Shown here in pieces: positions 1 through 51,330 of a stretch of DNA of 51,330 nt; positions within the stretch are counted from its first letter, which is position 1; the number at the start of each line of letters is the position of its first letter. The translations under genes and the position numbers were made by a program. The stretch is from Deltaproteobacteria bacterium (lineage in GTDB: Bacteria > Desulfobacterota > Desulfuromonadia > Geobacterales > Pseudopelobacteraceae), in NCBI GenBank assembly GCA_021778115.1, contig JAJYCS010000007.1, forward strand, positions 1-51,330. The letters are read 5' to 3'. A model generated the notes under the pieces. The model ran no database searches. It was not told the DNA's origin and worked only from the letters and a program-made list of their open reading frames with translations.

Positions 1-1
1 T

Positions 2-79
2 CTGTACGTTCCGACACCGGCCGCGGAGCATCTGATCGGTATTATCCGGGATTGTTCTGGGGTAGCGGCTGCGTCGTAG
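2..79 (+). CDS. Possible 3' end of a gene entering from the left edge
   Basis: An open frame runs from the window edge to a TAG at 77-79, giving about 25 residues that look protein-like (ending RDCSGVAAAS). It would converge on the GGDEF-EAL gene, whose stop lies 17 bases further on. There is too little sequence to recognise a family, and another frame is also open here, so this is only a possible gene tail. Confidence 0.25.
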   Translation: MYVPTPAAEHLIGIIRDCSGVAAAS

Positions 80-96
80 GTGTGGTGGCCTGTCTG

Positions 97-1674
97 TTAC
101 GGCAGGTCAAGGGGGGAGTTGATGGATTCCAGATACTGGGCACGGTCCACCTCGCTCAAGGAAAGGAGGTGGCTGAAGCTCTCCGCCGGCATGGGGCGGG
201 CAAAGAGGAATCCCTGCGCCAGATCGCATCGTTTCAGCTCTAGGAACATCCTCTGCTCAGGGGTTTCAATCCCCTCGGCGATGACGCAGATCCCCATGGC
301 GTGCGCCATGGCGATAACCGCCTCGGCTATGGCGGCGTCGTCTGGGTTGGTGGTGATATCGCGGACAAAATGAATGGCGATCTTCAGGTGGTTGATCGGG
401 CAGAGCTTGAGATAGGCCAGGGATGAGTAGCCGGTGCCGAAGTCATCGATGGAGAGTTTGACCCCCATGGCGCTCAACTCGTGCAGCACCGCCATCGCCT
501 CATCGGGCCGCTCGACAAAACAGCTCTCCGTCAGTTCCAACTCAAGCAGATGCGGATTGAGGCCGGTCTCTGCCAGGGTCTCTGCCACCATGGCCACCAG
601 GTTTTTTTGACGGAACTGGCGGATCGACAGGTTGACCGCCACCCGGATTGGCGGCTGATCGGGCAGTTGCCAGGTCACCGCCTGTCGGCAGGCGGTCTTA
701 AGCACCCACTCCCCCAACGGTATGATAAAGCCGGTCTCCTCGGCCAGGGGGATGAACAGGTTGGGAGAGATACGGCCCATCTCCTGTGTCTGCCAGCGCA
801 GCAGCGCCTCCACCCCCACCACCCGCCCGCTGCGCAGGTCGATCTGGGGCTGGTAGTGCAGGAAAAAGTCACCCCGCTCCAACCCCCGCTGCATATTGGC
901 CTCCATGGCCAACCGTTCCACCGTCTGCTGATTCATATACCAGGAGTAGAACCGGTAGCAGTTGCCGCCGGCATCCTTCGCCTTATACATGGCGATATCG
1001 GCATGTTTGAGGATCACCTCATCATCGTCACCGTCAAGCGGCGCCATGATGATGCCGATACTGCAGCTGCAGAATACCTCATGCCCTTCGAGTTCAAGGG
1101 GCTCAGCCACCGACTCCAGTATCTTGCCGGCCACCAGGGCCATATCGTCGGGGTGTCGTATGTCCGGTATCAGCAGGATGAACTCATCGCCACCCAGGCG
1201 GGCGACGGTGTCACTACTTCGCAGGCAGGTCGCAATACGTTTTGCCAGGAGTGACAGGAGTTGATCCCCCAGGCTGTGTCCCAGGGTCTCGTTGATCCGT
1301 TTGAACCGATCGATATCCAGCAACAGGACACCCAGGGTTTCTCCCTGACGTCGGGCATGGGCCGTGGCCTGGCGGAGACGGTCAAGGAGCAGGGAGCGGT
1401 TGGGGAGGCCGGTAAGCTGGTCGTAGTAGGCCGAGCGCCACAGGCCGTCGTAGGCCTCCTGCAGAGTCTTTTCCCGCAGGCTGAGACGGCGGTGATAGAG
1501 ACCGATGCAGAAACCGGCCGTTGCGCCCACCGTGGCCGGGATGATGAAGTTGCGCGGGAGCAGGGGGATGTGGGAGATAAAATGGTGCTGAATCGCGGCA
1601 ATAGCCAGCAGCAGGGCCGCCCCGAGCAGGGTGGGGAATAGTAGGGTCTTTGCGTTGTCAGTCTCTTGTCTCAT
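97..1674 (-). CDS. Membrane GGDEF-EAL c-di-GMP turnover protein
   Basis: This protein of 525 residues should make and/or break cyclic di-GMP at the inner membrane. Two hydrophobic segments (about residues 10-33 and 37-60) are followed by a short linker, a GGDEF domain (about 85-245) and an EAL domain (about 260-510). The GGDEF active-site motif is intact at 161-165, and an RxxD product-inhibition site (RSSD, 152-155) lies five residues before it, so cyclase activity is expected. The EAL domain keeps EAL (289-291), the Asp pair 410-411, Glu467 and Gln487, but the usual KID motif reads KIA (431-433), losing a conserved acidic residue. There is no periplasmic sensor domain, only a short loop. 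Phosphodiesterase activity is therefore uncertain. Confidence 0.93.
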   Translation of the reverse strand: MRQETDNAKTLLFPTLLGAALLLAIAAIQHHFISHIPLLPRNFIIPATVGATAGFCIGLYHRRLSLREKTLQEAYDGLWRSAYYDQLTGLPNRSLLLDRLRQATAHARRQGETLGVLLLDIDRFKRINETLGHSLGDQLLSLLAKRIATCLRSSDTVARLGGDEFILLIPDIRHPDDMALVAGKILESVAEPLELEGHEVFCSCSIGIIMAPLDGDDDEVILKHADIAMYKAKDAGGNCYRFYSWYMNQQTVERLAMEANMQRGLERGDFFLHYQPQIDLRSGRVVGVEALLRWQTQEMGRISPNLFIPLAEETGFIIPLGEWVLKTACRQAVTWQLPDQPPIRVAVNLSIRQFRQKNLVAMVAETLAETGLNPHLLELELTESCFVERPDEAMAVLHELSAMGVKLSIDDFGTGYSSLAYLKLCPINHLKIAIHFVRDITTNPDDAAIAEAVIAMAHAMGICVIAEGIETPEQRMFLELKRCDLAQGFLFARPMPAESFSHLLSLSEVDRAQYLESINSPLDLP

Positions 1675-1725
1675 CGGGGGCCTTGGCGGCGCCTTACATC
1701 CGTCCGAATACCATCTGGTGCCGCA

Positions 1726-2622
1726 CTATAGCCTGTCCAGCCGGTCCCGTCCAGCCGTTTTCCCGCTTTTAGCGGCGGGGATGTGCGGGTTCTGTACGGC
1801 GTTTTTTCGCAATAGGAACAGGTAGTTTATGTCAAGTGCGCCGTTCGCTTCCAGCTGTTGGAGGCGTTGCCACTCGTCGGCAGGGCGCGTGAGCGCCCCG
1901 GTGTGGAGGAACGCCAGCAGTTCCATACCGCTCTCTGCCAGCAGCGCCTTAAGCGCCGTCACCCGGAAGGTAGTGACCTGCGGGTGGAGGAAGGCGTCGG
2001 CCAGGCCGTGGTTTGCATCGCCATCCGGCGCCTCTGCCAGCCGTCGGGCCAGGCGTGAACCGGAGGGCAAGCGGTCGTACAGCCCGCGTAGCGCGGTGAC
2101 GTCCCGTACCTTGAGCCGGCGCAGGGCCCGGCGGGCCGCTTCCGTCCCCTTGCGGGCGCCATGACTGTACAGCATGACCCGCAGCAGGCCGTTGTCTGCC
2201 AGACGGCCGCGCAAGGCCTGCAGACCTGCGCCGGGATCGGGCAGGTGGTGCAGCACACCGTAGGCATCGATGAGGCTGAAGGGGCCGGAGGCAACGTCGG
2301 GGTCCAGGAGATCGCCGCGGCGGCAGGTCACGTTAAGGCGCAGGTGCAGCAGGCAGTGGAGTCTGGCGCGTTTCAGGTTTGTGGTTGAAAGATCGAGTGC
2401 GGTGATCTTCGCCCGGGGATTTGCCAGGCTGAAGGGGTAGGGGGCGAAGCTGCCGCAACCGGCGATCAGGATGGTCTGCTGCTGGCGGGGGAGGGGGTCT
2501 GTGTTGTAGCGTGCCCAGAGACGCTGCAGGTTGAGGTGCTGGGCCGACCCACTGCGGACTGAAGCCAGCAGTGGATAGCGGGGATAGGTGTAGCGTTCGT
2601 AGTGATGGCGCACGGCATCCAT
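1726..2622 (-). CDS. Class I SAM-dependent methyltransferase, substrate unknown
   Basis: A 298-residue Rossmann-type methyltransferase. The SAM-binding motif I is visible as ILIAGCGSF, followed by an acidic residue at the end of strand 2 (ITALDLS) and a motif IV/post-I region with GVLHHLPDP, which is typical of small-molecule or protein methyltransferases of the Methyltransf_25/11 type. The start was set at ATG 2622 (MDAVRHHYERYTYPRYP); an upstream in-frame extension is low-complexity and would run into queC. The N-terminal YPRYP region followed by motif I recalls proteins annotated only as class I methyltransferases, so no substrate is given. It is divergent from queC across 107 bp. Confidence 0.8.
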   Translation of the reverse strand: MDAVRHHYERYTYPRYPLLASVRSGSAQHLNLQRLWARYNTDPLPRQQQTILIAGCGSFAPYPFSLANPRAKITALDLSTTNLKRARLHCLLHLRLNVTCRRGDLLDPDVASGPFSLIDAYGVLHHLPDPGAGLQALRGRLADNGLLRVMLYSHGARKGTEAARRALRRLKVRDVTALRGLYDRLPSGSRLARRLAEAPDGDANHGLADAFLHPQVTTFRVTALKALLAESGMELLAFLHTGALTRPADEWQRLQQLEANGALDINYLFLLRKNAVQNPHIPAAKSGKTAGRDRLDRL

Positions 2623-2729
2623 GGCGGCATGATACCATGAATCGCCGTCTCCCGCCACCCTTGCCCCTTGACCCCGTGCCCGTGACCATCTATGCTTGCC
2701 CGTAATCTCACCGCATCCCGGAGGCATCA

Positions 2730-3404
2730 ATGCGCAAGGCTGTCGTCCTCTATAGCGCTGGTCTCGATTCCACCACCTGTCTGGCTATTGCCCGTTCAGA
2801 AGGGTTTACCCCCTATGCGATCAGTTTTGATTATGGTCAGCGCCATCGCCACGAACTGACGATCGCCAAGGCCAATGCCAGGCATTTCGGCGCTGCGGAG
2901 CACCTGGTGGTCTCCTTTGACCTCCGCCAGATGGGCGGGAGCGCCCTGACGGCGGATATCGAGGTGCCCAAAGGCGGCGTCGGCCCTGAGATACCGGTTA
3001 CCTACGTGCCGGCCCGCAACACCATCTTCCTCTCCTTCGCCCTGGGCTGGGCCGAGGTGCTGGGGGCCTTCGATCTCTTCATCGGGGTCAACGCCCTGGA
3101 CTACTCAGGCTATCCCGATTGCCGTCCGGCCTTCATCGACGCCTTCCAACGCACCGCCAACCTGGCCACCAGGGCCGGCGTCGAGGGGAACGGACAGTTT
3201 CAGATCCATGCCCCGCTGATTGCTCTTACCAAGGCGCAGATCATCCGGCGCGGGGTGGCCCTGGGGGTTGATTACGGCCTGACCCATTCCTGCTATGATC
3301 CCTCACCCGAGGGCCTCTCCTGCGGCAGCTGCGACTCCTGCCGGCTCCGCCTGAAGGGGTTCCAGGAGGCCGGCCTCACCGATCCGCTCCGCTATTCCGT
3401 GTGA
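2730..3404 (+). CDS. queC: 7-cyano-7-deazaguanine synthase QueC
   Basis: QueC converts 7-carboxy-7-deazaguanine to preQ0 with ATP and ammonia, a cytoplasmic step toward the tRNA base queuosine. The 224-residue length is normal. The PP-loop near the N-terminus reads SAGLDST (residues 9-15) where the family usually has SGGxDST. The C-terminal zinc ligands are present as Cys188, Cys198, Cys201 and Cys204 (CGSCDSC). The YVPARNT segment (residues 92-98) is typical of the family. A GGAGG Shine-Dalgarno lies just before ATG 2730. No other queuosine genes are adjacent and no preQ1 riboswitch is evident in the 107-bp upstream region. Confidence 0.96.
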
Positions 3405-3508
3405 CGTTCCGTAGCTACCGTTCATCAAACTTCAGCATGCTATGCGGTTTATGGTTGAATAATGATATAGTGATTTCAGAATTAAGGACATAATCGGTCT
3501 TTTTATGC

Positions 3509-3536
3509 TTGAAATTTTTCTGGCTGGGTGTATAAG
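3509..3536 (+). promoter_or_regulatory. Sigma-70-type promoter of cydAB
   Basis: TTGAAA (3509-3514), a 16-bp spacer, then TATAAG (3531-3536): five of six matches in each hexamer. It would start transcription near 3543, giving a leader of about 45 bases before the cydA ATG at 3587. The surrounding DNA is more AT-rich than the flanking genes. Confidence 0.55.
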
Positions 3537-3550
3537 GAACAGAAACCATG

Positions 3551-3564
3551 TGACGGCGCCGTCA
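3551..3564. promoter_or_regulatory. 14-bp perfect palindrome in the cydAB leader
   Basis: TGACGGCGCCGTCA is a perfect palindrome just downstream of the predicted start site and about 20 bases before the cydA ribosome-binding site. It may be a repressor operator, or a hairpin in the mRNA leader. The binding protein cannot be named from sequence. Confidence 0.5.
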
Positions 3565-3586
3565 TGAAACCATCTGAGGAGGCAGC

Positions 3587-4933
3587 ATGGACGTCCTTAC
3601 CCTGAGCCGGCTGCAGTTTGCAGTCACCACCATGTTTCACTTCATCTTTGTCCCCCTTACCCTTGGCCTCTCCATCTTTACCGCATGGCTTGAGACCAAA
3701 TACGTCAGGACCGGCGATGAGACCTACCTGCGGATGACCAAGTTCTGGGGCAAGCTGTTTCTGATCAATTTCGCCCTTGGTGTGGTCACCGGCATCACCC
3801 AGGAGTTCCAGTTCGGTATGAACTGGGCCGAATATTCCCGCTATGTGGGTGATATCTTCGGCGCTCCGCTGGCCATCGAGGCCACCCTGGCCTTCTTCAT
3901 GGAGTCGGTCTTCATCGGGCTCTGGATTTTCGGTTGGGGCAAGATATCAAAACAGCTCCATGCCGTTACCATCTGGATTGCGGCCATCGCCACCAACCTC
4001 TCCGCCCTGCTGATTCTGCTGGCCAACGGCTGGATGCAGCGACCGGTCGGTTTTGTGCTGCGCAACGGCCGGGCAGAGATGACCGATTTCATCGCCGTAG
4101 CCACAAATCCCTACGGTCTGATCAAGTTCATGCATACCCTCACCTCGGGCTACGCCCTGGCCGGCTTCTTTGTTATGGGGATCTCGGCCTGGCACCTCTT
4201 GCGCAAGAACGAGACCGAGTTCTTCGTCGGTTCCTTCAAGACAGCGGCCATCTTTGCGCTCTGGTCCTCGTTGCTGGTGGGGATGAGTGGTGATTTTCAC
4301 GCCGTGGAGATAGCCAAGGTGCAGCCGACAAAGTTTGCCGCCATGGAATCGGTCTGGGATACGGGCAGACGGGTTCCGATGCATCTGTTGCTAGTGCCGG
4401 ATGAGGCCAATGAACGCAATGGAGTGGAGGCGTTATCGATACCTGCAATGGTCAGTATGCTGGCCTTTCACGATCCGGACGCCGAGATTCGGGGTTTGAA
4501 GTCGTTCCCGAAGGAGTTGCGTCCGCCGGTGCTCCCCACCTTTTTGAGCTTCAGGCTGATGGTCGGCTTCGGCACCCTGATGATCGGCCTTGCTCTGGCC
4601 GGGGTAGTCCTCTCGCGCTGGCGTTATTTCACCACCTTCCGCCCCTTTCTCCTGATCATGGTGGCTGCCATCCCGCTCCCCTATCTCACCATTCAGTTGG
4701 GCTGGCTGCTTGCTGAGCTGGGCCGCCAGCCCTGGATTGTCTACGGGGTGCTGAAAACCAGTGAGGGGGTCTCAAAATCGGTAGACATGCTGCAGGTTGG
4801 TGGATCGCTGTTTGGTTTTACCCTGCTCTACGGCCTTCTTGGGGCGATCGATATCTATCTGCTGCTGAAATATGCCAAAAAAGGGCCTGACAAGGGACGT
4901 ACCGGCATGATTCAGACACGGGAGGTGGCGTAA
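3587..4933 (+). CDS. cydA: Cytochrome bd quinol oxidase subunit I CydA
   Basis: CydA carries the haems and quinol site of cytochrome bd, which reduces O2 to water in the inner membrane and lets strict or facultative anaerobes remove oxygen. Features visible: His18 in MFHFIFVPLT (haem b595 ligand region), the paired glutamates in IEATLAFFMESVF, His in the FMHTLTSGYALAGF helix, and the GRQPW motif near residue 378. At 448 residues with a short periplasmic Q-loop it belongs to the short-loop (CIO-like) group rather than the long-loop E. coli CydA type. An AGGAGG precedes ATG 3587. cydB starts one base after its stop, so the two are one transcription unit. Confidence 0.96.
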   Translation: MDVLTLSRLQFAVTTMFHFIFVPLTLGLSIFTAWLETKYVRTGDETYLRMTKFWGKLFLINFALGVVTGITQEFQFGMNWAEYSRYVGDIFGAPLAIEATLAFFMESVFIGLWIFGWGKISKQLHAVTIWIAAIATNLSALLILLANGWMQRPVGFVLRNGRAEMTDFIAVATNPYGLIKFMHTLTSGYALAGFFVMGISAWHLLRKNETEFFVGSFKTAAIFALWSSLLVGMSGDFHAVEIAKVQPTKFAAMESVWDTGRRVPMHLLLVPDEANERNGVEALSIPAMVSMLAFHDPDAEIRGLKSFPKELRPPVLPTFLSFRLMVGFGTLMIGLALAGVVLSRWRYFTTFRPFLLIMVAAIPLPYLTIQLGWLLAELGRQPWIVYGVLKTSEGVSKSVDMLQVGGSLFGFTLLYGLLGAIDIYLLLKYAKKGPDKGRTGMIQTREVA

Positions 4934-4934
4934 C

Positions 4935-5963
4935 ATGGAACTGCAGATTACCTGGTTTGTGCTGTGGGCAGTCCTTTGGGCGGTCTATTTCATGCTGGAC
5001 GGCTTTGTGCTCGGCACCGGTTTCCTCTCAGGCATCCTGGCCAAGAGCGATACTGAGAAGCGGCTCCTGATCAATGCGGTGGGACCGGTCTGGGACGGTA
5101 ATGAGGTATGGTTGATCACCGCCGGGGGCGCCACCTTTGCCGCCTTTCCCACCACCTATGCCCTGATGTTCAGCTATATGTACACCGCCCTGCTGTTACT
5201 GTTGTTCTCGCTGATCGTGCGCGGGGTCTCCTTTGAATTCCGGGGCAAGGTTGAGGGACCCGCCTGGAAACAGGGGTGGGACCGCGCCATCATGATCTCA
5301 AGCTTCCTGCCGGCCCTGCTGTTCGGTGTTGCCTTTGGTAATATCTTTGAAGGCTTGCCAATGGATGCAGCCGGATACCACGGCAGCTTTCTCACCCTGC
5401 TCAACCCCTACGGCATCCTGACCGGTCTCTTGTTTGTCTGTCTGTTTGCGGTCCATGGTGCACTGTACGGTGCGGTGAAGACCGTGGGCGATCTGAGCGC
5501 GCGCGCCTTCAGGTTGGCAAAACTGTTGTGGATGCCGCTGCTGCTGGTGGCCGTGATCTTTCTGGGCACCACGGCGTACGCCACCAGGCTGTATGGCAAC
5601 TACCTCGCCGCGCCGGTGCTCTTTCTGCTGCCGGTTGTCGCCGTGGCGGCTCTGGTGGGTCAGCAGTACTATATGATCCGTCAGCAGCCCTTGAAGGCCT
5701 TTGCCGCCTCCTGCGTCACCATCGTCGCTGTGATTGCCACCGGGGTGGCCGGGCTCTTCCCCAACCTGATCCCCTCAACTCTTGATCCGGCCTACAGCCT
5801 GACCATCTTCAACTCCTCATCGAGTCAGTACACCTTGGCCATCATGACCGGCGTTGCAGTACTGTTCGTGCCGATCGTAATCGCCTACAAGATCTGGGTC
5901 TATCGGATCTTCCGCGCCCCGGTCACTGAACGGGACCTGTTGGAGAATCATGAGGCGTATTAA
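4935..5963 (+). CDS. cydB: Cytochrome bd quinol oxidase subunit II CydB
   Basis: The 342-residue partner of CydA, a multi-span inner-membrane protein. The strongly conserved VWDGNEVWLITAGGATFAAFP region, here split as WDGNEVW and LITAGGATFAAFP, is intact, as are the VAFGN segment and the late STLDPAYSLTIFNSSSSQYTL-type loop. An oddity is in the first helix: the family's DGFDxG motif reads DGFVLG, with Asp22 kept but the second acidic residue replaced by Val25. Start ATG 4935 follows the cydA stop with one base between. A hairpin terminator follows at 5989. No cydX-like small ORF was seen after the stop. Confidence 0.95.
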   Translation: MELQITWFVLWAVLWAVYFMLDGFVLGTGFLSGILAKSDTEKRLLINAVGPVWDGNEVWLITAGGATFAAFPTTYALMFSYMYTALLLLLFSLIVRGVSFEFRGKVEGPAWKQGWDRAIMISSFLPALLFGVAFGNIFEGLPMDAAGYHGSFLTLLNPYGILTGLLFVCLFAVHGALYGAVKTVGDLSARAFRLAKLLWMPLLLVAVIFLGTTAYATRLYGNYLAAPVLFLLPVVAVAALVGQQYYMIRQQPLKAFAASCVTIVAVIATGVAGLFPNLIPSTLDPAYSLTIFNSSSSQYTLAIMTGVAVLFVPIVIAYKIWVYRIFRAPVTERDLLENHEAY

Positions 5964-5988
5964 ACCGTACGTAACAAACATGCGCTGC

Positions 5989-6023
5989 AAAGGGGCCGAT
6001 CCGGAAACGGGTCGGCTCTTTTT
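5989..6023 (+). terminator. Rho-independent terminator of cydAB
   Basis: A stem formed by GCCGATCC and GGGTCGGC (one G-U pair) around a short loop, extended by flanking A and T runs and ending in TTTTT. It lies 26 bases after the cydB stop and just before the tumE promoter. Confidence 0.75.
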
Positions 6024-6045
6024 GTATGCAATTGTGTTGTGGTGA

Positions 6046-6074
6046 TTGACAACAAGAAATGCTGTTGGTAGAAT
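6046..6074 (+). promoter_or_regulatory. Near-consensus promoter of tumE-tumA, predicts leaderless mRNA
   Basis: TTGACA (6046-6051), a 17-bp spacer and TAGAAT (6069-6074), matching 11 of 12 consensus positions. Initiation six to eight bases after the -10 element falls at about 6080-6082, on or next to the tumE ATG at 6082, and no Shine-Dalgarno precedes that ATG. Confidence 0.7.
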
Positions 6075-6081
6075 CTCCAAC

Positions 6082-6360
6082 ATGAACGCCACGCTCCTGT
6101 ATCGCGAACGTCTTGCCCTTGCTGAGAATCGTTTTGTCGAAATGGTGGTCTGGCAGGTGAAAGTGCCGGCCAAGGGGAGCAACCATCCGTTCAAGTACCG
6201 GCTCGCACTGGTGGTCGATGGACACTGTGTGCTGCGGTATGACAATGAGACCGGCAAGGGGGACCACCGGCATGCGGCTGGCGGTGAAAGACCCTATCAA
6301 TTTGTCGATCCGCAGCGACTATTAGAGGATTTCTGGCGTGACGTTGATGCCTGGAGGTAA
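6082..6360 (+). CDS. tumE: TumE-family toxin (DUF6516-like)
   Basis: A 92-residue protein resembling the TumE toxins of type II toxin-antitoxin systems: LAENRFVEMVVWQVKVP near the N-terminus, then KGSNHPFKYRLALVVDGHCVLRYDNE (split here as KGSNHPFKYRLALV and DGHCVLRYDNE), then KGDHRH and a C-terminal FWRDVDAWR. The target is not deduced. ATG 6082 was chosen over a TTG at 6046 because that TTG lies inside the -35 box. It precedes the antitoxin gene, the order known for tumE-tumA. A second, broken copy lies 0.86 kb downstream. The name is from recalled family resemblance, so moderately sure. Confidence 0.8.
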   Translation: MNATLLYRERLALAENRFVEMVVWQVKVPAKGSNHPFKYRLALVVDGHCVLRYDNETGKGDHRHAAGGERPYQFVDPQRLLEDFWRDVDAWR

Positions 6361-6364
6361 TGAG

Positions 6365-6709
6365 ATGAACACCGTAACCCTTGAACTGGCGAATCGCGAT
6401 CAGGTCAGCCGCCGTTTTCTTGCTGCCTTTGCTGGCAACCGGCAAGGCAGTTTCATTAGTTTTGAGACGCCGGAGCTGCTTTTTAAAACACTTACCGCCA
6501 AACGTTGGGAGTTGCTGCAGGCAATGACCGGGGCAGGGCCAATGAGCATCCGTGAGGCCGCACGCCGTTTGCAGCGCGATGTCAAGGCGGTGCATGGCGA
6601 TGTGCAGGCCCTGCTGGTGGCCGGGCTGTTGGAAAAGAACGAGGCCGGGCAGATCCTGTTTCCGTATGATGCGGTGCATGTGGATTTTATGCTAAAAGAG
6701 GCGGCGTAA
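6365..6709 (+). CDS. tumA: TumA-family HTH antitoxin
   Basis: A 114-residue protein starting four bases after the tumE stop, with GGAGGT well spaced before ATG 6365. It contains a winged helix-turn-helix (MSIREAARRLQRDVKAVHGD, about residues 60-79), followed by a short wing and a C-terminal tail rich in acidic and hydrophobic residues. This is the organisation of the TumA antitoxin, which neutralises TumE and represses its own promoter. No clear dyad overlapping the upstream promoter was found beyond the promoter itself, so autoregulation is inferred from the family. Confidence 0.82.
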   Translation: MNTVTLELANRDQVSRRFLAAFAGNRQGSFISFETPELLFKTLTAKRWELLQAMTGAGPMSIREAARRLQRDVKAVHGDVQALLVAGLLEKNEAGQILFPYDAVHVDFMLKEAA

Positions 6710-6828
6710 ATGTTAAAAATCGAGCCTGGAGTGGGTTGGGCTTTCTGGCTTTCTGGAGGGAGCATTGTGGGAAAAGAACCTCTTTCTCTGAATTAAGTAA
6801 ACTGTCCCCAGAACTCTGACCGCACATT

Positions 6829-6922
6829 GCTGACACTTGATGCCCCCCAGGATACGGTTCAGTATGACGGTCTGGAGATCGGGCGGCAGAATTTGATCAA
6901 GTGGCTGCTTGGGTACCCGTGA
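6829..6922 (+). pseudogene. Fragment of an unrecognised coding region
   Basis: Between tumA and mgtC, 373 bases hold no intact gene. Here a short open stretch ending at TGA 6920-6922 reads DTVQYDGLEIGRQNLIKWLL, which is protein-like but has no start or partner. A GC-rich hairpin (CCCCGC...GCGGG) follows at about 6939-6961. It may be the tail of a gene lost when this region decayed; the family is unknown. Confidence 0.3.
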
Positions 6923-6985
6923 TACTTGAAAACGGCAAACGCCCCGCACCGGAGGCGGGAGTTGTCGGGACCGTGTATAAAACTA

Positions 6986-7073
6986 GAGAATCGTTTTGTT
7001 GAAATGGTGGTCTGGCAACTGAAGGTGCCGGCCAAGGGGAGCAACCATCAGTTCAAGTGCCTGCTCGCACTGG
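6986..7073 (+). pseudogene. Decayed second copy of tumE (88 bp)
   Basis: This stretch matches tumE bases 6124-6211 with about seven differences in 88 positions. It still reads ENRFVEMVVWQLKVPAKG and then SNHQFKCLLALA in frame, but both the start and the C-terminal half are missing. It is either the remnant of a duplicated toxin gene or of a neighbouring related TA module. Confidence 0.8.
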
Positions 7074-7082
7074 CGCCCTCTC

Positions 7083-7841
7083 CTAGCTTAGTCGTGTGTG
7101 AGTGACAAAGTTGAATTCCGTGAGATGGCTGAGGCTGAGCAGCAATTCATCATTGTCCCAGTTTCCCTTGACCACGAATTCATAGGTCGTATTTGAATTG
7201 GCTAAATTTTGACTGAAATTGATGGTTACAATGTCTATTTTTTTGTCCTTAAAATACGTTTTGAGGGTGAGAAAAGCCGTATCACCCAGCCCAGTGGTAT
7301 CCACATGCACAACTTTGTAGCTGTCACGGGGAATCTTCGATTCCCATGTTTTCAGGACTGTCAAGGCGGCGAGCCCAATTAACGTGCAACTGAGAGGAAG
7401 GATCAGCATGCCGGCCCCACAGGCCATGCCTACGCCAGCATTGTACCAAAGGGTGGCGGCCGTGGTTAACCCCCTGATTCCACCCCGCTCCTTGATGATA
7501 ACGCCTGCTCCAAGAAAGCCGATGCCGGTAACAATTTGTGCCGCAATCCGTGCTGGGTCGACAGCGACACTCATGGCGCCCGGAATGTTGCCGGTCCATT
7601 CGCCTGATTTGTAGTAGAAGTACTTGGAAACAACCATCATAAGTGCAGCGCCTACGCATACCAGGATGTTGGTTCGTAAACCGGCGCTTCTTCCGTGGCG
7701 TTCCCGCTCATAGCCTAAGACTGCGCCACAGCCCATTGCAAGGATCAATCTGAACAAAAGCTGCAATTCATACGGATAGCTACTGCACTGAGCTGTGCGG
7801 AACTGGTTGATGTAATCCCCCAGTATAGGGACCATTTGCAT
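7083..7841 (-). CDS. MgtC/SapB family membrane protein
   Basis: A 252-residue inner-membrane protein of the MgtC/SapB family, linked in other bacteria to Mg2+ limitation, phosphate homeostasis and F-ATPase control. The family hallmarks are present: GYERERHGRSAGLRTN after the first helices, and DPARIAAQIVTGIGFLGAGV with the following GLTTAATLW. About four or five transmembrane helices occupy residues 25-165, followed by a soluble C-terminal domain (about 170-252) with an ACT-like pattern. It is a monocistronic minus-strand gene; ATG 7841 is the natural start. The physiological role here cannot be read from context. Confidence 0.9.
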   Translation of the reverse strand: MQMVPILGDYINQFRTAQCSSYPYELQLLFRLILAMGCGAVLGYERERHGRSAGLRTNILVCVGAALMMVVSKYFYYKSGEWTGNIPGAMSVAVDPARIAAQIVTGIGFLGAGVIIKERGGIRGLTTAATLWYNAGVGMACGAGMLILPLSCTLIGLAALTVLKTWESKIPRDSYKVVHVDTTGLGDTAFLTLKTYFKDKKIDIVTINFSQNLANSNTTYEFVVKGNWDNDELLLSLSHLTEFNFVTHTRLS

Positions 7842-7925
7842 GGTTCACCCTCCATAGGAAGCACACAGGAAAACTCCCCGAACATAGATGCTGGTGTAGC
7901 TATGTGTGCCGTACGGTGTCTGGCG

Positions 7926-8927
7926 TTATGCCCCGGCCTGTACCGCCGTGATCGCCACGACATTCACGATGTCTTCCACCGAGCAGCCGCGGGACAGGTC
8001 GTTGACCGGCTTGGCCAGTCCCTGGATGATCGGGCCGACCGCCTCGGCGCCCGCCACCCGCTCCACCAGCTTGTAGGCGATGTTGCCGGCGTCCAGGTCG
8101 GGGAAGATCAGGACGTTGGCTCGGCCTGCCACCGGGCTGCCGGGGGCCTTCTTCTCGCCCACCTTGGGCAGCAGGGCAGCATCGGCCTGCAGCTCGCCGT
8201 CGATCTGGATATCGGGTTTGATGGTCTTGGCGATCTCCACCGCCTTGGTGACCTTGTCCACGTCAGGGTGGGAGGCGCTGCCCTTGGTGGAGAAGGAGAG
8301 CATCCCCACCCGGGCCTCCACATCCAGAAACGCCTTGCAGTTGCCGGCGGTGGCCACGGCGATCTCGGCCAGGGCCTGGGCGTCCGGATTGGGGTTCACG
8401 GCGCAGTCGGCGAACAGGATGATGCCGTTCTCGCCGAAGCTCTCGGTCTTGGTGACCATGAAGAAGTAGGAGGAGACGGTCTTGATGCCGGGTGCCGGTC
8501 CCACGGTCTGGAAGGCGGCCTTCAGCACGTTGCCGGTGGTGCCGGTGGCGCCGGCCACTTCGCCGCCGGCATCGCCGTTACGCACCATCATGCCGGCGTA
8601 GTAGAGGTTGTCCTCGGCGGTTAAGAGTGTGCGGGCCTCGTCAGCGGTCATCCCCTTGGACTTGCGCAGTTCCACAAAGTCGGTCACGTACTGCTCCAGC
8701 TTGGGAGAGGTGGCCGGGTTGAGCAGCTCTACGCCAGACAGGTTGATCCCCTTGGCGGTGGCCGCGGCCTGTATCTTGGCCGGGTCGCCCAGGATCACCA
8801 GTTTTGCGAGCCCCTCTTTGACGATCTTTTCAGCGGCGTAGAGCATCCGTTCGTCGTAGCTCTCCGGCAGTACCACCGTCTTTTGGTTCTTTTTAGCCTT
8901 CTCCTTGATCTGGTCGACAAGATGCAT
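7926..8927 (-). CDS. pta: Phosphate acetyltransferase Pta
   Basis: Interconverts acetyl-CoA and acetyl phosphate in the cytoplasm, the CoA-side half of acetate activation or acetate formation. At 333 residues it is the short form, consisting only of the PTA_PTB catalytic domain. Typical segments are [12 protein letters not shown] at the N-terminus and [19 protein letters not shown] with [10 protein letters not shown] near the C-terminus. ATG 8927 is preferred over GTG 8936 because AGGAGG sits eight bases before the ATG and would overlap the spacing of the GTG. No ackA is present in the window. Confidence 0.96.
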
Positions 8928-8964
8928 CGCGCACACCTCCTGAAAAAATAAAACGAGTTTTTGC

Positions 8965-8993
8965 TAGATACCTGAACTGCCCGTTTGCGTCAA
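8965..8993 (-). promoter_or_regulatory. Candidate promoter of pta
   Basis: On the minus strand TTGACG (8988-8993), a 17-bp spacer and TATCTA (8965-8970). The -35 is a good match but the -10 is weak (three of six). It lies directly downstream of the trp terminator and about 38 bases before the pta start. Confidence 0.35.
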
Positions 8994-9021
8994 CAAAAAA
9001 AGCCGCGAGAAACGCGGCTTT
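8993..9021 (-). terminator. Terminator of the ribH-nusB-hom-trp operon
   Basis: A nine-base-pair stem AAAGCCGCG/CGCGGCTTT with a five-base loop, followed on the minus strand by a run of T, 30 bases after the trpB stop. This is a strong intrinsic terminator separating the long minus-strand operon from pta. Confidence 0.88.
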
Positions 9022-9050
9022 ACTGGGGCTTAACGAGGCGTAAAACCTGA

Positions 9051-10241
9051 TTAAAATGTTACGCCCAAGGCGTCGGCCACGGTGTGGATATCCTTGTCGC
9101 CGCGACCGGAGAGACAGACCACGATGGTCTGCTCCTTGGGCAGGGTAGGGGCCAGTTTGAGGGTGTGGGCGATGGCGTGGGACGACTCCAGGGCCGGCAT
9201 GATCCCTTCCTCACGGGTCAGGCGTTGGAAAGCTGCCAGCGCCTCGTCGTCGGTGATGGAGACATACTCGGCCCGGCCGGTGTCTTTCAGCCAGGCATGC
9301 TCAGGCCCTACGCCGGGGTAGTCCAGGCCGGCCGAGATGGAGTGGGCATTGGCCACCTGGCCGTCGGCGTCCTGCAGCAGGTAGCTGCGCTGGCCGTGCA
9401 GGATGCCGGGCTTACCTGCGCAGAGCGGTGCGGCATGGGCACCCGTTGCGATACCGCGGCCGGCCGCCTCGACACCCACCAGGCGTACCGACCTGTCCTT
9501 CAGGAAGGGGTAGAACAGTCCCATGGCGTTGCTGCCGCCGCCGACGCAGGCCACCAGCACATCCGGCAGCCGTCCTTCCGCTTTGGTATGTTGCCGCTTG
9601 GCCTCCCGCCCGATCACTGACTGGAAATCCCGCACCATCATCGGATAGGGGTGCGGGCCGGCCACGGTGCCGATCACGTAGAAGGTGGTGCGGATGTTGG
9701 TGACCCAGTCCCGTAGTGCCTCGTTCATGGCGTCTTTCAGGGTGGCGGTACCGGCGGTGACCGGGTTGACGGTGGCCCCCAGCAGTTTCATCCGGAAGAC
9801 GTTCAGCGCCTGGCGCCGGATATCCTCGGCCCCCATGAACACCTCGCACTGCATGCCGAACAGGGCCGCAATGGTGGCGGTGGCCACGCCATGCTGGCCG
9901 GCGCCGGTCTCGGCGATCACCCGCTGTTTGCCCATCCGCTTGGCCAGCAGGCCTTGACCGATGGTGTTGTTGACCTTGTGGGCGCCGGTGTGGTTCAGGT
10001 CTTCCCGCTTCAGGTAGATCCTGGCCCCGCCCAGTTGGCGGGTGAGCTTTTTGGCAAAATAGAGCGGCGAGGGACGGCCGACGTATTCACGCAGGTAGTA
10101 CTCGAACTCCTGTTTGAACTCGCGGTCGTGCTTATAGTGGGCATAGGCCTCCTCAAGCTCCTTGAGGGCCGGTATCAGGGTCTCGGGTACGTAGCGCCCG
10201 CCATAGATGCCGAAATGGCCGCGTTTGTCAGGTTGGGTCAT
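9051..10241 (-). CDS. trpB: Tryptophan synthase beta chain TrpB (TrpB1 type)
   Basis: Condenses indole with serine to make tryptophan, as the PLP-dependent partner of TrpA. The 396-residue protein has the pyridoxal lysine Lys89 in HTGAHKVNN, the AETGAGQHG segment and the [10 protein letters not shown] phosphate-binding loop, and ends normally. ATG 10241 was chosen: it overlaps the trpF stop by four bases (ATGA), and residues upstream of it are not conserved-looking. This is the canonical allosteric TrpB1 form; a second, TrpB2-type gene lies on the far side of trpF. trpA is 16 kb away in another operon. Confidence 0.97.
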
Positions 10242-10858
10242 GACTGAACATCCTTTGCATTGCGGATAAATTCCCGCACTTTCTGTGCATCCTTCCGGCC
10301 CGGCGCGCTTTCCACCCCACTGGAGACATCCACCGCCCAGGGCTGCACCTGACGGACCGCCTCGGCCACGTTGTCCGGCGTCAGTCCGCCGGCAAGGATG
10401 ATCCGTTGATGGCGTTTGACCGCCTCGGCTGCGATCTCCCAATTGAAACTGGTGCCGGTGCCACCGTAGAAGGAGGGGGAAAAGGTGTCCAGCAGGTAGC
10501 CGGCTACCTGATACTGCGCCATCTCCTCGATGCTGGCGAGGGAACGGACCCTGAATGCCTTCAGCACCCGGCGCTGGACCAGCTGGCAGGATTCGGGCGG
10601 TTCATCGCCATGCAGCTGCACCAGGTCCAGCCGGCAGAGATCGGCGATCTTGTTGACCGTGGTCGCCTGCTCGTTGACAAACAGCCCTACCGTCTGCACA
10701 AAGGGCGGGAGTTGGCTGATGATCCGGGCCGCCTGCTCTGGGAAGATATGCCGGGGGGACTCCGTGAAGAAGACGAACCCCAAGGCATCGGCCCCGGCCT
10801 CAACGGCGGTCAGGGCATCCTCCAGGCTGGTTATGCCGCAGATCTTGACACGGGTCAT
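10238..10858 (-). CDS. trpF: Phosphoribosylanthranilate isomerase TrpF
   Basis: Isomerises phosphoribosylanthranilate to CdRP, the third step of tryptophan synthesis. It is a 206-residue (beta/alpha)8 barrel. The catalytic Cys is in [12 protein letters not shown] and the general-acid Asp region is in [20 protein letters not shown]; the phosphate loop is [12 protein letters not shown] and [14 protein letters not shown] closes the barrel. It is translationally coupled to trpB downstream and follows trpB2 by 11 bases. Confidence 0.97.
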
Positions 10859-10869
10859 TTGCGTGCTGC

Positions 10870-12225
10870 TTACAGTTCCACCTTGGGCAGGTGTTTGAGT
10901 GACTCCTGCACCATCTCCGCAGGATACTCGTAATCTTCCAGATTGCCGGAGAGGTAGCCGTCGTAGGCGGTCATGTCCATGAAACCATGGCCGGAGAGGT
11001 TAAACAGGATGGTCCGCTCCTTGCCCTCCTCTTTGGCCAGCAGGGCCTCGTCGATGGCGGCCCGCACGGCGTGGGACGACTCCGGCGCCGGTACGATCCC
11101 TTCGTTTTTGGCGAACAGCACCGCCCCTTCAAAGCAGGCGGTCTGCATGAGTGAGCGGGCCTCGATCAGACCGGCCGCATACAGCTGGGAGACCAGCGGC
11201 GATTCGCCGTGGTAGCGCAGGCCGCCGGCATGGATGCCGGGGGGCATGAAATCGTGGCCCAGGGTGTACATCTTGGCGATCGGTCCCAGCTTGGCGGTAT
11301 CGCCGTAATCGAAGTCGTAGACCCCTTTGGTCAGGGTGGGGCAGGAGGCCGGCTCCACCGCCAGGCAGCGCACCTGTTTGCCCGCTGCCTTGTCGGCCAG
11401 AAACGGGAAGGCGATGCCGGCGAAGTTGGAACCACCGCCGCAGCAGGCGATCACCACATCGGGATAGTCGCCCACCAGCTTGAACTGCTCGATCGCCTCC
11501 TGGCCGATCACGGTCTGATGCATACAGACATGGTTCAGCACACTGCCCAGGGCGTAGTTGGTGTCGTTGTGGGTGGCGGCATCCTCCACCGCCTCGGAGA
11601 TGGCCAGACCCAGGCTGCCGTTGGAGTCGGGATCGGCGGCCAGGGCGGCGCGTCCGGCCTCGGTCTGGTCGGAAGGGGAGGGGTACACGGTAGCCCCCCA
11701 CAGCTGCATCATCGATTTGCGGTACGGTTTCTGAAAATAGGAAACTTTGACCATGTAGACCGTACAGGCCAGGCCGAACAGGCTACAGGCCAGCGACAGG
11801 GAACTGCCCCACTGGCCGGCGCCGGTCTCGGTGGCCAGGCGCTTGATGCCGGCCTGCTGGTTGTAGTAGGCCTGCGGAATGGCGGAGTTGGGCTTGTGGG
11901 AGCCGGCCGGCGAGACCCCTTCGTACTTGTAGTAGATCTTGGCCGGGGTACCCAGGGCCTGTTCCAGGCGATGGGCGCGGAACAGCGGCGACGGCCGCCA
12001 GATCTTGTAGATCTCCCGTACCGGCTCGGGGATGTCGATCCAGCGTTGGGTGGAGACCTCCTGCTCAAGGATGGCCGGGGGGAAGATGGCCAAAAGCTCT
12101 TCAGGGGTCACCGGTTTATTTGTGCGAGGGGAGATGACCGGGTCGAGGGGGCCCGGCAGATCGGGGATGATGTTGTACCATTGGGTGGGGATCTTGTCTT
12201 CAGGCAGTAAAATCTTTGTTTGCAT
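10870..12225 (-). CDS. trpB2: TrpB2-type tryptophan synthase beta-like protein
   Basis: A 451-residue PLP enzyme of the TrpB2 branch. These proteins are longer at the N-terminus than TrpB1 and lack the residues for the usual TrpA contact; they can join indole or related substrates with serine. Here the pyridoxal lysine is Lys111 in [11 protein letters not shown], with [12 protein letters not shown] and [10 protein letters not shown] in place of the TrpB1 versions. The start ATG 12225 lies 11 bases after hom. Which physiological reaction it performs beside TrpB1 (indole salvage, serine deamination or phosphoserine use) is not settled by sequence. Confidence 0.93.
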
Positions 12226-12236
12226 CTGAACGGCTC

Positions 12237-13556
12237 CTATTCCAGATTATCCTCGATCCGGATAAACCGGCTCTTCTCACAGATAAAATCGTGGGTGTCA
12301 ATCTCGGCCAGTGCGGCACGGATGGCGCCTTCCCTGGCCTCGTGGGTCGTAATGACGATCGGCACCGCCTGGCCGCCGTTGTGGCGGGCGGTCTGCACCA
12401 TCGATTCGATGCTGATGCCGTTTCTGCCCAGGGCCCCGGCGATGACCGACAGTACCCCCGGCTGGTCCAGGGCGCTGAAGCGGAGCATGACCTTGGTGAC
12501 AATCTCCTCCATCGGTTTGAGGGGCAGGGTGACGATGGCGTCATCCAGGAAACCGAGCGGGGTGGCTCGACGGCTCTGGACGCCTGCTGTGATGCTGCGG
12601 GCGATCTCAATCAGGTCGCCGACAATGGCACTGGCGGTGGGGTTCTGGCCGGCTCCCCGGCCGTAGAACATCACCGGCCCTACGAAATCGCCGGTCAGGC
12701 GTATGGCGTTGAAGACCCCGTTCACATCGGCAAGGGGGTTGGCGTGCGGGATCATGGTGGGGTGCACCCGCACCTCCAGCTGCCCGTCATCGGTCTGTTT
12801 GCCGATGGCCAACAGCTTGATCCGGTAGCCGAACTGTTCGGCAAAGCGGATGTCGATGCCGGAGATGGCGGTGATCCCCTCGGTGTAGATGGCGCCGAAG
12901 TCGATCCGGGTGCCAAAGCAGAGTGACGCCAGCACCGCCAGCTTGTGGGCGGTGTCGGTCCCCTCGATGTCGAAGGTCGGGTCCGGCTCGGCGTAGCCCA
13001 GCTCCTTGGCGTTCTGCAGGACGTCGGCGAAATCGGCCCCCTCCTGGGTCATTCGGGTCAGGATGTAGTTGCAGGTGCCGTTCATGATGCCGAACACGGA
13101 GCCGAACCGGTTGCCGGCCATATTCCCCTTAATGGCGGACAGCACCGGGATGCCGCCCCCCACGGCGGCCTCGTACTGGACCTCAACCCCCTTCGCGGCG
13201 GCTGCGGCGTAGATCTCATCGCCGTGCAGGGCCAGCAGCGCCTTGTTGGCGGTGACTACATGCTTGCCGGCGTTGATCGCCTTCAGTACGAAGCTTTTGG
13301 CCGGTTCATAACCGCCGATCAGTTCGATGACGATGCTGATCTCGGGGTCGTCAAAGATCTGGTTGACGTCGGTGGTCAGGATGGCCGGATCAACCGTTAC
13401 CCCCCGATCCGTGGTGATATCCAGGTCCGCAATCCGGGTCAGTATGATGTCTGCGCCGGTCTTCTGGCGGATCACCTCGCTGTTTTCCCGCAACAGCCGC
13501 ACCACGCCGGCGCCGATGTTGCCAAATCCGATCAGACCTGCCTTGATGTCGTTCAT
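12237..13556 (-). CDS. hom: Homoserine dehydrogenase with ACT domain
   Basis: Reduces aspartate semialdehyde to homoserine for threonine and methionine synthesis. The 439-residue protein has the NAD(P) fold at the N-terminus ([13 protein letters not shown]), the [11 protein letters not shown] and [14 protein letters not shown] active-site segments, and a C-terminal ACT domain (about residues 360-430) for feedback control. It overlaps nusB by four bases (start 13556, nusB stop from 13553). A pairing with trpB2 and trp genes suggests a general amino-acid operon. Confidence 0.97.
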
Positions 13557-13984
13557 TGCCGTTGTTCGCTCCGTTCGTCGTCTTTGGCGCAGGGACCCAG
13601 CTCGTCCAGAATCCCGTTCACAAAGGCGGGCGATTCCTTATCACCGTATTTTTTGGCGATCTCGATCGCCTCATTGATGCTGACCTTTTTGGGGATGTCG
13701 GCCCGGAACAGCAGCTCGTAGGTGGCCATCCGCATGATGTTCAGATCGACCCGGGGCATCCTCGAAAGGGCCCAGTTCTTCGAACGGGAACGGATCGCGT
13801 CGTCAATCTCGGCCTGATGTTCCAGCACACCTTGGACCAGCCCCTCGGCAAAATCCCGCACCCGTTGGGGGGCTTCCACGCCGTCCCGGAATCCGCGCAG
13901 AGTCTCCCGCAGTTCCCCCTTCAAGGCATCTTGGGCATACAGCATCTGCAGGGCCAGTTCGCGCCCTTCACGCCGCAGGCCCAT
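13553..13984 (-). CDS. nusB: Transcription antitermination factor NusB
   Basis: RNA-binding factor that works with S10 (NusE) in rRNA antitermination. The 143-residue all-helical protein has the N-terminal [16 protein letters not shown] and the later [10 protein letters not shown] and [28 protein letters not shown] regions (given here in part: [22 protein letters not shown]). It overlaps the ribH stop by one base (TGATG) and hom by four, so all three are translationally coupled. ribH-nusB is a widespread pairing. Confidence 0.97.
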
Positions 13985-14451
13985 CAGTTGAGCGCCTTTA
14001 AGAGGTTGGCGGTCTCAATGGCGGTGACCGCCGCCTCGAACCCCTTGTTGCCGGCCTTGGTGCCGGCCCGCTCCACCGCCTGTTCGATGGTGTCGGTGGT
14101 GAGGACGCCGAAGGCCACCGGTACGCCGCTCTTCAGGGAGACGGTAGCAATCCCCTTTGAAACCTCGGCTGCAACATAGTCGAAATGGGGGGTGGAACCA
14201 CGGATCACCGCCCCCAGGCAGATCACCGCATCGTACTTTCGACTGTCCGCCATGGCCTGGGCCGCCAGGGGGATCTCAAAGGCCCCCGGCACCCGGGCCA
14301 CGGTGATGTCAGCATCGTTGGCGCCGTGGCGTCGCAGGGCGTCGATGGCCCCCTCCAGGAGGCGTTCGGCGATGAAGCTGTTGAAACGACTGACAACAAT
14401 GCCGCACGTAAGCCCCTTGGCGTCAAGATTACCTTCGATGATGGTCGGCAT
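13984..14451 (-). CDS. ribH: 6,7-dimethyl-8-ribityllumazine synthase RibH
   Basis: Condenses the ribityl-aminopyrimidine with dihydroxybutanone phosphate, the penultimate step of riboflavin synthesis. The 155-residue length is normal. Motifs: [29 protein letters not shown], and [17 protein letters not shown] with the catalytic His. It appears to head the ribH-nusB-hom-trpB2-trpF-trpB run; 90 bases separate it from cbiD, which is read in the same direction, so read-through from the cobalamin operon is possible. No FMN riboswitch is visible in that gap. Confidence 0.97.
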
Positions 14452-14541
14452 GGGTTCCCTCCCGGATGGCTGCGGAGAGCCTTGAGGTGTGGTGTAAAGT
14501 GATTCTGTATAACACAGCTGCGGCGCTGTTTGAACTGATTT

Positions 14542-15606
14542 TTAGCCGATCAGGCAACGGCAGGAGAGGGGTGGGGCAGCGTCATAGCGGCTTATCAGCA
14601 GTTCGGGCGTGAGGTCCGGCGCATGGTGGTGCACTGCAGCCAAGGCCTGCCTGCAGACGGTCCGCATGAGCAGGGGGGCATACCCGCTGGTAATGGCCAA
14701 CTCCCGTGCGGTATGGGCATCGGTCGCGGTGTCGAGGAGTTGCCGGGTGGCGCCGGCGGTGCGGAGCCAGCCAATCAGTTGGGAGAGGTCGAGCCGGGAG
14801 GCAGCGGCGTGGGTGTTTGGGTAACCGCAGGCGATCTTGACCAGCTTGGCAAACTGGCAGGCCAGCGCCGGCTGCATGAAACCGTGCCGCTTGCAGCTTT
14901 GCAGGGCGTGGGCGACATGGTCACCCATCATGATGAAGGCCTCTTCTGGCAGGTCGGCATAGTGTCGCATGGCGGCCAGTTCGCTCGTGCGACCGGTGGC
15001 GAGTACGACCGTGGGGCAGTGGACGGCCTCGGCCACATCCAGCGCAGTATCGATGGTGTCGGTCCAGGCCTGGGCTGATACCGGCCGGACGATGCCGGTA
15101 GTTCCCAGGATCGAGAGACCGCCGATGATGCCGAGGCGGGCGTTGAGGGTCTTTTTTGCACGCTCCGTCCCGTCGGGGATGCTGATGGTGACCAGCCAGC
15201 CGCCGTCGGGATAGATCTCCCGCACTGCCTGTTCGATCATCCGGCGGGGGGTCGGATTTATGGCCCACTCGCCAACGGGCACGGCCAGCCCCGGTTTGGT
15301 GACCCTGCCGATCCCCACGCCGCCGACAATGTGAACCGTTGCGCCGGGGGTCTGCCTGACCGTGGCTATCACTTCGACGCCATTGGTTACGTCCGGGTCG
15401 TCGCCGGCATCCTTGATGACCGAGCAGGTGGCGCCGTCAGGCGAAAGGCGCCAGCGGTGCGGGCTGAAACGGGCGCCGGCGCCGGTGGGGAGGGTCAGTT
15501 CGATCTCCTCCGGCGTCCTCCCGGCTCGCAGCAGCAGTGCGGCCCCTTTGGCTGCCGCCGCGGCGCAGGCGCCGGTGCTGTAGCCGGAGCGGAGGGGAGG
15601 GGGCAC
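14542..15606 (-). CDS. cbiD: Cobalt-precorrin-5B C1-methyltransferase CbiD
   Basis: Methylates C1 of the corrin ring in anaerobic cobalamin synthesis. The N-terminal LRSGYSTGACAAAAAKGA and the KDAGDDPDVTNG segment identify the family. GTG 15606 (about 354 residues) is proposed as the start because it lies just after the stop of the upstream permease gene; an ATG at 15654 would add 16 residues overlapping that gene and not typical of CbiD. It is the last gene of the cbiX-cbiC-permease-cbiD set. Confidence 0.93.
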   Translation of the reverse strand: MPPPLRSGYSTGACAAAAAKGAALLLRAGRTPEEIELTLPTGAGARFSPHRWRLSPDGATCSVIKDAGDDPDVTNGVEVIATVRQTPGATVHIVGGVGIGRVTKPGLAVPVGEWAINPTPRRMIEQAVREIYPDGGWLVTISIPDGTERAKKTLNARLGIIGGLSILGTTGIVRPVSAQAWTDTIDTALDVAEAVHCPTVVLATGRTSELAAMRHYADLPEEAFIMMGDHVAHALQSCKRHGFMQPALACQFAKLVKIACGYPNTHAAASRLDLSQLIGWLRTAGATRQLLDTATDAHTARELAITSGYAPLLMRTVCRQALAAVHHHAPDLTPELLISRYDAAPPLSCRCLIG

Positions 15607-15610
15607 GGCC

Positions 15611-16516
15611 TCAGAAACCTCGCAGCAGCTGGGCCCAGACCGGCAGGGTGGCAAAGGAGAGCGGGATGCCGATCCCCAGCATCATCGTCACCAGGGGCGG
15701 GTCCAGGTCGTGGTCTATGGCGATGATGCCGGCGGTGATCATGGGGGCCATGGCGGCCTCGAAGATGGTCACCTGCATGACGGCGCCTCGAAGGCCGATC
15801 AGGCCCAGGTAGAGGAGGGCGATCAGCAGCGGCCCCACGAGCAGCTTGTAGCCAAGCCCCAGGGAAAGTGAACGCCGCAAACCCCGCAGGCTGGTGAAAC
15901 GGAGTTGGAATCCCACCGAGGCAAGGGCAAGCGGGGTGATGGTCTCCACCAGCTTGTGCAGTACCGTGGTGGTCCAGTTGGGGAAGGTGAAAGGGCGGAG
16001 GAGCAGGGCCAGGAGCAAGGCCTGAAACGGGGGAAAGGAAAAGACCTTCCGGGTCATCTCCCGAGGCGACGCGCTTCCCGACGAATAGAGCGTGGCGGCC
16101 AGGATGCCGAGGGTGGCAAGGACCATGAAGGACCCCAGCTGGTCGGCCAGGATGCCGACCCCCAGCCAGTCCCGGCCGTAGTAGGCCTCAATCATCGGCA
16201 GCCCGACAAAGGAGGTGTTCCCCAGGCCCCCCACCAGCACGAGGGCTCCCACCGTCCGCTGTGGCAGGGAGAACAGGCGGCCGGCCAGATGGAAGAAGAG
16301 CCAGGCCGCGCCAAAGAGGAGCCAGGCCATCAGGGGGGTGAAGATCATGGCCGAGTTTAGTTGCAGGGAGTGGATGAACAGCAGGGCGGCGGCCGGCAGG
16401 GAGAGGTGGATGACAAAACCGTTCAGGACGGCCGGGGTGCTGTCCGGAAAACGGCCTGTCCGGCGCAGGATCATACCGGCAAGCAGGCAGACCACCAAGA
16501 GAATGATGTTGGCCAT
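15611..16516 (-). CDS. AEC-family (auxin efflux carrier-like) permease
   Basis: A 301-residue membrane protein with about ten hydrophobic helices in two five-helix halves, as in the AEC family of BASS-superfold transporters that move dicarboxylates or other small acids. The first helix begins at the very N-terminus and is followed by RRTGRFPDSTPAVLNGFVIH and SLPAAALLF; the second half has AVMQVTIFEAAMAPMITAGI. Its ATG overlaps the cbiC stop by one base and its stop lies five bases before the cbiD start, so it is translated as part of the cobalamin operon. The substrate cannot be read from sequence; it is not a known cobalt or cobinamide transporter family. Confidence 0.87.
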   Translation of the reverse strand: MANIILLVVCLLAGMILRRTGRFPDSTPAVLNGFVIHLSLPAAALLFIHSLQLNSAMIFTPLMAWLLFGAAWLFFHLAGRLFSLPQRTVGALVLVGGLGNTSFVGLPMIEAYYGRDWLGVGILADQLGSFMVLATLGILAATLYSSGSASPREMTRKVFSFPPFQALLLALLLRPFTFPNWTTTVLHKLVETITPLALASVGFQLRFTSLRGLRRSLSLGLGYKLLVGPLLIALLYLGLIGLRGAVMQVTIFEAAMAPMITAGIIAIDHDLDPPLVTMMLGIGIPLSFATLPVWAQLLRGF

Positions 16517-17148
16517 TACCCCTCCGTTGCCAGCATGAGGGCGTTCATCACCGCCGCCACCACGTTGGATCCCCCCTTGCGGCCGATGTTGGTGATGAAG
16601 GGGATCTGGAAGTTGCCCAGTGCCAGGGCGTTTTTGCTCTCCTCGGCCCCCACGAAACCGACCGGCAGGGCGATCACCAGGGCCGGGCGGCAGACCGCCC
16701 CCCGCACCTGGGCCAATAGTTCAAACAGGGCGGTGGGGGCGTTGCCGATGACGAAGATGCCGTTGGAGTTTTCCCGGCAGGCGCGCTGCATGGCCGCCAC
16801 TGCGCGAGTGCAACCGATGGTGCTCGCCGCATCGGCCACCTGCGGATCGGCCACGTGACAGGTCAGGGAACAGCCCAGGCGGGCGGCCAGATCCTTGCGA
16901 ATGCCGGCCAGGGCCATGGTGGTGTCGGTGATGATACCTCGTCCGGCCTTGAGGGCGGCTAGGGCCGAGGGGATGGCGTCCGGGGTGATCACCAGGTTGT
17001 GCAGGTATTCGAAGTCGGCGGTGGTATGGATCACCCGGCGTACCACCGGCCACTGGTCGGAGGGCCAGTCATGGCTGCCGGCCTCCTCCTCGATGATCCT
17101 GAAAGAGGCGGCTTCTATCTCGTGTGGCGCCATGGCGCGGGAGTCCAT
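16516..17148 (-). CDS. cbiC: Cobalt-precorrin-8 methylmutase CbiC
   Basis: Moves the C11 methyl group to C12 to form cobyrinate. The family signature is clear: the catalytic-His segment VIHTTADFEY (His41 from this start), a DTTMALAGI stretch, FVIGNAPTALFEL and ALPVGFVGAEESK. ATG 17148 overlaps the cbiX stop by one base (TGATG); a GTG at 17157 is an alternative that would add three residues. Length 210, normal for the family. Confidence 0.95.
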   Translation of the reverse strand: MDSRAMAPHEIEAASFRIIEEEAGSHDWPSDQWPVVRRVIHTTADFEYLHNLVITPDAIPSALAALKAGRGIITDTTMALAGIRKDLAARLGCSLTCHVADPQVADAASTIGCTRAVAAMQRACRENSNGIFVIGNAPTALFELLAQVRGAVCRPALVIALPVGFVGAEESKNALALGNFQIPFITNIGRKGGSNVVAAVMNALMLATEG

Positions 17149-17531
17149 CACTGCCACCCTTTGTCGGCCATGGATTCCCGGACCCGCTGGGCCACCAGTT
17201 CGGCCAGCCTGCGGTCAACTCCCAGGTGGCGGCCCATTTCCAGTAGCAGGCCGGGATGACGTTTGTGCGCGGTTGCGATCTCTTCAGGCAGGTCATGCAG
17301 GACATGGGCGCCCATGAAGAGGAAGTAGGGGACCATCAGGACCCGTTGGGCGCCACGGGCCACGCAGGCGTCGATCCCTTGTTGGATGTCCGGCTCATGG
17401 AGCTCCCGGAAGGCGACTTCGACGATCTCAAAGCCGGTGATCTCCCGCACCATAGCGGCGACCTCCCGGGCGGCGTCATTGGCGGCGGCAACTCTGCTGC
17501 CGTGGGCCATCAGTAATATGGCGGTGGTCAT
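17148..17531 (-). CDS. cbiX: Short sirohydrochlorin cobaltochelatase CbiX
   Basis: Inserts Co2+ into sirohydrochlorin, the entry step of the anaerobic route. At 127 residues this is the single-domain (CbiX-S) form that acts as a homodimer. The metal-binding histidines are His10 in LLMAHGSR and His76 in FLFMGAHVLHD. There is no His-rich tail. It heads the cbiX-cbiC-permease-cbiD unit. No cobalamin riboswitch was recognised in the 105-bp upstream interval. Confidence 0.94.
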   Translation of the reverse strand: MTTAILLMAHGSRVAAANDAAREVAAMVREITGFEIVEVAFRELHEPDIQQGIDACVARGAQRVLMVPYFLFMGAHVLHDLPEEIATAHKRHPGLLLEMGRHLGVDRRLAELVAQRVRESMADKGWQ

Positions 17532-17636
17532 AGATACGGCTCCTTCATCCGGTGACGATGGGCCCCATGATGCGCGAAGCCGCAGGCGGTGTCAACCTCT
17601 CCGCCCCCGTCGGCGCCCAAGATGCGCGCAGAGGTG

Positions 17637-19265
17637 TCACAGCTTGAACTGTGCCATGAGCCGTCGCAGGTCTTCACCCAGCGAGGAGAGGGATGAGGCG
17701 GCGGTCGCGGTATCCAAGGCCCCTTTGGCAGTCCCCTCTATGACGTCGGATATTTTGTGGATATTGCTGGTGATCTCGCTGGTGGTGGCGGTCTGTTCCT
17801 CCGCTGCCGTTGCGATCTGGCTCACCTGCATGGTTACCGCATTCACCTGTTCCAGAATGGCCTGCAGTGCGGATTCCAGTTGTGCCGCCTCCACGGCCCC
17901 CCTTTCGGTGTCCCGGACTCCCTCCTCCATGGAGATGATGGCGCTGCGGGTTTCCTGCTGGATGGCTCTGATCATGCCGGCGATCTCTTTGGTGGCCTTG
18001 GTGGTCCGCTCCGCCAGGGCCCGCACCTCGTCGGCCACCACGGCGAAGCCCCGTCCCATCTCACCTGCCCGGGCCGCCTCGATGGCGGCATTCAGGGCCA
18101 GGAGGTTGGTCTGGTCGGCGATATCCTCGATGGTGCCGACGATGGCGCCGATCTGGTCGGAGCGGTCTCCCAGCGAGGCGATGGCCTGGGCGTTGCCGCG
18201 GGTCTGGGTACCACGCTCGCGAATACCGTTGACGGTCCTGGTGACCACTTCAAAGCCTTTCTGGGTCGTATCGGCAGCTTGTTGCGCACTCTCGGCCGCA
18301 GCGTAGCAGTTTTGGGCGATCGTGTTGCTGGTGGCTGCCATCTCTTCGCTGGCGGTGGCCACGGTCGATGCCTGGGCCGCCACCTCTTCGGCACTGGTGG
18401 CCATCCGGTCGGCGGTGCTGTTTAACTGGTGGGTGGCCGAGGCAAGGGTTGAGGTGGTGCCGGTGATGCTGGAGAGGGTCCGGTTCAGCTTTTCGATGAA
18501 CTCATTGAGCCAGTGGGCCGCCTGGGCAAACTCATCGGTCCCCTCAACGGTCAACCGCTGGCTCAAGTCCCCTTCTCCGGAGGCGATATCCCGCAGACGC
18601 TCTACCAGCTCGTGCATCGACTTCTGCATGATTCGCCAGAAGAGGAGGAGCAGCAGGTTCACCGCCACCATGGTGGCGATCAGGGCCGTAATAGTGTAGA
18701 TAAAGGTACGTCGGGTGAAATCGTCCAGCTTGGAGTGTTGGTTCTTCAGGAGCAACTGCGCTTGGCGTTGAAGAGCGGCCAGGGCATCTTTGACTCCGCG
18801 CCAGCTGGGGGTCTCCTGGGCGTTGATCCGGGATGTCGCCTCGGCCGGGTTACCCCCCCTCGCCAGGTTGATGATTGTCAGCTGCACCGCGTTATGCTGC
18901 TGCCATAGGTTCTGCAGTTTGCGGAGGTCGACCGATAGCTGTGGGATTCCCTGGGCCAGCCCCAGCGTTTCACCGGTCAGGTGCTGAAAATCGGCCCGGG
19001 CCTGCTGGTAGTTCTGGAACGCCTTGTCGTCGCCTGGGTTGAGTACGATATTGCGTATCGCCTGTTCACTCTGTAAACCCTGGGCGTTCATGTTGTAGAG
19101 GCGTTGGCCGATCCCCTGGTAGCGCTCCGCGTACTCCTTAAAATGGGCATTCGTGCCCACCAGCCCACGATAGGAGATGATCCCCAACAGCCCGAGCAGG
19201 AAGAATATCAAGGCGCCAAAGATCGAAAACTTCCAGAGTAGGCTCAGCTTGCGGACGATCAACAT
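17637..19265 (-). CDS. Methyl-accepting chemotaxis protein with 4HB-type sensor
   Basis: A 542-residue chemoreceptor. It has transmembrane helix 1 at about 13-35, a periplasmic helical sensor region (about 36-183, four-helix-bundle type), transmembrane helix 2 at about 185-206, a HAMP domain, and a cytoplasmic signalling hairpin with the conserved tip [19 protein letters not shown] and [18 protein letters not shown]. It lacks an NWETF pentapeptide; the C-terminus ends [16 protein letters not shown] precedes ATG 19265. The ligand is unknown. Confidence 0.94.
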
Positions 19266-19359
19266 GGTCTCCTCCTGATTTGAGTGTCTGTTCAGTCTGA
19301 TCCGGCAGCCTTAAAAGGGGTTCCTGATTAGCGCGCAAATTCAGCAAAGACAGAAAAGT

Positions 19360-19470
19360 CCCCTCTCCCTCTGGGAGAGGGTTAGGGTGAGGGCGAGTTT
19401 GTCGGTACTATTGCCACGTGTATCTGCCCTCATCCGGCCTTCGGCCACCTTCTCCCAGAGGGAGAAGGGA
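19360..19470. repeat. REP-like inverted pair in a 345-bp gap
   Basis: Two copies of a GC-rich palindromic unit face each other: CCCTCTCCCTCTGGGAGAGG with GTTAGGGTGAGGG at 19361-19393, and CCCTCATCCGGCCTTCGGCC with ACCTTCTCCCAGAGGGAG at 19428-19464. Each ends in the GGTGAGGG/CCCTCA element that is common in proteobacterial REP/REPIN sequences. The rest of the gap holds an imperfect CTCCCAGC/GCTGGGAG pair (19542-19594) and no gene. The repeat may end transcripts of the chemoreceptor region or hemW. Confidence 0.75.
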
Positions 19471-19610
19471 TATTCTGAATCTCAGTTCTTATCAGGAAGG
19501 GGTTTAATGATGTTTTTGATCTTTTTGGTAATATACTGCATCTCCCAGCAGGGGGCAACCGCTTGTGGCGTTTTTTATGCAAAGGCGCTGGGAGGATCGG
19601 CAGTGGAGTT

Positions 19611-20756
19611 TCAGAGGAACTTTAGAAAGACCTGATTCGCAAGGAGCATCCCGCGACGGGTCAGGGCCACCCTGTCGCCGCACCGTTCCAGCAGGCCGGT
19701 GGCGATGAGTTCGACAATGCTCTCCCCATGGGGGGCCCACAGCGCAGGTCCGAACTGCTGCAGGCAGCTTTCCGGCGTGACCCCGTCGGCCATCCTGAGT
19801 CCCAGAAAGAGCTGCTCGGAGAGCGCCTCCGCCGCGGTGAGGGGGGGCTCGGCAACCTGGGCCAGCCGGCCGGATCCGATCAGGTCGGCCCATTGGCGGT
19901 GGTCGGCCGGGTTGCTGCAGCGGCGCCCCCACCCCTGCAACAGCAGTGAGTGGGCGCCGGGACCGACCCCCAGATAGCCGTCCCGCTGCCAGTACCCGCA
20001 GTTGTGCCGCGAATGGTGGCCGGGAAGGGCGAAATTGGCGATCTCGTAATGTCCGTAGCCGGCGCCGGTCAGCAGGTGATCGGCCTCCTCCAGCATGGCG
20101 GCGGTCTGATCGTCGTCGGGCAGCGCCTTACTACCGGGAGGGTAGCGGCGGTAGAAGGGGGTTCCCGCTTCGATGGTGAGGCTGTAGACCGAAAGGTGTT
20201 CCGGTGCGAGGGCGATCACCTCGTGCAGCAGCAACAGCCAGTCGGAATGGCTCTGCCCCGGCAGACCGCAGATCAGGTCCAGGCTGATGCTGGTGAAGCC
20301 GGCGGCCCGTGCCGCGGCATAGGCATTCCGGGCCTGCGCCCCGTTGTGTATTCTGCCCAGAGCCTGCAGGAGTCGGTCGTCCAGGGTTTGTATCCCCAAA
20401 GAAAGGCGGTTGACGCCGGCCTGGCGGAAGGCAGCGAGGGATGGGGGGGTGACGGTTCCGGGGTTGGCCTCCAGGGTGATTTCGCATGCCGTCTGGTATC
20501 CCCAAAGGTCCCGTGAACGGTTTAGAAGACGGCTGACCTGCTCCGGCGTCAGCAGTGAGGGGGTGCCACCCCCCAGGTAGACCGAGGCCAGGGGGCCGGC
20601 GGCGGTATATCGTCTGGCCGCCAGTTCCATCTCACGGAGCGACAGGCGCACGGTCTCGGCCCGCTGGGATGGGGTGCCGGGCGCGGAGAAAAAGGCGCAG
20701 TACCCGCACTTGTTGAGGCACCAGGGGATATGGAGGTAGAGACGGGAAAACGGCAT
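19611..20756 (-). CDS. hemW: Radical SAM haem chaperone HemW
   Basis: HemW-type proteins bind haem and deliver it to respiratory enzymes; they were long annotated as oxygen-independent coproporphyrinogen oxidase. The 381-residue protein begins with YLHIPWCLNKCGYCAF, holding the radical SAM cysteines 13, 17 and 20, followed by YLGGGTPSLL and GIQTLDDRLLQALGR. HNCGYWQRDGYLGVGPGAHS is typical of HemW, and the C-terminal winged region (VALTRRGMLLANQVFLKFL) is present. It follows the uncharacterised radical SAM gene by 22 bases. CydA in this window is a plausible haem client, but that is only inference. Confidence 0.92.
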   Translation of the reverse strand: MPFSRLYLHIPWCLNKCGYCAFFSAPGTPSQRAETVRLSLREMELAARRYTAAGPLASVYLGGGTPSLLTPEQVSRLLNRSRDLWGYQTACEITLEANPGTVTPPSLAAFRQAGVNRLSLGIQTLDDRLLQALGRIHNGAQARNAYAAARAAGFTSISLDLICGLPGQSHSDWLLLLHEVIALAPEHLSVYSLTIEAGTPFYRRYPPGSKALPDDDQTAAMLEEADHLLTGAGYGHYEIANFALPGHHSRHNCGYWQRDGYLGVGPGAHSLLLQGWGRRCSNPADHRQWADLIGSGRLAQVAEPPLTAAEALSEQLFLGLRMADGVTPESCLQQFGPALWAPHGESIVELIATGLLERCGDRVALTRRGMLLANQVFLKFL

Positions 20757-20778
20757 CAGCGGCGGTGTCCGGGCGTGG

Positions 20779-22095
20779 TCAGCTGATCGGCCAGCCGGTC
20801 TCGAATCCGGGCGGGAAGAAGTTTTCCCGTGTGCGGTTGTAGTAGCCGAACTGCAGGCGGGGAAACTCCTGTTTCAGGCGTTGTAGCAGGGGGTAGATGC
20901 CGATCCCCCGGCTGGTAACCCCCATGGCCCGGTTATAGTAGTCCGGGTCGATGGAGAGGTTTCGCAGCTGGAGCATATCCAGCCCGGTCTCTGCAATGAG
21001 GGAGCACAGGGCTATCACCTCATCGGGGGCATCGCTGACGCCCGGTGATATCAGGTAGTTGACCATGGTAAAGCGGCCCGCCTGTTTGGCGATCTTCAAC
21101 GACTGCGTCACCTGCGCAAACCCATACCCCTTCGGGCGATAGTAGGCGTTATAGCGTTCTTCAAGTGCCGAATTGAGGGAAAATCGGAATGAATCCATAC
21201 CGGCGTCGCACAGCTCGCTCACCCGGTCCGGCAGGGAACCGTTGGAGTTGAAATTCACGGTGCCGCGGGAGGTGGCCGCCTTGAGCCTCCGGGTCGCCTC
21301 GGCGATGGTGGGGGTCTGCAGGATCGGATCGCCTTCACACCCCTGGCCGTAGGAGACGATCGCCTCATCGGCCTCGTCCAGGTGGGGGAGGGCCAGTTCC
21401 ACAATCTCCTCCGGGGTAGGGACAAAGCCCAACCGTTCCTGGTTGGAGGGGCAGTAGTCGGAGGCCTGCAGTGAGATGCAGCCGAGGCAGGCCGAGTTAC
21501 AGACCGGCGAGGTGGGAAGCGGCGCCTCCCAGCGCCGGAAGAAGAGGTTTTTGGCGGCAAAGCAGTGGTAGTCAATGGCGCAGCGGGCCAGCTGTTCCAG
21601 GAGCCGATTGTTGGGCAGTTCGGCCAGCCGCTTTCTGACTAGCGGGTCCAGCAGCCGGTCATCGTATTTTTCAGGGTTCCAGTTCTGATTCGTGTCGACC
21701 TGGGTCGCAGCCACCACAAAGCAGTCCTGCTCTTCATCCCAGCCGACAGCGGTATAGGACCAGAGGGGCAGGTGGACCTCCTTGCGGGAGTAGTCGCAGG
21801 CCGGCAGCAGGGCGCGTGCGTAGCCCGGCGCCATGAAGGCTGAAACCGCCTGGGGACTGCCCCGCAAACCGGGGACCCGGTCAACGGCGATAAAGCGCCT
21901 GCTGCGATTGTCCCAGGCGATGGGAGGGGTGTTCGGGATGGTGAAGAGTCGGCTCCCCCCGGGGAGGGGAATCAGCTCTACCGGATCGGGCAGTACCGCC
22001 TCAGGGCCGCTCATGCCGGCCATGGTCAGGAACGGGTGGTCGTAGATCCGACCTTGGGGATCTGCGTAGACCAGTCGGGGGAGGGATCTCTTCAT
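20779..22095 (-). CDS. Uncharacterised radical SAM protein
   Basis: About 438 residues. The iron-sulfur cysteines are at CNSACLGC (199, 203, 206 from this start), unusually far into the chain, behind an N-terminal region of about 190 residues that I do not recognise and that carries further cysteines. After the cluster, GYEGD-like context reads YGQGCEGDPIL, then NSNGSLPDRV and FRFSLNSA, the barrel of a radical SAM enzyme. A GTG at 22104 could add three residues; neither start has a good Shine-Dalgarno. It sits between lptD and hemW in one operon. The reaction is unknown. Confidence 0.85.
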   Translation of the reverse strand: MKRSLPRLVYADPQGRIYDHPFLTMAGMSGPEAVLPDPVELIPLPGGSRLFTIPNTPPIAWDNRSRRFIAVDRVPGLRGSPQAVSAFMAPGYARALLPACDYSRKEVHLPLWSYTAVGWDEEQDCFVVAATQVDTNQNWNPEKYDDRLLDPLVRKRLAELPNNRLLEQLARCAIDYHCFAAKNLFFRRWEAPLPTSPVCNSACLGCISLQASDYCPSNQERLGFVPTPEEIVELALPHLDEADEAIVSYGQGCEGDPILQTPTIAEATRRLKAATSRGTVNFNSNGSLPDRVSELCDAGMDSFRFSLNSALEERYNAYYRPKGYGFAQVTQSLKIAKQAGRFTMVNYLISPGVSDAPDEVIALCSLIAETGLDMLQLRNLSIDPDYYNRAMGVTSRGIGIYPLLQRLKQEFPRLQFGYYNRTRENFFPPGFETGWPIS

Positions 22096-22128
22096 GGGAA
22101 GCACCGGTGCATGACGTGGGACCTCGAC

Positions 22129-24207
22129 TCAGTGACGACCGCTGTTGAAAAGGCCGCCCAGGTCTACATTGACGGTCCAGGAGCGATCGTTGGGGCGGTC
22201 ACGGTAGGTGACAATGGCGCTCCAGCACTGGTGGCGGTATTCGATACTGGTGAACTGTTCCAGGAAGTCCTGTCGGTCAAAGGAATAGCGGTTGCTGTAG
22301 GTGACATAGAACGGCCTGAGCAGGGAGAGGGCGATCCGTCCTTCCAGATACTCCACCTGCTGGTCGCTTCTGCGGTAGCTCGCCCCTACGGTGTTGCCCC
22401 TGCCGTCGTTGAACTCTCCCCCCAGGGCGGTGCTGGTGATCTGTTTGCGGTAGTGATTGTAGCCGGCATCGGCCAGCAGGCGGAAGGAGCGGAGCAGCCA
22501 GGTCTCGCTCTCCAGGTTCAGATCGCTCCAGGGGCGGTCATCCTCTGCCACCAGGGAGAGGGGGTCGGGGCGGAGGCCCCCGAAGCTGTACCCCTGACGC
22601 AGGCGCACGGTCTGCAGCTGCCGGTACTCGGCCGGTCCGTTTTGCCGTTCCACCTTCCCCCCCAGGTTGCTGTCCAGCTCCAAGGAGAGCATATTTTGGT
22701 ACGGAAAGCGGTCGCTCTGGTCAAACAGAGGGTAGTTGCTCTGGTCGTGATCGACCACATAGCGGTAGTCGAGGCGGGGGGCCAGCTCATGCCGCAGGCG
22801 GCTGAAACCCGGCAGACCGCCGTCGAAGGTGCGGCTGAGGGAGCTGCTCAGCTCGGCGTTCAACTCCGGTACGACGATGGCGGTCTGTTCCTTGACACCA
22901 GGGTCTGCCCCGGTCAGGTTGTAGCCCCTGATCTGGGCGCCGCCGCTCATCTGGGCGTTCAGGCGACCGTTGAACAGCGTCCGGGTGGCGATCAGCTGGG
23001 GGGTGACGATGGCCCGTTCACCCTGCATCCCCTGCTCGCGATAGTAATTGGTCAGGGTTGCATCGAGATCGAGACGAAGGGGAAGGTAGGGGATCGGCTG
23101 CCGAACCCCGGAGAGGCTGAGTTCGGGGGCTCGCTGCCGGGTGGTGCGGTTGCTGCCGGTATCGTAATTCTGGGTGTAGATCGCCTGGCCGGCGGCAAGC
23201 CAGTTGTCCCAGAGTTTGGTCAGCACGATCCGGGAGTCGTTGTACTGCCGGTTGTAGTCGCCGCTCTTTTCGCCGTAGTCCTGCAGATAGGCACGGTCGC
23301 TGGTCCAGTCGATGCTGCTGATGAGGGAGAGGTTGTCCGGCAGCAGCTCATGGTGTGACTGGAGCAGTTGCCCCCGGACCCGGTGCTGGTTATTGTCGTA
23401 GATGATGTAGCCGCCGACGGCCCCTTCACTGTTCCTGCTGCGCAGATAGCGGTAGTCGGCGCCTACCCCCACCCCCCGTTTGGTCTGGATATCCAGGTCG
23501 ATGGTGGCCTCCTGGGAGGGGGAGATGGCCCAGTACAGGGGGGTATCCAGGAAGATGCCCCGCTTGGTTGAGGTGCCGAAGCGGGGGAACAACAGGCCGG
23601 TCTGGCGCTCCCGTTTCACCGGCAGGATCAGGTAGGGGAAGTAGAAGACCGGGATATCCTTTACGTAGAAGACCACGTTGCGGCCGGTGGCGTACTCATC
23701 CAGAGTGACGTCCAGGCGGGAGGCGCCGAACCTCCAGCTGGGGACTGAGGCGTCGCAGGTGGTGATGCTGCCGTGGAGGAAGGAGTAATCAGCCTGGCCG
23801 GTGCGGGCGATCCGCTGGCCGGTGGCGTGGATGTTACCCTGCTGCATGAAGAGGCGGCTGTGTTCCATCTCGGCCCGCCCGGTCTCGGTGTCCATGGTCA
23901 GGCGATCACCGCGCATGGTGTCGCCCCCTTTGGTCAGGGTCACGTTGCCGGTGGCCACCAGCACCTTGTCACGTCGGCTGTAGGCGGCGCGGTCGGCAGT
24001 CATGGTCATCCCCTGCCAGGTCATCTCCACCTTGCCGCTGGCGGTCAGCAGGTCATCGGCGGCGGTGTGGTCCATCCGGTCCGCTTTAATGACCATACCG
24101 GGCGCAGCCGGCCCCTCGGCTGCCGGCAGGAGGTGCGGCAGCACGAGGAGCACGACGGGCACAAGGAGCAGGTTGATGGTCAGACGGCGCATGGGGTTTC
24201 GGCTCAT
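22129..24207 (-). CDS. lptD: LPS-assembly outer-membrane protein LptD
   Basis: LptD forms the outer-membrane barrel that, with LptE, places lipopolysaccharide on the cell surface. The 692-residue precursor has a signal peptide (cleavage likely around residue 29-30, after LLPAA), an N-terminal OstA/LptA-like jellyroll (about 35-160, with ASGKVEMTWQG and ATGNVTLTKG repeats) and a long aromatic-rich beta-barrel domain ending VNVDLGGLFNSGRH. Lengths of 650-800 are usual. No LptE is adjacent. It lies 20 bases after folC. Confidence 0.93.
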   Translation of the reverse strand: MSRNPMRRLTINLLLVPVVLLVLPHLLPAAEGPAAPGMVIKADRMDHTAADDLLTASGKVEMTWQGMTMTADRAAYSRRDKVLVATGNVTLTKGGDTMRGDRLTMDTETGRAEMEHSRLFMQQGNIHATGQRIARTGQADYSFLHGSITTCDASVPSWRFGASRLDVTLDEYATGRNVVFYVKDIPVFYFPYLILPVKRERQTGLLFPRFGTSTKRGIFLDTPLYWAISPSQEATIDLDIQTKRGVGVGADYRYLRSRNSEGAVGGYIIYDNNQHRVRGQLLQSHHELLPDNLSLISSIDWTSDRAYLQDYGEKSGDYNRQYNDSRIVLTKLWDNWLAAGQAIYTQNYDTGSNRTTRQRAPELSLSGVRQPIPYLPLRLDLDATLTNYYREQGMQGERAIVTPQLIATRTLFNGRLNAQMSGGAQIRGYNLTGADPGVKEQTAIVVPELNAELSSSLSRTFDGGLPGFSRLRHELAPRLDYRYVVDHDQSNYPLFDQSDRFPYQNMLSLELDSNLGGKVERQNGPAEYRQLQTVRLRQGYSFGGLRPDPLSLVAEDDRPWSDLNLESETWLLRSFRLLADAGYNHYRKQITSTALGGEFNDGRGNTVGASYRRSDQQVEYLEGRIALSLLRPFYVTYSNRYSFDRQDFLEQFTSIEYRHQCWSAIVTYRDRPNDRSWTVNVDLGGLFNSGRH

Positions 24208-24227
24208 TCCTGTCAGGTTTATTCGTG

Positions 24228-25514
24228 TTATCCCCGGACTGCGGTACAGGTCTGCCCCGTCAGCAGGGAACGGGCCTCTGCCACGGTGAACAGTGAACCG
24301 GCCACGACGATCAGATCGCCGGGCCGTGCAATCTGCCGGGCTCGGGCAACGCCTGCCGCCACGGCGCCGGCTGCGGTTGCGGTAACGCCAAGGGAGGCGC
24401 AGCCTCTCGCCAGCTGCTCTGCGGTCAGGGCGCGATCCTGGGCAGGGGTTACGGTGATGACCTCCCGGGCCAGCTGGAGGAGGGGGGGGAGCAACCCCTC
24501 CAGCTCCTTGTCCGCCATGACCCCCAGCACCAGGATGATGGCGCGATGCGACAGATCATCCTGCAGGCTGTCGGCCAGGGCTGCGGCGCCTGCCGGGTTA
24601 TGGGCGCCGTCCAGGAGGAGCTCGACATCGCCGGGGAGGGGGAATCGCTCCATGCGACCGGGCCAGCGGGCAACGGCGATCCCCTCTGCCATCGCTGCGG
24701 CGTTGATGGAAAGACCGTTTCCGGCAAGGAGTTCCGCCATGGCCAGGGCGCAGGCCCCGTTCCAGAGCTGGTAACGGCCGGGGATCCCCGGCCGCAGCCC
24801 CTGCAGGGTTATGCCGGGACCTTGGTAAGCGAGGCGGCCATCCGGTTCCCAGGCGGCCAGGAAGTCATGTCCGGCAAGCCAGAGACGGTTCTGGCGGTAC
24901 GCGCCCTGGTGTCGGATGACTGCCAGGGCATCCTCAGCCTGCGGGGCGCAGATCATCGGGGTGCCTGCTTCCGCAATGGAGGCCTTTTCGGCGGCAATGG
25001 CGGCGATGCTCGTTCCCAGCCATTGGCTATGGTCCAGGGCGACCGGGGTGATGATGGTGGCCCCGGCCGGTATGGCTGCCGTTGCATCGGCCTGTCCCCC
25101 CATGCCAGCCTCTAGTACCGCCAGTTCTACCCGGCGTTCGGCAAACCAGCAGCAGGCTAGGGCGGTGGTTAGCTCAAAAAAGGTGTCATCCGGCGCGGCA
25201 ATGGCCAGTATTCGGGTGAGGAGCCGGTCAAGCGCATCCTCAGCCATATCGACGCCGTCAACCCGGAACCGCTCCGCATAGCTGATGAGGTGGGGTGAGG
25301 TGAAGAGGCCGGTCCGATAGCCGGCCGCCGTCAGGATGGCTGACAGAAAGGCGGCGGTCGAACCCTTGCCGTTGGTGCCGACGACATGGATCGCCTGAAA
25401 GTCGCGTTCCGGATGCCCCAGGCGGGTCAGCAACGCCTCGATCCGTTCCGTTCCCGGCCTGATGGCAAAGCGTCGGCGACCGAACAGCCCGGCCAGAGCG
25501 TTGGCGCCGGCCAT
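24228..25514 (-). CDS. folC: Bifunctional folylpolyglutamate/dihydrofolate synthase FolC
   Basis: Adds glutamate to dihydropteroate and to reduced folates. The 428-residue Mur-ligase-type protein has the P-loop HVVGTNGKGSTAAFLSAIL, GLFTSPHLISYAERFRVDG and the later DGAHNPAGAAALADSL. It starts three bases after the accD stop; accD-folC adjacency is common in bacteria. Confidence 0.96.
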   Translation of the reverse strand: MAGANALAGLFGRRRFAIRPGTERIEALLTRLGHPERDFQAIHVVGTNGKGSTAAFLSAILTAAGYRTGLFTSPHLISYAERFRVDGVDMAEDALDRLLTRILAIAAPDDTFFELTTALACCWFAERRVELAVLEAGMGGQADATAAIPAGATIITPVALDHSQWLGTSIAAIAAEKASIAEAGTPMICAPQAEDALAVIRHQGAYRQNRLWLAGHDFLAAWEPDGRLAYQGPGITLQGLRPGIPGRYQLWNGACALAMAELLAGNGLSINAAAMAEGIAVARWPGRMERFPLPGDVELLLDGAHNPAGAAALADSLQDDLSHRAIILVLGVMADKELEGLLPPLLQLAREVITVTPAQDRALTAEQLARGCASLGVTATAAGAVAAGVARARQIARPGDLIVVAGSLFTVAEARSLLTGQTCTAVRG

Positions 25515-25517
25515 CGG

Positions 25518-26366
25518 TTACCGACGGGTCAGCAAGGCCAGAACCTGGGCCAGGGTGGTGCGCATCTGTTGCCGGGGGACGATCATATCCACCATGCCGT
25601 GCTCCAGCAGGTATTCTGACCGTTGGAACCCCTCCGGCAGTTTTTGACGGATGGTCTGCTCGATTACCCGTGGGCCGGCGAAGCCGATCAAGGCCTTCGG
25701 TTCGGCGATGTTCAGATCCCCCAGCATGGCAAAACTGGCGGTAACCCCCCCGGTGGTGGGATCGGTCAGGATCGAGATGAACGGCAGTCCGGCCCGCTTC
25801 AGCTTTGCCAGGGCCGCAGAGGTCTTGGCCATCTGCATGAGGGAGAGGATCGACTCCTGCATCCGTGCCCCGCCGGAGGCCGAGATGACGATCACCGGCT
25901 GTTTTTTCTCTAGGCCCCGTTCAATGGAACGGGTGATCTTTTCCCCCACCACGCTGCCCATACTGCCGCCCATGAAGGAGAAGTCGAAGATGGCCACCTG
26001 GGTGGCGATCCCATCGATGGCCCCCTCGACGCAGATTACGGCATCCCGCGACCCCCCTTTGGCCACGGCGGCATCGATCCGGTCCTGATAGCTTTTTGAA
26101 TCCTTGAACTCCAGAAAGTCCACCGACGTGATGTTGGCGTCGAACTCCTGCCAGGCACCGCCGTCGAACAGGAGCTGCAGGCGTTTGCGGGGGGCGATCC
26201 GGTAGTGGTGGCCGCATTTGGGGCAGACCTGCTGGTTGTCGACGATCTCCTTGGTCAGGATCGATTCACTGCACCCCTGGCATTTGGTCCAGAGTCCTTC
26301 CGGCACCTTGACATGCCTGGTGTTGGCCTTCTCTATCCCCGTCTTGTCACGTGTAAACCAGCTCAT
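25518..26366 (-). CDS. accD: Acetyl-CoA carboxylase carboxyltransferase beta subunit AccD
   Basis: Beta half of the carboxyltransferase that makes malonyl-CoA for fatty-acid synthesis. The 282-residue protein has an N-terminal four-Cys zinc ribbon (CQGCSESI and CPKCGHHY) and the crotonase-like core with [18 protein letters not shown] and [15 protein letters not shown]. It overlaps the trpA stop by four bases. Confidence 0.97.
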
Positions 26367-27196
26367 AACGATCCCCTTGTTGCGGTAGAGTGCCCTGCGG
26401 TAGGGGTCATCCCCTGTTTCAGTCGGCCAACCAGTGCCGTGATCTGGTGGGCCAGCTGGTCCCCCTGATACTGCTCAAAGAGTTTGACAATGGCGCTTCC
26501 CACCACCACGCCATCCGCCATCGCCGCCACCTGGCCGGCCTGTTCCGGGGTGGCGATACCGAAACCGGCCACCACCGGCAGGGTGAGCTGTTGGCGGATA
26601 CGGGTCAGGTCATCGACAAGGGTGGTGGCCACCGTCTCCCTGACCCCGGTGACCCCGGTGACGGTGACGTAGTAGAGAAAGCCGCTGCCGAGGCGGGCTA
26701 CACGGTCGATCCGTTTCTGGTCGGAGGTGGGGGTGAGGAGAAAGATAAGGCTAAGCCCTGCCTTTCTGGCTGCAGGGAGCAGCTCATCGGCCTCCTCTGG
26801 GGGGAGGTCCACCAGCAGCAGGCCGTCCACGCCGGCTGCTGCGGCATCGGTGGCAAACCGTTGCCAGCCGTAGGCGTAGACCGGATTGCTGTAGCCCATC
26901 AGGATGATCGGCGTCGCAACCTGTCCCCTGATCGAACGCACCATCTCGAGGACGCCGGCAAGGGTGGCGCCGGCTGCCAGGGCCCGTTCCGATGCCCGCT
27001 GGATGGTTGGACCGTCAGCCATCGGATCGGAGAAGGGGATCCCCAGTTCGATGATATCGGCCCCGGCTTGTCCGAGCAGCGGCAGCAGTCGGGCGGTGGT
27101 GGCGAGATCCGGGTCGCCGGCAGTGATGAAGGTCACCAGGGCCGCCTCATTGGCGGCTTTGAGCTGTGCAAATCGGTGCTGGAGGCGATCGGTCAT
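26363..27196 (-). CDS. trpA: Tryptophan synthase alpha chain TrpA
   Basis: Cleaves indole-3-glycerol phosphate and passes indole to TrpB. The 277-residue barrel has catalytic Glu50 and Asp61 in [17 protein letters not shown] and [11 protein letters not shown] phosphate binding near the C-terminus. Its start overlaps the chemoreceptor stop by four bases (ATGA), and its stop overlaps accD. Its beta partner is 16 kb away. Confidence 0.97.
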
Positions 27197-29361
27197 AGTT
27201 TGAACCCTGCCATCTCCTTTTCAAGAAGGTCAATCTGCCGCGACAGCCCGGCAACGGCCGAGTCCATGACCCGGGCGGCCTGAGAGCTGCTCTGGGATGA
27301 CTGGCGGATGTTGTCCACCATCCGGTCGATGGCGTGGCTGTGTTCGGCCTGTGCCTGACAGGAGACGCGGATCTGGTCGATCATCACGTTGACATCCTCG
27401 GTGGCACGGGCGATCAGGGTGCTGGTCCTGCTCTGCTCCCGGGTCGAGCTGCGTACCTGTCCGGTCATCTCCCGCATCCGTTCCACCGCTGTGGTGATCA
27501 GTTCGCTCCCTTTGCTGTGTTCGCGGGCTGAGGAGGCCATCTGTTCGACCATTTCCTCCACCTGTTCCATGGCGATACGGATGCTCTGGCTCCCCTTGGC
27601 CTGTTCCACCGTTGCCCGGGCGATGGCGCTGATCTGCAGGCCGGCCTGCTGTACCCCTTGCACGATCTGCTCCAGGGCTGCACCGGAGCGCTCCGAAAGG
27701 TCCTCACCGGCCGAGATGGCCAGTTCCGCCTGGTTGATGGCGGCCACCGCTCTGCCGGTATCCTCCTGGACGCCGGTTATGACGGCGGCGATCTCACGGG
27801 TGGAGGAGGAGGTCCGTTCGGCAAGTTCTTTGATCTCGTCCGCGACCACGGCAAATCCTTTGCCGTGGTCGCCGGCCTGGGCGGCGATGATGGCGGCGTT
27901 CAGCGCCAACAGGTTGGTCTGTTCCGCCACCTCGTCGATCACCGAGAGGATGGCGCCGATATCGTTGGCCCGCAGGGAGAGGTGCTCCACCACCTCGGCG
28001 GTGGTATGGGCGGCCCGGCGGATCTCCTGCATGCCGACGATGGTCTCCTGTACCGTCTTGAGGCCGTTGGCGGCATCGGTCTTGACCGTCTCCGAGATGG
28101 CGGCGGTATCCATGGCGTTTTTTTCGACCTGGCGGATGGTGGCGTCCATCTCGGCCACCGACGAGGCGGTGGTGGTGGAGGCATCCAGCAGGTTGCTGAT
28201 GTTGGTGCCGATCCCCTTGATGGATGTGGCCATCTGGATCACCGAGGAGCTGACCTCATCCACCGCCTGCCCCAGCTTGTCGGTATTCAGGGCCACCTCT
28301 TCAATACTGGCGGCCATCTGCAGGATTGAGGAGGAGGTCTCCGCAGCCGAGGCGGAGAGCTGGTCAACCCCCTGTGAGATATCCTGTACCGAGCTGTTGA
28401 TCTGGAGCACGGTCCGACTGGTGTCGCTCACCGCCTGTTCCTGAAGTCTGGTGGCCCCAACCACCTGACGGGTCGCCTTTTCGATGTTCTGGTCGATGCT
28501 GGTCATCGCATCGGTGGTGGTGTTCAGGCGTGAGACTATGTTGTGCAGGTTCTCCGCCATGGTGTTCATGGCCGTTGCCAGGTCACCCACCTCACCGCAG
28601 GCCGTGAGTTCAAGGCGGCTGCTCAGGGTGCCGTTTGCCACCGATTTGGCGAACTCCACGCATTTGCGGATTGGCCGCGTAACCGATTCGGTAATCACGA
28701 TCGAGAGCACCGCGATCAGGATGATCAGCAGGACGGTGACGGCGCCGGTCATCACCATCTTGCTGCGGATGGTGGCGGTGATCCTTTTCTCCTCCTGATA
28801 GACATCCCGGCGCAGGATATCCACCATGGAGGCCACCGTATTGCTGAAGGAGTTGAAGCGCTGGGTCTGGATCCCATTGGTCAGGGCGATGGCCAGTTTC
28901 AGGTCCCCCTCCTGCACGGCCGGCACGATCTCTTTCAGGAGGGTCTTCTGGTAGTCCTGCCAGATCCCCTCAGCCTTGGTGATGCTGTCCCGCTTCTGCG
29001 GTGTATCAAGCAGGTCAAGCACGTCATCATACATGAAGTCGATGTCGTCGCTGTGGTCCTGGATCTGCTCCAACAGGGACTTGGCGGTGGCGCGGTCCTG
29101 TTCATGCATGTAGGTCAGGACCTCACCCTGGAGCTGATAGATGTCCGACTTGAGCAGGGCGATTTTTTCCAGTGCGTCCTTGCTGTTCCTGATAGCCATA
29201 TAGGCCTTGCCGTTGATGCGGACCTCACTGAGGAGGGCAACACCCAGCAGGATCACGATCAGTATGGCGGCAAAGGAGACCAGCGACAGCAGGAACATTC
29301 TGGTACGCAGGGTAAGGCCGGAGCATTTCTTCGCAGAGAGGGTGTCGTCCACTGCGGGCAT
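27193..29361 (-). CDS. Large methyl-accepting chemotaxis protein
   Basis: A 722-residue chemoreceptor with transmembrane helices at about 22-45 and 205-228 and a periplasmic all-helical sensor between them (4HB-type pattern, rich in Lys/Asp/Glu). A HAMP domain follows, then a long coiled-coil and the signalling tip [19 protein letters not shown] with [18 protein letters not shown]. The tip carries IIAAQAGD where the commonest version has IEAARAGE, a variant I associate with large Geobacter-type receptors. It ends in a coiled-coil ([17 protein letters not shown]) with no pentapeptide. It is translationally coupled to trpA. Start ATG 29361 has AAAGGAG upstream. Confidence 0.92.
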
Positions 29362-29507
29362 CTCCTTTCAGGAAGGGGCAGATCGCGGCTGAAGCCGCCA
29401 GACTATAGCAGAGCGGCGAAGGTCAGGGCAAGTGAAAAGGGGTGGTCTGCGGGCAGTCTCAAGCCCAATGACGGTGCGGAATAAACGGTACTGAGAGGAG
29501 GTGACCG

Positions 29508-29543
29508 CCTCCCGGGAGGTGGCGCAAACGGGACTCCCGGGAG
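29508..29543. terminator. Paired CTCCCGGGAG palindromes, likely terminator of the transglycosylase gene
   Basis: CCTCCCGGGAGG (29508-29519) and CTCCCGGGAG (29534-29543) are each palindromic and also pair with each other to form a strong hairpin. They lie directly after the stop of the minus-strand lytic transglycosylase gene. No long T run follows, so attenuation rather than classical intrinsic termination is possible. Confidence 0.45.
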
Positions 29544-29555
29544 GGTAGGGGCCGG

Positions 29556-30239
29556 TTACTGCACGGCGGTCTCCTGGTCGTTCAGGGCGATCTGTGTCTC
29601 GGAACGCTGCATCTCGGCCAACAGGGTCTTGCGGATGGATCTGATCTTGCGGAGATAGGCTTCGGCCTGGGGGCCGACGCCGCAGTAGAGTTTTTTTGCC
29701 TGGTCCATGTTGCCGTCGGCCACGACAAGCTTGCTCAGCAGGGTGCGGACTGCAGCATCGGCGCATTTCTCGTCGTTGCGCATCTCCTCCGGGGTGTAGC
29801 CGTGGCTGCGGGCCTGACGGGGCATCAGCTGCCAGACCCCCATGGCCCCTTTTGATGAGGTGGCCTTTGAGGAGAGGCGGTGCCCACCGGTCTCGGCCAG
29901 GGCTATCTCGGCCAGGTCAAGGGGACACAGGGGGGAACCGAGGGTCTTCAGGTAGCAGAGGGCCGCCAGATTGCGGGCCCGTTCCGGGGTGGTGTGGCGG
30001 GCAAAGGCCAGCTCAATCACCGGTATCTGGCGTTTGCGATCCTCAAGGCTGATCCCCTTTTCCATCAGGGTCCGGACCTCCTTCTCCAGTGAGGTCTCCC
30101 GGAAGCTGCTGTCCAGGGATACGTGGGAGGCCGCAGGCTGCGGCTCACCGCTGCAGGCCATAAAGAGGGCCGGCAGCCAGAACAGGGTGATGAGGGCCAG
30201 CACGCAGCCGACCTTATGTTTCATGAGTTGTTTTGGCAT
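29556..30239 (-). CDS. Lytic transglycosylase lipoprotein (SLT domain)
   Basis: A small peptidoglycan-cleaving enzyme of about 227 residues, tethered to a membrane. ATG 30239 gives a lipoprotein signal peptide with the lipobox LFMAC (Cys29); an ATG at 30224 is also possible and would shorten the signal by five residues. Catalytic Glu116 lies in ALAETGGHRL, followed by SSKGAMGVWQLMP, the SLT signature (usually ESGF...GAMGLMQ). The C-terminal part continues the lysozyme-like fold (AKKLYCGVG, AYLRKI). The usual serine after the Glu is replaced by Thr. The gene stands alone. Confidence 0.88.
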   Translation of the reverse strand: MPKQLMKHKVGCVLALITLFWLPALFMACSGEPQPAASHVSLDSSFRETSLEKEVRTLMEKGISLEDRKRQIPVIELAFARHTTPERARNLAALCYLKTLGSPLCPLDLAEIALAETGGHRLSSKATSSKGAMGVWQLMPRQARSHGYTPEEMRNDEKCADAAVRTLLSKLVVADGNMDQAKKLYCGVGPQAEAYLRKIRSIRKTLLAEMQRSETQIALNDQETAVQ

Positions 30240-30369
30240 AGTTATGCGTGGGAAGACTGGACGGTGTGATGCCGGATCGGGATCCGGTGTCAGGTGGTGT
30301 ACGATGGGGGATCCGGCGGGTTCTCCTTTCCGTTTTTTGTGCGTGCTTCGATGATAGCACAGAAACGAC

Positions 30370-30399
30370 AAAAGTCCCGTGGCAGTACGCGGGACTTTT
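30370..30399 (-). terminator. Terminator after the Rrf2 regulator gene
   Basis: A ten-base-pair stem AAAAGTCCCG/CGGGACTTTT with a ten-base loop and a T-rich tail on the minus strand, about 130 bases after the rrf2 stop and upstream of the transglycosylase gene. Confidence 0.75.
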
Positions 30400-30529
30400 A
30401 GTCTGCTTCCGTTCTTCGCGGAAGGTACGGGAGCTATACCAGTGATCGGGTTAAAAAGTCAATAAAATTAAAAAATGGTACACGATATCGGGTGGTTGCT
30501 CTTGGTCTTCAGATGGTGGCCCATTGCGT

Positions 30530-30934
30530 TTACCCGCAGGTGAGGTCTTTGAGGCTGATCTCGGCAAGCATCGTGCGAACCTGCCGTTTCACCCGATCCC
30601 AGACCGGATGGACGGTGCAGAAGCTGTCCCGCTCACACTCTCCCGGGGCCATGACGCAACGGTTGGGGGTGATGGGGCCCTCTACCGCCTCCACCACCTC
30701 AAGCAGGGTAATCTGTTCCGGGGGGCGGGCCAGTATGAATCCTCCCCCGGTGCCGCGGTACGACTTGACAATGCCTGATTTGCTGAACTGCTGGAAGATC
30801 TTGGCCAGGAAGGTCTGGGGCACATCAACGGCTGCAGCGATGTCGGAGAGCAAAGAGACCCTGTCCAACGGCTGGCCGGCTAGGTAGACGATGCCTCGTA
30901 TCGCGTAGTCACCCTTGCGGGTCAACTCCATCAT
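30530..30934 (-). CDS. Rrf2-family [Fe-S] transcriptional regulator
   Basis: A 134-residue IscR/Rrf2-type regulator. It has the N-terminal winged helix (LTRKGDYAIRGIVYLAGQ, then VPQTFLAKIFQQFSKSGIVK and SYRGTGGGFILARPP). Candidate cluster ligands are Cys93, Cys100, Cys106 and His109; the C-x2-H end matches IscR, while the first spacing is six residues instead of five. It therefore probably senses Fe-S or redox/NO state, but could be any Rrf2 subgroup. Near-identical 13-bp direct repeats flank its own promoter, pointing to autoregulation. No isc or suf genes follow. Confidence 0.9.
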   Translation of the reverse strand: MMELTRKGDYAIRGIVYLAGQPLDRVSLLSDIAAAVDVPQTFLAKIFQQFSKSGIVKSYRGTGGGFILARPPEQITLLEVVEAVEGPITPNRCVMAPGECERDSFCTVHPVWDRVKRQVRTMLAEISLKDLTCG

Positions 30935-30943
30935 GGAGGGCTC

Positions 30944-30995
30944 CTAAAAGGACTGTGATGGTCCCTTTATAGCCCGACTCTAAAAGACCTGTCAA
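30944..30995 (-). promoter_or_regulatory. Promoter and paired operators of the Rrf2 gene
   Basis: On the minus strand TTGACA (30990-30995), an 18-bp spacer and TATAAA (30966-30971). Read on the plus strand, CTAAAAGGACTGT (30944-30956) and CTAAAAGACCTGT (30980-30992) are 13-bp direct repeats with two differences, 36 bp apart; the second overlaps the -35 box and the first lies just past the start site. The -35 box overlaps the stop of tatC. Confidence 0.6.
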
Positions 30996-31837
30996 GTCCG
31001 GTTTGGCGCTGCCGCTCCCCTCTTCTTGCCGAAGAGCAAGGCCACCCAGACGCTGACCTCGTACATCAGATAGAGTGGGATCATGATCACGAACATGGTC
31101 ACAAGATCGGCGTGGAAGGCCGCCACAACGGCGCTGGCCAGCAGGGCGTACTTCCGTTTGGGGGCCAGGAATTGGTAGGAGACCAGCCCGAAGCGGGACA
31201 AAAGCAGGGTGATCACCGGCAGTTCGGCGATCAGGCCGAACAGCAGGATCAGTCGCAGGCAGAAATTGACGTAGGCCGAGAGCGACAGCCAGCTGCGCAG
31301 CCCCGCGGATTCGTAGGAGAGGGAAAAGTTGATGATGAACGGCCAGATGGTGGTGAGGAAAAACAGGGCCCCGGTGCAGAACGCCACCGTGGCCGACGTG
31401 ATAAACGGCACCACCAGCCTCCGTTCCCTGCGGGTGAGGCCGGGGGCGATGAAGGCCCACAGCTGGTAAAAGACGATCGGGAGCACCAGCACAAAACCGG
31501 CGATTGCCGAGATCTTGCACTGCATGAAGAACGGTTCCAGCGGGGCGGTGTAGTTCAGGGGGTGGGGCGTCTTCGGTCTGTTCAGCTCCTGTTCCAGTCG
31601 GGCATGGCTGTAGATAGCAGGGAAGCGTGCGTTAAGGTAACGGTATCCGGCCTGTTTCGCGGCATCCAGGTAGGTCTCGCCGGTGAGCGGTTTCTCCATG
31701 AAGAGCAGGATCCGGTCTGCCAGGTTCCAGGCGAAGCCCATGCCGATCACCACCGCCACGACGACGATGATCAGCCGCTTGCGCAACTCCACCAGATGTT
31801 CGATGAACGGCAGGACCTTGGCTGGTTCTTCTGACAT
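30992..31837 (-). CDS. tatC: Twin-arginine translocase subunit TatC
   Basis: Core receptor of the Tat export system for folded proteins. The 281-residue protein has six predicted transmembrane helices. The N-terminal FIEHLVELRKRL and the cytoplasmic ELPVITLLLSRFGLVS and LYLMYEVSVWV segments are family hallmarks. The first periplasmic loop (about 45-105) is longer than in E. coli TatC. No tatA or tatB is present here. The 54-base gap to rnr is in the same direction. Confidence 0.95.
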   Translation of the reverse strand: MSEEPAKVLPFIEHLVELRKRLIIVVVAVVIGMGFAWNLADRILLFMEKPLTGETYLDAAKQAGYRYLNARFPAIYSHARLEQELNRPKTPHPLNYTAPLEPFFMQCKISAIAGFVLVLPIVFYQLWAFIAPGLTRRERRLVVPFITSATVAFCTGALFFLTTIWPFIINFSLSYESAGLRSWLSLSAYVNFCLRLILLFGLIAELPVITLLLSRFGLVSYQFLAPKRKYALLASAVVAAFHADLVTMFVIMIPLYLMYEVSVWVALLFGKKRGAAAPNRT

Positions 31838-31899
31838 GAGGGCTCCGGGGGTGTGAGTATAGGTGGCGGCAGGCTACCACAGCCGTAAATGGTCTGCAA

Positions 31900-34137
31900 C
31901 TAACGTCGGCCGATGACCGTGGGGCGTTTCCCCTTGATCGGTACTTTCGGATATTCTTCCTGCGTTGGCCGCGGCGTGGGGGCGTCATGGCGGGCCTGGG
32001 TATGGCCCACCAGTGCAAACTCGATCCGCCGGGCCTGGGGGTTAACCGCAACCACCCGCACTCGTACCGGATCGCCGATCTGCAGCACCTTGCCGCGCCG
32101 ACCCACCAGGGCGTGTTCCCGTTCTTCAAAGCGGTACTGGTCGTCCACCAGGGTGGAGAGATGGATTAATCCCTCCACAAAGACCTCACCAAGCTCGACG
32201 AAACAGCCGAATCCTGTCACGCCGGTGAGGTAGCCGTCAAACTCCTGGCCGATCCGTCCCTGCATGAATTGGAGTTTTTTCAACTCGACGATGTCCCGTT
32301 CTGCCTCCATGGCCACCCGTTCCCGGTTGCTGGTATGTTCGGCCGCCTCAGCCAGGGTGGCGCCGATCCGGTCCAGCTCCTTCTGGCCCTGTTTGCCCAA
32401 GGTGTCCTCCTGGTGGGCGAGGGCCAGTTTGAGCAGGCGGTGTACGATCAGGTCGGGGTAGCGTCGGATCGGCGAGGTGAAGTGGGTGTAGCAGCCTGAG
32501 GCCAACCCGAAGTGACCGAGGTTGAGGGCTGCATAGCGGGCCTGCTTCATACAGCGCAGCAGGCCGTAGTTGATCAGCCGCTCCTCAGGTTTCCCTGCCG
32601 CCTGGGCGATCAACTGCTGCAGGGCGGACGGCGTGATCTTTTCACCCTCGAAGGTCAGGGTGAAGCCGAGCGGGAGGATGAAATCTCGGAATTCAGCAAG
32701 TTTAAGCGGATCGGGCGGTTCGTGGACCCGGTAGATGAACGGCAGCCCCTGCGTGGTCACAACCTGTGCCACCGCCTCGTTGGCCGCCAGCATGAACTCT
32801 TCGATCACCTGGTGGGCCAGCGTACGCTCGCTCTTTATGATCGCCTCGGTCTGGCCGGTGAGGCCGATGATGATCTCCGGTTCCGGCAGGTCGAAATCGA
32901 TGCTGCCTCGCCGTTTTCGCATCGCCATCAACACCAGGGCCAGTTCCTTCATCTGCTGCAGCATCGGTGTCAGGTGCCGTTCGTCCCCCCCCAAGGCCTG
33001 TGCGTCACCATCGACGATCACCTGTTTAACCAGGGTGTAGGTGAGGCGGGCCGCGCTGTTGATCACGCTGGGGTAGAAGCGGGACTCCAGCATACGGCCA
33101 TCCCTGTCAAACAGCATCTCGGCGGTCATGGTCAACCGATCGCAGTGGGGATTTAAGGAGCAGATGCCGTTGCTGAGGCGCTCCGGCAACATCGGGATGC
33201 AACGGTCCGGAAAGTAGACCGAGGTGCCGCGCAGATAGGCCTCCTGGTCCAGTTGTGAACCAGGCTTCACGTAGTTGGATACATCGGCGATGGAGACCCA
33301 CAGGCGCCAGCCGTCCCCTTCCGGCTGCAGGGAGACGGCGTCGTCGAAATCCTTGGCGGTCTCGCCGTCAATGGTGACGGTGGGCCGTTTGCGGAGATCC
33401 ACCCGGTCTTTCAGATCATCACGGGAGACCTGCGCCGGGATCGCCTCCGCCTCGGCCAGGATCTCTGCCGTGAACCGGTGGGGCAGGTCGAAACGGCGGA
33501 TGACGGTCTGCACCTCTACCTCCGGGTCGTCGGGCCAGCCCAGAATCTCCGTCACCTTCGCCTCCGGGGGCCTTCCTCCGACCGGCCATGCGGTAACCTC
33601 CACCACCACCTGCTGGCCATCAACGGCTCCCCCTTTGCCTTTGGCAGGGATGGTGAAGAAGGTGCCGAGGCGGATATCCTCCGGTACCAGGATCGCCCCG
33701 CGCCGGCTCTCTTCAAGGCGTCCCACCACCCGGCTGTTGGCCCGCTCCAGCACGGCGACTACCCGGCCCTCCTGTTTGCCGCGGCCGAAGCGGCTCGTTT
33801 CCGCCCGTACCGATACCCTGTCCCCATGCAACGCCCCGCCGATGGCCTTGGCCGGGATAAAGATATCCTCACCCCCCCCTTCGGGGGCCACAAAGCCGTA
33901 GCCGTCGCGGTGGACCGAGATCGACCCATGGACGGTGCTGCCGGTGTCTGCTCCCGGCAGGCTGTAGCGGTTGCCCCGCAGGCGGACCAGCTCGCCGGTG
34001 GCCAGCAGATCGTCCAACAACCGTTTGAGCTCGTTCTTGATGGCGCGGCCGCCAAAGGCCCGTAACAGTGCGGCAAAGTGCAACGGTTCATGCTCCTCGG
34101 TCAGCAGGTGCAGGATTTCTTTCTTGTGTAGGCGCAT
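31900..34137 (-). CDS. rnr: Ribonuclease R
   Basis: A 3'-5' exoribonuclease that degrades structured RNA. The 745-residue protein has an N-terminal winged helix (MRLHKKEILHLL), two cold-shock domains (about 60-220), the RNB catalytic domain with DFDDAVSLQ and CIPMLPERLSNGICSL, a C-terminal S1 domain (GYLTGVTGFGCFVELGEVFV), and a short basic tail. ATG 34137 is preferred: GGAAGGA is well placed before it, and an upstream extension of 29 residues lacks conservation. Confidence 0.96.
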   Translation of the reverse strand: MRLHKKEILHLLTEEHEPLHFAALLRAFGGRAIKNELKRLLDDLLATGELVRLRGNRYSLPGADTGSTVHGSISVHRDGYGFVAPEGGGEDIFIPAKAIGGALHGDRVSVRAETSRFGRGKQEGRVVAVLERANSRVVGRLEESRRGAILVPEDIRLGTFFTIPAKGKGGAVDGQQVVVEVTAWPVGGRPPEAKVTEILGWPDDPEVEVQTVIRRFDLPHRFTAEILAEAEAIPAQVSRDDLKDRVDLRKRPTVTIDGETAKDFDDAVSLQPEGDGWRLWVSIADVSNYVKPGSQLDQEAYLRGTSVYFPDRCIPMLPERLSNGICSLNPHCDRLTMTAEMLFDRDGRMLESRFYPSVINSAARLTYTLVKQVIVDGDAQALGGDERHLTPMLQQMKELALVLMAMRKRRGSIDFDLPEPEIIIGLTGQTEAIIKSERTLAHQVIEEFMLAANEAVAQVVTTQGLPFIYRVHEPPDPLKLAEFRDFILPLGFTLTFEGEKITPSALQQLIAQAAGKPEERLINYGLLRCMKQARYAALNLGHFGLASGCYTHFTSPIRRYPDLIVHRLLKLALAHQEDTLGKQGQKELDRIGATLAEAAEHTSNRERVAMEAERDIVELKKLQFMQGRIGQEFDGYLTGVTGFGCFVELGEVFVEGLIHLSTLVDDQYRFEEREHALVGRRGKVLQIGDPVRVRVVAVNPQARRIEFALVGHTQARHDAPTPRPTQEEYPKVPIKGKRPTVIGRR

Positions 34138-34361
34138 GGCGGTCCTTCCGGCGGGCAGACAAAATCCATCATCGGCCCCGCGGTGAGGTGAGCTGCAGAT
34201 CGACACTATACGTGTTCCTTCCATCAGAAGGCAACCGGGATTGGTGCGTGGTCACCCTGTGCAGTACTGCAACTGCACGCTTGCCATTTGTTAGAGCTGT
34301 GGTAGATATCGGTATATGTCTGTCAGTGCTGCTGCGAGCAGCCGGAGCGGGAGGCCACGGT

Positions 34362-35900
34362 ATGGAGGAAACTGACAAGGAAATGGTGCAGCGACGCAGG
34401 CGACTGCGCCGTCTTGTTGCGGTCCCGATTGCCATCGCCCTGGTCGTGGCTATCGGCCTGTATTGGACCATTACCTCCTACCTGCTGAAGGATGCGGAGG
34501 ACAAGCTCAAGACCCTGGTCCTGACCCAGCGGGCCTTTCACCAGTATATTCAGCAGGTGATGCACCCCACCTTCTATCGTGCCCTGGCTCACGGGGAGGT
34601 AAAAGCCGATTTTTACCGCCCTGAGATCCTCTCCTCCTCCTTTATCGTCCGCAACATCCATGAGTTGTACAATAGCGAGCGTAAGGCCAGCGGGCTGGAG
34701 GAGATATACTACAAGCTCGCCTCCATAAATCCCCGCAACCCGGTAAACCGGGCCGACCCTTTTGAGGCCAACCTGATCAGGCGGTTCAACGAAGACCATA
34801 ATCTAAAGGAGTACAGTACCGTCATCACCATGAACGGCCGGCGCTATCTCTACTTTGCCAAGCCGTTTCTGATGAACAACGAGGCCTGCATGAAATGCCA
34901 CGGCAGGCGTCAGGATGCCCCTCCCGGTCTGCAGAAGCTGTATCCGGGCGAAGGGGGGTTCAACGAAAAGCTGGGCCAGATACGGGCCATAGAGTCATAC
35001 CGGTTGCCGTTGGGGGGTGAGTTCACCGTAGCCGTCATCGTGACGGCATCCCTCTCGGTGGGTCTCTTGGTGCTGATGTTACTCCTCCTCTTCAATGTCC
35101 GGCTACGGGATCTGGTACGCCTTCAGACTCGCGATCTCGCGGATGAGATTGAGGAGCGGAAGGCGAAAGAGGCGGAGCTGGAACGGAAGAACGCCGAACT
35201 TGAACGGTTTGCTTATACGGTCTCACACGATCTGAAGAGCCCCCTCATCACCATCAGGGGGTTCTCTGGGGCACTGCTCAAGGATGTCGAAAAGGGGCGT
35301 TACGATCGTCTCGGCAAGGATCTGCACCGGGTGATGGATGCGGCGGACAAGATGTCAGCCCTGCTGAACGATCTGCTGGAACTCTCCCGGATCGGCCGGA
35401 TTGTCAATCCGGCCATGACGGTCGGGATGCAGGAGCTGGTTGCCGAGGCCGTTGACGGTCTTGCGGGTGGACTGGAGGAGGCCGGTATCGAGGTGGTGGT
35501 ACAGCCTGACCTTCCCCAGGTCTTTGTGGACCGGAACCGGGTGGTTGAGGTGTTGCAGAACCTGATCGAAAACGCCGTGAAATATCGGGGCGATCAGCCT
35601 GCACCGAGGATTGAGATCGGGCAACGGCCGGATGGCGTCTTCTTTGTCCGTGACAACGGGATCGGCATTGAGGCGTGCTACCTGGAGACGATCTTTGGTC
35701 TGTTTAACAAGCTTGACGCCAAGAGTGAAGGTACCGGCATCGGTCTGGCCCTGGTGAGGCGGATTGTCGAGTTCCATGGCGGTATGGTATGGGCCGAATC
35801 AGCCGGCAGTGGGCAGGGAACAACCATCTGCTTTACCCTCCCGGCGACGCAGGTTGCGGATGGCAGTGATATGGAGATAGCGCAAAGGAGTGTACGATGA
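34362..35900 (+). CDS. c-Haem-binding (DUF3365) sensor histidine kinase
   Basis: A 512-residue membrane kinase. One transmembrane helix (about 18-42), then a periplasmic domain (about 43-218) of the Tll0287-like/DUF3365 type with a single c-haem motif CMKCH (176-180), a second helix (about 220-245), a coiled coil, and a HisKA domain with phospho-acceptor His289 (YTVSHDLKSPL) and HATPase (NLIENAVKY, DNGIGIE, GTGIGLALV). A haem in the periplasm suggests sensing of redox state, NO or oxygen, which is inference. ATG 34362 has GGGAGG upstream. Its stop overlaps the next gene by four bases. Confidence 0.93.
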   Translation: MEETDKEMVQRRRRLRRLVAVPIAIALVVAIGLYWTITSYLLKDAEDKLKTLVLTQRAFHQYIQQVMHPTFYRALAHGEVKADFYRPEILSSSFIVRNIHELYNSERKASGLEEIYYKLASINPRNPVNRADPFEANLIRRFNEDHNLKEYSTVITMNGRRYLYFAKPFLMNNEACMKCHGRRQDAPPGLQKLYPGEGGFNEKLGQIRAIESYRLPLGGEFTVAVIVTASLSVGLLVLMLLLLFNVRLRDLVRLQTRDLADEIEERKAKEAELERKNAELERFAYTVSHDLKSPLITIRGFSGALLKDVEKGRYDRLGKDLHRVMDAADKMSALLNDLLELSRIGRIVNPAMTVGMQELVAEAVDGLAGGLEEAGIEVVVQPDLPQVFVDRNRVVEVLQNLIENAVKYRGDQPAPRIEIGQRPDGVFFVRDNGIGIEACYLETIFGLFNKLDAKSEGTGIGLALVRRIVEFHGGMVWAESAGSGQGTTICFTLPATQVADGSDMEIAQRSVR

Positions 35901-36340
35901 TGTCTGGCGAACCGTTAAACATCCTGTTGGTGGAAGATAACCTGGACCATGCCGAACTGGCCATGCGCAACCTCGATGACGCGTTAATCGCCAATCGGAT
36001 TGTTCATGTGGAAGACGGTGAGCAGGCCCTTGACTATCTGTATAATCGGGGCCGCTATACCGATAGCAAGCTCTGCCCCAAGCCTCACCTGATGCTCCTC
36101 GACCTCCGCCTGCCCAAGGTTGATGGTCTTGAGGTGCTGGAAAAGGTTAAGGCGGACCCCGAGCTGCGATCGATCCCGGTGGTGATCCTGACCACATCCT
36201 CGGCGGAGCGGGACCTTGCCATGGCCTATGAACATCACGCCAACAGCTATGTCACCAAGCCGGTTGATTTTGAATCCTTTACCAGGATGTTGCGTGACCT
36301 CGGCTTTTACTGGCTTGCCTGGAACAAACGCCCCTGGTGA
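35897..36340 (+). CDS. Rcp1-like single-domain response regulator
   Basis: A 147-residue receiver with no output domain. The phosphorylation site is Asp69 (LMLLDLRLP), with acidic Glu13/Asp14 in LLVEDN, Thr in ILTTSS and Lys in TKPVDF. The insert after helix 2 (RGRYTDSKLCPKP) is typical of the Rcp1 group that pairs with phytochrome-like and Tll0287-type kinases. It is coupled to the haem kinase upstream, so that kinase is its probable phosphodonor, and it may pass the phosphate to the next protein. Confidence 0.93.
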   Translation: MMSGEPLNILLVEDNLDHAELAMRNLDDALIANRIVHVEDGEQALDYLYNRGRYTDSKLCPKPHLMLLDLRLPKVDGLEVLEKVKADPELRSIPVVILTTSSAERDLAMAYEHHANSYVTKPVDFESFTRMLRDLGFYWLAWNKRPW

Positions 36341-37545
36341 CCTCCATGACCGATGAGACTGACAACGTCAGGGTGGATGCCGTCCTGGTGGTGGAGGACG
36401 ATCCGGGACATGCCGAGCTGCTTGTTCGTGGCTTTGAGGGGGTTGCCGGGTTCGATCTGACGGTGGTGGCATCGATCCGGGAGGCGAGGGAGGCGGTCGT
36501 CGCGGCAATGCCCGACCTGGTACTCACCGATTATCTGCTGCCCGACGGAGCTGGCAAAGATCTCCTGGCGATCGTGGCTGGGCAGTGTCCAGTCCTGGTC
36601 ATGACCTCCCACGGCAGTGAGCAGATCGCCGTTGACCTGATGAAGGCCGGCGCCCTGGATTATGTGGTAAAATCCCCCGACAGCTTCGATACCATGCCGC
36701 AGATCGTACGGCGGGGGCTGCGGGAGTGGCGTCTGCAACACGCCCATCAGAAGACCACGGAGGAACTGGCTCGGATGAACGCCAATCTCGAACAGCGGGT
36801 GCAAGATGAGGTGGCGAAGAACCTTGAAAAGGATCGGCTGCTGGCCCATCAGGCCCGTCTGGCAGCCATGGGGGAGATGCTGCGGGACATCGCCCATCAG
36901 TGGCGACAGCCGCTGAACAATATCGCGGTGATTCTGCAGAATCTCTGTATGGAGAACGAGAGCGGCGAGCTGACGGTCCCCTCATGTCGTACCCAGGTGG
37001 CCCTCTGTTTGGAGGCCCTCAACTACCTCTCACGGACCATCGACGAGTTTCGTACTTTCTATCAGCCGGATCGTGACCAGCAGCCGTTTGAGCTGGGCGA
37101 TGCCGCTGCTGCTGCGGCACACCTGACCCGTCCTTCTCTTGAGGCCCACGGCATCACCCTGCAGGTGGTGATCGAGGGGCCCGTGCAGGTCTTCGGGTAC
37201 CGCAATGAGTTGGTGAATGCGGTGATGAACCTTCTCAACAACGCCCATGAGGCGATCCTTGACCATGGTGGAGGTGATGCCGCCATTACGGTTACGGTGG
37301 GACGCCACGGCGATCAGGCGTACCTCTCGGTCCGGGATACCGGTGGCGGGGTGCAACCGTCCATTGTTGACAAGATCTTCGACCCCTATTTTACCACCAA
37401 GTTCAAGTCCCAGGGGACCGGTATCGGCCTTTACATGGTCAAGGTCATTGTCGAATCCGGCATGGGGGGCAGCATAACCCTCCATAACTCCCCTGTCGGC
37501 GCAGAGTTTCTGATAACGATCCCCTGTGTGGCGCCACCTCCCTGA
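36337..37545 (+). CDS. Receiver-histidine kinase (REC-HisKA-HATPase)
   Basis: A 402-residue soluble kinase with an N-terminal receiver (Asp65 in LVLTDYLLP), a coiled coil, and a histidine kinase of the HisKA class with His187 (DIAHQWRQPLNN) and HATPase boxes NLLNNAHEAI, DTGGGV, FDPYFTTK and GTGIGLYM. The GTG at 36337 overlaps the response-regulator stop by four bases; ATG 36346 is the alternative start. A receiver before a kinase lets it be turned on or off by the upstream kinase. No DNA-binding output is encoded in this unit. Confidence 0.93.
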   Translation: MTSMTDETDNVRVDAVLVVEDDPGHAELLVRGFEGVAGFDLTVVASIREAREAVVAAMPDLVLTDYLLPDGAGKDLLAIVAGQCPVLVMTSHGSEQIAVDLMKAGALDYVVKSPDSFDTMPQIVRRGLREWRLQHAHQKTTEELARMNANLEQRVQDEVAKNLEKDRLLAHQARLAAMGEMLRDIAHQWRQPLNNIAVILQNLCMENESGELTVPSCRTQVALCLEALNYLSRTIDEFRTFYQPDRDQQPFELGDAAAAAAHLTRPSLEAHGITLQVVIEGPVQVFGYRNELVNAVMNLLNNAHEAILDHGGGDAAITVTVGRHGDQAYLSVRDTGGGVQPSIVDKIFDPYFTTKFKSQGTGIGLYMVKVIVESGMGGSITLHNSPVGAEFLITIPCVAPPP

Positions 37546-37609
37546 TCGACCTCGTTGCATCAACCCTCAGCCTGCTCACTGTCCACGTTCTGGCCCCCGA
37601 AGATCGTCT

Positions 37610-37711
37610 GTTGCATTGTGCAACGACGTTGTGCTCTGTTGCAGTTTTAGCTGATTTCGTAAAATCGGATAGTTACACTTGATGTATCCGATTTTTGTTG
37701 CATAAGCAACA
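37610..37711. promoter_or_regulatory. Cluster of GTTGC dyads in the 337-bp gap before the small-protein pair
   Basis: Two inverted repeats, GTTGCA-N3-TGCAAC (37610-37624) and TGTTGC-N4-GCAACA (37696-37711), and a TGTTGCA half-site (37637-37643) between them. Such dyads are the usual form of enhancer sites for activators of sigma-54 promoters, but the protein is not identified. The rest of the gap is AT-rich and codes for nothing recognisable. Confidence 0.5.
37661..37696 (+). terminator. Terminator of the haem kinase operon
   Basis: An 11-base-pair stem AAAATCGGATA/TATCCGATTTT with a 13-base loop, ending in a T run (37691-37696). It is AT-rich but perfectly paired and lies about 115 bases after the receiver-kinase stop. 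Confidence 0.55.
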
Positions 37712-37732
37712 TGCCGAACGGAATCGGTGGTT

Positions 37733-37749
37733 CTGGGGCCAGAATGGCT
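37733..37749 (+). promoter_or_regulatory. Candidate sigma-54 promoter of the small-protein pair
   Basis: CTGGGGCCAGAATGGCT keeps the essential GG and GC exactly ten bases apart and matches 10 of 14 informative positions of the -24/-12 consensus. It lies about 30 bp downstream of the nearest GTTGC dyad. A TATAAT at 37766-37771 without a good -35 is an alternative. Confidence 0.35.
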
Positions 37750-37882
37750 CTAATTCACATAAACGTATAATATAATTATATTTTTATTTTTTATCGATGG
37801 TTGCACAGACTTTGGCATGCTCTGTGTAATATAGTCTGGCAAGAAGTCACCAATCACCATCCCCATACAAAGGAGAACGACC

Positions 37883-38035
37883 ATGAAAGCGAAAAACAAC
37901 TTCTCAACGCTGGTAGCAGAAACCACCGCCCGCGGCAGCCTGGCCGTCTTTGCCGGTGTCACCATCTTCCTGGCCGGTTTCGTCACCTGGTCGGCAGCCA
38001 GTGCGGTAGGCGCCATCGTCCATCTCTTCAGCTAA
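37883..38035 (+). CDS. Small membrane protein A of a tandem pair (50 aa)
   Basis: Begins MKAKNNFSTLVAETTARG and continues into one hydrophobic helix (about residues 19-46, with SLAVFAGVTIFLAGF and TWSAASAV), ending HLFS. AAAGGAG is well placed before the ATG. The next gene encodes a relative that shares MKAK, LAV(x)AGV, AG, V(x)W(x)A(x)S and a final (L)xS. I know no function; it is probably an inner-membrane peptide. The codon choice matches the neighbouring genes, and the start, Shine-Dalgarno and partner make a real gene likely. Confidence 0.75.
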   Translation: MKAKNNFSTLVAETTARGSLAVFAGVTIFLAGFVTWSAASAVGAIVHLFS

Positions 38036-38103
38036 CAGACAACGGCAGACAAGGATACAAAGACTCCGCCCTGTAGCGGACCCCCTACGAAAGGAGCTTC
38101 ACC

Positions 38104-38250
38104 ATGAAGGCAAAAGTTAGTTACTCTGATCTTGATGATCGCAAATATATCGGCAAGGTGCTGGCGGTAGCCGGCGTGTTTGCCGCCGGCGCAGGGTTGG
38201 CCGTGGCTTGGCCCGCACTTAGCCACATAGCCCTGCGGCTCGTAAGCTGA
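38104..38250 (+). CDS. Small membrane protein B of a tandem pair (48 aa)
   Basis: Begins MKAKVSYSDLDDRKYIGK and then one helix (about residues 18-45, VLAVAGVFAAGAGLAVAW), ending RLVS. Its leader (GAAAGGAGcttcaccATG) resembles that of the first gene, 68 bases upstream. The shared MKAK start and aligned helix suggest a duplicated gene pair. A terminator follows at 38278. Function unknown. Confidence 0.75.
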   Translation: MKAKVSYSDLDDRKYIGKVLAVAGVFAAGAGLAVAWPALSHIALRLVS

Positions 38251-38277
38251 CGGCACCGCTTCTCATTGCTGTACAAG

Positions 38278-38304
38278 AAAAAAGGCCCCGTGGGGGCCTT
38301 TTTC
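38278..38304. terminator. Bidirectional terminator between small-protein pair and acyl-CoA genes
   Basis: A stem of AAAAAAGGCCCC and GGGGCCTTTTTC with a three-base loop, flanked by A and T runs on both sides. It can stop the plus-strand small-protein transcript and also the minus-strand beta-oxidation transcript that ends at 38433. Confidence 0.88.
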
Positions 38305-38432
38305 TGTTGGAACAGGCAGGGGGTCCGTAGGGCGCGTGTCAGGTCGCCAGCTGCATGACGCTTTCACCCTTTTGATCGCTCTGTGGTACCGCCTTCTGCT
38401 GCCGCTGCGAACTGCTTTTAGGCCGTCGGAGA

Positions 38433-39572
38433 TCAGGCAAGCAGCATCTTCGAGATCACCACCCGCTGCACCTCGTTGGTCCCCTCGTAGATCTCGGTGA
38501 TCTTGGCATCACGATACATCCGCTCCACCTCATAGTCGCAGATGAAACCGTAGCCGCCGTGGATCTGGATCGCTTCCTTGGTGACAAAGGTGGCGGCCTC
38601 TGAGGCCAGCATCTTGCACATGGCCGATTCCATGGCGTAGTTCAGATGGGCATCCTTCATGCAAGCTGCCTTGTACGTCACCAGTTTGCTGCTCTCAATC
38701 CGGGCGTACATGTCGGCCAGCTTGAACTGGATCGCCTGCAGTTCACTGATCGGCTTGCCGAACTGTTTCCGTTCCTTGGCATAGGCCAGGGCCCGTTCAA
38801 AGGCGCCTTCGGCAATCCCCAGCCCCTGCGCGGCGATGCCGATCCGGCCGCCGTTCAAGGTGTCCATGGCGATCTTGAATCCCTGCCCCTCCTGCCCTAG
38901 CAGGTTTTCTGCCGGGATCCGCACCTCGTCCAGGGCAAAGGCGGTGGTATAGGTGCCACGGATACCCATCTTGTTCTCGTGTTTGAGGATGGAGACGCCG
39001 GGGGAGGTGAGATCCACGATAAAGGCCGATACCCCCTTGTGTTTCAAGGTCTTATCGTGGGTGGCGAACAGGACGCCGGTACCCAGGTAGCCGCCGTTGG
39101 TGATGAAGATCTTGGAACCGTTGATGACGTACCCATCACCCTCTTTGCGGTAACTGGTGGTGATGGCGCCGGCGTCGCTGCCGGCGTCCGGCTCGGTGAG
39201 CAGGATGCAGCCTATCTTGCTGCCGCTGTTCAGGTCGGGCAGCCACCGCCTCTTCTGGGCTTCCGTGCCGAAGGTGTCGATGGGGCCGCAGGCAAGCGAG
39301 GTGTGGGCCGAGATCAGGACCCCGCTGGATCCGCAGGCCTTGGAGACCTCCTCGATGACGATGACGTAGGAGAGCATGTCCAGGCCGGACCCACCGTATT
39401 CGGCAGGGAGGTAGCTCCCCAGGAATCCCATCTCACCCATTTTCCGCACCAGCTCGTCTGGTATGGCGTGTTGTTCGTCGATCCGGGCGGCGATCGGTTT
39501 GATCTCCTTGGCGACAAAATCCCGCACCGCATCCTGTAATACCCTGTGATCCTGGCTCAGTTGAAAGTTCAT
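38433..39572 (-). CDS. Short-chain (butyryl-CoA type) acyl-CoA dehydrogenase
   Basis: FAD enzyme oxidising acyl-CoA to enoyl-CoA. The 379-residue protein has LLTEPDAGSDAGAITTSYRK, a GSKIFITNG lid segment and the catalytic-base motif EIYEGTNEVQR near the C-terminus, where short-chain dehydrogenases carry the glutamate. It is the last gene of the minus-strand set of five, so it takes part in butyryl-CoA or similar oxidation. No etfAB is present in the window, so the electron acceptor is encoded elsewhere. Confidence 0.94.
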   Translation of the reverse strand: MNFQLSQDHRVLQDAVRDFVAKEIKPIAARIDEQHAIPDELVRKMGEMGFLGSYLPAEYGGSGLDMLSYVIVIEEVSKACGSSGVLISAHTSLACGPIDTFGTEAQKRRWLPDLNSGSKIGCILLTEPDAGSDAGAITTSYRKEGDGYVINGSKIFITNGGYLGTGVLFATHDKTLKHKGVSAFIVDLTSPGVSILKHENKMGIRGTYTTAFALDEVRIPAENLLGQEGQGFKIAMDTLNGGRIGIAAQGLGIAEGAFERALAYAKERKQFGKPISELQAIQFKLADMYARIESSKLVTYKAACMKDAHLNYAMESAMCKMLASEAATFVTKEAIQIHGGYGFICDYEVERMYRDAKITEIYEGTNEVQRVVISKMLLA

Positions 39573-39590
39573 CGCGGTTCCCCTCCTTGG

Positions 39591-40370
39591 TCAGTGATGG
39601 CAAAACGCCGCCTTGCGTTTCTCGATAAAGGCCGTCATCCCCTCGTTCTGATCCGCAGTGGCAAAGAGGAGGCCGAACAGTGCCGCCTCGTACCGAAAAC
39701 CATCTTCCTTGCTCATCTGCAGGCCGTTGGTGATGGCGTCCTTGGCCGATGCCACCCCGCATCGGCCGGTGGCGGCGATGGCCGCCGCCGTTGCACGTGA
39801 TTGTTCCAGCAGCTCTTCCGGTTCGCAGACCCGGTTGACGATCCCCCAGGTCAGGGCCTCATCGGCGTTGATCATCCGGCCGGTGAAGATCAACTCCTTG
39901 GCGCGGTTGGGGCCGATCAGGCGGCTCAGATTCTGGGTGCCGCCAAAACCGGGCATGATCCCCAGGGTCACCTCAGGAAACCCCAGTCTTGCCTTGCTTG
40001 AGGCGTAGATATAGTCGCAGGCAAGGGCCAGTTCCAGTCCCCCCCCCAGGGCAAAACCGTTCACCGCAGCGATGACCGGTGTGGTCATCCGCTCCATGCT
40101 CAGCATCAGGTGCTGTCCGGCGCGGGCAAAGGCGGTGGCCTCGGTGGGTGACATGGGGGCCATCTGTTTGATGTCTGCCCCGGCGACAAATGCCTTGCCG
40201 GTGCCGGTGAGGATGATGGCTGCAACCCCTTGATCAGCTTCCAGTTCCTGCAGGGCGGCGGCAAGCTCCCGCAGCAGTCCGCTGTGCAGGGAGTTCAGGG
40301 TCTCCGGGCTGTTTATGGTGAGTGTGGCGAGGCCATCGGCCTGCTCAAGCAGCAGAGAGGGGTAACTCAT
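39591..40370 (-). CDS. Enoyl-CoA hydratase (crotonase)
   Basis: Adds water to enoyl-CoA to form 3-hydroxyacyl-CoA. A 259-residue crotonase with the oxyanion-hole segments AFVAGADIKQM and ALGGGLELALACDYIYAS, and the catalytic Glu in GFPEVTLGIMPGFGGTQ. ATG 40370 (MSYPSLLLEQ) is chosen because GGAAG lies six bases before it; an ATG two codons earlier overlaps that Shine-Dalgarno. It lies 18 bases upstream of the dehydrogenase gene. Confidence 0.93.
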   Translation of the reverse strand: MSYPSLLLEQADGLATLTINSPETLNSLHSGLLRELAAALQELEADQGVAAIILTGTGKAFVAGADIKQMAPMSPTEATAFARAGQHLMLSMERMTTPVIAAVNGFALGGGLELALACDYIYASSKARLGFPEVTLGIMPGFGGTQNLSRLIGPNRAKELIFTGRMINADEALTWGIVNRVCEPEELLEQSRATAAAIAATGRCGVASAKDAITNGLQMSKEDGFRYEAALFGLLFATADQNEGMTAFIEKRKAAFCHH

Positions 40371-40383
40371 CGGCATCTTCCTT

Positions 40384-41232
40384 TCATGGGTAGCTGTAGA
40401 AGCCTTTGCCGGCCTTTTTCCCCAGGTGGCCGGCATTGACCATCTTCACCAGCAGCGGGCAGGGGCGGTACTTGGGGTCTTTGAAACCGTCATAGAGGAC
40501 ATTGGCGATGGCCAGCACGGTATCGAGACCGATAAAGTCGGCCAGGGTCAGAGGGCCCATCGGCTGATTGGTGCCGAGTTTCATCCCCTTGTCAATATCT
40601 TCGACGCTCGCGATCCCCTCATACAGGGCAAAGATCGCCTCATTTATCATCGGTATCAGGATGCGATTGACGATAAAACCCGGATAGTCCTGGGAGACGG
40701 CCAACTCTTTTCCCAGTTTTTCCACCAGCTCCGAGGTGACCTGAAAGGTCTCATCGCTGGTGGCGTGGCCCCTGATGACCTCCACCAACCCCATAACCGG
40801 TACCGGGTTCATAAAGTGCATCCCGATCACCTTTTCAGGTCGGCAGGTGGCAGCGGCGATCCTGGTGATCGGGATGGAGGAGGTGTTAGAGGCCAGATAG
40901 GCATCCGGTTTGATGATGCGGTCCAGTTGCCTGAACAGCTCAAGTTTAAGTGCCTCGATTTCAGTGACCGCTTCCACGGCGAAATCCGCCCGGGCCAGCT
41001 CCTGCATCTGCACGGTCGTCGTGATCCTCTCCATGGTCTGAGAAACCAGTTCCAGAGGGATGCTCCCTTTTTTCGCCTGACGCTGCAGGTTGTTCTCAAT
41101 GCTTGTCAGCGCCTTTGTCAGCTGCTTGTCAGAGATATCGTAGAGCAGCACCTGATAGCCACACTGCCCAAAGACATGGGCTATACCGTTACCCATCTGA
41201 CCGGCGCCAAGAACGGCAATAGTTGTGATCAT
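40384..41232 (-). CDS. 3-Hydroxybutyryl-CoA dehydrogenase
   Basis: Oxidises 3-hydroxyacyl-CoA to 3-oxoacyl-CoA with NAD(P). The 282-residue protein has the Rossmann start VLGAGQMGNGIAHVFGQCG, the catalytic His in GMHFMNPVPVM, and the C-terminal helical domain with NRILIPMINEAIFALYEG. ATG 41232 was chosen for the downstream-positioned Rossmann motif and the AAAGGGG before it. It follows thiolase by 16 bases. Confidence 0.95.
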   Translation of the reverse strand: MITTIAVLGAGQMGNGIAHVFGQCGYQVLLYDISDKQLTKALTSIENNLQRQAKKGSIPLELVSQTMERITTTVQMQELARADFAVEAVTEIEALKLELFRQLDRIIKPDAYLASNTSSIPITRIAAATCRPEKVIGMHFMNPVPVMGLVEVIRGHATSDETFQVTSELVEKLGKELAVSQDYPGFIVNRILIPMINEAIFALYEGIASVEDIDKGMKLGTNQPMGPLTLADFIGLDTVLAIANVLYDGFKDPKYRPCPLLVKMVNAGHLGKKAGKGFYSYP

Positions 41233-41248
41233 CACATGTTCCCCTTTC

Positions 41249-42427
41249 TCAGAGGCGCTCAAAAATAACCGCCACCGCCTCGCCACCGCCGATGCAGAGC
41301 GTGGCCAGGCCGTATCGGAGCTGCCGTCGCTTAAGTTCTCTGATTACGGTCATAGCCAGACGGGCGCCGCTTGCCCCGATCGGATGGCCGATGGCACAGG
41401 CCCCGCCGTTAACGTTGACCTTCTCACCAGGGATGTTATGGGCCTTCATCGCCAGCAGGGGTACCGAGGCGAAGGCCTCATTGATCTCGAAGAGATCGAT
41501 AGCTCCCACCGCCAGACCCGCCTTTGCGCAGACCTTGGCGATGGCGCCGATCGGAGCCTCGGGGAACTCATCCGGATGTCTGCTTTCCGTTGCCTGTGCC
41601 ACGATACGTGCCGTAGGCGTCAGGTTCCAGGAATGTATCGCCGCTTCTCCGGCCAAAAGCAGCATGGCAGCCCCATCGTTGATGCTTGAGGCGTTCCCGG
41701 CAGTAATGGTGCCATCTTTGCGGAATACCGGTTTCAGTGTCCCCAGACGTTCAAAATCAACTTTGAATGGCTCTTCATCTTCCGCAATGGGGGTTTCGAC
41801 CCCCTTCACCTGTTTAAGGACGGTGGCGATTTCATCACTGAAAAGCCCCTCCCGCACTGCTGCCTGGGCCTTCTGGTAGGAGGCACGGGCGAAGGTGTCC
41901 TGTGCATCACGGCTTAAACTGTTGCGCGCCGCACTTGCCTCGCCGATCTCACCCATATGGCGTCCGGTGTACGGGTCAGTCAGCCCGTCAAAAAGCATCA
42001 GGTCAACCAGTTCTCCGTTGCCCATCCGGTAACCGGTGCGCGCCTTTTTCAAAAAATGGGGGGCCAACGACATGCTCTCCATCCCCCCGGCGATTACTAC
42101 AGCGGAGTCGCCAAGCCGTATCGCATCCGCTCCCAGCATCACCGCCTTCAGGCCGCTGCCGCATACCTTGTTGATGGTCAAGGCCGATACTCGATCGGGG
42201 ATGCCGGCGTTACGCATGGCTTGGCGGGCGGGGGCCTGTCCACACCCTCCCGCAAGCACCTGACCGATAATCACCTCGTCAACGGCATCTCCAGGAAGTC
42301 CTATCGATGCAAGCAGGGTGGTAATGGCAGTACTGCCCAACACTGTTGCCGGTATATCGCTCAACGCGCCTCCGAACGAGCCGAAGGGGGTTCTTTTTCC
42401 CGCTACAACATAGATATCTTTTGTCAT
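41249..42427 (-). CDS. Acetyl-CoA acetyltransferase (thiolase)
   Basis: Thiolysis of acetoacetyl-CoA to two acetyl-CoA, or the reverse. The 392-residue protein has the nucleophile in TINKVCGSGLKA, the His in GGACAIGHPIGASGAR and the second Cys in TLCIGGGEAVAV. ATG 42427 has GGAGGTAG upstream. Together with the next three genes it forms a complete C4 beta-oxidation set. Confidence 0.95.
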   Translation of the reverse strand: MTKDIYVVAGKRTPFGSFGGALSDIPATVLGSTAITTLLASIGLPGDAVDEVIIGQVLAGGCGQAPARQAMRNAGIPDRVSALTINKVCGSGLKAVMLGADAIRLGDSAVVIAGGMESMSLAPHFLKKARTGYRMGNGELVDLMLFDGLTDPYTGRHMGEIGEASAARNSLSRDAQDTFARASYQKAQAAVREGLFSDEIATVLKQVKGVETPIAEDEEPFKVDFERLGTLKPVFRKDGTITAGNASSINDGAAMLLLAGEAAIHSWNLTPTARIVAQATESRHPDEFPEAPIGAIAKVCAKAGLAVGAIDLFEINEAFASVPLLAMKAHNIPGEKVNVNGGACAIGHPIGASGARLAMTVIRELKRRQLRYGLATLCIGGGEAVAVIFERL

Positions 42428-42461
42428 CGGTGGCTACCTCCTGATGGTCGTTTGTCACACA

Positions 42462-43016
42462 TCACAGGCCCGCCTGCTGGAGCGTGAACTCCCATGCACA
42501 CCAGAATTCAGCGGGGTGCGGGTCAGGGGGGCATGCGATACATCGTGTGGCGATACGGGGATCGATTGTCCTGGCAAATTCGCTGTACTCGACGATGCCG
42601 ACGGATTTGCAGGGGTGATCAGAGAGCCCCTTGCGGGTGCGTGCTGCCTGGACTCTACAATCAAGCATCCTGAATACCACCCTGGTTTCGCTCAACTCAC
42701 TGCACTCCTGCAGGTTCAAACGGGCGTAAAAACGGTGCTTCAGGCATTCAACCAGGGCTGGAATCCCGCCACCTGGTCCTATGCCAAGACGCTCCATGAT
42801 CCGTTTTGCTTCGATCACGGTGAAGTGCCGCCAGGCCTCGATATCCGCCTCAACGGCCACCGCTATGCCGTAGCGTTGTTCAATTGCCTGAAACCAGAGC
42901 CCGTCATGGGCAAGCCAGTTTTTGGCATCGTCAACGATAATCCTGATCAGTTCTTCCTTGGTCAGTCCATACAAAAGACCGACCCCTTCATCTCCGGCCC
43001 GCTCGGCGCTCGACAT
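42462..43016 (-). CDS. Cys-rich DUF6125-like protein of the beta-oxidation cluster
   Basis: A 184-residue protein whose middle (LAHDGLWFQAIEQRYG, then AVEADIEAWRHFTVIEAKRI) resembles proteins I recall as DUF6125, related to ATC hydrolase-like proteins. It holds seven cysteines (from VECLK on, including CIAC and FWCAWEF), suggesting metal or Fe-S binding. ATG 43016 is preferred, with GGAGGT seven bases upstream; earlier starts lack one. It is the first gene of the acyl-CoA operon, 34 bases before thiolase. Its role in the pathway is unknown. Confidence 0.7.
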   Translation of the reverse strand: MSSAERAGDEGVGLLYGLTKEELIRIIVDDAKNWLAHDGLWFQAIEQRYGIAVAVEADIEAWRHFTVIEAKRIMERLGIGPGGGIPALVECLKHRFYARLNLQECSELSETRVVFRMLDCRVQAARTRKGLSDHPCKSVGIVEYSEFARTIDPRIATRCIACPPDPHPAEFWCAWEFTLQQAGL

Positions 43017-43093
43017 ACACCGTACCTCCAGTTCCGCTGCACATGATGCTGGCATCCCCATGTTTTGCGGTGTCGGTGGGGTTATACCTTGCG

Positions 43094-43110
43094 TTTACGT
43101 TAATGTCAAT
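43094..43110. promoter_or_regulatory. MerR-family operator 1 (LiuR-like)
   Basis: TTTACGTTAATGTCAAT resembles the dyad TTTACGTTAACGTAAA known for LiuR-type MerR regulators of branched-chain amino acid and acyl-CoA use. It lies 78 bp before the first gene of the acyl-CoA operon. Confidence 0.6.
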
Positions 43111-43194
43111 AACAACAGAAACATAATTCTATTCATATTTGAAAATTTTTTCATCTATTGTTATATATATGTTTTAACTGCTATTTTTTTATAT

Positions 43195-43211
43195 AACATC
43201 GTTGATGTAAA
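43195..43211. promoter_or_regulatory. MerR-family operator 2 (weaker, reverse orientation)
   Basis: Read on the minus strand the site is TTTACATCAACGATGTT, keeping TTTAC and AACG of the LiuR-type dyad. It lies in the AT-rich middle of the divergent region between the acyl-CoA operon and the regulator gene. Confidence 0.4.
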
Positions 43212-43252
43212 GTCGAGAAACTTGCGATCCGGTGCCATTCCAGGTATGTTTA

Positions 43253-43269
43253 TTTACGTTAAAGTCAAC
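43253..43269. promoter_or_regulatory. MerR-family operator 3 (LiuR-like)
   Basis: TTTACGTTAAAGTCAAC shares TTTACGTTAA-GTCAA with operator 1. It lies 47 bp before the start of the regulator gene, consistent with autoregulation. Confidence 0.6.
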
Positions 43270-43315
43270 GGATGGCACCGCTGGCGTCGTGGGTGCCGAT
43301 CAACATGGGGATACC

Positions 43316-43711
43316 ATGGAAGAAGAGACGGGCGGGGAACAGCAGGTCATCGCAATCGGTGAGCTCTGCGCGTTGTTGGGGATATCGACGCGGACGTTGC
43401 GTTACTGGGAGGAGGTTGGCATTATTGAGTCAGTTGAGCGGACCGACCGTGCCAACAGGGGCTATACCGACTATATGGTCAGGAGGATCAAGTTTATCCT
43501 GAAACTCAAGGAACTTGGCCTCACCATCAGAGAGATGCAGCAACTGTATGAGCTCTATGGGGATGCCAAAAAGACCGACAAGATGCTACCTGAACTGCTG
43601 AGCATCTTTGACCGGCATGTGGCGATGATTGATGAGAAGATGGTAAAGCTGGGGACGCTGCGTAACGAGATCGTCGAGTATCGACTAAAAATTGTGTCAA
43701 AGCCTTTCTAA
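43316..43711 (+). CDS. MerR-family regulator of the acyl-CoA cluster (LiuR-like)
   Basis: A 131-residue MerR protein with a winged helix (IGELCALLGISTRTLRYWEE, then RANRGYTDYMVRRI) and a coiled-coil dimer region (about 85-125) but no Cys pattern for metal sensing. This is the form of LiuR and related regulators of acyl-CoA catabolism. ATG 43316 follows GGGGAT. It is divergent from the beta-oxidation operon, with two close LiuR-like dyads in between, so it probably controls both. The effector is unknown. Confidence 0.88.
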   Translation: MEEETGGEQQVIAIGELCALLGISTRTLRYWEEVGIIESVERTDRANRGYTDYMVRRIKFILKLKELGLTIREMQQLYELYGDAKKTDKMLPELLSIFDRHVAMIDEKMVKLGTLRNEIVEYRLKIVSKPF

Positions 43712-43816
43712 TGCGTATCTGCAGGACAAAAAGTAAGGGGCTAGCCGTTTTGGATAGAGGATTGCATCTAAAGCACACATTAAAGTAGCAATACATGTTC
43801 TGCACAAGAATTTTAC

Positions 43817-43835
43817 CAACCATTCGAAATGGTTG
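43817..43835. promoter_or_regulatory. Palindrome upstream of hsdM
   Basis: CAACCATT-CGA-AATGGTTG has perfect eight-base arms and lies about 105 bp before the hsdM start, in a 228-bp AT-rich gap. There is no T run, so an operator is more likely than a terminator. The binding protein is unknown. Confidence 0.4.
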
Positions 43836-43939
43836 TGGTATTTGGTCATATGTGCTTTGCATCACAGTTTCTGGGTGTGCTATAGACCGCTACAAGATAA
43901 AAATTACAAATCAATATTACATCTGAACATCGAGATGAT

Positions 43940-45559
43940 ATGCACTGGATTGCCCCTTCCGCCAAAGACACCGCCACCGCTACTCTTGAAACCAATCTCT
44001 GGGGCGCAGCCGACCAGTTCCGCGCCAATTCAGGCCTGAAGCCGCAGGAGTATTCCGGCCCGATCCTCGGCCTGATCTTTCTGCGTTTCGCCGAGGTGCG
44101 CTTTACCGCCCAGCACCAGAAGTTCGAAGCGGCCGTCGCTTCGTCACGGCGCGGCAGCCGGGTTGACGAGCCGGCCGCCTATCATGCCGACGGCATCCTC
44201 TACCTTGCCCCCGAGGCGCGCTTCGGCTACCTGCTGACGCTGCCCGAGGGCGACGACATCGGCGCCAGGGTCAACTCCGCCATGCGCCTGATCGAGCAGC
44301 ACAACCCGCAACTCGCCGGCGTCCTCCCCAAAACCTACAACCTCTTCACCGGCACCCTGCTCAAGGAGCTACTGAAGAAGATGTCGGAGATCCCGGCCGA
44401 CATCGACTTCGATGCCTTCGGGCGCATCTACGAATACTTCCTCGGCGCCTTCGCCATGAAGGAAGGTCAGGGCGGCGGCGAGTTCTACACCCCGAGCAGC
44501 ATCGTCAAGCTGCTGACCGAGATCATCGAGCCGTTCCACGGTCGCATCCTCGACCCGGCCTGCGGCTCCGGCGGCATGTTCGTGCAGTCGGCCCGTTTCG
44601 TCGCCGAGCACCAGCAGAACCCGGCCGCCGAGCTGGCCATTTGCGGTGTCGAGAAGACCGACGAGACCGGCCGCCTCTGTCGCCTCAACCTCGCCGTGCA
44701 TGGGCTGGAAGGGGACATCCGCCACGGCGGCAACGTCAACAGCTACTACGACGATCCGCACAGCGCCACCGGCCAGTTCGATTTCTGTCTGGCAAATCCG
44801 CCGTTCAACGTTAATGCCGTGGACAAGGAGCGGCTCAAGGAGATGGTCGGCCCAGGTCGCCGCTTCCCCTTCGGCCTGCCGCGCACTGACAACGCCAACT
44901 ACCTCTGGATTCAGCTCTTCTATTCGGCGCTCGGCGCGCAGGGCCGCGCCGGCTTCGTCATGGCCAATTCCGCCTCCGACGCCCGTGCCAGCGAGCAGGA
45001 GCTGCGCCAGCAGCTGATCGAGGCACGTGGCGTCGACGTCATGGTCGCCGTCGGCCCCAACATGTTCTACACCGTCACGCTCCCCTGCACCCTGTGGTTC
45101 TTCGACAAGGGCAAGGCCAAGACCGAGCGTGCCGACACCGTCCTCTTCATCGACGCCCGCCACATCTACCGCCAGGTCGACCGCGCCCACCGCGACTGGA
45201 CCCCGGCGCAGATCGGCTTCATCGCCAACCTTGTGCGGCTCTACCGGGGCGAGGCGCTCGATTGGACCCTGGGCGGCACAGAGGCCGAGGCCAAGCTCAA
45301 GGAGGTCTTTGGCCCACAGCCGACCTACGCCGACATCCCCGGCCTGTGCAAGGCGGCGACGCTGGCCGAGATCGAGGCCCAGGGCTGGTCGCTTAACCCC
45401 GGCCGCTACGTCGGCGTCGCGCCGGGTGAAGAGGTCAGCGACGAGGAGTTCAAGGAGCAGCTCGAAGCCCTGAACGAGGAACTGGAAGTGCTGAATGCCC
45501 AGGCGAGGGAGCTGGAAACGCTTATTGCTCAAAATGTGGGAGAGATACTGGAAGCATGA
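43940..45559 (+). CDS. hsdM: Type I restriction-modification methyltransferase subunit HsdM
   Basis: Adenine-N6 methyltransferase subunit. The 539-residue protein has an HsdM N-terminal helical domain, then motif [11 protein letters not shown] (Asp205) and motif IV NPPF (from Asn286), which fits N6-adenine methylation. A C-terminal coiled coil ([20 protein letters not shown]) would contact HsdS. GC and codon bias differ from hsdS and the flanking small ORFs. It overlaps dinD by four bases. The Shine-Dalgarno before ATG 43940 is weak. Confidence 0.95.
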
Positions 45560-46404
45560 AAACCGAACCGATTCGCAGTTTGACAGAGAACTTTGAAGCA
45601 CACGCCCAACAGACCGAGGGTGGGGTGGAGTACTGGCTGGCACGCGATCTTCAGCATTTGCTGGGTTACTTCAAGTGGGAGAACTTTGTCAGCGTGGTAA
45701 CCAAGGCGAAGACTGCTTGCGAAGTTTCTGGACACCACGTTCCGGACCATTTTCCTGACGTCAGGAAAATGGTCGACCTCGGCTCCGGCAGTCAGCGTGA
45801 GATCGACGATATCATGCTGACCCGCTACGCCTGCTACCTGATCGCCCAGAACGGAGATCCGCGCAAGCAGGAGATCGCTTTCGCGCAAACCTATTTTGCC
45901 GTTCAGACCCGCCGTGCCGAACTGATCGAGCAGCGTCTGTTGGAGGCAGAACGTGTCACCGCCCGCAAGAAACTCAGCACGACTGAAAAAGAGCTTTCGG
46001 CCGTTATTTACGAGCAGACTGGCGGCAATGAAGATTTCGCAATCATCCGCAGCAAAGGGGATCACGCGCTTTTCGGCAAGACAACACAGGCAATGAAGGC
46101 ACAGTGGAAGGTGCCGGACAACCGTCCCCTGGCCGACTTTGCGCCAACGATCATCCTCAAGGCCAAGGACTTCGCTGCCGAGATCACCATCTTTAACGCC
46201 CGCCTGCACGCCATGAACACCGAGTCGGCAATCTCGCACGAGCACGTCACCAATAATCAGGCCGTGCGCAATACCCTGCTGGAACGCGGTATCCGCCCAG
46301 AGTCGTTGCCCCCTGCCGAAGATCTGAAGAAGGTGGAGCGCCGTTTGACATCTGAAGAAAAGAAGTCGTTGAAGAACCCAGACGGGTTGATGGTCGAGGA
46401 GTGA
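45556..46404 (+). CDS. dinD: DinD-like DNA-damage-inducible protein
   Basis: A 282-residue protein like E. coli DinD, which is SOS-induced and reported to inhibit RecA filaments. The N-terminal region ([15 protein letters not shown], then [16 protein letters not shown]) is of the BRO-N/DinD type, and [23 protein letters not shown] (parts YEQTGGN and [12 protein letters not shown]) is typical. DinD genes are found inside type I restriction loci. No LexA box was noticed; expression probably comes from hsdM, to which it is coupled by a four-base overlap. Confidence 0.9.
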
Positions 46405-46410
46405 ATTGAG

Positions 46411-46551
46411 ATGGTTTCAACCTGTAAGCATAAGTATGACTTGCAAGTTCGCCAAAAAGACGGTGGTTTGACGGGAGTTGTCAACTATTGGTTGATAACT
46501 GCTACCGACGGCAATGTCGTCGCCAATGTGGCGGGGATTCTGGAGGCGTGA
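46411..46551 (+). CDS. Small ORF of 46 residues coupled to hsdS
   Basis: Starts six bases after the dinD stop with GAGGAG well placed before ATG 46411, and its TGA overlaps the hsdS GTG by four bases (GTGA at 46548-46551). It reads MVSTCKHKYDLQVRQKDGGL, then TGVVNYWLITATDG, ending AGILEA. It has no recognisable domain. The tight coupling on both sides supports a real gene, whose product may act with the restriction complex or simply drive hsdS translation. Confidence 0.6.
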   Translation: MVSTCKHKYDLQVRQKDGGLTGVVNYWLITATDGNVVANVAGILEA

Positions 46552-47762
46552 CCAACGTGGCCGGATTCAGCATGCTAACAATTGAGGAGGCCACCGAGCG
46601 TCTCATTGACTATCGAGGCAAGACGCCGCCCAAGACCGACTCCGGCGTTCGCCTCGTCACTGCCAAGGTTGTGAAGGGCGGACAAATTCACGACGAACCG
46701 GCTGAGTACATTGCCGCTGATTTCTACGACGAATGGATGCGGCGCGGCTTACCTCAGAAGCTCGACGTACTTCTAACCACTGAAGCACCTCTCGGCGAGG
46801 TTGCGATTCTCCGCGACGATGCACGCATTGCATTGGCCCAGCGGATTATCCTCCTTCGTGCGAAACCGGGGGTGCTGGACCCGCTCTATCTTTTCTATGC
46901 ACTCCAGTCGGATTTCGGCCAAGGAGAGTTGAATGCAAGAGCATCAGGCACAACCGTTCTCGGAATCAAGCAAAGCGAGCTTCGGAAAGTTCGCATTCCG
47001 GTCTTCCCGCTCCCCGTCCAGCAACGCATCGCGGGTATCCTGTCGGCCTACGACGAACTGATCGAGAACAGCCAGCGGCGCATCAAGATTCTGGAGGCGA
47101 TGGCCCGCGCCCTCTACCGCGAGTGGTTCGTCCACTTCCGCTTCCCCGGCAATGAGTCCGTCCCCCGCGTCCCGTCCCCCCTCGGTGAGATTCCGCAGGG
47201 GTGGGAGGTGAAGAAGCTTGGCGAAGTCTCAACGTGCATCAACCGTGGAATAACACCTCGCTATGACGATGAAGGCGAATCGGTCGTAATCAATCAGAAG
47301 TGTGTACGTGATCAGCGGCTCAGCCTTGAACCTGCGCGCCGGCAATCGAAGGCGATTCCAAGCGACAAGTTTATCTGTTTTGGTGATGTGCTTATCAATT
47401 CAACCGGTGTCGGTACTCTTGGTCGCGTAGCACAGGTTTACGAGAATCTCGAAAAGTGCACAGTCGATACCCATGTAACGATTGCCCGTGCTGCCCGCGG
47501 TATTGATCTTGATTTCTATGGTTGCTGCCTGCTCAGTCTTCAAGAAACCTTTGAGCGCCTCGGAGTCGGGGCAACCGGACAAACCGAACTTGGCAGAGCC
47601 TCCATTTTCGATATTGAACTCGTTGTGCCTCCGGAAAACCTTCAGCGTCAGTTTGGGAAAACGGCGCGAGCAATGCGGGCAGCAGCTGTGACATTCGGAA
47701 AGCAAATCCAAAACCTCCGCTGCACCCGCGACTTGTTGCTGCCACGCCTGCTGTCGGGGTAG
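46548..47762 (+). CDS. hsdS: Type I restriction specificity subunit HsdS
   Basis: Chooses the DNA target for HsdM/HsdR. About 404 residues from GTG 46548; ATG 46572 is an alternative, but the GTG is coupled to the preceding small ORF. Two target-recognition domains (about 10-150 and 220-370) are separated by a conserved central helix (LPVQQRIAGILSAYDELIEN, then LYREWFVHFRFPG) and followed by a C-terminal helix (FGKQIQNLRCTRDLLLPRLLSG). The base composition is lower in GC than in hsdM, as expected for variable recognition domains. Confidence 0.93.
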   Translation: MTNVAGFSMLTIEEATERLIDYRGKTPPKTDSGVRLVTAKVVKGGQIHDEPAEYIAADFYDEWMRRGLPQKLDVLLTTEAPLGEVAILRDDARIALAQRIILLRAKPGVLDPLYLFYALQSDFGQGELNARASGTTVLGIKQSELRKVRIPVFPLPVQQRIAGILSAYDELIENSQRRIKILEAMARALYREWFVHFRFPGNESVPRVPSPLGEIPQGWEVKKLGEVSTCINRGITPRYDDEGESVVINQKCVRDQRLSLEPARRQSKAIPSDKFICFGDVLINSTGVGTLGRVAQVYENLEKCTVDTHVTIARAARGIDLDFYGCCLLSLQETFERLGVGATGQTELGRASIFDIELVVPPENLQRQFGKTARAMRAAAVTFGKQIQNLRCTRDLLLPRLLSG

Positions 47763-47951
47763 ATCGAGGTAGAAGGAGTCGACCATGGCTGATATCATGC
47801 GGCCCTATATTCCTGCTGAATTGCCGTTGACGAATCTCGATTATCGCCTGCTGCTGCCACTGGTCGGGCAGGCCAATGCGGCCTTGGCTCGCTATCCTGA
47901 TTCCGCTCTTTCTATATCAAAAGCGCGCGCTGTCGCAGCCGATGTTTTACC

Positions 47952-47960
47952 TCTCGGAAT
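47952..47960. repeat. Target-site duplication, left copy
   Basis: TCTCGGAAT at 47952-47960 is repeated at 49287-49295, directly outside the two ends of the IS element. Nine bases is within the range for IS4-family elements. Confidence 0.95.
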
Positions 47961-49286
47961 CAGTAGTGTCCCAACGTTTAGCTGAATAAAAACAGTTGGT
48001 TATTGTTTTGTTCTGTTCCGCTTCTGTAATCTGAATCTGTAAGTGCCTGTAACAAGGGCATTCGTTCGAAGATGGTCACGCTCAAGACCTGTAGAATTGT
48101 GTAGAGACTGGCCTCGATCTTGAGCCGTTTTTTCATGATGGCAACGAGCACATAGACCGACACGGCAATCCAGATCTGAGCTTTGACTGCGTTCTCCGAA
48201 GTGCCGTAGAAAGTCTTGATCCGCAGGTTCTGCTTGATCCAGCGGAAAAATAGTTCCACTTGCCAGCGACAGCGGTACAACTCGGCAATGGTCAAGGCTG
48301 GCAGGGTGAAGTTGTTGGTCAGAAACACCAGGGTTCTGTCGTTCTCGGCATCGTGATACTTCACCCGGCGCAGTTTGTCCGGGTAGTCCTTGGCTTGATA
48401 GAAGCCAGTGAGCAGTACCGATTGGTCGCAGAGCAGGCCGGTATCTTTGTCCACAGGATGGGAATAGACCCGCCGGCACTTGAGATTGGATTTGGCCCGG
48501 ATCACAAAGAAGGCTGATGTCTGGGTGATTGTGAACAGGCGCCCGAAGTCCAGGTAACCACGATCCATGACATAGAAGGCTCCCGCTTCCAGCGGCACGA
48601 TATCCAACGTATTCACTTCGTGCAGTTTGCCGTCCGAGATATGGATGAAGGTCGGAATGCTGCCCCGCAGATCCAGCAGGGTATGCAGCTTGATGGCTCC
48701 CTTGGTCGTGCGGAAGTTGGCCCAGGGGAACATGGAGAGGCATAAGTCGATGGTGGTGGCGTCCAGAGCGTAGACGGTATTCTCCAGTTCCAGCCCGAAG
48801 CTTTCGTTCACGTAGAGTTTGCGGGCCGTCTGGATGAGGGAATAGGCCAAATCGGCGTAGATTCGCCAATCGCGGACCTTGTTGGCATTTGCCAGATTGT
48901 TGCGCGAGATCGAAGAGCGAATACCCATGTGATAGAGCTTGCTCTTCTGTGCCCGCAGACAAGACTCGATGTCCCGCAGGCTCTCGCGATAAGTCAACTG
49001 AGCGAAGGCCATGCAGAGATACTGGTCGAGGCAGGAGAACTCCTTGACCTTGAAGTTGCCATTGTAGCGATCGACACACTGATGGAAAACGTGGAGCGGC
49101 AGATGCTCCATTACTTGAGAGAAAACGAGCTTGCCGGTGTACATGGTTCACCTCCCCGCACATTGCTGCGCGAAGATGGCTGAACCTCTGGAAAATTTTC
49201 AAGTCGTTAAACGGCATAATGTCGCTTTCTCGCAGAAATGACGGGCCATTACGGCTCATCAACTATTCAACGTTGGGACACTACTG
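47961..49286 (-). mobile_element. IS4-family insertion sequence (1326 bp)
   Basis: Ends are perfect 18-bp inverted repeats, CAGTAGTGTCCCAACGTT at 47961-47978 and its complement at 49269-49286, flanked by nine-base direct repeats (47952-47960 and 49287-49295). The single transposase gene is on the minus strand. The perfect ends and duplication indicate a recent, probably intact insertion. Confidence 0.95.
47978..49144 (-). CDS. IS4-family transposase
   Basis: A 388-residue DDE transposase. Acidic residues: Asp128 in ALDATTIDL, Asp194 in YVMDRGYLDF, and Glu297 in the YREK signature (Tyr290, Arg293, Glu297, Lys304). A DUF4372-like N-terminal domain (about residues 5-75) precedes it. The GGAGGTG before ATG 49144 is strong. 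The stop overlaps the left inverted repeat by one base. The gene is intact. A long alternative frame over the same DNA is a shadow. Confidence 0.95.
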   Translation of the reverse strand: MYTGKLVFSQVMEHLPLHVFHQCVDRYNGNFKVKEFSCLDQYLCMAFAQLTYRESLRDIESCLRAQKSKLYHMGIRSSISRNNLANANKVRDWRIYADLAYSLIQTARKLYVNESFGLELENTVYALDATTIDLCLSMFPWANFRTTKGAIKLHTLLDLRGSIPTFIHISDGKLHEVNTLDIVPLEAGAFYVMDRGYLDFGRLFTITQTSAFFVIRAKSNLKCRRVYSHPVDKDTGLLCDQSVLLTGFYQAKDYPDKLRRVKYHDAENDRTLVFLTNNFTLPALTIAELYRCRWQVELFFRWIKQNLRIKTFYGTSENAVKAQIWIAVSVYVLVAIMKKRLKIEASLYTILQVLSVTIFERMPLLQALTDSDYRSGTEQNNNQLFLFS

Positions 49287-49724
49287 TCTCGGAATATCTG
49301 GAAAGCCATCGGGAAGAATATTACCAGCGGCTGAAAGCGATCTCGGCCGAGGAGGACTGGAACGGTTGGCTGGCCTTCTTCCTGCGTGCCGTCGCGACGC
49401 AAGCGGTCCAGAACAGCACGCGAGTGACGGCCATCCAGGCCCTCTATGAAGAGATGAAACTTGCCATCCAGATGGCCACGCATTCTCAGTACACGGTGCA
49501 TATCCTGGATGCCATTTTCAGCAAACCGATCTTTCGCTCGTCTGACTTGGCCCAACAACTGTTCAAAGAGTTTGGAGTTCACGAGAAGACAACACCGGGC
49601 CTGTTGCGACAAATGCGGGATGCAGGCATCTTGCGGGAATTGCGGCCCGGTAGCGGCCGGCGACCAGCAACCCTCTGCTTCCCCAGACTGATTAATCTGG
49701 CCGAAGGCCGGGACGTGATCTAAC

Positions 49725-49913
49725 GTGCTAGTGGAGCCTGGAAGAGCTATAAACTTATTTGCGGAGTCTGAATTTTATTTTAAACTCCACAATCAGGGTA
49801 GTGGAGTTTCAACACTCCGCAACCTTCACGCTGAAATTAGTCGCATCAAGCTGACCCGTGAGCTGCTACATCTGCTTTCTGGTCAAGTCGACGTGGAGAT
49901 TTTTGTCTCATGA
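49725..49913 (+). CDS. Small ORF of 62 residues coupled to hsdR
   Basis: A frame from GTG 49725 to TGA 49911-49913, whose stop overlaps the hsdR ATG (ATGA). The product (ending LLHLLSGQVDVEIFVS) shows no known domain, and the DNA holds a nested set of inverted repeats, so the coding reading may be incidental to a regulatory structure. It lies directly after the broken fic gene. No good Shine-Dalgarno precedes the GTG. Confidence 0.4.
   Translation: MLVEPGRAINLFAESEFYFKLHNQGSGVSTLRNLHAEISRIKLTRELLHLLSGQVDVEIFVS
49759..49822. repeat. Nested inverted repeats before hsdR
   Basis: Outer arms TTGCGGAGT (49759-49767) and ACTCCGCAA (49814-49822); inner arms AAACTCCAC (49782-49790) and GTGGAGTTT (49801-49809). 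The halves can also pair differently (GCGGAGT with ACTCCAC, GTGGAGT with ACTCCGC), giving alternative hairpins about 90 bases before the hsdR start. Confidence 0.7.
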
Positions 49914-51330
49914 CCCCTCACCCTTACACCGAAGACCAACTCGTCGAACAGCCCGCCATCGGTCTCTTTGCGGCCATTGGCTGGCAGACGATTTGCGCCC
50001 TGGAGGAGACCTTCGGTGAGGGTGGCACGCTCGGCCGCGAGACCAAGGGCGAGGTGGTGCTGGTGGAGCGCCTGCGCGCAGCGCTGGGCACGTTCAATCG
50101 GACCCTGCCACTGGAAGCGATCAGCAACGCCATCGACGAGCTGATCCGCCATCGTTCAGCCATGAGCCTGGAGGCGGCCAATCGCGAGATCTACCGCCTC
50201 ATCAAAGAGGGGATTCCCGTCTCGGTCCCCGACCGGGAGCACGGCGGGCAGAAGACCGAGCGCCTGCGGGTCGTCGACTGGGAACACCCCGAGAACAACG
50301 ACTTCCTGCTGGTCAGCCAGTTCAGCGTTACCGGCAGCCTCTACACCTGCCGCCCCGACCTCGTCGCCTTCGTCAACGGCCTGCCGTGGGTGGTGATCGA
50401 ACTCAAGAAGCCCGGCGTGCCGGCCCGCAACGCCTTTGACGAGAACCTCACCCACTACAAGCAGCAGATCCCGGCCCTTTTCTGGTACAACGCCCTCCTC
50501 ATCGCCAGCAACGGCACCGACAGCCGCGTCGGCTCCCTCACCGCTGACTGGGGGCGCTTCTTCGAGTGGAAGCGGATCGAGCGCGAGGATGAACCGCGTC
50601 GGGTTTCGCTGGAGGTGATGCTGCGCGGCACCTGCGACCGCACCCGCCTGCTCGACCTGGTCGAAAACTTCACCCTCTTCTCCGAGCACAAGGCCGGGCT
50701 GGTCAAGATCCTCGGCCAGAACCACCAGTACCTCGGCGTCAACAACGCCATCGCCTCGATGCTGGAGGCTCGCCAGATGGGCCACGGGCGCGGCGGGGTC
50801 TTCTGGCAGACGCAAGGCAGTGGCAAGAGCTTCTCGATGGTCTTTTTTGCCCAGAAGATTCTGCGCAAGCTGATCGGCAACTGGACCTTCGTCGTCGTCA
50901 CCGACCGCGTCGAATTGGACGACCAGATCGCCAAGACCTTCAAGGCAGTCGGGGCGGTCTCCGAGAGCGACGGCGACGAGTGCCACGCTTCCAGCGGCGC
51001 CCACCTGCGCGAGCTGCTGCGCGGCAACCATCGCTACGTCTTCACCCTGATCCAGAAGTTCCAGACCCCGGAGCTGCTCTGCGACCGCTCCGACGTGATC
51101 GTGCTGACCGACGAGGCCCACCGCAGCCAGTACGACACCCTGGCGCTGAACATGCGCAGCGCGCTGCCGAAGGCGATGTTCCTCGCCTTCACCGGCACGC
51201 CGCTGATCGCCGGTGAGGAGCGCACCAAGGAAGTCTTTGGCGACTACGTCTCGATCTACGACTTCCAGCAGTCGATCGAGGACGGCGCCACCGTGCCGCT
51301 CTTCTACGAGAACCGTACCCCCCGAGCTGC
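49910..51330 (+). CDS. hsdR: Type I restriction subunit HsdR (3' end outside window)
   Basis: The DNA-cleaving motor subunit; 473 codons are seen and the frame is open at the right edge. N-terminal nuclease domain with the catalytic Asp150 and ELK (164-166) in PDLVAFVNGLPWVVIELKKP. The SF2 helicase begins with Walker A TQGSGKS (301-307) and the DEAH box (401-404, TDEAHRSQYD), then FTGTPLIAGEE. ATG 49910 overlaps the previous small ORF. The window ends in the second half of the first motor domain. Confidence 0.96.
   Translation, partial: MTPHPYTEDQLVEQPAIGLFAAIGWQTICALEETFGEGGTLGRETKGEVVLVERLRAALGTFNRTLPLEAISNAIDELIRHRSAMSLEAANREIYRLIKEGIPVSVPDREHGGQKTERLRVVDWEHPENNDFLLVSQFSVTGSLYTCRPDLVAFVNGLPWVVIELKKPGVPARNAFDENLTHYKQQIPALFWYNALLIASNGTDSRVGSLTADWGRFFEWKRIEREDEPRRVSLEVMLRGTCDRTRLLDLVENFTLFSEHKAGLVKILGQNHQYLGVNNAIASMLEARQMGHGRGGVFWQTQGSGKSFSMVFFAQKILRKLIGNWTFVVVTDRVELDDQIAKTFKAVGAVSESDGDECHASSGAHLRELLRGNHRYVFTLIQKFQTPELLCDRSDVIVLTDEAHRSQYDTLALNMRSALPKAMFLAFTGTPLIAGEERTKEVFGDYVSIYDFQQSIEDGATVPLFYENRTPRA

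Follow-up and report, generated by a model that had tools for sequence, protein, structure and literature searches.

The window, a 51,330-nucleotide stretch of a deltaproteobacterial contig, contains two very short ORFs, here called ORF1 and ORF2, which raise the question of whether they are genes at all and, if so, what their products do. An earlier note, made from the sequence alone, had described them as two MKAK-starting genes of 50 and 48 codons, each with a well-placed GGAG, and both the coordinates and the ribosome-binding sites were confirmed (Table 1). The bidirectional terminator that it had seen behind the pair also holds, as the hairpin folds on both strands (−20.5 and −19.6 kcal/mol; z −2.3 and −3.7), although it was absent from the output of a simple terminator scan of the window. 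This hairpin is placed between ORF2 and a convergent ORF at 38433 to 39572 (acyl-CoA dehydrogenase-like, by eye), and response regulator and receiver-kinase genes are found 5′ of the two ORFs.

Table 1. Features of the ORF1-ORF2 locus, given in positions of the window.
Feature	Position	Strand	Description or basis
Distal palindrome GTTGCATTGTGCAAC, putative enhancer-binding-protein site (UAS)	37610..37624	.	204 bases upstream of −24 GG
Proximal palindrome GTTGCATAAGCAAC, putative UAS	37697..37710	.	117 bases upstream of −24 GG
A+T-rich tract between UAS and promoter	37760..37800	.	Direct reading; similar tracts by eye in other leaders
Sigma-54-type promoter TTGGCATGCTCTGTGTA	37812..37828	+	−24 GG exact; −12 is GT, not GC
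ORF1 ribosome-binding site AAGGAG	37870..37875	+	Direct sequence reading
ORF1	37883..38035	+	50-aa single-span membrane protein, O1 class (...F...F..WS...), MKAK start
ORF2 ribosome-binding site AAAGGAG	38090..38096	+	Direct sequence reading
ORF2	38104..38250	+	48-aa single-span membrane protein, O2 class (...AWPALSHI...), MKAK start
Bidirectional intrinsic terminator-like hairpin AAAAAGGCCCC-GTG-GGGGCCTTTTT	38279..38303	.	Folding, both strands

Being very short and without a family match, the ORFs might have arisen by chance in an intergenic regulatory region, and the check set beforehand in the earlier note was whether they are conserved in relatives with synonymous-rich change. Matches to ORF1 were found in 12 of the 57 genomes searched and matches to ORF2 in 14, the window's genome included in both cases, with 1 to 4 copies in each. 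Among the copies, the median dN/dS was 0.13 for ORF1 and 0.08 for ORF2, values that pool orthologs and paralogs, come from non-independent pairs, and cover the pairs with dS of 0.05 to 3 (323 of 351 for ORF1 and 144 of 351 for ORF2; the others were excluded). Differences fell on codon positions 1, 2, and 3 in proportions of 25, 16, and 59% (ORF1) and 22, 18, and 60% (ORF2). With conservation and a dN/dS far below 1, the check therefore does not refute the two genes. The codon-position bias also contradicts an origin by chance, as do homologs of matching length from other families, and we give such an origin a practically negligible probability. By these comparisons, ORF1 and ORF2 are real genes under purifying selection.

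Both ORFs are present in 10 of the 15 Trichlorobacter genomes (genus assigned from named records), nine with two to four copies of the pair and one, G011, with a single copy. The records carrying the pair are Trichlorobacter thiogenes and Trichlorobacter, Geobacter, Geobacteraceae, or deltaproteobacterial MAGs. Four Trichlorobacter genomes (G002, G004, G005, and G013) have neither ORF, and G001 has no ORF1 and a distant ORF2 alone. The window's genome has a second copy of the pair on another contig, 90% (ORF1) and 96% (ORF2) identical to the first. In profile searches, ORF1 had matches in 15 of 141 genomes of the order and none in the other 126, ORF2 had matches in 45 of the 244 genomes sampled from the class (12 families), and a phylum-wide sample, at a stricter E-value, gave matches in 3 of 297 genomes, all from the same class. 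The pair thus exists in several copies and belongs to a large family that extends across the class, among metal reducers and related bacteria, which goes beyond what the earlier note had claimed.

The single hydrophobic helix proposed for each protein was recovered by two methods. AlphaFold2 predicted one helix for ORF1 (H2-49, pLDDT 89) and one for ORF2 (H7-47, mean pLDDT 78), and hydropathy gave a single strictly hydrophobic stretch apiece, with about 15 to 19 residues ahead of it and 12 to 14 behind in the small proteins. Judged by charge, the N-termini are probably inside. The earlier note had also taken the two proteins for related duplicates, and a comparison of their profiles aligned 43 columns with 95% probability and 30% identity. 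Since the profiles align at this level, an old duplication is likely, although they are shallow and the MKAK.nYS start and one Trp give much of the signal.

As had been supposed, the proteins belong to no known family that we could find: no Pfam or NCBIfam model reached its cut-off for ORF1 or ORF2, no Pfam model matched 21 ORF2 relatives at E 0.01, and PHROGs and PDB searches returned only E-values above 0.02. Faint similarity to ATP synthase subunit c and to NdhE/4L looks like an effect of composition and was discarded. A mobile or phage element was also rejected, as groups of copies have common neighbors across genomes and there was no good PHROG match. Searches of the open-licence literature, with the terms used, turned up no description of such a small-protein pair and no named small partner of CbcL or ImcH, and no such protein is named in the accessible part of a G. 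lovleyi proteomics study (PMC6113397).

We then considered the region ahead of the pair, described before as dyad-rich and as a control region of its own. The dyads correspond to the two palindromes in Table 1, and the control region could be specified as a sigma-54-type promoter with an imperfect −12, preceded by palindromes resembling activator sites. Compared with the −24 GG/−12 GC pattern and its TTGGCACG-N4-TTGC spacing, the window promoter matches in the −24 and the spacing and has GT at −12; the RpoN consensus of G. sulfurreducens, as given in the part of PMC2725144 at hand, is TTGGCACGGTTTTTGCT. The A+T-rich tract is possibly a bending or IHF region. Sigma-70 promoters were predicted in the window leader as well, one per strand (two versus 0.7 expected), and this reading was set aside.

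The same layout was looked for in the leaders of 25 of the 27 copies, L081 and L084 having been dropped for short upstream sequence. A sigma-54-like element, with a GGCA(C/T)-type −24 and a TG(C/G/T) −12, was present in 24 of these 25 leaders (200 shuffles: mean 1.8, maximum 8), as were GTTGC..GCAAC-type palindromes (24 of 25; 200 shuffles: mean 0.9, maximum 5); both patterns were written after viewing the same leaders, and the shuffles therefore control for composition only. Proximal palindromes lie 116 to 129 bases from the −24 GG and distal ones 184 to 212 bases, and some leaders do not have both. At −12, the pair promoters frequently read TGT or TGG; the canonical TGC occurs in two pair leaders (L069 and L078).

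In the window's genome, the second copy of the pair shares an operon with genes for a nine-heme quinol oxidase of the CbcL type and for a sigma-54 activator. The order is NifX-like protein, ORF1, ORF2, Zn-ribbon protein, cytochrome c0 (CbcL), usually a 2-TM protein, sigma-54 activator, and TPR protein, and counterparts were found at nine other loci of the Trichlorobacter-plus-G031 set, some of them ending at contig ends. The NifX-like protein (105 aa) has a weak likeness to NifX/MrpORP-C and the Zn-ribbon protein to IS1595-type domains, the activator has two PAS domains, and in relatives the gene for the small 2-TM protein sits between CbcL and the activator. CbcL has been described as having nine CX2CH motifs (c-hemes) in its N-terminal half and six C-terminal helices related to HydC/FdnI cytochrome b (PMC6295460, in part). 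Nine CX2CH in the N-terminal half, by which we judged CbcL membership, were found in 24 of 25 c0 members, while the remaining one, ended by the region edge, has 4. The C-terminal part of c0 is FdnI-like, with a weak match to the TIGR01583 formate-DH gamma model (E 0.0015, below cut-off), and most full-length members show 4 to 5 C-terminal helices at a strict hydropathy cut-off, compared to the six described. In these features c0 appears to fit the published description of CbcL, and that in the available part of PMC9129911 also fits.

CbcL was found in 52 of the 57 relatives, generally as a single copy. Among 19 relatives without an ORF1 match, the CbcL regions (9 to 14 kb) contained no NifX-like, Zn-ribbon, TPR, or 2-TM neighbor; an activator match lay near CbcL in only two (31 to 39% identical), and NrfD or FeS genes did so in seven. 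In G001, ORF2 is directly 5′ of CbcL (starts 222 bases apart), together with the 2-TM protein and the activator. At three loci (L061, L062, and L074), genes resembling those of an uptake [NiFe]-hydrogenase (large subunit, small subunit, and cytochrome b; by eye) were seen 5′ of the pair-bearing cbcL operon, in divergent orientation.

Adjoining the cbcL operon is a further gene, c7 (about 90 aa, starting MKAKxNYG or similar), with the same leader layout and, by eye, a canonical TGC −12 in seven of eight Trichlorobacter c7 leaders. In the window's genome (contig C22, L199:1602-2165), an extra single-helix ORF was observed between the palindrome/sigma-54-like leader and c7 (MKAKCNYGGLVG..., 90 aa). 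It has 53 codons from an inner ATG (MTTISQITH...YVGWSVCFVL...) and a 54-codon counterpart in G009, and it would add another small membrane protein, the third, to the putative regulon.

A strict scan (GTTGCA N0-3 TGCAAC) gave 53 sites in the ten pair-bearing genomes, where the reversed pattern gave 4; the five remaining Trichlorobacter genomes had 7. Thirty-six of the 53 precede the pair, the NifX-like gene, or c7 (one being the c7 of G008), and the 2.29-Mb window genome has 3 in total, including the distal site of Table 1. For 16 of the 17 palindromes outside those leaders (all but G010:C97:18573), inspection revealed no convincing sigma-54 element followed by a start; one, in the window's genome, sits inside a recJ-like frame (by eye), and another (L242) lies 86 bases before a Tat-signal protein. 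Three of these sites, conserved GTTGCAAATGCAAC palindromes in three Trichlorobacter relatives (L244, L246, and L249), lie about 74 bases ahead of NrfD, where an NrfD-FeS-cytochrome operon starts, and come with no sigma-54 element. None of GTTGC, TTGCA, and GCAAC occurs in the main text of the sigma-54 regulome paper PMC4641369.

An ortholog of the operon's activator (at least 79% identity) was found in nine of the ten pair-bearing genomes and in G001, and was absent from G002, G004, G005, and G013, where no protein exceeded 62% identity. In G008, a genome that is 79% complete, the pairs carry palindromes, but CbcL had no match and the activator is only 65% identical. The window's genome encodes two more PAS-type sigma-54 activators (L255 on contig C89 and L256 on contig C65), 62 to 66% identical to that of the operon; the paralog regions L254 to L256 were covered by a motif scan, and the L255/L256 activators could equally be the regulator of the palindromes. 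Outside the genus, 5 of 48 leaders score at least 16.7 for a sigma-54 site (those of L160, L171, and L178, and of the single O1 genes in G116 and G151) and one of 48 has a GTTGC palindrome, counts for which start codons were guessed and, for within-operon arrays, the stretch scanned is not the operon promoter. The sigma-54/palindrome layout is not general outside the genus.

In other genera, profile searches yielded related genes in 44 loci, a selection among the class-wide ORF2-profile matches, where they stand singly or in arrays of up to four. Their products start with MKAK, MKTQ, or M(K/R)(A/V)EN, among others; the O2 class ends in AWPALxxIgxKL and the O1 class carries F...F..WS. The AWP-A-L core is almost invariant in 77 O2 sequences, and likewise F---F--WS in 37 O1 sequences. 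Conservation along the helix peaks close to the helical angle, at a periodicity of 98 degrees for O1 (p 0.02, n 37) and 96 degrees for O2 (p 0.07, n 77), with p values from permutation, uncorrected for relatedness among the sequences. Recent local duplications were seen at L170 and L186, which have the same small-gene pair twice, about 1 kb and 2.8 kb apart, respectively, with identical proteins, and a fresh within-array duplication in G151 (L155:6789-7366), where two near-identical tandem O1 genes precede O2.

Counting one array per locus and strand, 25 of the 47 arrays outside the genus lie within 6.5 kb of a CbcL or ImcH-like gene: 15 are at CbcL (G116 and G151 contribute two arrays each, on both strands, counted at one CbcL), and 10 more at an ImcH-like gene. 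Of the rest, 1 is at NrfD/FeS only and 21 are at none of these. The Trichlorobacter-plus-G031 set has 28 arrays, of which 10 are at CbcL. The other 18 are away from CbcL, ImcH-like, and NrfD/FeS genes, and among them L064 is an operon copy that the contig edge cuts off. The window copy is of the standalone kind, with no adjacent cytochrome gene. Each of the 11 ImcH-like genes is oriented divergently to its array, at a distance of about 120 to 520 bases, and all 11 products have three N-terminal helices and six heme motifs (five CX2CH and one CX3CH); the one product tested matched NrfH at the expected location, over residues 114 to 219 (E 1.4e-14, below the model's cut-off). The account of ImcH in the available portion of PMC6295460 gives three N-terminal helices, NapC/NirT-like first hemes, and 6 to 10 heme motifs, and by this description, with CX3CH counted as a heme motif, the neighbor c7n would belong to the ImcH family.

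The frequent position of arrays beside quinol-oxidizing cytochromes suggests that the small proteins are helper parts of respiratory machinery. This is guilt by association, drawn from gene linkage, and it lends support to the respiration-linked accessory peptide of the earlier note; the stress link that the note offered as an alternative finds no pointer in these results. As about half of the arrays have no adjacent cytochrome gene, the link is not universal, and since CbcL is present in 52 of 57 relatives and ORF1 in only 12, the pair appears dispensable for CbcL as such. With about half of the arrays unlinked and most CbcL-bearing relatives lacking the pair, any accessory role must be optional or confined to certain conditions.

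Genes for type I toxin-like hydrophobic peptides can likewise be small, tandem, and multicopy, and ORF1 and ORF2 resemble them in size, hydrophobicity, and tandem multicopy state. The strong purifying selection, the conserved charged N-terminus, the recurrent place in respiratory operons, and the activator-type promoters all speak against a toxin, and no Rfam family reached threshold within the window, though most antitoxin RNAs are outside Rfam; we consider this identity very improbable. PspB and PspC act on the phage-shock regulator, and the pair could in the same manner be regulatory peptides instead of enzyme subunits, sensing or relaying the membrane or quinone state to the sigma-54 activator. 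The pair is co-encoded with the PAS-PAS activator in the cbcL operon and is itself preceded by the sigma-54 layout, so that a feedback loop would result. However, this activator is missing within 6.5 kb of all 11 arrays that neighbor ImcH-like genes, few leaders outside the genus are sigma-54-like, and only the short flanks of the hydrophobic stretch are left for binding a regulator, which makes such a role rather unlikely.

We return to accessory subunits. We propose, at roughly even chances, that the pair encodes single-span inner-membrane accessory proteins of CbcL/ImcH-type menaquinol-oxidizing modules, with an extra dose supplied by dispersed sigma-54-controlled operons. ORF1 and ORF2 would be co-transcribed and serve such cytochrome modules across the Desulfuromonadia: CbcL (nine c-hemes plus an FdnI-like b domain) in Trichlorobacter and near relatives, and ImcH-like or NrfD/FeS/cytochrome modules elsewhere. 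One conserved helix face, in O2 with G24, A27, A35, W36, L39, and I42, would probably pack against the large subunit or a partner helix, and this packing could stabilize or assemble the complex or tune quinol access, as for other small respiratory subunits, and thereby affect respiration. The window copy, as one of the dispersed extra operons, would add to the dose once its GTTGCA..TGCAAC palindromes are bound by a sigma-54 activator; the likeliest candidate is the PAS-PAS enhancer-binding protein of the cbcL operon. CbcL and ImcH are actual or proposed gates through which menaquinol electrons pass to extracellular acceptors in Geobacter-type bacteria (PMC6295460, in part). If a multicopy, co-regulated single-helix family is indeed tied to these gates, it would be a missing component of them and come with a defined sigma-54 regulon.

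The same linkage, with the multicopy, paired, and single-span nature of the small proteins, would also suit membrane-organizing proteins that, at high dose from many copies, shape a quinol-oxidase-rich membrane, and the A-rich start codons (MKAK) may favor strong translation. Intracytoplasmic membranes, one such membrane, have been reported for G. sulfurreducens under thermodynamic limitation (PMC10082016, in part). The lack of ORF1 in 126 of the 141 genomes of the order argues against this function, which we regard as unlikely.

Finally, we compared the proposed accessory proteins with known systems. The pair's operon resembles that of the CbcL and CbcL-MtrH-MtoC quinol oxidases (G. sulfurreducens GSU0274) in its c0, with nine CX2CH and an FdnI-like membrane part, but the available parts of the published CbcL accounts (PMC6295460 and PMC9129911) mention no small pair, NifX-like protein, or sigma-54 activator beside CbcL, whereas the pair's operon has all three. 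With sigma-54/enhancer-binding-protein regulons, the pair shares the TTGGCACG −24, the upstream palindromes, and an activator gene in the operon, and it differs in the frequent departure of the −12 from TGC. Small respiratory subunits such as CydX, CcoQ/FixQ, and NapE/TorE are like ORF1 and ORF2 in size, single helix, and location in or near respiratory operons, while ORF1 and ORF2 have no Pfam or NCBIfam match, are usually tandem partners, and have dispersed extra operons. The light-harvesting alpha/beta pairs (pufBA and pucBA) are tandem single-span proteins of about 50 aa, with one copy in a redox-enzyme operon and others dispersed; they are paralleled here by a tandem pair, a copy in a cytochrome-bearing redox-enzyme operon, and dispersed copies under common control, although there is no sequence match and no conserved His in ORF1, and the analogy is one of architecture only. 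By this analogy, the pairs might be a non-photosynthetic counterpart of light-harvesting/PufX-type proteins, forming oligomeric belts or super-complexes around CbcL and ImcH in which the enzyme is kept together with a local quinone pool. The dispersed operons would then adjust the ratio of belt to enzyme via a redox-sensing sigma-54 activator, an idea that we find quite improbable. Small respiratory accessory subunits are already known, and a two-class tandem array with dispersed sigma-54-controlled copies is, to our knowledge, new.
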